DNA of 34,683 bases from an uncultured Bacilli bacterium (lineage in GTDB: Bacteria; Bacillota_I; Bacilli_A; RF39; UBA660). The translations under genes and the position numbers were made by a program. Below are positions 1-34,683 of this stretch, in pieces; positions within the stretch are counted from its first letter, which is position 1; every line of letters begins with the position of its first letter. The notes beneath the pieces were generated by a model that was given only the letters and a program-made list of their open reading frames with translations, was not told where the DNA came from and did not search any database. Where the stretch lies: NCBI GenBank assembly GCA_944350335.1, contig CALVOQ010000003.1:1-34683 (forward strand). Direction: 5' to 3'.

Positions 1-4
1 AATT

Positions 5-559
5 ATGAAAAAAATTGATAGAAGAACGAAATATACACTAAATGTTATCAAAAGCACAATATTGAAATTAATGGAAGAAAAAGAAGCGAGCAAAATCACT
101 GTAACTGAATTATGCAAAATCGCTGATATTAATCGCGCTACATTCTATAAATACTATGTTGATATATATGATTTAATAGAAAAAATAGAACTTGAATTAT
201 ATAACAGCATAAAAAAAAGTATTGAAACTATAGAAAATGAAGAAAGTATCAAACCTTTTATAAATAACATTATAAAGATAATATATGAAAACCAGGATGC
301 TTGTAAAGTATTGTTTGGTCCATACGGAAATAAAGAATTTATAAAAAAAGTTGTATACTTAGCATATGTTAAAAGTGCAACAGAATGGAAAAGAAAATTA
401 GAAAAATATTCTACTGATCAAATTGATTACATTTTTAATTTTTTTGCATTTGGTAGCGTAGGTATAATAGAAAATTGGATAGGAAATAATTTTTTAGAAA
501 AGCCTAAAGAAATATCGGATTTAATAGTTACTTTATGCGATAATTTACTAAACAACTAA
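5..559 (+). CDS. TetR/AcrR-family transcriptional regulator
   Basis: This 184-residue protein has the layout of a TetR-family repressor. An N-terminal helix-turn-helix (about residues 8-55) contains the family-typical stretch ITVTELCKIADINRATFYKY, with the recognition helix ending in ATFYKYY. The rest is an all-helical ligand-binding and dimerisation domain of the short type. Such proteins bind operator DNA as dimers and release it when a small molecule binds; the ligand cannot be predicted here. The start codon lies four bases from the window edge, so its promoter and ribosome binding site are not visible. It converges on the suf operon, ending 24 bases before that operon's stop codon, so no target gene can be assigned from context. 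The family call is firm and the role is open. Confidence 0.85.
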   Translation: MKKIDRRTKYTLNVIKSTILKLMEEKEASKITVTELCKIADINRATFYKYYVDIYDLIEKIELELYNSIKKSIETIENEESIKPFINNIIKIIYENQDACKVLFGPYGNKEFIKKVVYLAYVKSATEWKRKLEKYSTDQIDYIFNFFAFGSVGIIENWIGNNFLEKPKEISDLIVTLCDNLLNN

Positions 560-583
560 AAAAACATTAATTTATAATATTTT

Positions 584-1501
584 TTAATTCATAAAACCTT
601 TAATAATTTCTATTTCAGCTTCTTCTTTAGTTAATCCCAATGTTTGTAACTTTAACAACTGATCCTTATTTATTTTCCCAATCGCAGCTTCATGCGTCAA
701 TTCAGATTCAATATTATTAGCAATAATTTTAGGAGTGGAAGCAACTTTAGCATTATCCATTATAATTGCATCACATTCTATATGACCAAAACATTTATTA
801 TTACCTACCATTTCACTTATGAACTCTTGAAAACTATTATTTTTAGCAATACTTCTAGATATTAAATTAGCTTTGCAATTTTCACCTTTAAGATTTATGT
901 CATATGTTGATATTACTTCGTCACTTGAAGCAGTCATTAATTTTTCAAAAATATCAAGGACACTATTTTTTTCTAAAACTGCATTTGTTTTTCTGATTGA
1001 TTTATCAACGCCACTAATTTGAATAGTCTCTATTTCTAAAATAGAATTTTCTCCTAAATTGACAAAAGTATCAGTGTTTATAACTTTATTAGAATCAATT
1101 TGTCCACATCCATAATGTTTTTCAACATATTTTACTTTACAATTTTTCCCTATGTTAAAAGTATGAATTCCCGAATGCATACTAGTTATCTCACAATCGT
1201 TATGTATTGCGCAACCAGCAACTATAGTTATTTCAGCATCATCTTTAACATTATAATCATTATAAACGGTATCGTTAAAACCTTCTGTAGTAAGTAAAAC
1301 CGGGATTTGAACATATTTACCTTTTGAACCTTTTTTAACATTTAATTCTATACCTGCTTTATCTTTCTTAGTTACAATATTAACCTCATCCGTAGAATGT
1401 CTACTAATAACTTCACCATTTTTTCTAATATTATGAATGCTATTAGAATCAATTTCTTCATTTAATATATTAAATAGTATATCATTATCTTCTCTATTCA
1501 T
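584..1501 (-). CDS. SufB/SufD-family Fe-S assembly scaffold, short (minimal) form
   Basis: A protein of about 305 residues that matches the beta-helix core and C-terminal helices of SufB/SufD. The hallmark C-terminal segment is present (LTHEAAIGKINKDQL, then GLTKEEAEIEIIKGF), as is the core HSGIHTF...EKHYGCG region with CAIHND before it. It is much shorter than classical SufB (about 470) or SufD (about 430) and lacks their long N-terminal region. In this family the protein pairs with the SufC ATPase to assemble Fe-S clusters. The start at 1501 was preferred over ATG 1507 because GAGGG lies six bases upstream of it. The reading frame overlaps the end of sufC by a few bases, indicating translational coupling. 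A single SufB/D homologue would have to form a homodimer, as in the reported minimal SUF-like (SMS) type. No SufS, SufU or second SufB/D is in the window. Confidence 0.85.
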   Translation of the reverse strand: MNREDNDILFNILNEEIDSNSIHNIRKNGEVISRHSTDEVNIVTKKDKAGIELNVKKGSKGKYVQIPVLLTTEGFNDTVYNDYNVKDDAEITIVAGCAIHNDCEITSMHSGIHTFNIGKNCKVKYVEKHYGCGQIDSNKVINTDTFVNLGENSILEIETIQISGVDKSIRKTNAVLEKNSVLDIFEKLMTASSDEVISTYDINLKGENCKANLISRSIAKNNSFQEFISEMVGNNKCFGHIECDAIIMDNAKVASTPKIIANNIESELTHEAAIGKINKDQLLKLQTLGLTKEEAEIEIIKGFMN

Positions 1502-2207
1502 CTTCATCCCTCATACATTTCTTACATTTAGATTCATTTAAATATTTTTTAATTTTATTTTTATTTCCTATTTCTTTAATTACCCCATCATCAAAGACAA
1601 CTACTTTATCAGCAATATCAAATAACCTTTCTTGATGAGAAATAACAACTAATCCATTTTTTTTATCCTTTTTTATATCCCGAAATATCTTGGTCAAATC
1701 TTCAAAACTCCATAAATCAATGCCAGCTTCTGGTTCATCAAACAATAAATATTTACCTTGTTTTGCCAAAGCAGTAGCAATTTCAATACGTTTTAATTCT
1801 CCACCACTTAAATTATTATTAACTTCTCTATTTAAATATTCTTGTGCACAAAGTCCTACTTTCTTTAAAAGTTCACGGCCAACATAATCATCATAGTAAT
1901 AAGACCTACTAATACATAGTAAATCTCTCACAGTTAATCCTTTAAAATTAACAGGTGTTTGAAAAGTAAATGTTATTCCCATATTAGCTCTTTCATATAT
2001 TAATTTATCTGTTATATCACAACCATCCAAAATAACTTTACCAGAGGTAGGTTTAACTAAACCCATAATTATTTTTAACAATGTGCTCTTACCACTCCCA
2101 TTAGGCCCTGTAATTACTATAAAATCACGCTCATTAATAGTCAAATTGATATCATTAAGTATGACCTTATCATTTATTTTATAACTAATATTTTTTAGTT
2201 CTAACAT
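1494..2207 (-). CDS. sufC: SufC Fe-S assembly ATPase
   Basis: ABC-type ATPase of about 237 residues, the energy module of the SUF Fe-S assembly machine. It shows Walker A GPNGSGKST, a Q-loop (FTFQTPVNF), the signature LSGGE, Walker B YLLFDEPEAGID and the switch His in VISHQ. The FDEPEAGID stretch and the lack of membrane partners favour SufC over a transporter ATPase. The start is placed at ATG 2207, not the upstream TTG, because GGTGAT sits four bases before this ATG. The C-terminus has an unusual CKKC pair that might bind metal (inference). It is followed directly by the SufB/D scaffold, with overlapping frames. A near-consensus sigma-A promoter lies just upstream. Confidence 0.92.
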   Translation of the reverse strand: MLELKNISYKINDKVILNDINLTINERDFIVITGPNGSGKSTLLKIIMGLVKPTSGKVILDGCDITDKLIYERANMGITFTFQTPVNFKGLTVRDLLCISRSYYYDDYVGRELLKKVGLCAQEYLNREVNNNLSGGELKRIEIATALAKQGKYLLFDEPEAGIDLWSFEDLTKIFRDIKKDKKNGLVVISHQERLFDIADKVVVFDDGVIKEIGNKNKIKKYLNESKCKKCMRDEDE

Positions 2208-2226
2208 TTTTATCACCAACAAAAAA

Positions 2227-2255
2227 ATTATATAATATATAAAAGACTAAGTCAA
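2227..2255 (-). promoter_or_regulatory. sigma-A promoter of sufC operon
   Basis: On the minus strand, TTGACT (2255-2250) and TATAAT (2232-2227) are separated by exactly 17 bases. The -35 overlaps the U-tract end of the cotJ terminator, so the two units are packed tightly. The start codon lies about 20 bases downstream of the -10. Confidence 0.75.
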
Positions 2256-2283
2256 AAAAATACTATAGAATAACTATAGTATT
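2252..2283 (-). terminator. Intrinsic terminator of the cotJ operon
   Basis: On the minus strand a perfect 10-bp stem (AATACTATAG / CTATAGTATT) with a 5-base loop is followed by a run of seven T. It lies 14 bases beyond the cotJC stop codon. Confidence 0.8.
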
Positions 2284-2296
2284 AAAAAAATAAACA

Positions 2297-2857
2297 TTAT
2301 CTTAATCCATTCTTTTTATATTCATCATGTAATTCTTTAAATCTATTAAAATGCACAACTTCCCTTTGTCTTAAAAAACTTAGTGGCGCTAATAAATCAG
2401 TATCATCCGTTAAATCCATAAGATTTTCATAAGTAGCTCTAGCCTTTTCCTCTGCAGCCATATCTTCTTGTAAATCTACTATAGCATCACCAGTAGATTG
2501 AAAATAAGCAGCAGTAAATGGAACACCATTAGCATCTACTGGATAAATACCTTTTTTATGTTGTACAAAGAATGTATCTAACCCAGCATCCTTTAATTCT
2601 TTTAAAGAAGCATCTTTAGTCAATTGATAAATCATAGTTTGTATCATTTCAATATGTCCAAACTCTTCCACAGCTATATCTGTGAGTAATGCTTTACCTT
2701 TTGCATCAGGCATAGTATATCTTTGGCAAAAATACCTTAGCGATGCGCTAAGTTCACTATCCGGTCCACCCAACTGAGCCATAAGTAACTTAGCCATGCG
2801 TAAATCTTTTTTTCTTATATTAATTGGATATTCTAACATTTTTTCATATTTAAACAT
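2297..2857 (-). CDS. cotJC: Spore coat protein CotJC (manganese-catalase-like)
   Basis: A 186-residue ferritin-like protein of the CotJC/manganese catalase family. Visible family features are the opening FKYEKMLEYPI, the metal-binding region AVEEFGHIEMIQTMI, where Glu and His are the expected ligands, and a second Glu/His set in AAEEKARATYENL and REVVHFNRF. In Bacillus, CotJC is a component of the inner spore coat and is related to catalase; peroxide-degrading activity is plausible but not shown. The gene starts two bases after the cotJB stop codon, so the two are co-transcribed. A strong terminator follows. Its presence is one of the clearest signs that the host sporulates or descends from a spore former. 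Confidence 0.92.
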   Translation of the reverse strand: MFKYEKMLEYPINIRKKDLRMAKLLMAQLGGPDSELSASLRYFCQRYTMPDAKGKALLTDIAVEEFGHIEMIQTMIYQLTKDASLKELKDAGLDTFFVQHKKGIYPVDANGVPFTAAYFQSTGDAIVDLQEDMAAEEKARATYENLMDLTDDTDLLAPLSFLRQREVVHFNRFKELHDEYKKNGLR

Positions 2858-2858
2858 T

Positions 2859-3386
2859 TTAATTACCCCCTTTATCCCAAGGCCATGGATTCATGTACCA
2901 ATTATATTTATCTCCCATCACAGAAAATGAACATAAAGGTCCATATTTTTTTTCATAAGTTTCTTTAATTGCTTCTAATTCTTTACTATAAGATCTATAC
3001 TTTTCAAACATTTCCATATCAGATGGGTACACATCCAAATACAAATTCAAATCTTTTATTGCAAATGTCAACTCCTGTATTTTAAGAAGCATTTCATCTC
3101 TTTCACCTTTCACAACAACTTTATAAATATGACTTTTATAAGGATCGTATATATTCTTAAACATTCCACCTTTATTCAAACCATCTTTAGGTATACTTAG
3201 TTCATTTGACATATTTTCTCTATAATTATTAATATTTATATTATTTATGTCATATATTTTGTTATTTTTAAAATGATATACTTCATGATTATTGATTTCA
3301 TTATAATCTTTATCTTCAACTTTTAAATAATTATTTGTCTCTTCCCCAACATAATCCAAATTATTATCTCTTTCATCAAAATACAT
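2859..3386 (-). CDS. cotJB: CotJB spore coat protein with N-terminal CotJA-like segment
   Basis: The C-terminal half (from about residue 97) is CotJB: a helical segment DLNLYLDVYP, then YEKKYGPL, ending in the characteristic aromatic tail WYMNPWPWD. CotJB is normally about 85-90 residues; this protein has 175. The extra N-terminus is Asn/Asp-rich and of low complexity up to about residue 62. It is followed by GLNKGGMFKNIYDPYK, which resembles the C-terminal motif of CotJA (a Gly-containing loop, then an aromatic helix and a DPY-type end). No separate cotJA gene precedes it, so this looks like a CotJA-CotJB fusion. The start follows a strong GGGAGGT. It heads the cotJ operon and is read divergently from tsaE. 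Confidence 0.85.
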   Translation of the reverse strand: MYFDERDNNLDYVGEETNNYLKVEDKDYNEINNHEVYHFKNNKIYDINNININNYRENMSNELSIPKDGLNKGGMFKNIYDPYKSHIYKVVVKGERDEMLLKIQELTFAIKDLNLYLDVYPSDMEMFEKYRSYSKELEAIKETYEKKYGPLCSFSVMGDKYNWYMNPWPWDKGGN

Positions 3387-3407
3387 TTTTTTAAACCTCC
3401 CTAATGT

Positions 3408-3416
3408 ATAGTATGA
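3408..3416 (-). promoter_or_regulatory. Possible sporulation-sigma -10 element upstream of cotJB
   Basis: On the minus strand CATACTATA lies about 20 bases upstream of the cotJB start. It fits the -10 consensus of mother-cell sigma factors (CATA-N3-TA for sigma-K, CATACA-like for sigma-E). I could not place a convincing -35, so this is tentative. The expectation that cotJ is transcribed by a mother-cell sigma factor comes from Bacillus. Confidence 0.35.
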
Positions 3417-3478
3417 TTAATTAAATACCAAGAAAAGGCATATGACTAATTTTTTATATGTAAAGGTTTAAAAATATA

Positions 3479-3508
3479 TTGTCCAAGACATATTATTAAT
3501 GTTAAAAT
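3479..3508 (+). promoter_or_regulatory. Promoter of tsaE
   Basis: TTGTCC (3479-3484) and TAAAAT (3503-3508) are separated by 18 bases, followed 17 bases later by the tsaE start codon. The 5' leader would be very short. Confidence 0.5.
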
Positions 3509-3525
3509 GTAATTATGGTGATTTT

Positions 3526-3975
3526 ATGGAATACAAAATAACAACAAATAGTGAAGAAGAAACAATCGAATTAGCGCAAAATATAGAAAGCGAGAAATTT
3601 CCAAATATGATAATATGTTTACAAGGTGATTTAGGTAGTGGCAAAACAGTTTTTACAAAAGCATTTGCCGCATCTATGGGCATAGAAGACAACATTACTT
3701 CTCCGACATTTACAATTATAAAAGAATACGATAGTGATATTAAATTATTCCATATGGATGTATATAGATTAAATGAAGTAAAAGAAGATATTGGTATATC
3801 AGAATACTTTAATAAAAAAGGTGTATGCATTATTGAATGGTCAGATTTAATTGAAGACATCTTACCAAAAAACAGGCTAGATATAAAAATAAACATAATT
3901 GATGAGAATACAAGAATCTTTAAAATAATTCCACATGGAACAAAATACGAAGATTTATGCGAAAGAGTGCTATAA
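3526..3975 (+). CDS. tsaE: tRNA threonylcarbamoyladenosine biosynthesis ATPase TsaE
   Basis: A 149-residue P-loop ATPase. It carries Walker A GDLGSGKT, the family motif SPTFTIIKEYD and the downstream HMDVYRL, which together identify TsaE (YjeE). TsaE works with TsaB and TsaD to add threonylcarbamoyl to A37 of ANN-decoding tRNAs and is nearly universal in bacteria. The start is placed at ATG 3526 because GGTGAT lies three bases upstream; an in-frame upstream ATG has no binding site. TsaB and TsaD are not in the window. The gene stands alone, with its own promoter and a terminator that overlaps its stop codon. Confidence 0.93.
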   Translation: MEYKITTNSEEETIELAQNIESEKFPNMIICLQGDLGSGKTVFTKAFAASMGIEDNITSPTFTIIKEYDSDIKLFHMDVYRLNEVKEDIGISEYFNKKGVCIIEWSDLIEDILPKNRLDIKINIIDENTRIFKIIPHGTKYEDLCERVL

Positions 3976-3985
3976 CTCTTTTTAA
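3962..3985 (+). terminator. Intrinsic terminator overlapping the tsaE stop codon
   Basis: AAGAGT (3963-3968) pairs with ACTCTT (3975-3980), followed by TTTAATTT. The TAA stop codon (3973-3975) lies in the loop and stem, so the hairpin begins inside the coding sequence. Confidence 0.6.
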
Positions 3986-4938
3986 TTTAAATCTTTTTTT
4001 AAAAATAATAAAGAAGAAATAACAAAACCCAATATAGCATACACAAATAACAATAAGTTTCCATTAAACAAAGATAAATTAGTGCCATACTGCATATTAA
4101 ACTCTACAAGACTTAACCTATCGTTAAATATAGTATAATCTAAATAGGGCAAAAAACTATACATTAAAAAACTTATATCAAAGTTTAATAACCACTGAAA
4201 AATAACTAAACCAAAAACATTTACAAAAAACATAAAACTTATTGAAAATACTTTATTAAATAGTGCCAAAGAAATAAAAAACGATAAAATACCTACAAAT
4301 ATGATTGGTAAAGAATTACAGATAAATTTTGTAAAAGTTAAATAATAATAATTTATATCTACAACTTTATCATTTAATACAACAGATTTAGTAATATATA
4401 ATAAATCAAACGACTTATCCACACAAATCATTGAAAGTGTGTATGAGATAAATAAAAATAAATTTATCAACAATACTAGCAACACTACAGTTAAAAAGAA
4501 AGCAAAATATATTTTAAATCTACTATACTTTTTTACTAAAAAATGTTTAATTGTACCACATTTGAATTCATTCATTAATAATGATGATCCAACAATTATA
4601 GATATTATAGACAAAAACACTTGAAATTGATAAATTGTATCAAAAGAATATAAATTATTAACAATTTCATAATTATTTAATTTTGTCGCTTTAATAACTT
4701 CATCAATATAATCTTCGTAAAGTTCTACATATCTATTATAATTTCTATTTGGATATAATTTTAAAAACTCTTCTTCATTTAATTTGGATTGAACGTTAAT
4801 AAGATTATTATCACTTTCATAATGGTTATAAGACAAAAAATTTACGACAAATGAAGCAATGAGTATTATTGCCAAAATTATAATAAAATAACTCTTTTTA
4901 ATTTCTCTAAAAAACAATAAGTTTACCAATTTTAGCAT
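3982..4938 (-). CDS. ABC-2 type transporter permease subunit
   Basis: A 318-residue integral membrane protein. It has an N-terminal membrane segment (about residues 13-34), a long extracytoplasmic loop of about 70 residues and then five further hydrophobic segments, the last near the C-terminus (FVYAILGFVISSLLFL). This arrangement matches permeases of ABC-2 exporters of the bacitracin/lantibiotic-resistance type. The start overlaps the end of the ATPase gene by seven bases, so the two are coupled and should form one complex. The substrate cannot be deduced. A peptide, antibiotic or lipid-linked compound would be typical for the family. The stop codon lies just past the tsaE terminator on the opposite strand. 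Confidence 0.75.
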   Translation of the reverse strand: MLKLVNLLFFREIKKSYFIIILAIILIASFVVNFLSYNHYESDNNLINVQSKLNEEEFLKLYPNRNYNRYVELYEDYIDEVIKATKLNNYEIVNNLYSFDTIYQFQVFLSIISIIVGSSLLMNEFKCGTIKHFLVKKYSRFKIYFAFFLTVVLLVLLINLFLFISYTLSMICVDKSFDLLYITKSVVLNDKVVDINYYYLTFTKFICNSLPIIFVGILSFFISLALFNKVFSISFMFFVNVFGLVIFQWLLNFDISFLMYSFLPYLDYTIFNDRLSLVEFNMQYGTNLSLFNGNLLLFVYAILGFVISSLLFLKKDLN

Positions 4939-5618
4939 ACATTTACCACACTTCCTATTACTTTTCCCTCCAAATCAGAAGAAAAATCCGAGTTATTTAT
5001 TATGTCAACAATTTCACCTTTTTTTATTAACATCAATTTGTCACAAATCTTATTTAATTCTTTTATATCATGTGATGAAATTATAATTGTTGTATCATTT
5101 ATAGATAATAATAATTTTCTTAAGTTAACTACACTTTTTATATCCAAAGCATTAAAAGGTTCATCTAAAATTAAAAAGTCTGGTTTATTCATCAAAGCTA
5201 TAATAATTCCTAATTTTTGTTTCATACCTAAAGAATACTTTTTAACTTTCTTATGCAAATCTAATTCAAACATATCTATTAATTTTTTTACATAATCATA
5301 GTCAAAATCACCATAAAATTTTGCCCAAAATTTTAAGTTTTTAATACCAGTCCAATTATAATAAAGATTTGGACTTTCAATTAAAAAACCAACATTATTT
5401 GGCAAAATTTTATATATTTTAGATTTTCCATCAAACAAAACCTCCCCATCAAAATTAACGAAGCCTAATATACATTTTAGTAATGTTGTTTTACCACTTC
5501 CGTTAAGCCCAATAATTCCTATAATATCACCTTTCTTTATGTTCATATTAATATTTTTTAATATAATATTATCTTTTACATTTTTATTTAATTTTTTTAT
5601 CTCTAAAAAATCATTCAT
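4932..5618 (-). CDS. ABC transporter ATP-binding protein
   Basis: An ATPase of 228 residues with Walker A GLNGSGKT, signature YSLGMKQ, Walker B FLILDEPFNALD and the H-loop SSHD. The SLGMKQ signature is the form found in BcrA-like drug and peptide exporters, not importers. The start is set at ATG 5618 because GGGAGG lies five bases upstream; the longer frame starting four codons earlier would place this site inside the coding region. It partners the overlapping permease downstream. No regulator or peptide gene is adjacent. Confidence 0.88.
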   Translation of the reverse strand: MNDFLEIKKLNKNVKDNIILKNINMNIKKGDIIGIIGLNGSGKTTLLKCILGFVNFDGEVLFDGKSKIYKILPNNVGFLIESPNLYYNWTGIKNLKFWAKFYGDFDYDYVKKLIDMFELDLHKKVKKYSLGMKQKLGIIIALMNKPDFLILDEPFNALDIKSVVNLRKLLLSINDTTIIISSHDIKELNKICDKLMLIKKGEIVDIINNSDFSSDLEGKVIGSVVNVC

Positions 5619-5637
5619 AAATCCTCCCATTGAGCAA

Positions 5638-5666
5638 AATATAACACATACGTAGATAACTTACAA
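5638..5666 (-). promoter_or_regulatory. Promoter of the ABC exporter operon
   Basis: On the minus strand TTGTAA (5666-5661) and TATATT (5643-5638) are spaced by 17 bases, about 20 bases before the ATPase start codon. Confidence 0.6.
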
Positions 5667-5690
5667 ATCACTAAAATTCAATTTTATAAC

Positions 5691-5730
5691 AAAAAAAATC
5701 AAATATTATTTATACAAATATTTGATTTTA
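5691..5730 (-). terminator. Intrinsic terminator of glyA
   Basis: A 13-bp perfect stem, AAAATCAAATATT with its complement at 5717-5729, encloses a 9-base loop. On the minus strand it is followed by a run of T, and it lies about 27 bases after the glyA stop codon. A short T-tract also exists in the other direction. Confidence 0.8.
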
Positions 5731-5756
5731 ATACACTAAAATATTTCAATTTTTAA

Positions 5757-6977
5757 TTAGTTATACAATTTAAATTTTTTTAATAAATCTATAATATTAC
5801 TTCTTATATCAGTTAACACTTCATGATTGTCTTTATTTTTAAGCGCCTTAATTATATATTCGCCAATAAGTTCAAATTCCTTTTCCTTAAACCCTCTAGT
5901 AGTCATCGCTGGAGTGCCGAGTCTTATCCCACTAGTTTTAAAAGGGCTTTCGCTGTCAAAAGGAATACTATTTTTATTACATGTTATGTTAACACTTTCT
6001 AATATTTGTTCTGCTTCCTTACCATTAAGGTTAAAACTTGTTACATCAACCAAAATCAAATGATTATCCGTGCCACCTGTAATAACTCGTAATCCACCTT
6101 CTGAAATCTTTTTTGCTAATGCTTTGGCATTTTTTATAACTTGTTTTTGATAAACTTCAAAAGTTGGATCAAGTGCTTCTACAAAACATACAGCCTTCGC
6201 AGCAATAACATGCATCAAAGGCCCACCTTGAATGCCCGGAAAAACAATCTTATCAATTTTCTTTGATAATTCTTCATCATTGGTCAGAATTATTCCACCT
6301 CTTGGTCCTCTCAAAGTCTTATGAGTAGTACTAGTAACTATATCAGCATATTCACAAGGATTTGGGTGAAGTCCTGTTGCGACCAGCCCTGCGATATGCG
6401 CCATGTCAACCATCAAATATGCTCCAACTTTATCCGCTATTTCTCTAAAACGTTTAAAATCAATAATCCTAGAATAAGCACTAGCGCCAGCAATTATCAT
6501 CTTTGGTTTCTCTTCTAATGCTATTTTTTCTACTTCGTCATAATCTATAAGCTCCGTATCTTTATTAACACCATACGATATAACTGTGTAATCTAAACCA
6601 CTAAAATTAATGGGATGCCCATGAGTTAAGTGCCCACCAGCACTTAAATTCATTCCAAGTACTTTATCACCAATATTTAAAAGCGCTTTGTAAACAGCCA
6701 TATTAGCCGAACTCCCTGAATGAGGTTGAACATTAACATATTTAACATTGAATAATTTCTTTAATGTATCTCTAGCAATATTCTCTATTTCATCAACAAA
6801 TTCGCAACCACCATAATATCTTTTTGATGGATATCCCTCTGCATATTTATTGGTTAAAACGCTTCCTTGAGCCTTCATAACATTCAAAGAAACAAAGTTT
6901 TCCGAAGCAATTAACTCAACATTATTTTGTTGTCTATATAATTCGTTATCAATATTATCAAAAATCTCTTCTATCAT
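5757..6977 (-). CDS. glyA: Serine hydroxymethyltransferase
   Basis: A full-length 406-residue PLP enzyme that interconverts serine and glycine while charging tetrahydrofolate with a one-carbon unit. Family hallmarks are ELIASENF near the N-terminus, YAEGYP...RYYGG, the SGSSAN segment, DMAHIAGL and the PLP-binding motif [13 protein letters not shown], in which Lys 220 should form the Schiff base. The binding site upstream of ATG 6977 is weak (GGATGGGTG). The gene follows the AAA+ ATPase gene by 13 bases and is probably co-transcribed with it from the promoter near 7990. This is a housekeeping gene with no visible oddity in itself. Confidence 0.96.
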
Positions 6978-6990
6978 ACAACACCCATCC

Positions 6991-7944
6991 TCAGCTTAAA
7001 ACAGCTCCTTCATCACTAATAACATCTTTAAAATATTCTTTAAACTTAACTAATTCTTTTTTCTTAACATCTTCATAAACATTTTTTGCGTTCTTAATTG
7101 CATTATACACGTGATGTATTTTTAAAACATTTAGATTTTCAAAAACAGCATTAGAAAAAGCATTACCTAATAGAGCTAAAGAAATATCTGGATACCTATT
7201 ACCAATTTCATATATACGTTTATATTCATCCGTCATTTGAACTAAAAATTCACAAATTCTTTGTTTAATATAATCAGTATATGTAACTTTCACACCAGTT
7301 TGTTGTTCAATTTTAGGCATTGTGCCTAATAAAATTTGTATAGTTTCTTCTTGCGTTGGTTCAGCAACATCTACTCTTTGAAAACGTCTTAAAAAAGCAC
7401 GATCTCTCAAAATATAATATTCATATTCTTCAGTAGTTGTTGCACCTATCATTTTAATGGTACCTCTATCTAATCCAGGTTTTAACATATTCGCAAAATC
7501 CACATTCAAATTTGTAGTATTTCTACTTACAAGTAAATGAACTTCATCAATAAAAAGAATTATATTAGATCTTTCTTTTAATTCATCGACTAGTAACTGT
7601 AACCGATTCTCATTCCTACCTTCACTAACTGCATTACCTAATAAACTAGTAATATTAACTTTTATCAACTCGTAGTTTTTTAAAGCATCAGGCACTTCCC
7701 CTTTTTGCATTCTATAACCCAAACCTTCAACAATAGCAGTTTTACCAATACCTGGTTTACCAGTAAGTAAAGCACTTTTTTCAGGAGTTAACAAAATTAG
7801 TATCATCTCATTAATTTCTTTGTCTCTTCCAATTGCTGGATTAGTAATATAAAACTTTTTACTTAAATTTTCGCCATAAGTCTCTAAAATACTAAACTTT
7901 TGTTTTGAATTATCAAAATTAACAACTTCCACATTATCATTCAT
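6991..7944 (-). CDS. Stand-alone AAA+ ATPase resembling the first ATPase domain of ClpA/ClpB/ClpC
   Basis: A 317-residue protein with a single AAA+ module: Walker [10 protein letters not shown], Walker [10 protein letters not shown], sensor-1 region IGATTTEEY and the arginine-finger region [13 protein letters not shown]. These match the D1 domain of Clp/Hsp100 unfoldases. It has no N-terminal Clp repeat domain, no D2 domain and no ClpP-binding loop, so it cannot work as a normal Clp unfoldase. The C-terminal part is the helical lid. The start follows GGTGGA. It precedes glyA with a 13-base gap. Whether the link to serine/glycine metabolism is functional or accidental is unclear; remodelling of a specific partner is the most I would infer. 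Confidence 0.8.
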
Positions 7945-7961
7945 TTGTATCCACCAATTAT

Positions 7962-7990
7962 ATTATAATAAAAAAAAAGTAATATTACAA
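7962..7990 (-). promoter_or_regulatory. Promoter of the AAA+ ATPase-glyA operon
   Basis: On the minus strand TTGTAA (7990-7985) is followed after 17 bases by a perfect TATAAT (7967-7962). Confidence 0.7.
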
Positions 7991-8007
7991 TTTTTTTTAT
8001 AAATTGG

Positions 8008-8036
8008 TTGACTTTATAAAACTAATTTAATATAAT
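8008..8036 (+). promoter_or_regulatory. Promoter of tRNA-Asn
   Basis: TTGACT (8008-8013), a 17-base spacer and TATAAT (8031-8036) lie directly ahead of the tRNA gene, giving a start about 5 bases before the mature 5' end. Confidence 0.8.
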
Positions 8037-8047
8037 ACTTATGCAAT

Positions 8048-8123
8048 GCCTGATTAGCTCAGTTGGTAGAGCACACGGCTGTTAACCGTTAGGTCGCAGG
8101 TTCGAGTCCTGCATCAGGCGCCA
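8048..8123 (+). tRNA. tRNA-Asn (anticodon GTT)
   Basis: A 76-base tRNA with encoded CCA. The acceptor stem GCCTGAT pairs perfectly with ATCAGGC. The D arm (GCTC/GAGC with GG in the loop), anticodon loop CTGTTAA and T arm (GCAGG TTCGAGT CCTGC) are all canonical. The outermost pair of the anticodon stem is a C-T mismatch. Confidence 0.97.
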
Positions 8124-8129
8124 TCTAAA

Positions 8130-8159
8130 AAAAATACAATTCATACGAATTGTTTTTTA
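8130..8159 (+). terminator. Bidirectional terminator between tRNA-Asn and the zinc-ribbon gene
   Basis: CAATTC (8137-8142) and GAATTG (8147-8152) enclose a 4-base loop. A T-run follows on the plus strand and an A-run precedes, so it can end the tRNA transcript and the convergent gene, whose stop codon lies in the T-run. Confidence 0.75.
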
Positions 8160-8345
8160 TTTGTTATCAATTGTTTTCCATTCAGTAGTACCACAAGTCT
8201 TACAAATTGATGGTCTTAAAACTTTAACACCTTTAGGTAGTATCTTTTCTTCAAACGTAATACATAAAAGTCCGCTTTGATGATCTATATAAGCAAAACC
8301 TAATTCACTATTATTATCACAGTTTGAACATCCCGGATTTTTCAT
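8157..8345 (-). CDS. Small double-CxxC zinc-ribbon protein
   Basis: A 62-residue protein with CSNC near the N-terminus and CKTC near the C-terminus, the layout of a small zinc ribbon that binds one Zn(II) through four cysteines. The gene has a strong ribosome binding site (AGGAGGT, seven bases before ATG). The body is short and polar, with no membrane segment. Small proteins of this shape are often nucleic-acid-binding or protein-adaptor factors, but no specific family can be named from sequence alone. It is a single-gene unit ending in the shared terminator with tRNA-Asn. Confidence 0.7.
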   Translation of the reverse strand: MKNPGCSNCDNNSELGFAYIDHQSGLLCITFEEKILPKGVKVLRPSICKTCGTTEWKTIDNK

Positions 8346-8442
8346 TAAATTACCTCCTATTATTTATATTGACAAATGAATATAATAATATGCAAAAAAA
8401 GACAAATATTTAACATAAAATGCTTTTTTAATAATAAAATCA

Positions 8443-8471
8443 TTTACAAAAACCATAAAATATCATATAAT
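8443..8471 (+). promoter_or_regulatory. Strong sigma-A promoter of a candidate small RNA
   Basis: TTTACA (8443-8448), a 17-base spacer and TATAAT (8466-8471). No protein-coding gene lies downstream on this strand before the terminator at about 8550. Confidence 0.7.
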
Positions 8472-8477
8472 ATATAT

Positions 8478-8552
8478 GTTCTTGAAAAAAGAACAAATAT
8501 TCACAAATGTGTTCAACAACACAAAAACTCTAGTCTAATCTAGAGTTTTATT
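8478..8552 (+). ncRNA. Candidate small RNA with three hairpins
   Basis: A strong promoter ends at 8471 and an intrinsic terminator ends near 8552, leaving a transcript of about 75 bases. It folds into three separate perfect stems: GTTCTT/AAGAAC (8478-8494), TGTGTT/AACACA (8508-8523) and AACTCTAG/CTAGAGTT (8526-8547), the last followed by TTATTTTG. A 20-codon frame (8476-8538) exists, but its ATG would sit at or before the predicted transcript start with no binding site, so a non-coding role is likelier. It matches no RNA family I recognise; it is far too short for 6S, tmRNA or RNase P. It lies downstream of and antisense to the end of the HAAS-protein transcript and shares its terminator. Confidence 0.55.
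8524..8550. terminator. Bidirectional terminator (small RNA and HAAS-protein gene)
   Basis: An 8-bp perfect stem AACTCTAG/CTAGAGTT with a 6-base loop. T-rich stretches follow on both strands, so it can end the plus-strand small RNA and the minus-strand gene that stops at 8556. Confidence 0.75.
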
Positions 8553-8555
8553 TTG

Positions 8556-9590
8556 TTAAATAAAGTTAATTTTATTTTTATCTTTTTCGTTTATATAAAT
8601 AGTGATATCATATCTTTTTAATTCATTCAAATTATAAATGCTTTTTTGTTTAAGTCCATCTATTAAAGTACTTATAACGTCACGACTATTTACATGGAAT
8701 GATACGTAGAGATCATTTCTATTCTTTTTTATTACTAAATCATAATAATTTCTATAATAATTTGCAACTATTTTAATCTCGTTATCCAAACTATCGTCAT
8801 ACTTAATATTATATTTATTATCATAAATATGATTAAACTTAACATTAACCTCATCAGAATCAATGTCAAACATATTAGTTTCACGAGACATTGTATAATA
8901 CTCAGAAAAATCATCTACTTCTTCTAATCTATAAATATCAAACATTAAATATCCAAAGCTACAACCTAGTAAAGAAATTAATATAATATAATAACGGTTA
9001 TACTTTTTAAAATTAAAAACACCAATATTTAATTTATCAACAATACACCTTAAAGAAAAACATACAATAAGTATCAAAACAAAAGAAATTAAAATAAAAC
9101 TATAAAGTTCTATTCCATCTAAAAATGCTACAACATTTATAAAAAATATAATCCCTAGAAAAAATAAAACAATATATAAAATAATACCAACAATAAATAA
9201 AATAATTTTATTGGATTTTGAAAAAACATAAGTGTTCTTACTATAAGAAGTTACCCCATTAGTTTTATTTTTCTGATGAAAAACACTTTTCTCAGCTTTA
9301 CTAGTTTTTTTTCTAACAGTTTTAAACAATTTAAGTTTCTCTTTTAAAACACAAAAAAACTTATTAAAACTATTTTTAATTCTTTTAAAAAAAAGTTTGG
9401 TTTTATAAATTGCCATTTCTTTTTTTACAATAAAGTCCAAATTTAAAGATTTAATTACATCTTTTTCTTTCACTTTAATCATCTTTTTACAAATCATATT
9501 GTCATATTTTTGTAAAATATCTTTTTTACTTCTGTCATCTAAAAATAAAAGTTTCTTATTTAATATTTCCAAAAACTTCTTTTTTCGCAT
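8556..9590 (-). CDS. Membrane protein with N-terminal HAAS-like domain
   Basis: 344 residues. The first 60 resemble the HAAS helical domain (MRKKKFLEILNKKLLFL, then a KKDILQKYDN helix) found at the cytoplasmic end of DUF1700-type membrane proteins. A basic linker follows (about 61-125), then three hydrophobic segments at about 128-155, 161-183 and 200-218. The last 125 residues are polar and predicted extracytoplasmic, with no recognised fold. HAAS proteins are usually paired with a small transcription factor and act as signalling or anti-regulator partners. Here a small XRE regulator is divergently transcribed about 190 bases away, which would fit, though the usual partner is a PadR protein. 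Function is unknown beyond that. Confidence 0.65.
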   Translation of the reverse strand: MRKKKFLEILNKKLLFLDDRSKKDILQKYDNMICKKMIKVKEKDVIKSLNLDFIVKKEMAIYKTKLFFKRIKNSFNKFFCVLKEKLKLFKTVRKKTSKAEKSVFHQKNKTNGVTSYSKNTYVFSKSNKIILFIVGIILYIVLFFLGIIFFINVVAFLDGIELYSFILISFVLILIVCFSLRCIVDKLNIGVFNFKKYNRYYIILISLLGCSFGYLMFDIYRLEEVDDFSEYYTMSRETNMFDIDSDEVNVKFNHIYDNKYNIKYDDSLDNEIKIVANYYRNYYDLVIKKNRNDLYVSFHVNSRDVISTLIDGLKQKSIYNLNELKRYDITIYINEKDKNKINFI

Positions 9591-9717
9591 AATTTCACCT
9601 TTACTTACAAGACTATTTTATCAGATGAATGATAATAACTCAACATTCAAACTTTTTTATTAATCAAAAATTGGTAAAAAATGGTAAAATATAAAATAAA
9701 AGTTATTTATTAGCAAA

Positions 9718-9740
9718 TTAGTCATACATATAGTGACTAA
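9718..9740. promoter_or_regulatory. Dyad TTAGTCA-N9-TGACTAA, possible operator
   Basis: A perfect 7-bp inverted repeat with a 9-base centre lies in the divergent region between the HAAS protein and the XRE regulator, about 44 bases before the regulator start. It could be the operator of the XRE protein or an RNA hairpin in its leader. No T-run follows, so it is not a terminator. Confidence 0.4.
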
Positions 9741-9755
9741 ATGGGTGGCGGTTTT

Positions 9756-9776
9756 ATGAGAAAATTAAATAGGTGA
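9756..9776 (+). CDS. Six-codon leader ORF before the XRE regulator
   Basis: ATG AGA AAA TTA AAT AGG TGA encodes MRKLNR. It follows a G-rich GGGTGGCGG and its stop codon lies inside the AGGTGA binding site of the downstream regulator gene. Such an arrangement would couple translation of the two. It may be fortuitous, because the candidate is very short. Confidence 0.3.
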   Translation: MRKLNR

Positions 9777-9783
9777 AGTAGTA

Positions 9784-10026
9784 ATGGTATATATTAAAGA
9801 AAAACCTAAAACTAGAAATATATATACAATAGTTGGAAAAAATATTCAAAAGTTCCGAAAGCAAAGAGGTTTAACTGGTGAAGATTTAGCCGAATTATGT
9901 AATTTGTCTTATGGATATATAAAAAACTTAGAGTCATCAAAAGTACAAGCAACTATATCAATAGAAACATTAAAACTTATTGCTGATAAATTAGAAATAA
10001 AACTTGGAGATTTTTTTGAAGAATAA
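9784..10026 (+). CDS. Small XRE-family helix-turn-helix regulator
   Basis: An 80-residue protein that is almost entirely one Cro/C1-type domain: GKNIQKFRKQRGLTGEDLAE, then SYGYIKNLESSK as the recognition region, ending in LKLIADKLEIKLGDFFEE. It has no extra sensor domain. AGGTGA is seven bases before the ATG. It is divergent from the HAAS membrane protein and precedes hsp20, from which it is separated by a dedicated heat-shock promoter. Autoregulation and control of the divergent gene are the natural guess. Confidence 0.85.
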   Translation: MVYIKEKPKTRNIYTIVGKNIQKFRKQRGLTGEDLAELCNLSYGYIKNLESSKVQATISIETLKLIADKLEIKLGDFFEE

Positions 10027-10073
10027 TCTCTTTTATTTTGCATAAAATATTTATGTGAAAAAAATATGAAATA

Positions 10074-10100
10074 TTAGCACTCTTTATTGACAAGTGCTAA
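10074..10100 (+). promoter_or_regulatory. CIRCE element (HrcA operator) of hsp20
   Basis: TTAGCACTC-N9-AAGTGCTAA differs from the CIRCE consensus TTAGCACTC-N9-GAGTGCTAA at a single base. It overlaps the -35 of the hsp20 promoter, the position expected for repression by HrcA. Confidence 0.93.
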
Positions 10101-10115
10101 CAAAAGTAGTATATT
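10087..10115 (+). promoter_or_regulatory. Sigma-A promoter of hsp20
   Basis: A perfect TTGACA (10087-10092) lies inside the CIRCE spacer and right arm, with TATATT (10110-10115) 17 bases on. Binding of HrcA would directly block RNA polymerase. Confidence 0.85.
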
Positions 10116-10138
10116 TAAAATTGTAAGGAGGGATAAAT

Positions 10139-10525
10139 ATGAGTTTATTGCCAGAAAGATTTTATCTTGATAACTTCTTTAATGATTTTCTAGATGAAAA
10201 AACAACAGCAATGAAATGCGATATCTACGAAAAAGATAACAATTATCACGTTGAAATGGATATCCCTGGTTTTAACAAAGAAGACATTTCAATAGATTTA
10301 AATGATGGTTACCTTACAGTAGAAGCAACTAAAGGCGAAGACAAAGAAGAAAAAGATAAAAATTACATCAGAAGAGAAAGATCTTATGGAAAAATTAAAA
10401 GACAATTTTATGTTGGCAATGTTGACGCAGACAAAACAAAAGCAGAGTTTCATAATGGAACACTAAAAATTATTATTCCAAAGATTACAGAAAAAGAAAC
10501 AAAAAAACTTATCAACATAGACTAA
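10139..10525 (+). CDS. Hsp20/alpha-crystallin small heat-shock protein
   Basis: A 128-residue holdase chaperone that keeps unfolding proteins soluble without using ATP. The alpha-crystallin domain runs from about residue 28 to 117, with VEMDIPGFNKEDISIDL near its start, RRERSYGKIKRQF in the middle and the conserved AEFHNGTLKIIIPK near the end. A short C-terminal extension follows; an I-x-I-like anchor is not obvious beyond IIIP. The ribosome binding site AGGAGG is ideal. Control by HrcA through the CIRCE element is directly supported; hrcA, dnaK and groEL are not in the window. Confidence 0.94.
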   Translation: MSLLPERFYLDNFFNDFLDEKTTAMKCDIYEKDNNYHVEMDIPGFNKEDISIDLNDGYLTVEATKGEDKEEKDKNYIRRERSYGKIKRQFYVGNVDADKTKAEFHNGTLKIIIPKITEKETKKLINID

Positions 10526-10553
10526 AAAATGCCCGAACAAGGCATTTTTATTT
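10524..10553. terminator. Bidirectional terminator between hsp20 and trxB
   Basis: AAAAATGCC (10525-10533) pairs with GGCATTTTT (10541-10549) over a 7-base loop, flanked by A and T runs. It serves the convergent hsp20 and the nrd-trxB operon, whose stop codon lies in the stem. Confidence 0.85.
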
Positions 10554-11438
10554 ATCTAAATATTTAAGTGCTTTAATCGCTGCAATAGTTCCATCGCTCA
10601 CAGCGGTAGTAACTTGTCTTACTTCCTTATCTCTGCAATCACCTGCGACAAAAATTCCTTCAATATTAGTTAATGTTTCGTTACTAAGATAATAATTATT
10701 GTTATTTGTTTCTATATCACATGTTATATTATTTTCTGGAACCATGCCAATAGCCAAAAATATTCCATCAAGCTTTAATAAAGTTTTTTCATTATTAACC
10801 TTTATTACAACACTTTCCAAAGTTTTATTGCCACAATACTCAGTAATAATGCTATTAAAAAGTACTTGGACGTTACTATTCGTCATCACTTTTTCTTTTA
10901 GACTATTTTCACATTTTAACTTGTTTCCACGACATATTAAGTATACTTTCTGGCACAAATTTGAAAGATATATCGCGTTTATCACTGCAGTATTTCCACC
11001 ACCAACGACAGCAACAGTTTTATTTTTATAAAATGAGCCATCACATGTAGTGCAAAAATGTATGCCAAAACCTATTAAATCATTTTCATTTTTTAAACCT
11101 AATAGCCTATGTTTAACACCCGTTGCAATAATTACAGCTTTAGCACTATAGACCGAATTATTAGTCGTTACTTTTTTTATTTTTCCGTTTTCTATAGAAA
11201 TAACTTCATCAATTTCTATATCAACACCTAATTTTTGAACTTGTTCATAAAATAAATCCGATAATTCACTACCACTTATTTGCTCATATCCAGGGTAGTT
11301 TTCTACCAATGGTGATGATGCAATTTGACCGCCTATACCTTCCTTTTCTAAAATTAATGTCTTAGCACCACCACGCGCTAAATAAATGCCAGCGGTTAAT
11401 CCAGCAGGCCCAGCACCGATAACAATTACATCATACAT
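10548..11438 (-). CDS. trxB: Thioredoxin reductase (NADPH, FAD)
   Basis: A 296-residue flavoprotein disulfide reductase of the low-molecular-weight TrxB type. The FAD-binding GAGPAGLTAG is at the N-terminus, the redox-active CTTC is in the centre (HFCTTCDGSFY), the NADPH-binding GGGNTA follows, and GIFVAGDCRD is near the C-terminus. It reduces thioredoxin-like proteins with NADPH. The start codon overlaps the end of nrdD by eight bases. Because NrdD carries a thioredoxin-like tail, TrxB is a credible electron donor to the reductase itself. This is one of the clearer functional links in the window. Confidence 0.93.
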   Translation of the reverse strand: MYDVIVIGAGPAGLTAGIYLARGGAKTLILEKEGIGGQIASSPLVENYPGYEQISGSELSDLFYEQVQKLGVDIEIDEVISIENGKIKKVTTNNSVYSAKAVIIATGVKHRLLGLKNENDLIGFGIHFCTTCDGSFYKNKTVAVVGGGNTAVINAIYLSNLCQKVYLICRGNKLKCENSLKEKVMTNSNVQVLFNSIITEYCGNKTLESVVIKVNNEKTLLKLDGIFLAIGMVPENNITCDIETNNNNYYLSNETLTNIEGIFVAGDCRDKEVRQVTTAVSDGTIAAIKALKYLDK

Positions 11439-13773
11439 TACAAACCACTTTTTCGTTAATATACTTTTTGATTTCTGATATATTCTTTATTAATTCAACC
11501 TCTCCATTTTGAGCAATTACTAGACTAGGAGCTTGTTTTATTCCATATCTTTTAGTCAAATCGGCCTCTTTTTCAGCATCAATATACGTATAACTAACTT
11601 TAGCCTCGTCCAAAACTTTTTTTGCCATTTTACAATTAGGACAAGTTTTTGTACCAAACAACATAATTCCGTCTTTAGAATTCCCTACTGAATGCGGTTC
11701 TTTGGAGCAATTTAAATCATAAAGTTTGCGCATCTTGTATTCTTTAGCTTTACCATCATTCCAGTTTTTAACAGGCCTATAATATCCTGTAATTCTACTA
11801 TAAACTTCCGTTTCTTCATCACAAACTGGACACTTAAATATTTCACCTGCAAAATATCCATGTTTTTTACAAACTGAATAAGTTGGACTCAAAGTATAGT
11901 AAGGTAACTTATAATTCTCAGCAATTTTTCTAACTAAATTAGCTGCAGATTTCCAATCAGGAAGTCTTTCGCCCAAAAACGCATGGAAAACTGTACCTGA
12001 AGTATATAATGTTTGTAACTCATCTTGAATATCTAAAGCTTCAAAGATATCGCTTGTAAATCCAACTGGAAGATGTGAACTATTAGTATAATATGGTGTT
12101 TCATCATCCGACGCAGTAATTATATTAGGATATAAAGTCTTATCTTTTTTTGCTAAACGATATGATGTACTTTCAGCAGGAGTTGCCTCCAAATTATACA
12201 AGTCACCATATTCTTCTTGATAATCAGATAATTTTTCTCTCATAAAGTTTAATACATCTTTAGTAAACTTCTGAGCTTTTTCATGTGTCAAATCTTCTTT
12301 TATCCATTTTGCATTTAAACAAGCTTCATTCATTCCAACTAATCCAATAGTAGAGAAATGATTGCTAAATGTACCCAAATATCTTTTTGTATATGGATAT
12401 AATCCTTCTTCTAACAATTTAGAAATTACATTTCTTTTGACTTTCAAACTTCTAGCAGAAATATTCATCATTTTTTCTAATCTATCGTAGAAATCTTTTT
12501 CATCTTTTGCAAGATAAGCAATTCTTGGAATATTGATAGTTACAACACCTATTGATCCAGTTGATTCTCCACTTCCAAAATATCCACCAGATTTTTTACG
12601 CAATTCTCTTAAGTCCAATCTCAACCTACAGCACATACTTCTAACATCACTTGGCTCCATATCGCTGTTGATATAATTTGAAAAATAAGGTGTTCCATAT
12701 TTTGCAGTCATTTCAAATAATAATTTGTTGTTTTCTGTTTCGTTCCAATCAAAATTACTAGTTATAGAATATGTAGGGATAGGATATTGGAAACCTCTAC
12801 CATTCGCATCTCCTTCAATCATTATCTCAATAAATGCCTTGTTAACCATATCCATTTCTTTTTGACAATCTTTATATTTAAAATCAACTTCTTTACCACC
12901 AATTATACAATTTAGTTCTGCTAAATCATTTGGTACTACCCAGTCCAAAGTGATATTTGTAAAAGGTGCTTGAGTCCCCCATCTACTAGGAGTATTAACT
13001 CCATAAACAAATGATTGAATACATTGTTTAACTTCGTTTTGAGTTAAATTATCAATTTTAACAAAAGGCGCTAAATAGGTATCAAAAGAAGAAAATGCTT
13101 GAGCGCCAGCCCATTCGTTCTGCATTATACCTAAAAAGTTTACCATTTGATTACATAAAGTACTCAAATGTTTAGCAGGACTAGATGTGATTTTACCAGA
13201 AACACCACCCAAACCTTCTTGAATTAATTGTTTTAAACTCCACCCCGCACAATAACCTGTTAACATTGATAAATCATGTAAATGTATATCACAATTTCTA
13301 TGTGCATCAGCAACGTCTTTATCATAAACTTCACTTAACCAATAATTAGCTGTAATCGCACCAGAATTACTTAGTATTAATCCACCTACAGAATAAGTAA
13401 CTGTTGAATTCTCTTTAACCCTCCAATCAGTAACATTAAGATAACTATTAACTACATCTTTATAATCGAGAATTGTTGACTGCATTGCGCGCTGTTTCTC
13501 GTGAAGTTTACGATACAAAATATATGCTTTCGCAACATCTGCATATCCAGCTTGTGAAAGAACTCTTTCGGCACTATCTTGTATATCTTCAACATCAATA
13601 ATGTTATCCTTAACTTTACTTTCAAAATCAGCAGTAACTTTCAAAGATAAAAAATCTATAACATTTTCATCATAATTCTTATTCTCAGCTTCAAAAGCTT
13701 TCGTAATAGCATCCCCTATTTTTTTAATATCAAATGATACAATTTTACCATCTCTTTTTCTAACTTTATACAT
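11431..13773 (-). CDS. nrdD: Anaerobic ribonucleoside-triphosphate reductase with C-terminal thioredoxin-like domain
   Basis: A 780-residue class III reductase that makes deoxynucleotides through a glycyl radical. Residues 2-92 form an ATP-cone allosteric domain (VRKRDGKIVSF...). The catalytic barrel contains SMCCRLRLDL and SGTVFHAFLGERLPDW. A zinc site (CKKHGYF...CPVC) precedes the radical loop SRITGYYRPVKNWNDGK, in which Gly 663 is the expected radical site. After the usual end comes an extra domain, about residues 703-778, with FGTKTCPNCKMAKKVL (Cys 711 and 714) and a cis-Pro-like QAPSLVI, typical of glutaredoxin/thioredoxin folds. The fusion suggests that reduction uses a dithiol, not formate. 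ATG 13773 follows GGGAGG. It is coupled to trxB and lies 27 bases after nrdG. Confidence 0.95.
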   Translation of the reverse strand: MYKVRKRDGKIVSFDIKKIGDAITKAFEAENKNYDENVIDFLSLKVTADFESKVKDNIIDVEDIQDSAERVLSQAGYADVAKAYILYRKLHEKQRAMQSTILDYKDVVNSYLNVTDWRVKENSTVTYSVGGLILSNSGAITANYWLSEVYDKDVADAHRNCDIHLHDLSMLTGYCAGWSLKQLIQEGLGGVSGKITSSPAKHLSTLCNQMVNFLGIMQNEWAGAQAFSSFDTYLAPFVKIDNLTQNEVKQCIQSFVYGVNTPSRWGTQAPFTNITLDWVVPNDLAELNCIIGGKEVDFKYKDCQKEMDMVNKAFIEIMIEGDANGRGFQYPIPTYSITSNFDWNETENNKLLFEMTAKYGTPYFSNYINSDMEPSDVRSMCCRLRLDLRELRKKSGGYFGSGESTGSIGVVTINIPRIAYLAKDEKDFYDRLEKMMNISARSLKVKRNVISKLLEEGLYPYTKRYLGTFSNHFSTIGLVGMNEACLNAKWIKEDLTHEKAQKFTKDVLNFMREKLSDYQEEYGDLYNLEATPAESTSYRLAKKDKTLYPNIITASDDETPYYTNSSHLPVGFTSDIFEALDIQDELQTLYTSGTVFHAFLGERLPDWKSAANLVRKIAENYKLPYYTLSPTYSVCKKHGYFAGEIFKCPVCDEETEVYSRITGYYRPVKNWNDGKAKEYKMRKLYDLNCSKEPHSVGNSKDGIMLFGTKTCPNCKMAKKVLDEAKVSYTYIDAEKEADLTKRYGIKQAPSLVIAQNGEVELIKNISEIKKYINEKVVCNV

Positions 13774-13800
13774 TTATATTTCCTCCCATTCGTATAAAAT

Positions 13801-14484
13801 CTATATTCCTCTAACGATAACATTAGGAAATTTTTTATTTAATTTATTTACTAACTCAATAAGTTCAGATTTATCAAAACCATTTAACTTTTGATTCAAA
13901 ACATTAGAACTATTTTCAAAGTTCTGTATATAATATTTTGCATTTTTACCTAAATACTCACAAATGTTATTCAAAATCTTATAATTATGATATTCTTTAA
14001 CTATTGTTGTTCTAAACTCATAATCAATTCCAGATTTTTTTATATAGTCCACGCTTTCAATTATCTTATTATAATCGATATCAATTCCACTGACTAAGGA
14101 AAAATTTACCTTATCAGCTTTTATATCCATAGCAATATAATCAATCAATTTTTCATCAATAAGTTTTTTAAGAACATTTGGATTGTAACCATTCGTATCC
14201 AATTTAACCTTTAAGCCTAAGTCTTTTATACTTTTTATAAAAAACATTATATCTTTTTGCATCGTAGGCTCTCCACCAGTAATTACAACACCATCTAACA
14301 TTGACTTTCTCTTTTTCAAATAATCCATAACATCAGTTTGAGATATGTTTCCTTTTCCAAAAGTGATTAAATCACTATTATGACAAAATGGACATTTAAA
14401 ATTACAACCTTTAGTAAACACAATACATGCAATATGACCAGGATAATCAGTTAAAGTCAATTTTTCAAAACCACTAATTTCCAT
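13801..14484 (-). CDS. nrdG: Anaerobic reductase activating protein (radical SAM)
   Basis: A radical SAM enzyme of 227 residues. The cluster-binding motif is CNFKCPFC (CX3CX2C), followed by VVITGGEPTMQ, the SAM-contacting GGE motif. The opening SGFEKLTLTDYPG is typical of NrdG-like and PFL-activase-like proteins. It generates the glycyl radical on NrdD. ATG 14484 overlaps the TGA of the upstream gene as TGATG, so translation is coupled; a GTG one codon earlier is less likely. Located between an NrdD-like pseudoenzyme and NrdD, it clearly belongs to the anaerobic nucleotide reduction operon. Confidence 0.92.
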   Translation of the reverse strand: MEISGFEKLTLTDYPGHIACIVFTKGCNFKCPFCHNSDLITFGKGNISQTDVMDYLKKRKSMLDGVVITGGEPTMQKDIMFFIKSIKDLGLKVKLDTNGYNPNVLKKLIDEKLIDYIAMDIKADKVNFSLVSGIDIDYNKIIESVDYIKKSGIDYEFRTTIVKEYHNYKILNNICEYLGKNAKYYIQNFENSSNVLNQKLNGFDKSELIELVNKLNKKFPNVIVRGI

Positions 14485-16436
14485 CACGTCACATCCTTAG
14501 TAATAAACTTTAAAAAACCTACATCACTATCAAATATATTAAAAATAAGTTCTTCTAATTTATTAACTGTCATATTTTTATTTACTTTTATTTCTAAAAT
14601 ACTACCACCACTTACTAATTTTTGAATTTCACCAATTAAACTATAATTGTTTTTAATTTCTGGCAAGTTACTGATTAAATCGTACATACATTTATTTTTA
14701 AGTTCTTTTCTATTTCCATAAATTGACTTATCCAAAGCAATTAATTCTTTAGAAGCCGCACTTTTATAAGGTTCATATAAATAAAAGTTTAATTTAGTTT
14801 CTTCTCTAAAGATCATACATTTTTTATTTAAAAACTTAAGTATACCTTTTAATAATTCATATTGCTTAGTAGAGTCTTTTTCTAATAACTGAACACACTC
14901 ATTTAAGCCAATCAGTCCTATTAATAAATTACCATTTTTAATTATCTTTCTTATTTTTTGTCCTCTTTCTAATCTATCATCACTCATAATATTGTTATTA
15001 AAAACAAATTCATAATTGTCTTTATTCTTATTTCCTATTGTTTCAAAACTTAATAGCAACTCACTTTTAACAATTTCAACAATAAAATCTAATTTATTAT
15101 AAAAATTTTTAATATTATCATTTTCAAACTCTAAACCAAGTCTGGCAAAATTAATATTTGTTAAAGCAACAACCATTCTACCTTCAGAACTACTAACATC
15201 TTCATTATTATTTTCGTAAATACGTACTCCATCTGAGAAATATTCAACCTCATTATTTCCTTTATTATATGAAGTTTTATTATTAGATACCATAACATTT
15301 TTATTATTAATAATTAACGAACATATTTCGCTCATATAACTCGCATTATCTTCATTTAGTTTAAAAATAACTATAACATTATTTAATCTACCTAACTCAT
15401 TTAATACTTCTAGCAATGTCTTATTAATACAATTTCCAATAGAACTATCATTTGTACCAAAACTAAACGAATAAGACTTATTAAACATTGAAAGATCTTC
15501 AAACATTTTCTTTAAATTATAATATAAGTCAGATTTACATTTTTCATAGGCATCTTTATAGGCACTATCAAAAATATTTTCAACTTGTTCAGACAACATA
15601 TAAATTGAATAATTTGACATATCAAACGTTATATCCTTTTCTTTGTTAATTAATTCAATAATTTTCTTCAAATTAATATATTTATCAAAACCTGAGACTT
15701 TTAAATAATTAGATAAATATTCAATATATAACAATTTAAACTTTTTAATAGAATAATTTTCTAATAATTTATCTAACGACGGAACATTGATTTCCCCACT
15801 TATTTCAGTAGATAAATCCTCTAACTTATAAACAACGTTTTCAAAACTATTATTCTCTAAAAAATTATTTAAATTTATATGAGTATTTGATAACCTACCT
15901 AAAGAAAAATCACACATATCGTTAATATAAATATTACCTTCGTCATGCTCCCTTAAAAACTTATTATCTATTATATATGACTTTGTAATTTCATTGACTA
16001 CCATCAAGCCATAATTCTTAACGATATCCTTAATTTTACATGAATTATCATTAAGCAAAATATTATCATCATTTATTTTTTCTATGGCCTTTAAGAACTT
16101 ATGTTGTTGTTTCTGAGTAAAAATTTTTCTACTAGCAGCTCTCTTTTTTCTATATTCACTAAATGCATTGTACACTTCTTTAAAGTTACTTTCTTCCAAT
16201 TTTGATTCAATTATATCCTGTATGTCTTCAACATTTATTGTTTTTCTGTTAGCATAATTTATTTCAATATACTTTAGTACGTTTTCATATATTTTATTAA
16301 TCTTTGTTTCTTCACTATTATCATAAACACTATCAAAGGCATTCTTAATTGCAACAGCAATCTTATAACTATTAAAGTTTACTCTTTGACCACTTCTTTT
16401 TACAACAACAAGTTCATCAAAAACATCTTTTTGCAA
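14484..16436 (-). CDS. ATP-cone NrdD-like protein lacking the glycyl radical domain
   Basis: A 650-residue paralogue of NrdD. Residues about 8-98 form an ATP-cone (VVVKRSGQRVNF... TINVEDIQDIIESKL... VYNAFSEYRKKR). The body keeps recognisable barrel landmarks in the right order: EGNIYINDMCDFSLG (compare CDIHLHDLSMLTG in NrdD), EGRMVVALTNINFARLGLE (compare TGSIGVVTINIPRIAYLA), LLIGLIGLNECVQLL (compare STIGLVGMNEACLNA) and VSGGSILEI (compare TSGTVFHAF). It ends soon after that point. The CCRL cysteines, the zinc site and the GY radical loop are absent, so it should not be catalytic. The start is TTG 16436, supported by AGGAGGTGAT three bases upstream. It heads the operon and is translationally coupled to nrdG. 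An allosteric or chaperone-like subunit of the reductase is my inference. Confidence 0.8.
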   Translation of the reverse strand: MQKDVFDELVVVKRSGQRVNFNSYKIAVAIKNAFDSVYDNSEETKINKIYENVLKYIEINYANRKTINVEDIQDIIESKLEESNFKEVYNAFSEYRKKRAASRKIFTQKQQHKFLKAIEKINDDNILLNDNSCKIKDIVKNYGLMVVNEITKSYIIDNKFLREHDEGNIYINDMCDFSLGRLSNTHINLNNFLENNSFENVVYKLEDLSTEISGEINVPSLDKLLENYSIKKFKLLYIEYLSNYLKVSGFDKYINLKKIIELINKEKDITFDMSNYSIYMLSEQVENIFDSAYKDAYEKCKSDLYYNLKKMFEDLSMFNKSYSFSFGTNDSSIGNCINKTLLEVLNELGRLNNVIVIFKLNEDNASYMSEICSLIINNKNVMVSNNKTSYNKGNNEVEYFSDGVRIYENNNEDVSSSEGRMVVALTNINFARLGLEFENDNIKNFYNKLDFIVEIVKSELLLSFETIGNKNKDNYEFVFNNNIMSDDRLERGQKIRKIIKNGNLLIGLIGLNECVQLLEKDSTKQYELLKGILKFLNKKCMIFREETKLNFYLYEPYKSAASKELIALDKSIYGNRKELKNKCMYDLISNLPEIKNNYSLIGEIQKLVSGGSILEIKVNKNMTVNKLEELIFNIFDSDVGFLKFITKDVT

Positions 16437-16464
16437 TTAATCACCTCCTATGTTGACTAGATTA

Positions 16465-16493
16465 ATAGTACTAAATATATATACTTATGTCAA
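16465..16493 (-). promoter_or_regulatory. Promoter of the nrd operon
   Basis: On the minus strand a perfect TTGACA (16493-16488) is followed after 17 bases by TACTAT (16470-16465), 28 bases before the TTG start. The spacer is an AT alternation (ATATATATTTAGTACT), but I do not see the paired 16-bp boxes expected for NrdR. Confidence 0.7.
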
Positions 16494-16580
16494 TGTTTTT
16501 TTTATCAAAAAAAACAAAAAAAATTAAAACGTATTTTTTAAAAAAAGGTTTTTTGCCAAAAAAAACATAGTTTTTCAAAC

Positions 16581-16612
16581 AAAAAAGTCAATTAAATTAA
16601 ATTGACTTTTTA
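16581..16612 (-). terminator. Terminator of the acyl-CoA ligase operon
   Basis: AAAAAGTCAATT pairs with AATTGACTTTTT (12 bp) over a 6-base loop, with A/T runs on both sides, 27 bases after the ligase stop codon. It also insulates the nrd promoter. Confidence 0.85.
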
Positions 16613-16637
16613 CACAACTTTACAGATCATAGAAATT

Positions 16638-18395
16638 TCACTTTTTGTTTTCATCCATCAATTCTGTAAAAGCGACTTTACCTACAAGTGTTCTTGGCAA
16701 TGAATCTCTAAACTCATATTCACTAGGCAAAGAATATTTTGCCAAATTCTTTTTACACAAATCTTTTATCTCGCTCTTTATTTTTTCACTAGGATTAATA
16801 CCTTCTTTTAAAACAATATATGCCTTAGCAACTTGAACCTTATATGGATGATCTATCCCAATAACTGTACAAGTAAGTACATCAGGATGTGAACAAATTA
16901 CATTTTCAATATATGTCGGATAAACATTGTACCCAGAAGAAATAATCATGCGTTTTAACCTTTGCTTGAAATATACAAACCCATCTTCATCCATTGAAGC
17001 AATATCTCCCGTATGAAGCCAAAGAAGTCCATCTTTGTGTTCTCTCAAAGTTTGCATAGTTTCTTTAACATCATTCAAATATCCCATCATAACACTAGGA
17101 CCATGAATACATATTTCACCATCCTCGCCATATGGTACCTCATCATGGGTCCCAATTTTAACAATCTTATAATATGTATCTGGAAAAGGAATTCCAATTG
17201 TTCCATCTCTATATTCGTTTGTAGGAGTCAAACAACTAGCTGCGCTACCTTCAGTTAAGCCATAACCAATTCTCACTTTTGCATTTGAACCGTATTCTTC
17301 TAAAAACCTGTCTATTTTTCGTTTTAATTCAGGTTGCATCATGTCCCCACCAGAAACAACACAAGTCAAACATGCCAAATCATTTTTCTTAATATCTTTA
17401 TTCTTTAATAAACCCTCAAACAAAGTTGGAACTCCAACAATAAAATCGGGTTTATGTTTTTTTATCAAATTTCCAAACTTTTTATAATTAAACTGCGGAA
17501 TTAATATACATTTCATTCCACATATAAGTGGTGTATGAATACAAACACCCAAACCAAAGCCATGAAATATTGGCATAATAGATAAAACAGAATCACCTGC
17601 TTTACTAGGATCAGCCATCAAATGACTTTGAATTGCCAAAGCATTAAAATTATTATTAGATAATAAAATACCTTTAGGTTTTCCCGTAGTTCCACCACTA
17701 TATAAAATTACTGCTGGATCATATTTGCTTCTTTTAACCGAATATTCTTCATTAAACATATATCCAAAATCTATAAAATCTTTCCAAGACATTATATTAT
17801 CTCTATCAAAAGGGATTTTATTTTTTCTACCTTGAATTAACCAATACAACGCAGAAGTAATAATAGGCATATTACCATTTACAGTCATTACTACAATTTT
17901 TTTAATTTTTGTTTTATCCACTATATTTAACAACTTGTCACATGCAATATCTATAGAAAAGATAAAAGTACTATTAGAAATTGTCAAATAATTTAATATT
18001 TCATTTTCAGCAGATAATGGATGAATCAAATTCGCAACTGCACCAACCATATTAATAGCATAAAACATTACTATTGATTGTGGCATATTAGGTGCACAAA
18101 TAGTAACGACATCATTTTCACCAATACCTTGTGCTTTTAATGCCCTAGCAGCTTCATGTATCATACTAACAAACTTAGAATATGTTATTTCCTGCCCAAA
18201 ATATTCAAGCGCGATATAATTAGGATACATTTTAGAAGCATCCTCTACTAGTTCCCACATCATCATATCTGGGTAATTTATATGAGCAGGAACGTCATTA
18301 TAAAACTTTATCCAAGGATTTTTTAATTTTTTTTCCAATTTATTTTCTTTTTTTTCTTCTTTAGTTAGCTTAATTTTTTCTTTCAATCTTTTCAC
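16638..18395 (-). CDS. AMP-dependent acyl-CoA synthetase/ligase
   Basis: A 585-residue adenylate-forming enzyme that activates a carboxylic acid, typically a fatty acid, with ATP and joins it to CoA. The P-loop-like motif VILYSGGTTGKPKGILLSN, the A5 motif GYGLTEGSA, the A7/A8 region LHTGDIASMDEDGF...QRLKRMI and a C-terminal KVAFTEL with the catalytic Lys are all present. An N-terminal Lys/Glu-rich helix of about 25 residues precedes the fold. The start is given as GTG 18395, which overlaps the upstream gene by 26 bases; a TTG at 18386 is an alternative. It follows the E2-like protein gene, so the two probably act on the same acyl group. The substrate is not predictable. Confidence 0.88.
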   Translation of the reverse strand: MKRLKEKIKLTKEEKKENKLEKKLKNPWIKFYNDVPAHINYPDMMMWELVEDASKMYPNYIALEYFGQEITYSKFVSMIHEAARALKAQGIGENDVVTICAPNMPQSIVMFYAINMVGAVANLIHPLSAENEILNYLTISNSTFIFSIDIACDKLLNIVDKTKIKKIVVMTVNGNMPIITSALYWLIQGRKNKIPFDRDNIMSWKDFIDFGYMFNEEYSVKRSKYDPAVILYSGGTTGKPKGILLSNNNFNALAIQSHLMADPSKAGDSVLSIMPIFHGFGLGVCIHTPLICGMKCILIPQFNYKKFGNLIKKHKPDFIVGVPTLFEGLLKNKDIKKNDLACLTCVVSGGDMMQPELKRKIDRFLEEYGSNAKVRIGYGLTEGSAASCLTPTNEYRDGTIGIPFPDTYYKIVKIGTHDEVPYGEDGEICIHGPSVMMGYLNDVKETMQTLREHKDGLLWLHTGDIASMDEDGFVYFKQRLKRMIISSGYNVYPTYIENVICSHPDVLTCTVIGIDHPYKVQVAKAYIVLKEGINPSEKIKSEIKDLCKKNLAKYSLPSEYEFRDSLPRTLVGKVAFTELMDENKK

Positions 18396-19227
18396 TCACT
18401 TTCGTATCTAACAAATAAGGATTTTGTAAAATATACTCGAATAATTTAATAGATTTAACAAAATAAACACCATCAGCTATTCTTTCATCAACATTTACAC
18501 CAAAATCACACACATCTCGAATTTGAACACTTCCGTCTTCCATTACTAGTTGTTCTTTATGAATTTTACCAATAGTCATCAAAATAGAATTTGTACCAAA
18601 ATCAGTCAAATTGTGATAGATAGCACCACAACCAATACTTCCCAAATTAGATAGTATTACTGTACTATGATATATATCATTTTCTATTAAACTATAAGGA
18701 ATTAACCCATGATTATCCAACTTTTTGAGTAACCACATAACAAAAACTCTTAAAAAACGAGGAAGTTTACCTACTAGATTAACTGCATTATCAGTTCCAT
18801 TTTTTGAATCACTTCTCACTTTTTTTACAGTCCCAATAATTTTATTTTTAACTTCACGCAATGTATCATCTTTATCAACACGTATGACATTTAAATACTC
18901 AGGAGAGTCATCCGTAAACTCAACCTTCGCTACAAATGACAAACTAACCTCTTTTCTATCATAAAAGTTTTTGTTTAAAACATACCTATTTAATAACGGT
19001 CTATTGTAAATTACTTTAGAAATTGCAGTAGAAAAAACATGAAAAAAAGTTAAATCTTCTTCATCTTTTCTCCTCTTATTTACATACTTTACCAATTCTG
19101 TAACATCAATTTTCTGATTAATATAAACATCTGAATCTGCTCTTAAAGGCTTTATGTCACACATAATCATGTGCACACCATCCATATTACGAACTCTTAC
19201 AGCATCTTTTCTATCTCTAAAACTCAA
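18370..19227 (-). CDS. E2-like (2-oxoacid dehydrogenase acyltransferase/CAT-fold) protein with altered active site
   Basis: About 285 residues that match only the catalytic domain of lipoate-dependent acyltransferases; no lipoyl domain or E1/E3-binding domain is present. Family landmarks include LTFFHVFSTAISKVI, the RPLLNRYV segment, VILSNLGSIG and a C-terminal VDERIADGVYFVKSIKLFEYI. The last matches the HxxxDG motif but with Glu where the catalytic His belongs (DERIADG against DHRxxDG). The start is set at TTG 19227 because GGAGGT lies seven bases upstream; this binding site would be internal in the longer frame. With the overlapping acyl-CoA ligase, it suggests acyl transfer outside central metabolism, or a non-catalytic acyl-binding role. 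Confidence 0.75.
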   Translation of the reverse strand: MSFRDRKDAVRVRNMDGVHMIMCDIKPLRADSDVYINQKIDVTELVKYVNKRRKDEEDLTFFHVFSTAISKVIYNRPLLNRYVLNKNFYDRKEVSLSFVAKVEFTDDSPEYLNVIRVDKDDTLREVKNKIIGTVKKVRSDSKNGTDNAVNLVGKLPRFLRVFVMWLLKKLDNHGLIPYSLIENDIYHSTVILSNLGSIGCGAIYHNLTDFGTNSILMTIGKIHKEQLVMEDGSVQIRDVCDFGVNVDERIADGVYFVKSIKLFEYILQNPYLLDTKVSEKIERKN

Positions 19228-19283
19228 AATAATTACCTCCAACTATTAATTATTATATTAAAAAAAGATCTTTTTTTCAACTT

Positions 19284-19808
19284 TTAGTGACCATGACCTT
19301 CAATTCCAAAACATTTAGTAATAGGATCTAAAAAAATAAAGTTTTTTAATGGAAAATAAGTAAATGAAAAATACATAAATAACAATATTAAAATACCTAA
19401 AATCCCTATAAAGTTATAATTAAAATTGAATGATATGTTATTTAAATAATAGTTTAAAAAAATAGCTACAAAAAGTGAAAAAACAAATATGATTACATCA
19501 AGAATTAAAAAATGTTTTTTTGTTACTAATTTATATGAATAAAACAAAATTGGAATTAATAAGACAAATGCAAATAACGATAACATTTTATTAAACCAAA
19601 AATTAGCAATTTGACCATACAAAAAGTAATCAACAATAGTAAATATGAATAATGGAGTCAAACCTATCTTAATGTGTTCCCAAGTGCTCTCATTAACTGC
19701 AAAAAATATTGCTACAATTTTATTATGATTACATAGTTCATACAAAAAATGTCCAAGACCACCTAAAATTAGACAAAAAACAAAACTTATAATATAAAAT
19801 AATAACAT
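19284..19808 (-). CDS. DUF6512-type membrane protein
   Basis: A 174-residue membrane protein with five hydrophobic segments. It has the conserved signature GHFLYELCNHN followed by VNESTWEHIKIGLTP, and a C-terminal GIEGHGH, which I recognise as the DUF6512 pattern. No enzymatic role is established for this family; the conserved NESxWEH in a membrane context hints at a binding or catalytic site. It lies between the SDR gene and the E2-like gene on the same strand, with 20- and 56-base gaps, so all four genes may be one transcript. Confidence 0.75.
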   Translation of the reverse strand: MLLFYIISFVFCLILGGLGHFLYELCNHNKIVAIFFAVNESTWEHIKIGLTPLFIFTIVDYFLYGQIANFWFNKMLSLFAFVLLIPILFYSYKLVTKKHFLILDVIIFVFSLFVAIFLNYYLNNISFNFNYNFIGILGILILLFMYFSFTYFPLKNFIFLDPITKCFGIEGHGH

Positions 19809-19828
19809 ATTCCCACCATTAAATAATA

Positions 19829-20590
19829 TTAAAAACCATTTCCTTTTTTAACCTGAATTCGATATCCGATTTTTAATAACCACTTTGTACAAATAAATCT
19901 TTGAAAAAATATTCCTAATTTTATTGTAAAACCTGGTATAATTAACAATTTGTTCTTGAACATTTTTTCTACCGCGTACTTTGCAACATACTCACTACTT
20001 AAAGATTTCAAATTAAAAGAAGCTCCAGCTATCTCATTAAAGTTTGTATTAACTGGTCCAGGACATAATATAGATATATGCACATTGCTTCTATCTCTTC
20101 TATTTTCCTCATAAATACCTAAAGATAAACTCCTAACGTAACTTTTAGTAGCATAATAAGAACTCAAAAGTGGACCACCTGCCATTAATCCAGCTGATGA
20201 TGAAACATTTAAAATGTGTCCATCATTTTTTGTTTTCATGAGTTTATAAACTTCTTTGGTTAACCTATGAAGTGCAACAACATTAACTTTTAACATATTT
20301 AATTCTGAATTTATATCAGTTGCCAAAAAATTACCATACACACCAAAGCCAGCATTATTAACTAAAACATCAATATTTTCAGTTAAACATTTCGATATAA
20401 CTTTATCAACATCACTATCATTAGATAAGTCCGCAATTAAAATTTCCCCATTACCATTTAAATCTTTTAATAATTCGTTTAACTTTGATTCGCTTCTAGC
20501 AACTAAAATAACATAATATCCTTTTTTTGATAAACATCTCGCAATATCTCTTCCAATTCCAGAAGAAGCACCTGTAATTAAAGCTTTCAT
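19829..20590 (-). CDS. Short-chain dehydrogenase/reductase
   Basis: A classical SDR of 253 residues. The N-terminal Rossmann motif is TGASSGIG, the structural motif NNAG follows, and the catalytic set is Ser in NVSSSAGL with YYATK providing Tyr and Lys. LCPGPVNTNF follows as usual. A basic residue after beta-2 (VARSESK) favours NADPH. The C-terminal hydrophobic stretch could tether it to the membrane, as in some lipid-acting SDRs. It heads the acyl-CoA ligase cluster; reduction of a lipid-derived ketone or aldehyde is plausible but not shown. The binding site GGAGATGAT precedes ATG 20590. Confidence 0.88.
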   Translation of the reverse strand: MKALITGASSGIGRDIARCLSKKGYYVILVARSESKLNELLKDLNGNGEILIADLSNDSDVDKVISKCLTENIDVLVNNAGFGVYGNFLATDINSELNMLKVNVVALHRLTKEVYKLMKTKNDGHILNVSSSAGLMAGGPLLSSYYATKSYVRSLSLGIYEENRRDRSNVHISILCPGPVNTNFNEIAGASFNLKSLSSEYVAKYAVEKMFKNKLLIIPGFTIKLGIFFQRFICTKWLLKIGYRIQVKKGNGF

Positions 20591-20664
20591 TCAATCATCT
20601 CCATAATAATTATATCATGAATTAAATGATAAAAAATGTCAATAATAATCATAGGTGATTAAAT

Positions 20665-21114
20665 ATGAGCAATCAAGATGAATTAATTATATATATACAC
20701 GAAAACATTAAAATGGGACTTTCAAGCACTACAAAATTAATAAAAATCCTAAAAAACAAAGACAATAAAATTAAAAAGGTTTTAGAAAGTTACATAAAAA
20801 CATATGAAAATTATCTGAAAAGAGCAAATTTATTAAAACAAAAATATAAAGTTAAAATAAACAAAAATAAAATAATGCAAAAATTCATGGCCAACGCCAT
20901 GATGGAAGAAGAAATAAAAAAAGATAATAGCGATAGTAAAATTGCCAACATATTAATACGTGGTTTTACAATGGGAGAAATTGATTTAGAAAAACGTATT
21001 AAGGATTATGCTGACAATTTAGATAAAAAAGAAAAAAACGACATTATAAATCTCGCAAAAGAATTACATGCTTTTAATAAAAGTAGTATAGTAGAACTTA
21101 AAAATTATCTATGA
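20665..21114 (+). CDS. Helical protein of unknown function
   Basis: A 149-residue, Lys-rich, entirely helical protein with no membrane segment or cysteine. The pattern of long amphipathic helices (ILKNKDNKIKKVLESYIKTYENYLKRANLL and so on in shape) resembles a four-helix bundle, perhaps of ferritin-like type, but I see no convincing metal-binding Glu/His set. AGGTGAT lies five bases before the ATG. It is divergent from the SDR gene, and its 3' end overlaps the convergent membrane protein gene by ten bases, leaving no room for a separate terminator. I do not recognise the family. Confidence 0.6.
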   Translation: MSNQDELIIYIHENIKMGLSSTTKLIKILKNKDNKIKKVLESYIKTYENYLKRANLLKQKYKVKINKNKIMQKFMANAMMEEEIKKDNSDSKIANILIRGFTMGEIDLEKRIKDYADNLDKKEKNDIINLAKELHAFNKSSIVELKNYL

Positions 21115-22895
21115 ACAATTTGCTTATAAAGTAATGGTATTATAACAGGTAAAGTAAATGTTAAAGGCAAAATATATCTAAAATATGTATTTGCAGGGCC
21201 TGCCACACAAGTTAAAAGTAGTACAAAACCAGGCATCAATGTAAATATATATTTTTTATTTTTATTCAAAATACACACGCATAACATAAACAAATATAGC
21301 CAAGTTGTAAACCCAATATTAACAATCAATCCTAAAAATGGAATTCTAGGGAAAGCATTACCAAAAGCACTTAATCCCTCTCTAATCAAATCCAAATCGT
21401 TAAAATGATAATCAAAACCAGCTTCTTCTAATTTAGTATTGTACTTATTATAAATATACCACTGAGTTGTGTTAGGATAAAAGTAACCATAAATATTATT
21501 TAGCGTTGCATCTATATAAATTATCGGCTCTTTAATTAAATATTTAAACCAAACCATAAAATATTGTGTTAAATCTTCACTTGTCGCATATTTATTGAAC
21601 TTATTTTTTACATCATCGCTTAAATTAGGATCATATCTCTCAGCTAACGAATCATAATCTAAGATTACATCAATAATTTTTCTATCTTCTGATGTAATTA
21701 TTTTATCTTTATATTTCACTAATCTCGCAGTTTGTTGAAAAGGAATTGACAACGCTTCTCTAACACTCGTACCTGTTATTTCAAAATAAGTTAACGTTTT
21801 ATTATACCCTATATAAGTAAGAATAGGTAAAACTAGCACTATACTTAAGCCAATCCTTTTATCTTTTAAAGCTATTATCATAAAAGGCACCACTAATAAT
21901 AAAATATATATACCATTATTTCTAAATAACATCATAAAAACTATTATTATAAAGAAAACCAAATAATCTTTTTTAGATACATCATATTTAATAAACTTAA
22001 AAATGTATATAACAAGTAACAATATAAAACAGGAAAAAATAACATCTTTAACCGTTGTCATAGCGTACATAGGAAAAACAGGAATTAAAGCAAATATTAA
22101 TAAAGAAGTTAATAAATATTTAGTTTTAATACCTTGCTTATACATAAAACTAATAGCATAAGAAAAAGTAAAAATTACAAAAGAAACCTGAATTATACTA
22201 TATAAAAACAAACCAAAATTAACACTACCCAAATTATAACCCAACTTAAATAAACCGCCTAGCAATAAAGTATGTAAGACGGGATTAAAATTAGTAATAA
22301 AAACGTCCTCATTAATTAGTACTACACTATCCATATATCTAGTATGAACACCCATTACTTCTTTTATTTGGTTAGCAGCATCATAATTTATAACAGCAGG
22401 GTAATAAATTATCATATATGGTACATAGCATATAAATAGTATAATTAAAGAAAATAGAAATGGATGTTTTTCAAAAGTTTTAACAAAACTATTTTTATGC
22501 TTGAACTCTTTAAAATTATAACTAATAATAAAATTATAAATAACATTTAAAGTAACATTAAAAAATACAAAATAACCTATTAATTTTAAGCAACATAAGA
22601 AAAATAGAAAAAAACTACCAACAATAAGTTCGTTACTATTAGTAACATCAAAACTATAACCTATTACCATAAAAAGACTAAAAAGAAAAGCTAAAACAAT
22701 AAAAGTTCGTCTATATTTTAAATTAAACAAATACTTTTTATAATAAATAAACATAAAAATAATAAACACCAAATATAATAAAAATGAATTATTGTTTTGC
22801 GTAAATACTAATCCTGATAAATTAACTGGCGTAATAAATGATACAGTTGTTAATAAAGATACTAAAACTAACAAAATAAATCTATTTTTTTTCAT
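21105..22895 (-). CDS. Polytopic membrane protein, DUF6020/GT-C-like
   Basis: About 596 residues with a dozen or more hydrophobic segments. Family-like features are YYPAVINYDAANQIKEVMG and TNFNPVLHTLLLG, the acidic first-loop arrangement seen in GT-C glycosyltransferases, in which acidic residues after the first membrane segments bind a metal or a lipid-phosphate donor. The C-terminal part has a larger extracytoplasmic section and ends in two to three helices. The start is moved to ATG 22895 because AAAGGAG lies five bases upstream; the longer frame would run through the GtrA stop. It is the last gene of a four-gene cassette and is likely the enzyme that moves a lipid-linked sugar onto the cell surface. 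Confidence 0.75.
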   Translation of the reverse strand: MKKNRFILLVLVSLLTTVSFITPVNLSGLVFTQNNNSFLLYLVFIIFMFIYYKKYLFNLKYRRTFIVLAFLFSLFMVIGYSFDVTNSNELIVGSFFLFFLCCLKLIGYFVFFNVTLNVIYNFIISYNFKEFKHKNSFVKTFEKHPFLFSLIILFICYVPYMIIYYPAVINYDAANQIKEVMGVHTRYMDSVVLINEDVFITNFNPVLHTLLLGGLFKLGYNLGSVNFGLFLYSIIQVSFVIFTFSYAISFMYKQGIKTKYLLTSLLIFALIPVFPMYAMTTVKDVIFSCFILLLVIYIFKFIKYDVSKKDYLVFFIIIVFMMLFRNNGIYILLLVVPFMIIALKDKRIGLSIVLVLPILTYIGYNKTLTYFEITGTSVREALSIPFQQTARLVKYKDKIITSEDRKIIDVILDYDSLAERYDPNLSDDVKNKFNKYATSEDLTQYFMVWFKYLIKEPIIYIDATLNNIYGYFYPNTTQWYIYNKYNTKLEEAGFDYHFNDLDLIREGLSAFGNAFPRIPFLGLIVNIGFTTWLYLFMLCVCILNKNKKYIFTLMPGFVLLLTCVAGPANTYFRYILPLTFTLPVIIPLLYKQIVHR

Positions 22896-23325
22896 AAATC
22901 TCCTTTTTAACAAATATAAACTTTTTTTGAACAAAATAATTTATTACAAAAATTATAACATCAACAGGAATTTTAATCAAAGTTTCGTTAAAATTAGTCA
23001 ATAAATATAAACATTGCACACTCAACAAAGAAGCAAACATTTGGAGTACGGCTAAAGTATAATATTTCACCAAATTTTTATTTTCAATTGCTTTTTTATT
23101 GCTTTGAAAAACAACATTACCATTTAATAAGTAGTTAACAAATGAACTTAATATTCTAGCAAATATAGTTGCTAAAACTACAAAATAAGTTTCAAAATAC
23201 TCCTTTAACAAAAACGAAAATATTGAAAAAAGAACAATGTCTATAGCAAATGAAATACCTGCAGAAAACAAATATTTTATAAATATTTTATATTTTTTAT
23301 AATTTTTACAAATAATCTCTATCAT
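22882..23325 (-). CDS. GtrA-family membrane protein
   Basis: A 147-residue protein with four hydrophobic segments, matching GtrA: the first segment includes FLFSAGISFAIDIVLFSIF-like residues, the middle RILSSFVNYLLNGNVVF is the family hallmark, and the end is VIFVINYFVQKKFIF. GtrA proteins are thought to flip polyprenyl-phosphate-linked sugars across the membrane. The gene overlaps both neighbours (20 bases with DUF2304, 14 with the GT-C-like gene). Together with the DPM1-like transferase it forms the standard donor-synthesis and flipping pair. Confidence 0.88.
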   Translation of the reverse strand: MIEIICKNYKKYKIFIKYLFSAGISFAIDIVLFSIFSFLLKEYFETYFVVLATIFARILSSFVNYLLNGNVVFQSNKKAIENKNLVKYYTLAVLQMFASLLSVQCLYLLTNFNETLIKIPVDVIIFVINYFVQKKFIFVKKEIYEKK

Positions 23326-23665
23326 CCAATTCTTTAACCTTCTTATTTAATATAGCCATTTCCTGTGTTAATGCAACAATTTTTTCATTCTGCCTAGATA
23401 TTATGGAAGTAAGTACAAATGTAATTATCATCAATAACACAAAACCTATTAAAAATACCATATTACTTGGAGCCTCAAAACCAAGAAACTTTGATACATA
23501 AAAAACCTGATTATGAAATAACAAACTTATAAATATCATAAAAACAAATGTAATCCATAATAACGAATATTTTAACGACATCTTATTCTTTTTAATAACT
23601 AAAAATACTAATATTAAAAGAAATAAACATAAAATTGATAAAAATACAATTAAACTAGTCTTCAT
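23306..23665 (-). CDS. DUF2304-family membrane protein
   Basis: A 119-residue protein with three hydrophobic segments and a C-terminal coiled-coil-like helix (QNEKIVALTQEMAILNKKV). The layout and the LLWITF-like second segment match DUF2304, a small family regularly found beside DPM1-like glycosyltransferases. A strong AAAGGAG precedes ATG 23665, and the frame overlaps both neighbours. The function is unknown; a scaffold or regulator of the glycosyltransferase is the usual suggestion. Confidence 0.8.
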   Translation of the reverse strand: MKTSLIVFLSILCLFLLILVFLVIKKNKMSLKYSLLWITFVFMIFISLLFHNQVFYVSKFLGFEAPSNMVFLIGFVLLMIITFVLTSIISRQNEKIVALTQEMAILNKKVKELDDRDYL

Positions 23666-24380
23666 ATTCTTTCTCCTTTTCAGTACTAATGCCAGAAATA
23701 ATAATTGCTAGCGAAACTTTAATCATATAGTAAATTGATTTAAATGCATTAATTGAACTCACCCCATTTTTTCTCTCATTCATTTTGACAGGTATTTCAA
23801 TTACTTTATAACCTTTTTTTAACACTGTAACTATTGTATCCGGTTCAGGATAATCAATAGGATATTTACTAGCAAATAATTCTATCAACTTCCTATTACA
23901 ACCTCTAAAGCCACTTGTAGGGTCTGTTATTTTCTTTTTAGTAAATACTTTAATTAAAAAAGACAATATAGATTTGCCAAATCTTCGCAATTTAGTTGAT
24001 TTAAATTCACTTATTTGATTAATAAATCTTGATCCAATTACCAAATCAACGCCTTTTTCTAGTTCTGATATTAATGGTTCAATATATTTTGCATTATGCT
24101 GACCATCACCATCAAATTGAATAGCATAATCATACTCATTATATAATGCATACTTATATCCAGTTTGAACTGCACCACCAATACCTAAATTTAATGGTAA
24201 ACTTATATAATTAAAACTATTATCAACACATACTTGTTCTGTTTTGTCTTTTGAACAATCATTTATAACAACATAATCAACTATGCAATAGTCACTTTCA
24301 ATAGTTTTAACTGAATTTACAGTATCAATGATGTTTTTTTCTTCATTATAAGCTGGTATTATAATTAATAACTTCTTCAT
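23655..24380 (-). CDS. DPM1-like family 2 glycosyltransferase
   Basis: About 241 residues, a GT-A fold enzyme that transfers a sugar from a nucleotide donor to polyprenyl phosphate. Motifs are IIIPAYNEEKNI at the start, VINDCSKDKT, the donor/metal site QFDGDGQHNA, VIGSRF and TDPTSGFRG. There is no C-terminal membrane domain; one short hydrophobic stretch near the end (VSLAIIISGIS) may associate with the membrane. The start at ATG 24380 follows AGGTGT; the longer frame has an unconvincing N-terminus. It heads the DUF2304-GtrA-GT-C cassette, where all genes overlap, so production is likely stoichiometric. Confidence 0.9.
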   Translation of the reverse strand: MKKLLIIIPAYNEEKNIIDTVNSVKTIESDYCIVDYVVINDCSKDKTEQVCVDNSFNYISLPLNLGIGGAVQTGYKYALYNEYDYAIQFDGDGQHNAKYIEPLISELEKGVDLVIGSRFINQISEFKSTKLRRFGKSILSFLIKVFTKKKITDPTSGFRGCNRKLIELFASKYPIDYPEPDTIVTVLKKGYKVIEIPVKMNERKNGVSSINAFKSIYYMIKVSLAIIISGISTEKEKEYED

Positions 24381-24436
24381 ACAAACACCTACAAGACATT
24401 CTACCACAAATAATAGATAAAGTCTAACGCGTGATT

Positions 24437-24465
24437 TTGACATAACTATAATAATTTGATAAGAT
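24437..24465 (+). promoter_or_regulatory. Promoter of the PF06541 membrane protein gene
   Basis: TTGACA (24437-24442), a 17-base spacer and TAAGAT (24460-24465), 31 bases before the start codon. Confidence 0.65.
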
Positions 24466-24496
24466 TAAAAATATACTATAAGTAATAGGTGATTAC

Positions 24497-25138
24497 ATGA
24501 TATCAAAATATATTATCATTTTCTTCATATATTCAGTATTAGGTTATATATGCGAAGTGATTAATTGTTGGATCGTAAGTAAAAAATTAAAAGATCGCGG
24601 ATTTTTATTAGGACCTTATTGTCCAATATATGGAGTAGGCGCAGTTTTATTAACTCTTTTACTTACCAAATATAAAAATGACTTTTTGATTCTATTTTCA
24701 ACATCGATATTAATATGTGGTATTTTAGAATATTTTACCAGTTATTTACTAGAAAAAATATTTAATATGCGATGGTGGGATTACTCAAAACGAAAACTTA
24801 ATATTAATGGTAGAGTATGTCTTGAAACACTTATGCTATTTGGAATCGGTAGCATCATAATTATTCAATTTATAAACCCATTACTAATAAACTTAATATC
24901 AAAAATAAACATTAACATTATTCACATATTAGCTTTTATAATCAGTAGTATAATAATAATTGATTTAATAATATCATTAAATATCGCAAGCAATTTCAAG
25001 AAAATTGCAAAAAAAGCAAAAAAAGATTCAACTGATGATATAAAAGATTATATTCAAAAACATATTCTTAACAAATACTTATACAAAAGACTACTAAATG
25101 CATTCCCAAACTTAAAACACCTAAAAAATAAAAAATAG
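24497..25138 (+). CDS. Membrane protein of the putative ABC-transporter type IV (PF06541) family
   Basis: A 213-residue protein with about six hydrophobic segments. Family landmarks are FIYSVLGYICEV near the N-terminus, the conserved RGFLLGPYCPIYGVGA loop, LEYFTSYLLEKIFNMRWWDYS and NGRVCLE. The family was once named a type of ABC permease, but no ATPase or binding protein is encoded nearby and a transport role is not established. A Lys-rich cytoplasmic tail follows the last segment. AGGTGAT lies four bases upstream of the ATG. It is divergent from the glycan cassette. Confidence 0.82.
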   Translation: MISKYIIIFFIYSVLGYICEVINCWIVSKKLKDRGFLLGPYCPIYGVGAVLLTLLLTKYKNDFLILFSTSILICGILEYFTSYLLEKIFNMRWWDYSKRKLNINGRVCLETLMLFGIGSIIIIQFINPLLINLISKININIIHILAFIISSIIIIDLIISLNIASNFKKIAKKAKKDSTDDIKDYIQKHILNKYLYKRLLNAFPNLKHLKNKK

Positions 25139-25201
25139 TTTATTTATTACTAAAAATATTATATTATAGACTTATTATTTTGTTTTTTGGGGGCAAAACT
25201 T

Positions 25202-25609
25202 ATGAATAATATCAGACATAAATATCCATATTTAAATTTACTAGTAACAATCAACAGTAGAATTGTAGGGAATATTAATACTTCTAATTTGAGATTTACA
25301 GATGAAACCGATTTAGGGCACTTGAATAACATAGTAAAGTCGATCTTTCATAGTTTAATAGTACAAAACAAAAATGAAGCATTATTAACACTATTAAATT
25401 CTAGTGGACATTTACTATATTACCAGCCCTTTTTTGATGGTAATAGTAGAACGATTAAAATATTTATAAAACTAATTTTAAACAAACTGAAATTTAATTT
25501 TAAATATGAACTCGATGCACACCTTATTCCTATGCTCTTTGATGGTGAAAATTGTACAAATGAAGACATAATAAAATTCAAAAAAAACGTAAACTTATCT
25601 ATAAAATAA
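25202..25609 (+). CDS. Fic-fold protein with degenerate active-site motif
   Basis: A 135-residue protein resembling the core of the Fic fold. The active-site loop region reads YYQPFFDGNSRTIKIF, against the Fic consensus HPFxxGNGRxxR. The catalytic His is Gln 75, the second loop Gly is Ser 82 and the last Arg is Lys 86. GN and the first Arg remain, so nucleotide-phosphate binding might persist without AMP transfer. The start is placed at ATG 25202, ten bases after a GGGGG stretch. It is shorter than ordinary Fic proteins. Either it is a decaying toxin or a repurposed pseudoenzyme. The frame is open end to end, which argues for selection. A DNA stretch with decayed genes follows. Confidence 0.6.
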   Translation: MNNIRHKYPYLNLLVTINSRIVGNINTSNLRFTDETDLGHLNNIVKSIFHSLIVQNKNEALLTLLNSSGHLLYYQPFFDGNSRTIKIFIKLILNKLKFNFKYELDAHLIPMLFDGENCTNEDIIKFKKNVNLSIK

Positions 25610-25959
25610 ATTATTGAGCATTTGAAAATCATCAAACGTTTTTCATTTAATATAACTAATTTATACTTGTATTTAATTAATACTTTTAGTCTTTACTATT
25701 TCTGACTTTACCAACAATAATTTTTGTGTTAAAGGGTTAACACAATACTAATAATAAAAAGCATTACTATAATTTTTAAATTATAAAGCTAAACAAAGAA
25801 CTGTTCGTTCCACAGAAATTTAAAATTTTAAACACAAACATTTAAATAACAATAAAGTTTTAGAAGTAAGTTATGAAAAAATAGCAATGGAAAAAACAAA
25901 AAAAATAACAGACGTACCTATAAATAACGTATGGATTTTCTATTCGCTAATATTTTAAC

Positions 25960-26418
25960 ACTACTATTCAGCATTAAAAACTGATTATTAGTTATAATCC
26001 CCCTATTCCTTACTTCATCTTCTAACATCAATAATTATAAAATATATACATCATGAGGAATCAAGTTCATAATAATTTTATTATTAAAATGTACATTAGT
26101 TTAACTAATACTATAACTACCATCATTATTTAATGTAAATAAAGTTTTTCAGTGTAAGTTTCTCCGACTGATTCATAATTACCAAGATCTCTAAACATTG
26201 TCATCTCTCAATAAAAACTATCACTTCTACATAAATATTCATCAATAGCGCTTTTATTAATATTTTTACAAATGCACATCTTCAGATATTTCTGGTTTGG
26301 TTAGTGTATTTTTTGTATTGCTTGTTTCACCCCATTTAAATATAAAATAACTTGCTATTAAACAGACAACAAAACTTATGATTACAGTTATAGAAAATAT
26401 TTGAACTTTTTTATACAA
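25960..26418 (-). pseudogene. Decayed gene with N-terminal membrane anchor
   Basis: On the minus strand GGAG precedes a TTG (26418) that opens a 50-codon frame ending at 26266: a short basic start, a hydrophobic anchor (VIISFVVCLIASYFIF) and a polar Thr/Asn-rich linker. Beyond the stop codon, protein-like sequence continues in shifting frames, for example FRDLGNYESVGETYTEKLY and then NNDGSYSI, interrupted by several stop codons. This is the pattern of a former secreted or membrane-anchored protein destroyed by frameshifts and stop codons. The ancestral family is not recognisable. The 50-residue frame could still be translated, but I regard it as a remnant. Confidence 0.45.
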
Positions 26419-26504
26419 AAAACTCCTTTAATTATTTATTATAAACACTCAGCTTAGATAATTTACTTAACTAAGTGTTTATTAATTAAGTGTACAAAAC
26501 CACT

Positions 26505-26528
26505 TTAAAACAGACAATATTTTGTCTG
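26505..26528 (-). terminator. Terminator of the GT2 synthase gene
   Basis: On the minus strand CAGACAA pairs with TTGTCTG over a 4-base loop, followed by TTTT. It lies about 25 bases after the stop codon. Confidence 0.7.
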
Positions 26529-26553
26529 CTCTATTCATCGTTTTTTATCTTTA

Positions 26554-27825
26554 TTACCACTCTTTTTTAACATTTAGCAATTCTTTTATGTATCCCACTA
26601 GACAACTAGGAGCTAAGATAAAAGCATAAAATAAAGCATAAAATATAAAAGCAAGAAAACTTCTTCTTTTCAATTTACAATTAACTTCCTTAAATACATT
26701 TCTTCTTTTTATTTCTATTACAAAGCATAAAATTAGACCAAGTAATATTACTATTAAAGTAAGAATTCCCATGAATAAGTGATTATTAAATAGTAAAAAA
26801 ATTATTCCCAAAGGTACAAATATTAAAAGTGCTAAATCTATAAATGGAAATAGCGTATTCATACACATCAAAAATTTAGATTTTTTACTTAATTTTTTAG
26901 AAGTTATAATACGTACTTTTTTAAATGCTTCAATCATTCCTCTGGCCCATCGTTTTCTTTGCTTAAACAAACAATTAAATGATTCTGGAACTTCAGTAAA
27001 GGCAATCGCATTTTTAGCAAAGTTAATTTTATATCCTTTAGATAACAATTCCCATGTTAAAACAATATCTTCACCAATACAATTTTGCCAACCACAGTTA
27101 GCCTTTATAATATTTGTTTTATAAGCACTAAAAGCGCCTTGTGCTACTAAAGTAGAATCATAACTTCCTTGATATAGTTTTACTCCAAAAATTCCTAATG
27201 TATAATCCCATTGTTGCAATTTTGTTACAAAATTCTTTTTATCATTTTGAACAATTATAGTTCCAGCAGTTGCAGCAACATCTTTTTTTGAGTTTTCCAA
27301 TTTGTCTATAATATTTTGAACTGCTAACGGATGCATAATTGTATCACTATCAAGAGTTATAAAATACTTTGTTTTGACATATGTTAAACCAACATTTAAA
27401 GCATAAGATTTACCACTATGCTTTATTTTTAATATTGTAATATCAAAACAACAATTCATTTTCTTTAATAATTCTAAGGAATTGTCAGTTGATCCATCAT
27501 CAATTACTATAATATGGATTTGACCACAATATTTTTGCTTAATTATTGATTTTATTGTTCTTTCTATACAATGTGAAGCATTATACATTGGTATTAATAT
27601 TGTTACATCACAATTGCTTTTATTACATACTTTTCTTTCTTTTTTAGTAAATAATATACTCATTAAAGTAAACATATAAATAAAACTTGGTATAAGAGCT
27701 ACAAAAACTACAATATATATTGCTAAAGGATAATTGAAATAAGCTGCTATTTCATGAATCCAATTAATGTTAATAAAAGTTGCAAATATAAGATAAATAA
27801 GTGAAATAATAAATACTACAAACAT
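26554..27825 (-). CDS. Processive membrane glycosyltransferase (poly-GlcNAc synthase-like)
   Basis: 423 residues: two N-terminal membrane segments (about 3-22 and 32-58), a cytoplasmic GT2 domain and three to four C-terminal segments, the layout of IcaA/PgaC, NodC and hyaluronan synthases. Catalytic motifs are VIDDGSTD, TLDSDT, the GED motif in NCIGEDIVLTWELL and QRKRWARG (the QxxRW signature of processive enzymes). It should polymerise a sugar from UDP-GlcNAc or similar and extrude the chain. GGGGTGAT precedes ATG 27825. The divergent deacetylase makes a partly deacetylated poly-GlcNAc product the best guess. Confidence 0.85.
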   Translation of the reverse strand: MFVVFIISLIYLIFATFININWIHEIAAYFNYPLAIYIVVFVALIPSFIYMFTLMSILFTKKERKVCNKSNCDVTILIPMYNASHCIERTIKSIIKQKYCGQIHIIVIDDGSTDNSLELLKKMNCCFDITILKIKHSGKSYALNVGLTYVKTKYFITLDSDTIMHPLAVQNIIDKLENSKKDVAATAGTIIVQNDKKNFVTKLQQWDYTLGIFGVKLYQGSYDSTLVAQGAFSAYKTNIIKANCGWQNCIGEDIVLTWELLSKGYKINFAKNAIAFTEVPESFNCLFKQRKRWARGMIEAFKKVRIITSKKLSKKSKFLMCMNTLFPFIDLALLIFVPLGIIFLLFNNHLFMGILTLIVILLGLILCFVIEIKRRNVFKEVNCKLKRRSFLAFIFYALFYAFILAPSCLVGYIKELLNVKKEW

Positions 27826-27914
27826 TCTATCACCCCACTGTATCTTATGAAGTTAAGAAAGTAAGGTGTCGGTTTTTAAAACAGAGAATATTATATAATG
27901 GAGACGAATTACTT

Positions 27915-28700
27915 ATGAAATATAAAACGCCTTTATTTATTTTAATTTTTTTGATAACTATAATTTTTTTATTTATTACTTTAAAACCACTTCAAAAAAA
28001 TATTGATATACCTATACTTTTATATCACGATTTTACACTTATTCTTCCTGATGAAGATCCTGATAATTTCAATTATATAAACACTCCAAAAAGTTTTGAA
28101 GAAAATATTAAAACATTATTAGATAATGGTTATACATTTTTATCATTTAAAGACTTAAATGATGCTTACCTAAATAAAAAAGATTTACCTAATAAACCAA
28201 TTTTATTAACTTTTGATGATGGGTATTATAGTAATTATGAATATATTTTTCCTCTTTTAAAAAAATATAATATAAAAGCAGCAATTTTTATTGTTACTGA
28301 TAATATTGGAAAAACTATTGATGATAAAAAATATTTAACTTGGGAACAATGCCAAGAAATGTATAATAGTAACTTAGTAGAAATTTTTAGTCATAGCACA
28401 AGACATGTTTTTTATGATAAATTACCAGTATATGAATTACAAAAAGATGTTTTAAAATCTTATGAAATAATTGAAAAAAACTTAGGAAAACAAGAATTAA
28501 AAGTATTTGCTTATCCCCATGGAGCATATACTGATGAAAGTATTTTAGTTTTAAGATTAAACGATATTGATATGCAAGTCTATGATATAGGTGTAAATAA
28601 TTTTAAAAACTTTAATAAAAACTATATAAAAAGAATTAATATTCCTTGTGAAATGACGGGAAAAGAAATTATAGAAGAAATTAATTCTTCAAATTATTAA
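27915..28700 (+). CDS. Polysaccharide deacetylase (NodB/CE4 family)
   Basis: A 261-residue exported enzyme. An N-terminal membrane anchor (about residues 6-25) precedes the NodB domain. The motifs are ILLYHDF, LLTFDDGYYSN (catalytic base Asp and metal Asp), FSHSTRHVF (metal-binding HxxxH) and FAYPHGAYT. The family removes N-acetyl groups from GlcNAc-containing polymers using a divalent metal. The LLYHDF opening and divergent placement beside a processive GlcNAc-type synthase match IcaB/PgaB partners. A GGAGACG stretch lies upstream of the ATG, at an unusually long distance of about 9 bases. Confidence 0.87.
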   Translation: MKYKTPLFILIFLITIIFLFITLKPLQKNIDIPILLYHDFTLILPDEDPDNFNYINTPKSFEENIKTLLDNGYTFLSFKDLNDAYLNKKDLPNKPILLTFDDGYYSNYEYIFPLLKKYNIKAAIFIVTDNIGKTIDDKKYLTWEQCQEMYNSNLVEIFSHSTRHVFYDKLPVYELQKDVLKSYEIIEKNLGKQELKVFAYPHGAYTDESILVLRLNDIDMQVYDIGVNNFKNFNKNYIKRINIPCEMTGKEIIEEINSSNY

Positions 28701-28762
28701 TCAATTTTTCATTAGTCATATTTTTCTACTAAATATTTTATTATTTTATCTCTCTTCTAAGA

Positions 28763-28795
28763 TAAAATAAAAACCATAGAAACCCATGGTTTGTA
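28763..28795 (-). terminator. Terminator of tRNA-Trp
   Basis: On the minus strand AAACCAT pairs with ATGGTTT over an 8-base loop, followed by TTTTATTTT. A second perfect hairpin (ACTCCAAA/TTTGGAGT, 28813-28832) lies between it and the tRNA, without a T-run. Confidence 0.65.
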
Positions 28796-28839
28796 TGGTC
28801 AAATATATGTTTACTCCAAATAATTTTGGAGTTATTAAC

Positions 28840-28915
<76 letters not shown>

Positions 28916-28929
28916 AACATGGCAAAAAA

Positions 28930-28958
28930 ATTATAACACATATATTTTCTTTTTTCAA
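28930..28958 (-). promoter_or_regulatory. Promoter of tRNA-Trp
   Basis: On the minus strand TTGAAA (28958-28953), 17 bases, then TATAAT (28935-28930), about 15 bases before the mature tRNA end. Confidence 0.75.
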
Positions 28959-29012
28959 TCAAACTAAAAACATTTTATAATAAATTACATATTATTTATT
29001 AGGTGATAAAAA

Positions 29013-29435
29013 ATGTTAATAAATTATACTGAAAAAGAACTAGATTTATGTGCTAGATTAATGCGCTCAGAAGCACTCAGCGAAGGAGATCTAGGCATGC
29101 TAATGGTAGGAAATGTAATAGTTAATCGGGTTTTAGCAGACTGTATGACATTTTCAAACTTAAGAACTATAACAGATGTAATATATCAAAAAAACCAATT
29201 TAGCGGAATAAACAGTTCGCTATTTTATAGTTCATCTACAACAAAAGAAAAATCTTTGGCAAAAAGAGTCTTAAAAGGAGAATACTATCATCCTGCTACA
29301 AATTCATTATGGTTTTATGCTCCAGGAAATAATACTGCTTGCAAAAGTACTTGGTATGATCAAAACTTCTCGGGTCGATACAAAAGTCATTGCTTTTATG
29401 AACCTGATCCCGGAATTTGTAAAGATTTACACTAA
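29013..29435 (+). CDS. Cell wall hydrolase of the CwlJ/SleB type
   Basis: A 140-residue protein matching the catalytic domain of the spore cortex-lytic hydrolases (Hydrolase_2). It shows ELDLCARLMRSEALSEGD, with the conserved catalytic Glu in the SEA context, then VGNVIVNRVL, NQFSGIN and SLWFYAPGNN. It has neither a signal peptide nor a peptidoglycan-binding domain, which resembles CwlJ, a protein placed in the spore coat during sporulation, more than secreted SleB. It would open the cortex during germination. AGGTGAT is six bases before the ATG. It supports a spore-forming host together with cotJ. Confidence 0.85.
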   Translation: MLINYTEKELDLCARLMRSEALSEGDLGMLMVGNVIVNRVLADCMTFSNLRTITDVIYQKNQFSGINSSLFYSSSTTKEKSLAKRVLKGEYYHPATNSLWFYAPGNNTACKSTWYDQNFSGRYKSHCFYEPDPGICKDLH

Positions 29436-29465
29436 AAAATGTGAAATATATTCACATTTTAATTT
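29436..29465. terminator. Bidirectional terminator between the cortex hydrolase and fic
   Basis: AAAATGTGAA (29436-29445) pairs with TTCACATTTT (29451-29460) over a 5-base loop, with A- and T-rich flanks on both sides. The fic stop codon lies inside it. Confidence 0.8.
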
Positions 29466-30099
29466 TATTTACATCATCCGGACTAACTAATGCTTTCTCA
29501 AATTCCATATCTATCGCACTTCTAAACGCAATCGCAAATTGAATATTATTTAAAACTGTATCCCCATTAAATCTAGACCAATCTAACTCTAAAGGTCCAA
29601 AAGGCAAATCCTTAGTTTTTTCTACAACAAACTCTCGTAAAAACTCCCTCGCACTTCTTCCATTTCCTTCTCTAAAAGGATGTATTGCCATTAGTTGCAC
29701 ATAATAAGTAGACAAAAACATTGCTAAAGCAGATCTATTACTTACGTTTAAAAATTCGCCATGCATTAATTCTAATTCTCCATTCAAATATTTTTCAATA
29801 TTTCTATAATCAGTAAAGCCTGTTTGTTTTTGCATATTAACTGTTCTGTATTCACCTGCCCAGTCATATAAATCTCCAAACAAATATTTATGTATATTTC
29901 TTAAATGCAAACTATCAAAATTACCCACGATTGGATTTTCATATAATTCCACTAACTTCTCAAAGGTAATTTCTGATTCTTTCACTTGTAATTCATCATA
30001 ATCAGTTATATTTAATTTATTTTTTAACGTATTAGTATTGGGATAAAAATAAGCTTTCCATCTTTCGTCTTCCAAGCGTTTTTCATCTGACATTTCCAT
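29452..30099 (-). CDS. fic: Fic toxin (FicT), AMP transferase
   Basis: A 215-residue Fic-domain protein. The complete active-site motif HPFREGNGRSAR begins at His 140, with Arg 148 and Arg 151 available for phosphate binding; DLYDWAGEYRTV and the flap region FTDYRNIEKYL are typical as well. Fic enzymes usually transfer AMP to a hydroxyl of a target protein; bacterial FicT toxins modify targets such as DNA gyrase and topoisomerase IV. There is no inhibitory helix motif at the N-terminus or C-terminus, so it falls in class I, controlled by a separate antitoxin. The start is ATG 30099 because GGTGAT lies four bases upstream. The antitoxin gene overlaps it by 17 bases. Confidence 0.9.
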   Translation of the reverse strand: MEMSDEKRLEDERWKAYFYPNTNTLKNKLNITDYDELQVKESEITFEKLVELYENPIVGNFDSLHLRNIHKYLFGDLYDWAGEYRTVNMQKQTGFTDYRNIEKYLNGELELMHGEFLNVSNRSALAMFLSTYYVQLMAIHPFREGNGRSAREFLREFVVEKTKDLPFGPLELDWSRFNGDTVLNNIQFAIAFRSAIDMEFEKALVSPDDVNKIKM

Positions 30100-30265
30100 T
30101 TTTATCACCACTCTTCAATACTAATCTAGGAGTTTCACATAATTCTTCAATAACTTTTTTCTTATATGAATCAAGAAAATTCTGAGTTAGATAAATCCCA
30201 TCAATTTTTAAAGTTGCTAAGGCTTGAATAATTGCTTTTCGTTTTTTATCAATTTTTACTTCCAT
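30083..30265 (-). CDS. Antitoxin of the FicA/VbhA type
   Basis: A 60-residue protein directly upstream of, and overlapping, the fic toxin gene. Its first helix contains ALATLKIDGIYLTQ, which fits the inhibitory motif of Fic antitoxins, (S/T)xxxE(G/N), as Thr18-x3-Asp22-Gly23, with Asp in place of the usual Glu. The rest (NFLDSYKKKVIEEL) matches the second helix of VbhA-like proteins. The inhibitory acidic residue blocks the ATP gamma-phosphate position in the Fic active site. GAGGT precedes ATG 30265. The overlap gives the usual toxin-antitoxin coupling. Confidence 0.78.
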   Translation of the reverse strand: MEVKIDKKRKAIIQALATLKIDGIYLTQNFLDSYKKKVIEELCETPRLVLKSGDKNGNVR

Positions 30266-30314
30266 AACAATACCTCACTTTTATTCTAACAAAACAAATA
30301 TGCTTATTCAACTT

Positions 30315-31466
30315 TTATTTTGTAGGAATTATCAATTCTTGACCAATAGATAAATTAGTACTATTTAAGTTATTAGCTTTCATTAAATCATTAACTGTAA
30401 TTCCATATTTATTAGAAATATTCCATAAAGTATCCCCTTTTTGAACAGTATAATTAGCATAATCTTTAGTTCCTGGTATTACTAATATCTGGCCAATATT
30501 TAACAAATTAGAAGTTAAATTATTAGCGCTTTTAATTTCATCCACTGTAACATTATATTTATTAGCAATACTATATAGATTATCTCCTTTAACCACTACA
30601 TATTTTATTTCCCCCGTGTCTTCATCTTCTTCTGGCTCGACAGTAACATTTTTTGCCGGTATAATTAACTCCTGATTTATTGATAATGCGTTAGAAGTTA
30701 AATTATTAGCCTTTTTTATCTCGTCTACAGTAACACCATAACTATTTGCGATTTTCCATAAAGTATCTCCACTTTTTACTATATAAGTGATTTGCTCACT
30801 TTCGCCCACATCAATATCCAAATCTTCTTCCTTAGGTATTAATAATTGTTGATTAATTTGTAACGTAGAACCACTTAGATTATTTAGTTTTTTTAGCGTC
30901 TCTACAGTAGTTTTATACTTATTAGCAATACTCCATAAACTATCTCCTGCTTGAACCGTATAAACTAGATAATCACTTGGAACAATCTCTTCACTTTTTT
31001 GAACTTTTAATGTTTGACCTACCTTTAAAATATTAGAACTAAGATTATTTAATTCTTTCAAATCATCCACTGTAATACCAAACTTGTTAGCGATACTCCA
31101 CAAGCTGTCTCCTTTTTGGACAGTATAATAACCACTATCAGCAGGCGCTACGTAATTTAAACCTTTGTATTCCATAACTGCTCTTACAACCGCTTCTGCG
31201 TAATCTTCATAATTGTTTTTCAATTGATTTATGTCATCTTTAGGACTATCCAAAAAACCATATTCAATAATTATTGCCTCTGTATTAGGAGTATCTCTGT
31301 GTATAAAATAATAATCTTTTGAAGGATTGCTAGGTAATCTCTGTTGATAATATTTTCTTATGTTTTGACCTTCCTTCTCTATTTCATTTAATATTTTAGA
31401 TGATAGCTTACTATCATTACGTAGCGCATAAATTACTTCCGCACCGTCGCCACCTACCGTGTTCAT
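30315..31466 (-). pseudogene. N-acetylmuramoyl-L-alanine amidase (Amidase_3) with five LysM repeats, 5' end missing
   Basis: 383 residues remain. Residues 1-103 are the C-terminal half of an Amidase_3 domain, starting at NTVGGDGAEVIYALRN and including the last catalytic Glu in IIIEYGFLDSP. Five LysM domains follow, at about 112-155, 168-211, 227-270, 288-331 and 339-382, each with the YTVQKGDSLWSIANKY pattern, separated by short acidic linkers. The first half of the domain, with the zinc-binding His, Glu and His, is absent. The retained part begins just where the SxHxN motif should be, and an in-frame TAA lies immediately before the ATG. No signal peptide exists. The genes upstream belong to a serine-recombinase element, so the amidase appears to have been split by it. 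It may still make a LysM-only protein. Confidence 0.75.
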
Positions 31467-31479
31467 TTACCATTAGTAA

Positions 31480-32013
31480 TTATTTTATATCTATTATATT
31501 ATTTTCTTTTAAATATTGATAAACAGTATTTGCTGATTCCTCAATGTTTTGATTTGCAATACTTATTTTAGGAATATCCTTAAATTCTTGATAACTTGCT
31601 ACCTGATCCCTCTTTATTTCTCTCATATAATAATCCTTATGCCTTTCTTTGTATTCTAAAGCATCCTCCCCTTCAAGAATTAATCTATCATAAATTGCTT
31701 CTGGTGTATCTATAATTTCTATTGATTTAGTGTTAGTCATTAATAATTCTTCTACTATATTTTTTGAAAATATAGGTGAAACTGCCATTATAAAACTTTT
31801 TTCACCATTTTCTATTATATTAAGCATTATTAGTTCTTTAATATCGAATCTATTATAATCATTAGGAAATTCTTCTTGAAATAAATCTATACTACCATAT
31901 ATTTTAATAATTTCATCATCTATATCATAAAATTTACAATTAATTTTTTTTGCTAATTCTTTTCCTATTGTTGTTTTTCCAACATTAGATATTCCCCATA
32001 TTAATAATCTCAT
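31480..32013 (-). CDS. Small P-loop kinase, shikimate-kinase-like
   Basis: A 177-residue nucleotide-binding protein with Walker A GISNVGKTTIGKELA followed by a DIDDEI motif, the arrangement of shikimate and gluconate kinases. A lid-like segment rich in charged residues (ERHKDYYMREIKRD) comes later. It lacks other shikimate-binding residues that I could recognise, so the substrate is uncertain. It may phosphorylate a small molecule. It lies on the serine-recombinase element, two bases downstream of the PRiA4-family gene, and is its last gene before the amidase remnant. Confidence 0.65.
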   Translation of the reverse strand: MRLLIWGISNVGKTTIGKELAKKINCKFYDIDDEIIKIYGSIDLFQEEFPNDYNRFDIKELIMLNIIENGEKSFIMAVSPIFSKNIVEELLMTNTKSIEIIDTPEAIYDRLILEGEDALEYKERHKDYYMREIKRDQVASYQEFKDIPKISIANQNIEESANTVYQYLKENNIIDIK

Positions 32014-32015
32014 AT

Positions 32016-32615
32016 CTATTCACCATATTCATATCCATATTTAATTTTATAAAAATATCTTCGTACACGTAGATTATTCTTACTTAAATCAAAGTTTCTG
32101 TAATCATATATTTTACTATGCCTTCCATCCATTTCTAATGCATAGTAGTCTGATTTACCCGTTTTATCAATATTATCAACAACCTTTTTTAATTCATCAC
32201 TAGTAATATCATCAATCATACCAGAACCTTTTCCATCTATAATATATGGATAATGCATTCCATTTCCTTTTTCGAATTCACTAGAGCCTAAATATGTAAT
32301 TTTAAATGTAGTAGTTGAACCTGTATCATATTCCATTATCATAGTATCATTTTCTTTTAAACCAATACTACTTAATTTAGTCACAACAGCATTTATAGGT
32401 GGAATTTCACTATGATCATCTTCTATACAAACCCAACAGTCATATACTTTATTCTTATAATTAATTGAATACAAATGATAAGCTAACGATTCAAATGATG
32501 CAAGTATACTATATGCCAAGTCAGCAATAGTCCTTTTATCTGTTATTTCAATTTTTCTCCAAATTTTAGTTTCTAAACCATCAATTTCAACTTTAAAAGT
32601 TAATACTTTTGTCAT
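32016..32615 (-). CDS. Plasmid pRiA4b ORF-3-family protein
   Basis: A 199-residue protein that matches the PRiA4_ORF3 fold: an N-terminal KVEIDGLETKIWRKIEI segment, AYHLYSINYKNK and a mid-protein acidic stretch ENDTMIMEYDTGSTTTFKI. The family is common on plasmids, transposons and genomic islands; its biochemical role is not established. GAGGTG precedes ATG 32615. It is on the same strand as the recombinase (24-base gap) and the kinase-like gene (2-base gap), consistent with one accessory operon of the element. Confidence 0.82.
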   Translation of the reverse strand: MTKVLTFKVEIDGLETKIWRKIEITDKRTIADLAYSILASFESLAYHLYSINYKNKVYDCWVCIEDDHSEIPPINAVVTKLSSIGLKENDTMIMEYDTGSTTTFKITYLGSSEFEKGNGMHYPYIIDGKGSGMIDDITSDELKKVVDNIDKTGKSDYYALEMDGRHSKIYDYRNFDLSKNNLRVRRYFYKIKYGYEYGE

Positions 32616-32638
32616 ACCAGCACCTCACTTGAAGAATA

Positions 32639-34300
32639 TTATACATTATTTTTACCTTTTCTGCCATATGGATTCCTTGCTAAATTCCTATTTTCATATT
32701 TAAAATTTATTTCTGGCACAACATCATATTTATATTTAATAGTAATGTTTCTGTTTTTATCAATTACTATTCTGTCTATCAAAGTATCAATTAATTCTTT
32801 TTTAGGTTTATTTAAATCCAATAGTTTTTTAATTTTTTTTGTATATTCTGGTAAAACACTACTTTTATTTTTTATTTTATATTTTTTTACTTGTTCATTT
32901 TCAATACTTTCATTTATCTGTTTTAATTTGTTTTCCGATTCACTAGCTAATACCTTATAAGTATCTACAGAAATTGCACCATCACACCTATCATTATATA
33001 GAGTTGTTAATCTATTAGTTATTTTATCTTTTTCAATTTGTAAGTCCTTGATAACTTTATCTATATCAGTTGTTTCTTTATGAATATTTTTAACAACTTC
33101 ATTATTTAATTTATTTACATCAAGTTCTTTAATTAATTTAGATACTGATCTATTAATTTGTTCTAGTATTTGTTCTTCTAAATAATTATATGGATAAAAA
33201 TGTGAATAGCATCTTCCTCTTACTGGATCTCTAGAATATCTATTACAATTAACTGACCAGTAATCTAATTTTTTTCTATAAAGAACTGTTAGTCTATTTT
33301 GACATTCTTTACAGAATAGTTTTCCTTCTAACAATCTTTTTTCTCTGTTTGTCTTAACTTCATAATTTCTAGTATTTCTTCTTCTTAAAGTATTAACATA
33401 ATTAAAAGTATCTTTATCTACTAGTGCTTCATGTGTATTTTCAACTATTATCCACAACTTTTCATCTAAAGTTATTTTCTTTTTTGATTTATAATTAACT
33501 TTTGTTTGAGTATGTTGTACTAAATCTCCTGTATAAATTCTATTAGATAGAATCTTTTTTACTGTGGAGATATTCCAATTATCTCTATCAATTAATCTTG
33601 ATGAATAATTAGTCTTTTTATAGCCACTTGGTGTTGAAACTTTTTCTTTATTAAGTCTATTTGCTATTTCTGTAGGTCCAATTCCGTCTGCTCTCCATTT
33701 GAATATTTTTTTTACAATAGGTGCAGTTTCTGGGTTAGGTATTAAGTGTCCTTTATCTTCTGGATCTCTCATATAGCCAAAACATGGCAAACTTCCAACA
33801 AATTTTCCATTTTTTCTTTTTTCATTTAATACATTTCTAATCTTAACAGAGTTTTGCTTACTATAATAATCGTTACAAGCAATTATAAATGTAGATGAAT
33901 CATTACTAGCTTGATTTTTGAAACTATCATAAGATTCTAATATAGACATAAATCTTATATGATTCTCTGGAAAAAATGTTTCAATATAATATCCAGTCAT
34001 TACATGATCTCTACCTAATCTAGATAAATCTTTAACTATGACACAGTTAATCTTTTTATTATTTATATCTTCTAACATTTTTTGAAATCCTGGTCTTTCA
34101 AAATCAGTTCCAGAATATCCATCATCAACATATTCTTTAACTAAATTAAAACTATTATTTTTAACAAAACTCTTTAATAATTCTCTTTGATTTATTACAC
34201 TTTCACTATCAGATTCATATTTTTTATCTTTATCTTCTTGAGATAATCTTATGTAGATTCCAACATTGAAATCTACTCCAGTTAAGTAAGTATTATACAT
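32639..34300 (-). CDS. Large serine recombinase (TnpX/TndX type)
   Basis: A 553-residue site-specific recombinase. The N-terminal resolvase domain has GIYIRLSQED, with the catalytic Ser after Arg, and KDLSRLGRD. It continues with YYSKQNSVKIRNVL, the linker helix pattern seen in TnpX/TndX. The recombinase domain follows (FGYMRDPEDKG, NWNISTVKKILSNRIYTGDL), then a zinc ribbon (CKECQNRL ... CNRYSRDPVRGRC) and a coiled-coil C-terminus (about residues 410-470). Such enzymes excise and integrate elements at short att sites without host factors. AGGAGG lies three bases before the start. It is read toward the amidase remnant, and is the main evidence that the window end is a mobile element. Confidence 0.93.
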   Translation of the reverse strand: MYNTYLTGVDFNVGIYIRLSQEDKDKKYESDSESVINQRELLKSFVKNNSFNLVKEYVDDGYSGTDFERPGFQKMLEDINNKKINCVIVKDLSRLGRDHVMTGYYIETFFPENHIRFMSILESYDSFKNQASNDSSTFIIACNDYYSKQNSVKIRNVLNEKRKNGKFVGSLPCFGYMRDPEDKGHLIPNPETAPIVKKIFKWRADGIGPTEIANRLNKEKVSTPSGYKKTNYSSRLIDRDNWNISTVKKILSNRIYTGDLVQHTQTKVNYKSKKKITLDEKLWIIVENTHEALVDKDTFNYVNTLRRRNTRNYEVKTNREKRLLEGKLFCKECQNRLTVLYRKKLDYWSVNCNRYSRDPVRGRCYSHFYPYNYLEEQILEQINRSVSKLIKELDVNKLNNEVVKNIHKETTDIDKVIKDLQIEKDKITNRLTTLYNDRCDGAISVDTYKVLASESENKLKQINESIENEQVKKYKIKNKSSVLPEYTKKIKKLLDLNKPKKELIDTLIDRIVIDKNRNITIKYKYDVVPEINFKYENRNLARNPYGRKGKNNV

Positions 34301-34365
34301 TTATCCTCCTTTTCTTCTTACTTAATTGGGTATTAAGACTCATCCATGATAGCATCATCTTATTA

Positions 34366-34377
34366 GATTTGCAAATC
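34366..34377. repeat. 12-bp perfect palindrome before the recombinase gene
   Basis: GATTTGCAAATC lies between the small ORF stop codon and the recombinase start. It could be a regulator or recombinase contact site; no function can be assigned. Confidence 0.4.
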
Positions 34378-34378
34378 A

Positions 34379-34480
34379 TTAATTAGATGAATCTCCTTTT
34401 TCTTCTTTTATTATCTCTTCAATTAGATATTTTAAAATAAGATCCTTAAATGTAGTGTTAGTCAAATAGGTATCCTCCAT
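34379..34480 (-). CDS. 33-codon small ORF upstream of the recombinase
   Basis: ATG 34480 follows AGGTGG at seven bases and opens a 33-residue frame, starting MEDTYLTNTTFKDLILKYL and continuing with an acidic/basic helix to GDSSN. The composition is helical and charged, as in small element-encoded regulators or excision factors, but no family is recognised. A second, out-of-frame 27-codon ORF (MQIKISIINN..., preceded by GAAGGGAG) overlaps its 5' end. It lies 78 bases upstream of the recombinase on the same strand. Confidence 0.4.
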   Translation of the reverse strand: MEDTYLTNTTFKDLILKYLIEEIIKEEKGDSSN

Positions 34481-34555
34481 TATTAAACCACCTATTTAAA
34501 TTTATGTTTAAATTATTTATTATTGATATTTTTATTTGCATTTATCAAACTCCCT

Positions 34556-34592
34556 TCTAGTTATTAACTAGTTATATATTTAAACTAGTTAA
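34556..34592. repeat. Inverted and direct CTAGTTA repeats
   Basis: TTAACTAGTT-N9-AACTAGTTAA is a perfect 10-bp dyad (34564-34592), preceded by another CTAGTTA at 34557 that forms a further dyad with the first arm. A dimeric protein could bind here, for example the recombinase or an element repressor. Confidence 0.5.
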
Positions 34593-34634
34593 TTTATAAT
34601 ATTAATTTTTTTATATTCTATTTATTATATTATT

Positions 34635-34652
34635 ATGGATATAAAGATCCAT
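34635..34652. repeat. Short hairpin near the window end
   Basis: ATGGAT-N6-ATCCAT. There is no T-run, so it is not a terminator. No coding sequence is visible between here and the window end. Confidence 0.3.
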
Positions 34653-34683
34653 TGAATGTAAAATATACATCCAATTAATTAGA

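Follow-up and report, generated by a model that had tools for sequence, protein, structure and literature searches.

What product is specified by the compact intergenic element at positions 8443-8552 of the window, and on what might it act? The window is the whole 34,683-nucleotide stretch analysed here, contig CALVOQ010000003.1 of an uncultured Bacilli bacterium with an 818 kb genome assembly of 66 contigs. A preliminary description, made from the sequence alone, had proposed that a near-consensus promoter is followed by a small RNA of three perfect hairpins, the last an intrinsic terminator, with no gene downstream on the same strand, a 20-codon frame lacking a binding site, and no resemblance to a known RNA class. 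The features of the locus, together with neighbouring ones referred to below, are as follows.

8048..8123 (+), tRNA-Asn (GTT), the conserved upstream neighbour of the sRNA gene
8443..8471 (+), promoter of the sRNA: TTTACA (8443-8448), 17-base spacer, TATAAT (8466-8471)
8477..8552 (+), predicted sRNA transcript of about 75 bases, its start inferred from the -10 box and its end from the terminator
8477..8495 (+), hairpin 1, 7 pairs with a loop of 5, showing paired changes among relatives
8495..8516 (+), antisense core AAAUAUUCACAAAUGUGUUCAA, predicted to pair with the mRNAs of comK, a peptidase-C39 ABC exporter and a gene for a ~370-aa surface protein; its linker part is predicted to be unpaired in the sRNA
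8508..8523 (+), hairpin 2, whose loop begins UUCAA in all homologues, with a G-C to A-U compensatory change in two relatives (genus g94)
8524..8555 (+), intrinsic terminator (stem 8524-8549), 10 pairs plus a U-rich tail, its sequence differing completely between genera
8556..9590 (-), convergent membrane-protein gene, termed 'HAAS' in the preliminary description but without a Pfam match above cut-off
13952..13973 (-), possible extra pairing site within the nrdG coding sequence, of low confidence

Analysis of the sequence confirmed that the promoter, the three hairpins and the terminator are present as described. Promoter-like matches as such were not rarer than expected by chance in this AT-rich region (28 found, 30.6 expected), but this particular one is kept in 12 of 12 homologues as TTTAC[AT], 17 bases and a hexamer with 5 or 6 of 6 matches to TATAAT. 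The minimum folding energy was -22.6 kcal/mol (z -5.56), and none of 200 shuffled sequences folded as well. Between 6500 and 10500, three terminator-like sites were found against 0.8 expected, two of the three being this same hairpin read on either strand. The statement that no gene lies downstream on this strand is right locally, as the next gene is the convergent one at 8556-9590, although a plus-strand HTH gene starts at 9784.

To establish whether the element is conserved, BLAST was first used and detected it in four of five other genomes of the genus (g1). The fifth, G005, is 66% complete, and in L023, which we take to be a contig of this genome, the sequence departs from that of the window just upstream of where the sRNA promoter would begin and runs into what reads like an insertion-sequence stretch before the contig ends. 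A covariance model built from five sequences and a second one, built from twelve, identified homologues (L051-L062) in 12 of 386 family genomes, representing 4 of 150 genera (g1, g94, g97 and g164), at E up to 0.005, the weakest of the 12 having an E of 1e-9; these scans used strict filters that can lose diverged copies. The weak hits of the first model that were inspected (8 loci) lacked the core, and none of the weak ones returned with the second model at E up to 0.005. When the second model was run without filters on 24 sRNA-less loci around the AAA gene, only E values of 0.5-0.8 were obtained, but this is a weak test of synteny as only 2 of the 24 have tRNA-Asn beside that gene. ARAGORN found tRNA-Asn beside the sRNA gene in 10 of the 12 loci and Rfam a truncated tRNA at the contig edge in an eleventh (L059), whereas none was found in L056. 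In the nine loci whose downstream frames were listed a convergent gene follows, namely rubrerythrin in g94, g97 and g164 (by Pfam on two of the seven, the rest by sequence likeness) and the window's membrane protein in L051 and L054 of g1. The zinc-ribbon gene located between tRNA-Asn and the sRNA in the window (8157-8345) is absent from that place in the aligned congeners.

The 20-codon frame exists as previously described, raising the possibility of a small mRNA. However, only the window and genome G002 have an ATG in that place, the frame in G002 having a different end, and it is lost in the other 10 of 12 homologues, because hairpin-1 loops differ by one base. A peptide-coding role was thus rejected, and a riboswitch or cis-acting leader was likewise rejected since no gene follows the terminator closely on the same strand; both readings are considered very unlikely. 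A search against Rfam 15 returned only the tRNA for the window, at E up to 10 the sRNA region reached at best 22.9 bits against a cut-off of 81.9, and in five homologous loci only the tRNA passed, in agreement with the earlier view that no known class is matched. As regards a CRISPR or TnpB guide RNA, the core is internal, and no nuclease gene was recognised in the reading frames listed next to the locus.

In contrast to the peptide frame, the stems are conserved. In an alignment of the homologues, hairpins 1 and 2 and the terminator stem were paired in 98.9% of cells against 82.6% after shuffling, and 14 of 23 pairs showed changes on both sides, although the alignment was fitted to the structure, which flatters it. 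A structure-blind alignment returned hairpin 1 with three double-changed pairs, but not hairpins 2 and 3, and in addition a different, nearly unvarying pairing; hairpin 2 has a single compensatory change. Each of the 12 sequences folded alone gave three hairpins. Absence of stem conservation with compensatory changes had been named beforehand as grounds for refutation, and it was not observed. The interpretation of the element as a compact, free-standing sRNA gene is therefore supported by the comparative evidence of conserved promoter, terminator, locus and structure without a conserved frame. What the preliminary description missed is that the most constrained part is the open linker plus the 5' half of hairpin 2 (8495-8516), which is nearly identical in all 12 homologues although the terminator stem has been rewritten between genera, and which has complementary partners in mRNAs elsewhere in the genome.

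These partners were encountered when a pattern of the core was searched, with up to two mismatches, in 295 genomes of the phylum. Unexpectedly, three more places were found in the window's own genome and none there for the reversed control pattern, one of the three being antisense to comK (Pfam ComK, E 7.9e-41), the gene for the master switch of DNA uptake. Matches in other genomes of the class initially looked promising, but six of them (loci L129-L134, by sequence context; L132 read as reading frames) are one sense-strand coding sequence of a regulator-like gene, recognised as RpiR, and are unrelated. The exact core occurred in no viral contigs, which speaks against a viral origin. ComK is present in all 13 genomes searched, and in g1, g164 and g97 the core pairs with the codons of I-E-H/R-S-C-E-Y-F in comK. 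In genome G000, comK (L139/L142) lies between what reads like dnaN and recF in the replication-gene cluster.

In order to define the target sites more precisely, 26 genomes were scanned with G-U pairs allowed and up to two mismatches. The 13 genomes of the sRNA clade, with G005 counted in although its sRNA was not found, gave 60 matches, of which 12 were the sRNA itself, 11 comK and 37 others, against 6 for the reversed control; the 13 sRNA-less family genomes gave 2 matches against 7 for the control. The DNA around all 37 plus the 2 was read. Of the 37, 29 are on the mRNA strand of a reading frame (2 of them just upstream of clpP), 2 on the sense strand and 6 outside frames, so that 40 of the 48 sites other than the sRNA lie on the mRNA strand of a gene. 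Of the six outside frames, one, at a contig end, reads like the ABC-2 permease described below and one is a second exact copy of the core in genome G318 (L288, around 728-749 of contig C56), which has the 3' arm of hairpin 1 but no terminator and lies just upstream of a start codon and after what reads like an HTH gene; it may be a captured fragment or decoy, perhaps on a mobile element. Recurrent among the sites were a peptidase-C39 ABC exporter (11 genomes; Pfam C39, ABC membrane and ABC ATPase on two of them), the gene for the ~370-aa protein, and an ABC-2 permease (3 genomes; Pfam ABC2_membrane_2, below the cut-off in one). Single genomes had sites in a ComEA-like helix-hairpin-helix protein, a thioester/SpaA surface protein, a sortase and a few others. 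The ~370-aa family (L141, L211, L213, L228, L234 and L240) looks secreted, with a C-terminal membrane segment seen by eye in L141, had no Pfam or NCBIfam match in three members tested, and was found in none of 31 sRNA-less genomes.

Comparison with sRNA-less relatives supported these assignments. All 11 genomes of g1, g164 and g97 have the exporter site, with 18-20 Watson-Crick plus 1-3 G-U pairs and duplex energies of -17.2 to -25.7 kcal/mol, whereas 30 of 30 sRNA-less exporters had only 7-15 Watson-Crick pairs at the aligned place and -2.6 to -10.9 kcal/mol. For comK, 11 of 13 clade genomes (g1, g164 and g97) gave -21.9 to -25.3, against -3.6 to -20.9 for 21 scorable sRNA-less comKs, 19 of them weaker than -13 and two being outliers, G017 (-16.6) and G032 (-20.9); three further sRNA-less loci gave no motif and were dropped. 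The two g94 genomes (L059 and L062) keep the sRNA, but their comK pairs poorly (-11.1 and -9.9), and they may show the state before or after comK targeting. The ~370-aa gene has the site in 11 of 11 genomes of g1, g164 and g97; 10 of 12 loci could be scored, all in these genera (-15.6 to -23.6), the two without score being G005, whose site was read directly, and the weak g94 homologue. Over the three main target genes, 19-22 of 22 positions are paired, G-U included. Orthologous sites are, however, not independent events, and by gene family there are three firm ones.

Interaction energies including opening costs were then calculated with the full sRNA and 82-base target segments in the genomes G000, G171 and G104, respectively, giving -16.2, -22.1 and -13.8 for comK, -18.4, -19.5 and -17.7 for the exporter, and -12.8, -17.7 and -15.3 for the ~370-aa gene, with null means of -2.9 to -3.6. 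The three main targets reached z -4.6 to -9.8, and at most 1 of 250 random coding segments was as low, this being the case in G000 for comK and for the ~370-aa site. The ABC-2 permease reached -9.5 (1 of 250 as low). The site upstream of clpP (G000 and G005) was not supported, with only -4.5 in G000 and 51 of 250 random segments as low. In the window itself, the predicted unpaired probability of 8496-8507 is 0.79-1.0, and the nrdG coding sequence offers 16 consecutive pairs with the linker, but this strong match is not kept in three congeners (L280-L282). Next to nrdG, a 650-aa protein (14484-16436, minus strand) begins, by eye, like an ATP-cone and may be a degenerate paralogue of the anaerobic ribonucleotide reductase at 11431-13773.

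Could the complementarity merely reflect protein-coding constraint, the ComK motif I-E-H-S-C-E-Y-F and similar peptides happening to match an unrelated sRNA? Many sRNA-less comKs already match 15-17 of 22 positions, and G032 matches 20 of 22 with one G-U, indicating that the protein motif alone can come close. However, the exporter site (L-N-I-F-V-N-I-F) is in reading frame 0, while the ~370-aa site and likewise the comK site (I/V-E-x-x-C-E-Y-F) are in frame 1, so peptide likeness does not explain them; the exporter match is absent from all 30 sRNA-less exporters and the reversed control pattern is rare. Coincidence is thus regarded as unlikely. In the 11 exporters, positions facing A or C of the sRNA are fixed except one (2 of 11 differ), while positions facing U or G vary, mostly to G-U pairs, and the Val codon in the site is always GTG, which is 10% of Val codons elsewhere in these genes. 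In six g1 comKs, seven of eight site codons are identical against 53% of comparable codons overall, and adding g164 gives 4 of 7 against 28%. Furthermore, the g164 sRNA has CGC for CAC, and TGT became TGC in both its comK and its ~370-aa site, whereas its exporter keeps the U of TGT as a G-U pair.

The same data bear on two other readings. A DNA-level motif, such as a protein-binding or DNA-uptake signal that the sRNA locus also carries, could be invoked since a motif of about 22 bases recurs in genomes that carry comK (13 of 13), but with only 1-10 copies per genome, nearly all on the mRNA strand of a few orthologous genes, and with deviations in the exporter sites falling mostly where G-U pairs keep RNA pairing, it appears very improbable. 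A structural or protein-binding RNA, for example a sponge for a regulator, whose linker is conserved for protein binding would account for a linker more invariant than pairing alone would need and for its retention in g94 despite weak comK pairing. It does not explain 48 against 6 sites, the strand bias, the different frames, the codon constraint or the CGC/TGC covariation, and is likewise considered unlikely.

The best explanation is a trans-encoded antisense sRNA controlling competence, peptide export and a surface protein, to which we assign a probability of about 0.8. The analysis itself establishes the predicted structure, the accessibility of the linker as calculated, the complementarity and the covariation, whereas transcription, duplex formation in the cell, any change in target expression and its direction, and the fate of the mRNA are inferred, there being no expression data. 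In this view hairpin 1 caps the 5' end, an open linker of about 12 bases makes first contact, hairpin 2 opens to form a ~20-bp duplex, and the third hairpin terminates. As the sites lie at about nt 116-137 of comK, begin at about nt 130-180 of the ~370-aa gene and lie at about nt 817-838 of the exporter where its start is clear (roughly 115 to 860 bases inside the genes overall), blocking of the ribosome-binding site is unlikely. The likeliest outcome would be repression, through RNase-mediated decay of the duplexed mRNA or a block to ribosomes, keeping competence and peptide export off until the sRNA falls. That the sRNA gene is real is nearly certain and pairing with these mRNAs highly probable, but repression by decay or elongation block is only somewhat more likely than not. 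Activation or protection of the targets, for example by masking an RNase site, is compatible with sites far from ribosome-binding sites but is thought unlikely, as the pairings inside or early in coding sequences described in the text consulted (RyhB, GcvB, OmrA/B and SR1-ahrC; PMC7237705) lead to decay or translation inhibition. Participation of a dedicated nuclease or chaperone is a tentative possibility.

Among described systems, the CiaR-controlled csRNAs of Streptococcus pneumoniae also control competence by pairing with a competence-gene mRNA in a Gram-positive bacterium, but exist as five related copies and target the pheromone gene comC, not comK (PMC4507080); sequence relation was compared only through Rfam. 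RocR of Legionella pneumophila, likewise a trans-acting sRNA pairing with mRNAs of the DNA-uptake system, acts in the 5' untranslated region with the FinO-domain chaperone RocC (PMC7973641), whereas the sites here are inside coding sequences and no chaperone is known. SR1-ahrC of Bacillus subtilis and the coding-sequence targets of RyhB and GcvB share pairing downstream of the start codon or in the coding region, but SR1 is aided by CsrA and changes the ribosome-binding site (PMC7237705), while here one 22-base core would serve several genes at very different distances from the start. Kre/KrrA, the ComK repressor of bacilli, also exerts post-transcriptional control of comK but is an RNA-binding protein (PMC8938561). 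Non-coding RNAs changing in competent B. subtilis are reported without mention of comK pairing in the text consulted (PMC7317962), and Hfq affects the ComK regulon (PMC4059632).

Control of ComK is known through transcription, proteolysis and probably the RNA-binding protein Kre (PMC8938561), and our literature searches, which covered open-licence papers only, listed no report that we recognised of an sRNA pairing with comK. The pairing rule is explicit enough to be tested by compensatory mutation, and the analysis shows that an sRNA and its predicted targets can be read from metagenome-assembled genomes alone when co-variation between guide and site is used. If the reading is right, these uncultured gut bacilli with genomes of 0.8-1.5 Mb regulate DNA uptake, peptide export and a lineage-specific surface protein with one RNA.

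Follow-up and report, generated by a model that had tools for sequence, protein, structure and literature searches.

Ribonucleotide reductase (RNR) sets the supply of DNA precursors, and the control of its activity is understood as the work of an ATP-cone carried by the catalytic subunit, by NrdB or by NrdR. Dead paralogues of an RNR large subunit that were kept for another function are also known, namely the inactive viral R1 homologues (e.g. cytomegalovirus M45); unlike the protein described here, they belong to class I, act on host cell-death signalling and have no ATP-cone or NrdG context. In class III, the NrdDs of P. copri (8p2c/8p23) and S. thermophilus (9d3x) are active homodimers or tetramers with the NxN flap, HxHD, the cysteines and the glycine. 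The cone of P. copri NrdD holds two (d)ATP through Lys7, Arg8, Tyr83, Arg87 and Arg91 (PMC11226230). In S. thermophilus, dATP drives dimerisation of the NrdD cones, restraining the connector, and the substrate flap cannot close; in addition, the glycyl-radical domain needs flexibility to meet NrdG (PMC12662201). The cone sits on a partner protein and not on the catalytic subunit in the cone-bearing NrdB of L. blandensis (5olk) and in NrdR, i.e. on the radical-generating subunit and on a transcription factor, respectively. In the locus described here the cone is likewise found on a partner protein, but this time on a dead catalytic paralogue (hereafter P), which has the fold and the cone nucleotide-contact residues of the P. 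copri and S. thermophilus enzymes and none of their catalytic motifs.

The host is a gut bacterium, and the window (the whole 34,683-nt stretch of DNA that was analysed) carries on its minus strand a conserved operon in the order P, nrdG2, nrdD2-glutaredoxin, trxB:

16465..16493, minus strand: promoter-like site, TTGACA-17-TACTAT, 10/12, from a consensus match alone
14484..16436, minus strand: pseudoenzyme NrdD (P), 650 aa, TTG start, from ORF call, Pfam and AlphaFold
16125..16415, minus strand: ATP-cone of P, residues 8-104, from alignment
13801..14487, minus strand: nrdG2, radical-SAM activase, NrdG2 model TIGR02495, E 8.6e-64
11431..13773, minus strand: nrdD2, complete, PRK08270 type, from Pfam, NCBIfam and alignment
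10548..11438, minus strand: trxB-like NADPH-dependent thioredoxin reductase, from ORF call and NCBIfam

The promoter-like site, ~30 nt upstream of the start of P, is a candidate for the operon promoter, and the TTG start codon is preceded by a strong Shine-Dalgarno sequence (minus strand GGAGGTGATTAATTG). The translational coupling to nrdG reported in the earlier note was confirmed: the stop codon of P overlaps the nrdG2 start (GTGATG) by 4 nt (GTGA) or 1 nt (TGATG), according to the nrdG start chosen. The nrdD that follows nrdG2 is complete, as had also been claimed, with an MCCR double-cysteine finger loop, an RITGY glycyl loop, its own ATP-cone and a C-terminal glutaredoxin domain, to which TrxB presumably supplies electrons; trxB and nrdD2 overlap by 8 nt. 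The whole genome (818 kb, 92% complete) encodes two NRDD proteins, P and NrdD2, which carry the only ATP-cones found in it. NrdD2 is the only catalytic RNR subunit found, and searches of the same genome detected neither a class I/II RNR large subunit nor NrdR. Since no class I/II RNR was found at this level of completeness, the operon is probably the only source of dNTPs in the genome examined.

That P is a pseudoenzyme is nearly certain. Its architecture comprises an ATP-cone (residues ~8-104), a connector (105-134) and an NrdD barrel (135-650), in agreement with the first reading of the sequence: Pfam detects the cone at residues 10-100 (E 1.1e-15) and NRDD at residues 145-644 (E 6.1e-29, covering 19-504 of the 562 profile positions). 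The best NCBIfam model, PRK07111 (anaerobic ribonucleoside triphosphate reductase), scores 143.4 bits, far under its curated cut-off of 764. The structural comparison that had been suggested as a check gave the same answer: the AlphaFold model, built as a monomer from 34 natural sequences, has a pLDDT of 86 and a pTM of 0.84, its top 36 PDB matches (Foldseek) are all class III RNR structures (best 8p2c, E 4.3e-28), and its TM against P. copri NrdD chains is ~0.69-0.80. The ten-stranded NrdD barrel is thus present by both Pfam and Foldseek and complete to its last strand, and the protein ends just before the position of the glycyl-radical domain. The layout also differs from that of NrdR: P has a cone from residue 10 and then an NrdD barrel, not the barrel-less architecture of an N-terminal zinc ribbon and a cone.

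What is missing from P is the chemistry because: (i), in the alignment with E. coli NrdD, the catalytic cysteines are replaced (C175 by N, C384 by D) and the columns of the zinc site and the Gly681 loop are empty. (ii), Cys175, Cys384, the zinc site and the Gly681 loop are all missing in 35/35 P-type proteins of a joint alignment, so that the loss noticed in the single sequence is common to its relatives. (iii), the column of C384, the finger-loop thiyl-radical cysteine, holds D, N, T or S in nearly all P-type proteins and C in 31/31 active NrdD1s, while the second active-site cysteine (C175 in E. coli, C79 in T4) is most frequently S, N, H or G in P-type proteins; the catalytic cysteines are retained in active NrdD1 and NrdD2. 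(iv), HxHD is degenerate and no NxN is conserved across the flap columns of P, and lineage-specific motifs have taken the place of the catalytic ones (EYFSDG for MGCR; Y/F-I-H/N-N/D for H-x-H-D). Tests for the features that define the NrdD catalytic family found none of them in P, which is therefore an RNR component and not a member of that family. We also considered a glycyl domain for P encoded elsewhere, as in the split sister NrdD1s described below, and rejected it: no free-standing glycyl-radical ORF was found in G000 by a search that recovers one in the positive case, G286.

P has been maintained as part of an operon. All P-type relatives are MAGs and the counts depend on assembly; with this in mind, intact P occurs in ~35 of 291 family genomes. 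Its full-length members (at least 693 bits) stand clear of intact NrdD1 (at most 588 bits) in a profile search. The gene is neither absent nor broken in close relatives, an outcome that would have undermined the earlier note: all four better-assembled congeners have it intact (650 aa, ~69% identical, same operon order), and no P match was found in the fifth congener, G005, which is 66% complete. The genes for P, NrdG2, NrdD2 and TrxB are inherited together. For 55 of the 56 distinct proteins, nrdG2 lies directly after P, at a junction of -38 to +7 nt, and nrdD2 comes next wherever the contig is long enough; in the lone exception, G292, the gene after P is an NrdD1 that lies where the contig ends. 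Single-sequence patterns found no relative in viral contigs. The pseudoenzyme is common but not obligatory, since G066 and G226 have no pseudoenzyme and carry, besides nrdG2-nrdD2-trxB, a second NrdD that is intact; in G109 and G164, a second NrdD has kept its cysteines and has no glycyl-radical domain.

Selection on P is chiefly for the cone, and constraint is reversed relative to active NrdD1. Mean pairwise identity in P is 0.63 for the cone and 0.35 for the barrel vs 0.53 and 0.70 in active NrdD1 (cone/barrel divergence ratios of 0.57 and 1.62, respectively), and the least conserved segment of P is 216-320, the equivalent of the dimer/s-site helix (28% mean identity). Within the genus, the dN/dS of P (NG86, in AT-rich genomes) is 0.09-0.16, i.e. 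purifying selection, similar to or below that of trxB (0.15-0.17) and nrdG2 (0.17-0.27); taken by part, it is 0.11-0.18 for the barrel and 0.03-0.07 for the cone, close to what is seen for the catalytic nrdD2 (0.04-0.06). The cone residues K13, R14, Y95, R96, R99 and R103 are invariant across aligned members, and those equivalent to Lys7, Arg8, Tyr83, Arg87 and Arg91 of P. copri (K13, R14, Y95, R99 and R103) are so in 33/33 sequences. We thus infer that the cone of P can bind two ATP or two dATP. Considering the reversed constraint, the low dN/dS of the cone and the invariant (d)ATP residues together, we further infer that P has been retained as a nucleotide sensor. In most relatives, the cone of NrdD2 (11431-13773) has a His at the phosphate-binding Arg87 position; because this change is seen with and without P, it gives no hint of a transfer of sensing to P through a defective NrdD2 cone, and we rejected that scenario.

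The evolutionary origin of P lies outside its own operon. In the phylogenetic tree (a quick search with SH-aLRT support only), P and a related group of dead NrdDs (Q) form one clade (support 100) inside the NrdD1s of the family, adjoining NrdD1s with a split glycyl-radical domain, and NrdD2 is a distant outgroup. On this tree, P descends from a formate-type NrdD1, a different subfamily from that of its partner NrdD2, and did not arise as a remnant of the nrdD next to it. The active NrdD1s within which it is nested (PRK07111 type, e.g. L077 and L016) resemble P in having an ATP-cone and a ten-stranded barrel but, unlike P, they retain the two catalytic cysteines and the zinc site, as well as a glycyl-radical domain that is either fused or supplied in trans, and their barrel is more constrained than their cone. 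Other dead NrdDs were found in the genomes compared:

L202:6344-8437, L089:5491-7452, L203:6523-8622 and L205:1493-3775: Q-group dead NrdDs, 653-760 aa
L231:2874-5600 and L232:1911-4569, both plus strand: dead NrdD-NrdG fusion, in two genomes of genus g41, another family
L248:4134-6212, minus strand: E. coli-type dead NrdD of G266, next after trxB in an nrdG2-nrdD2-trxB operon

The Q genes (G009, G178, G214, G279) lie in divergent orientation beside another NrdD and not with nrdG2-nrdD2; this neighbouring NrdD is whole in L089 and L202, whereas in L203 and L205 the contig ends within it. To the question whether the pseudoenzyme always travels with nrdG-nrdD, the answer is therefore nearly always for P, but not for Q. 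The g41 fusion, 908 aa long, is encoded directly downstream of nrdD2-Grx; its NrdD part is dead (C175 to N, C384 to T, RITGY to RINDL) and its NrdG part has the CxxxCxxC motif and exceeds the TIGR02491 cut-off (130.5 vs 126.1 bits). A PFL-activase is the only other activase-like match over the Pfam cut-off in G045. In G266, from which the usual P is absent, the dead NrdD has C175 replaced by S and C384 by N and has no glycyl loop; a dUTPase-like frame follows it in L248. The tree sets both the g41 fusion and the G266 protein apart from P. Judged from these sequences, dead NrdDs beside NrdD2 have arisen at least three times (P, the g41 fusion and G266), which supports the earlier proposal that the pseudoenzyme may be a partner of NrdD or a holder of NrdG.

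The comparison also uncovered variants among catalytic NrdDs. In the sampled relatives, 51 of 83 distinct full-length NrdD1s end after the zinc motif (e.g. L077:5927-8367 and L016:1110-3627, both minus strand, L078 and others) and 30 have the glycyl-radical domain fused. In the split class III RNRs, this domain is encoded by an ORF of ~50-60 aa (...GEGVGFERIRRITGYLVGTVDRFNNAKRAE...RVKH) that closely follows the large gene, at a gap of -29 to +40 nt, and precedes nrdG1; the two pieces share a GEGV..ER(I) segment, and this speaks against a frameshift. The literature searched gave no description of a split NrdD1. The arrangement may be compared with GrcA/YfiD, the spare part of pyruvate formate-lyase (PMC8683613), except that GrcA repairs a complete enzyme whereas the locus of the NrdD1 relatives shows no glycyl-radical domain other than the separate piece. 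Relatives of NrdD2 of ~586 aa, without ATP-cone or glutaredoxin domain and ~70% identical over the barrel, were found at L194:5624-7384 and L195:5360-7117.

The best explanation for a dead NrdD that has kept its cone, that shares an operon of constant order with NrdG2 and NrdD2 and that is joined to NrdG in one case, is a regulatory subunit. We thus propose, with moderate confidence, that P is a putative trans-acting ATP-cone regulatory subunit of the NrdD2/NrdG2 complex. In such a mechanism, the cone of P would bind two ATP or two dATP and P would dock on the NrdD2-NrdG2 assembly through cone-cone contacts like those that dATP induces between NrdD cones, or, alternatively or in addition, through the NrdD-NrdG contact implied by the fusion protein. 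At high dATP, P would hold the complex in a state that cannot be activated or cannot close the substrate flap, and ATP would release the complex from it. P would then be a second nucleotide sensor built from a discarded older enzyme. Three findings count against this proposal, namely that NrdD2 already has its own ATP-cone, that G066 and G226 manage without the pseudoenzyme and that the coupling and the fusion point to NrdG as much as to NrdD2.

In the main rival, P is an adaptor or chaperone: the dead barrel would serve as a docking platform for NrdG2, holding it, stabilising it or passing it on to NrdD2, with nucleotide sensing in a secondary role. In favour of this reading, no feature of the operon is tighter or more constant than the P-nrdG2 junction, and both the covalent fusion to an intact NrdG in g41 and the G045 activase result point the same way. 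However, the strongest constraint is on the cone and not on the barrel that would dock NrdG, and some genomes have nrdG2-nrdD2-trxB without an adjacent pseudoenzyme. We consider this reading rather unlikely as a full account, but holding NrdG2 may be part of the same function as regulation. It is also conceivable, if improbable, that P replaces one NrdD2 monomer, fixing the half-active asymmetry of class III RNR dimers: P. copri NrdD is reported to be asymmetric, with one active, ordered monomer and one inactive (PMC11226230), and P retains the barrel in full up to the last strand. This is difficult to reconcile with the poor conservation of the dimer-helix segment and with the descent of P from another NrdD subfamily than its partner. 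We give equally little credence to a nucleotide-binding protein repurposed for a target outside RNR (e.g. another nucleotide enzyme or a transcription factor): the lineage-specific replacement of the catalytic loop and substrate motifs and the divergent position of Q beside a different NrdD would fit, but every known gene context has an RNR gene as the neighbour. Finally, although all catalytic residues are missing and the barrel evolves fast, a pseudogene or a MAG assembly artefact is hardly credible and was dismissed given the intact 622-688-aa frames in dozens of genomes, the conserved start and coupling and the purifying selection, in line with the earlier view that the gene is not decaying.

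A P-type regulatory subunit is probably undescribed so far: no description of a dead NrdD was found in the open-access literature (most subscription journals were outside this scope), and a search by term of class III reviews and phylogenies returned neither a dead nor a split NrdD in the parts covered. Genomes with NrdD2 and P, with NrdD2 alone and with the pseudo-NrdD-NrdG fusion offer a natural experiment. The recurrence of dead NrdDs linked or fused to the activase suggests a dedicated regulatory subunit of class III RNR, with control possibly exerted at the step in which NrdG activates the enzyme. It is tempting to speculate, although we advance it only tentatively, that this represents a new mode of RNR control, in which anaerobes that swapped a formate-type NrdD1 for a glutaredoxin-fused NrdD2 would repeatedly have retained a dead NrdD as a subunit dedicated to sensing ATP/dATP and gating the installation of the glycyl radical by NrdG, with at least three origins, once through fusion to NrdG and once from a lineage in which the glycyl-radical domain was already separate.
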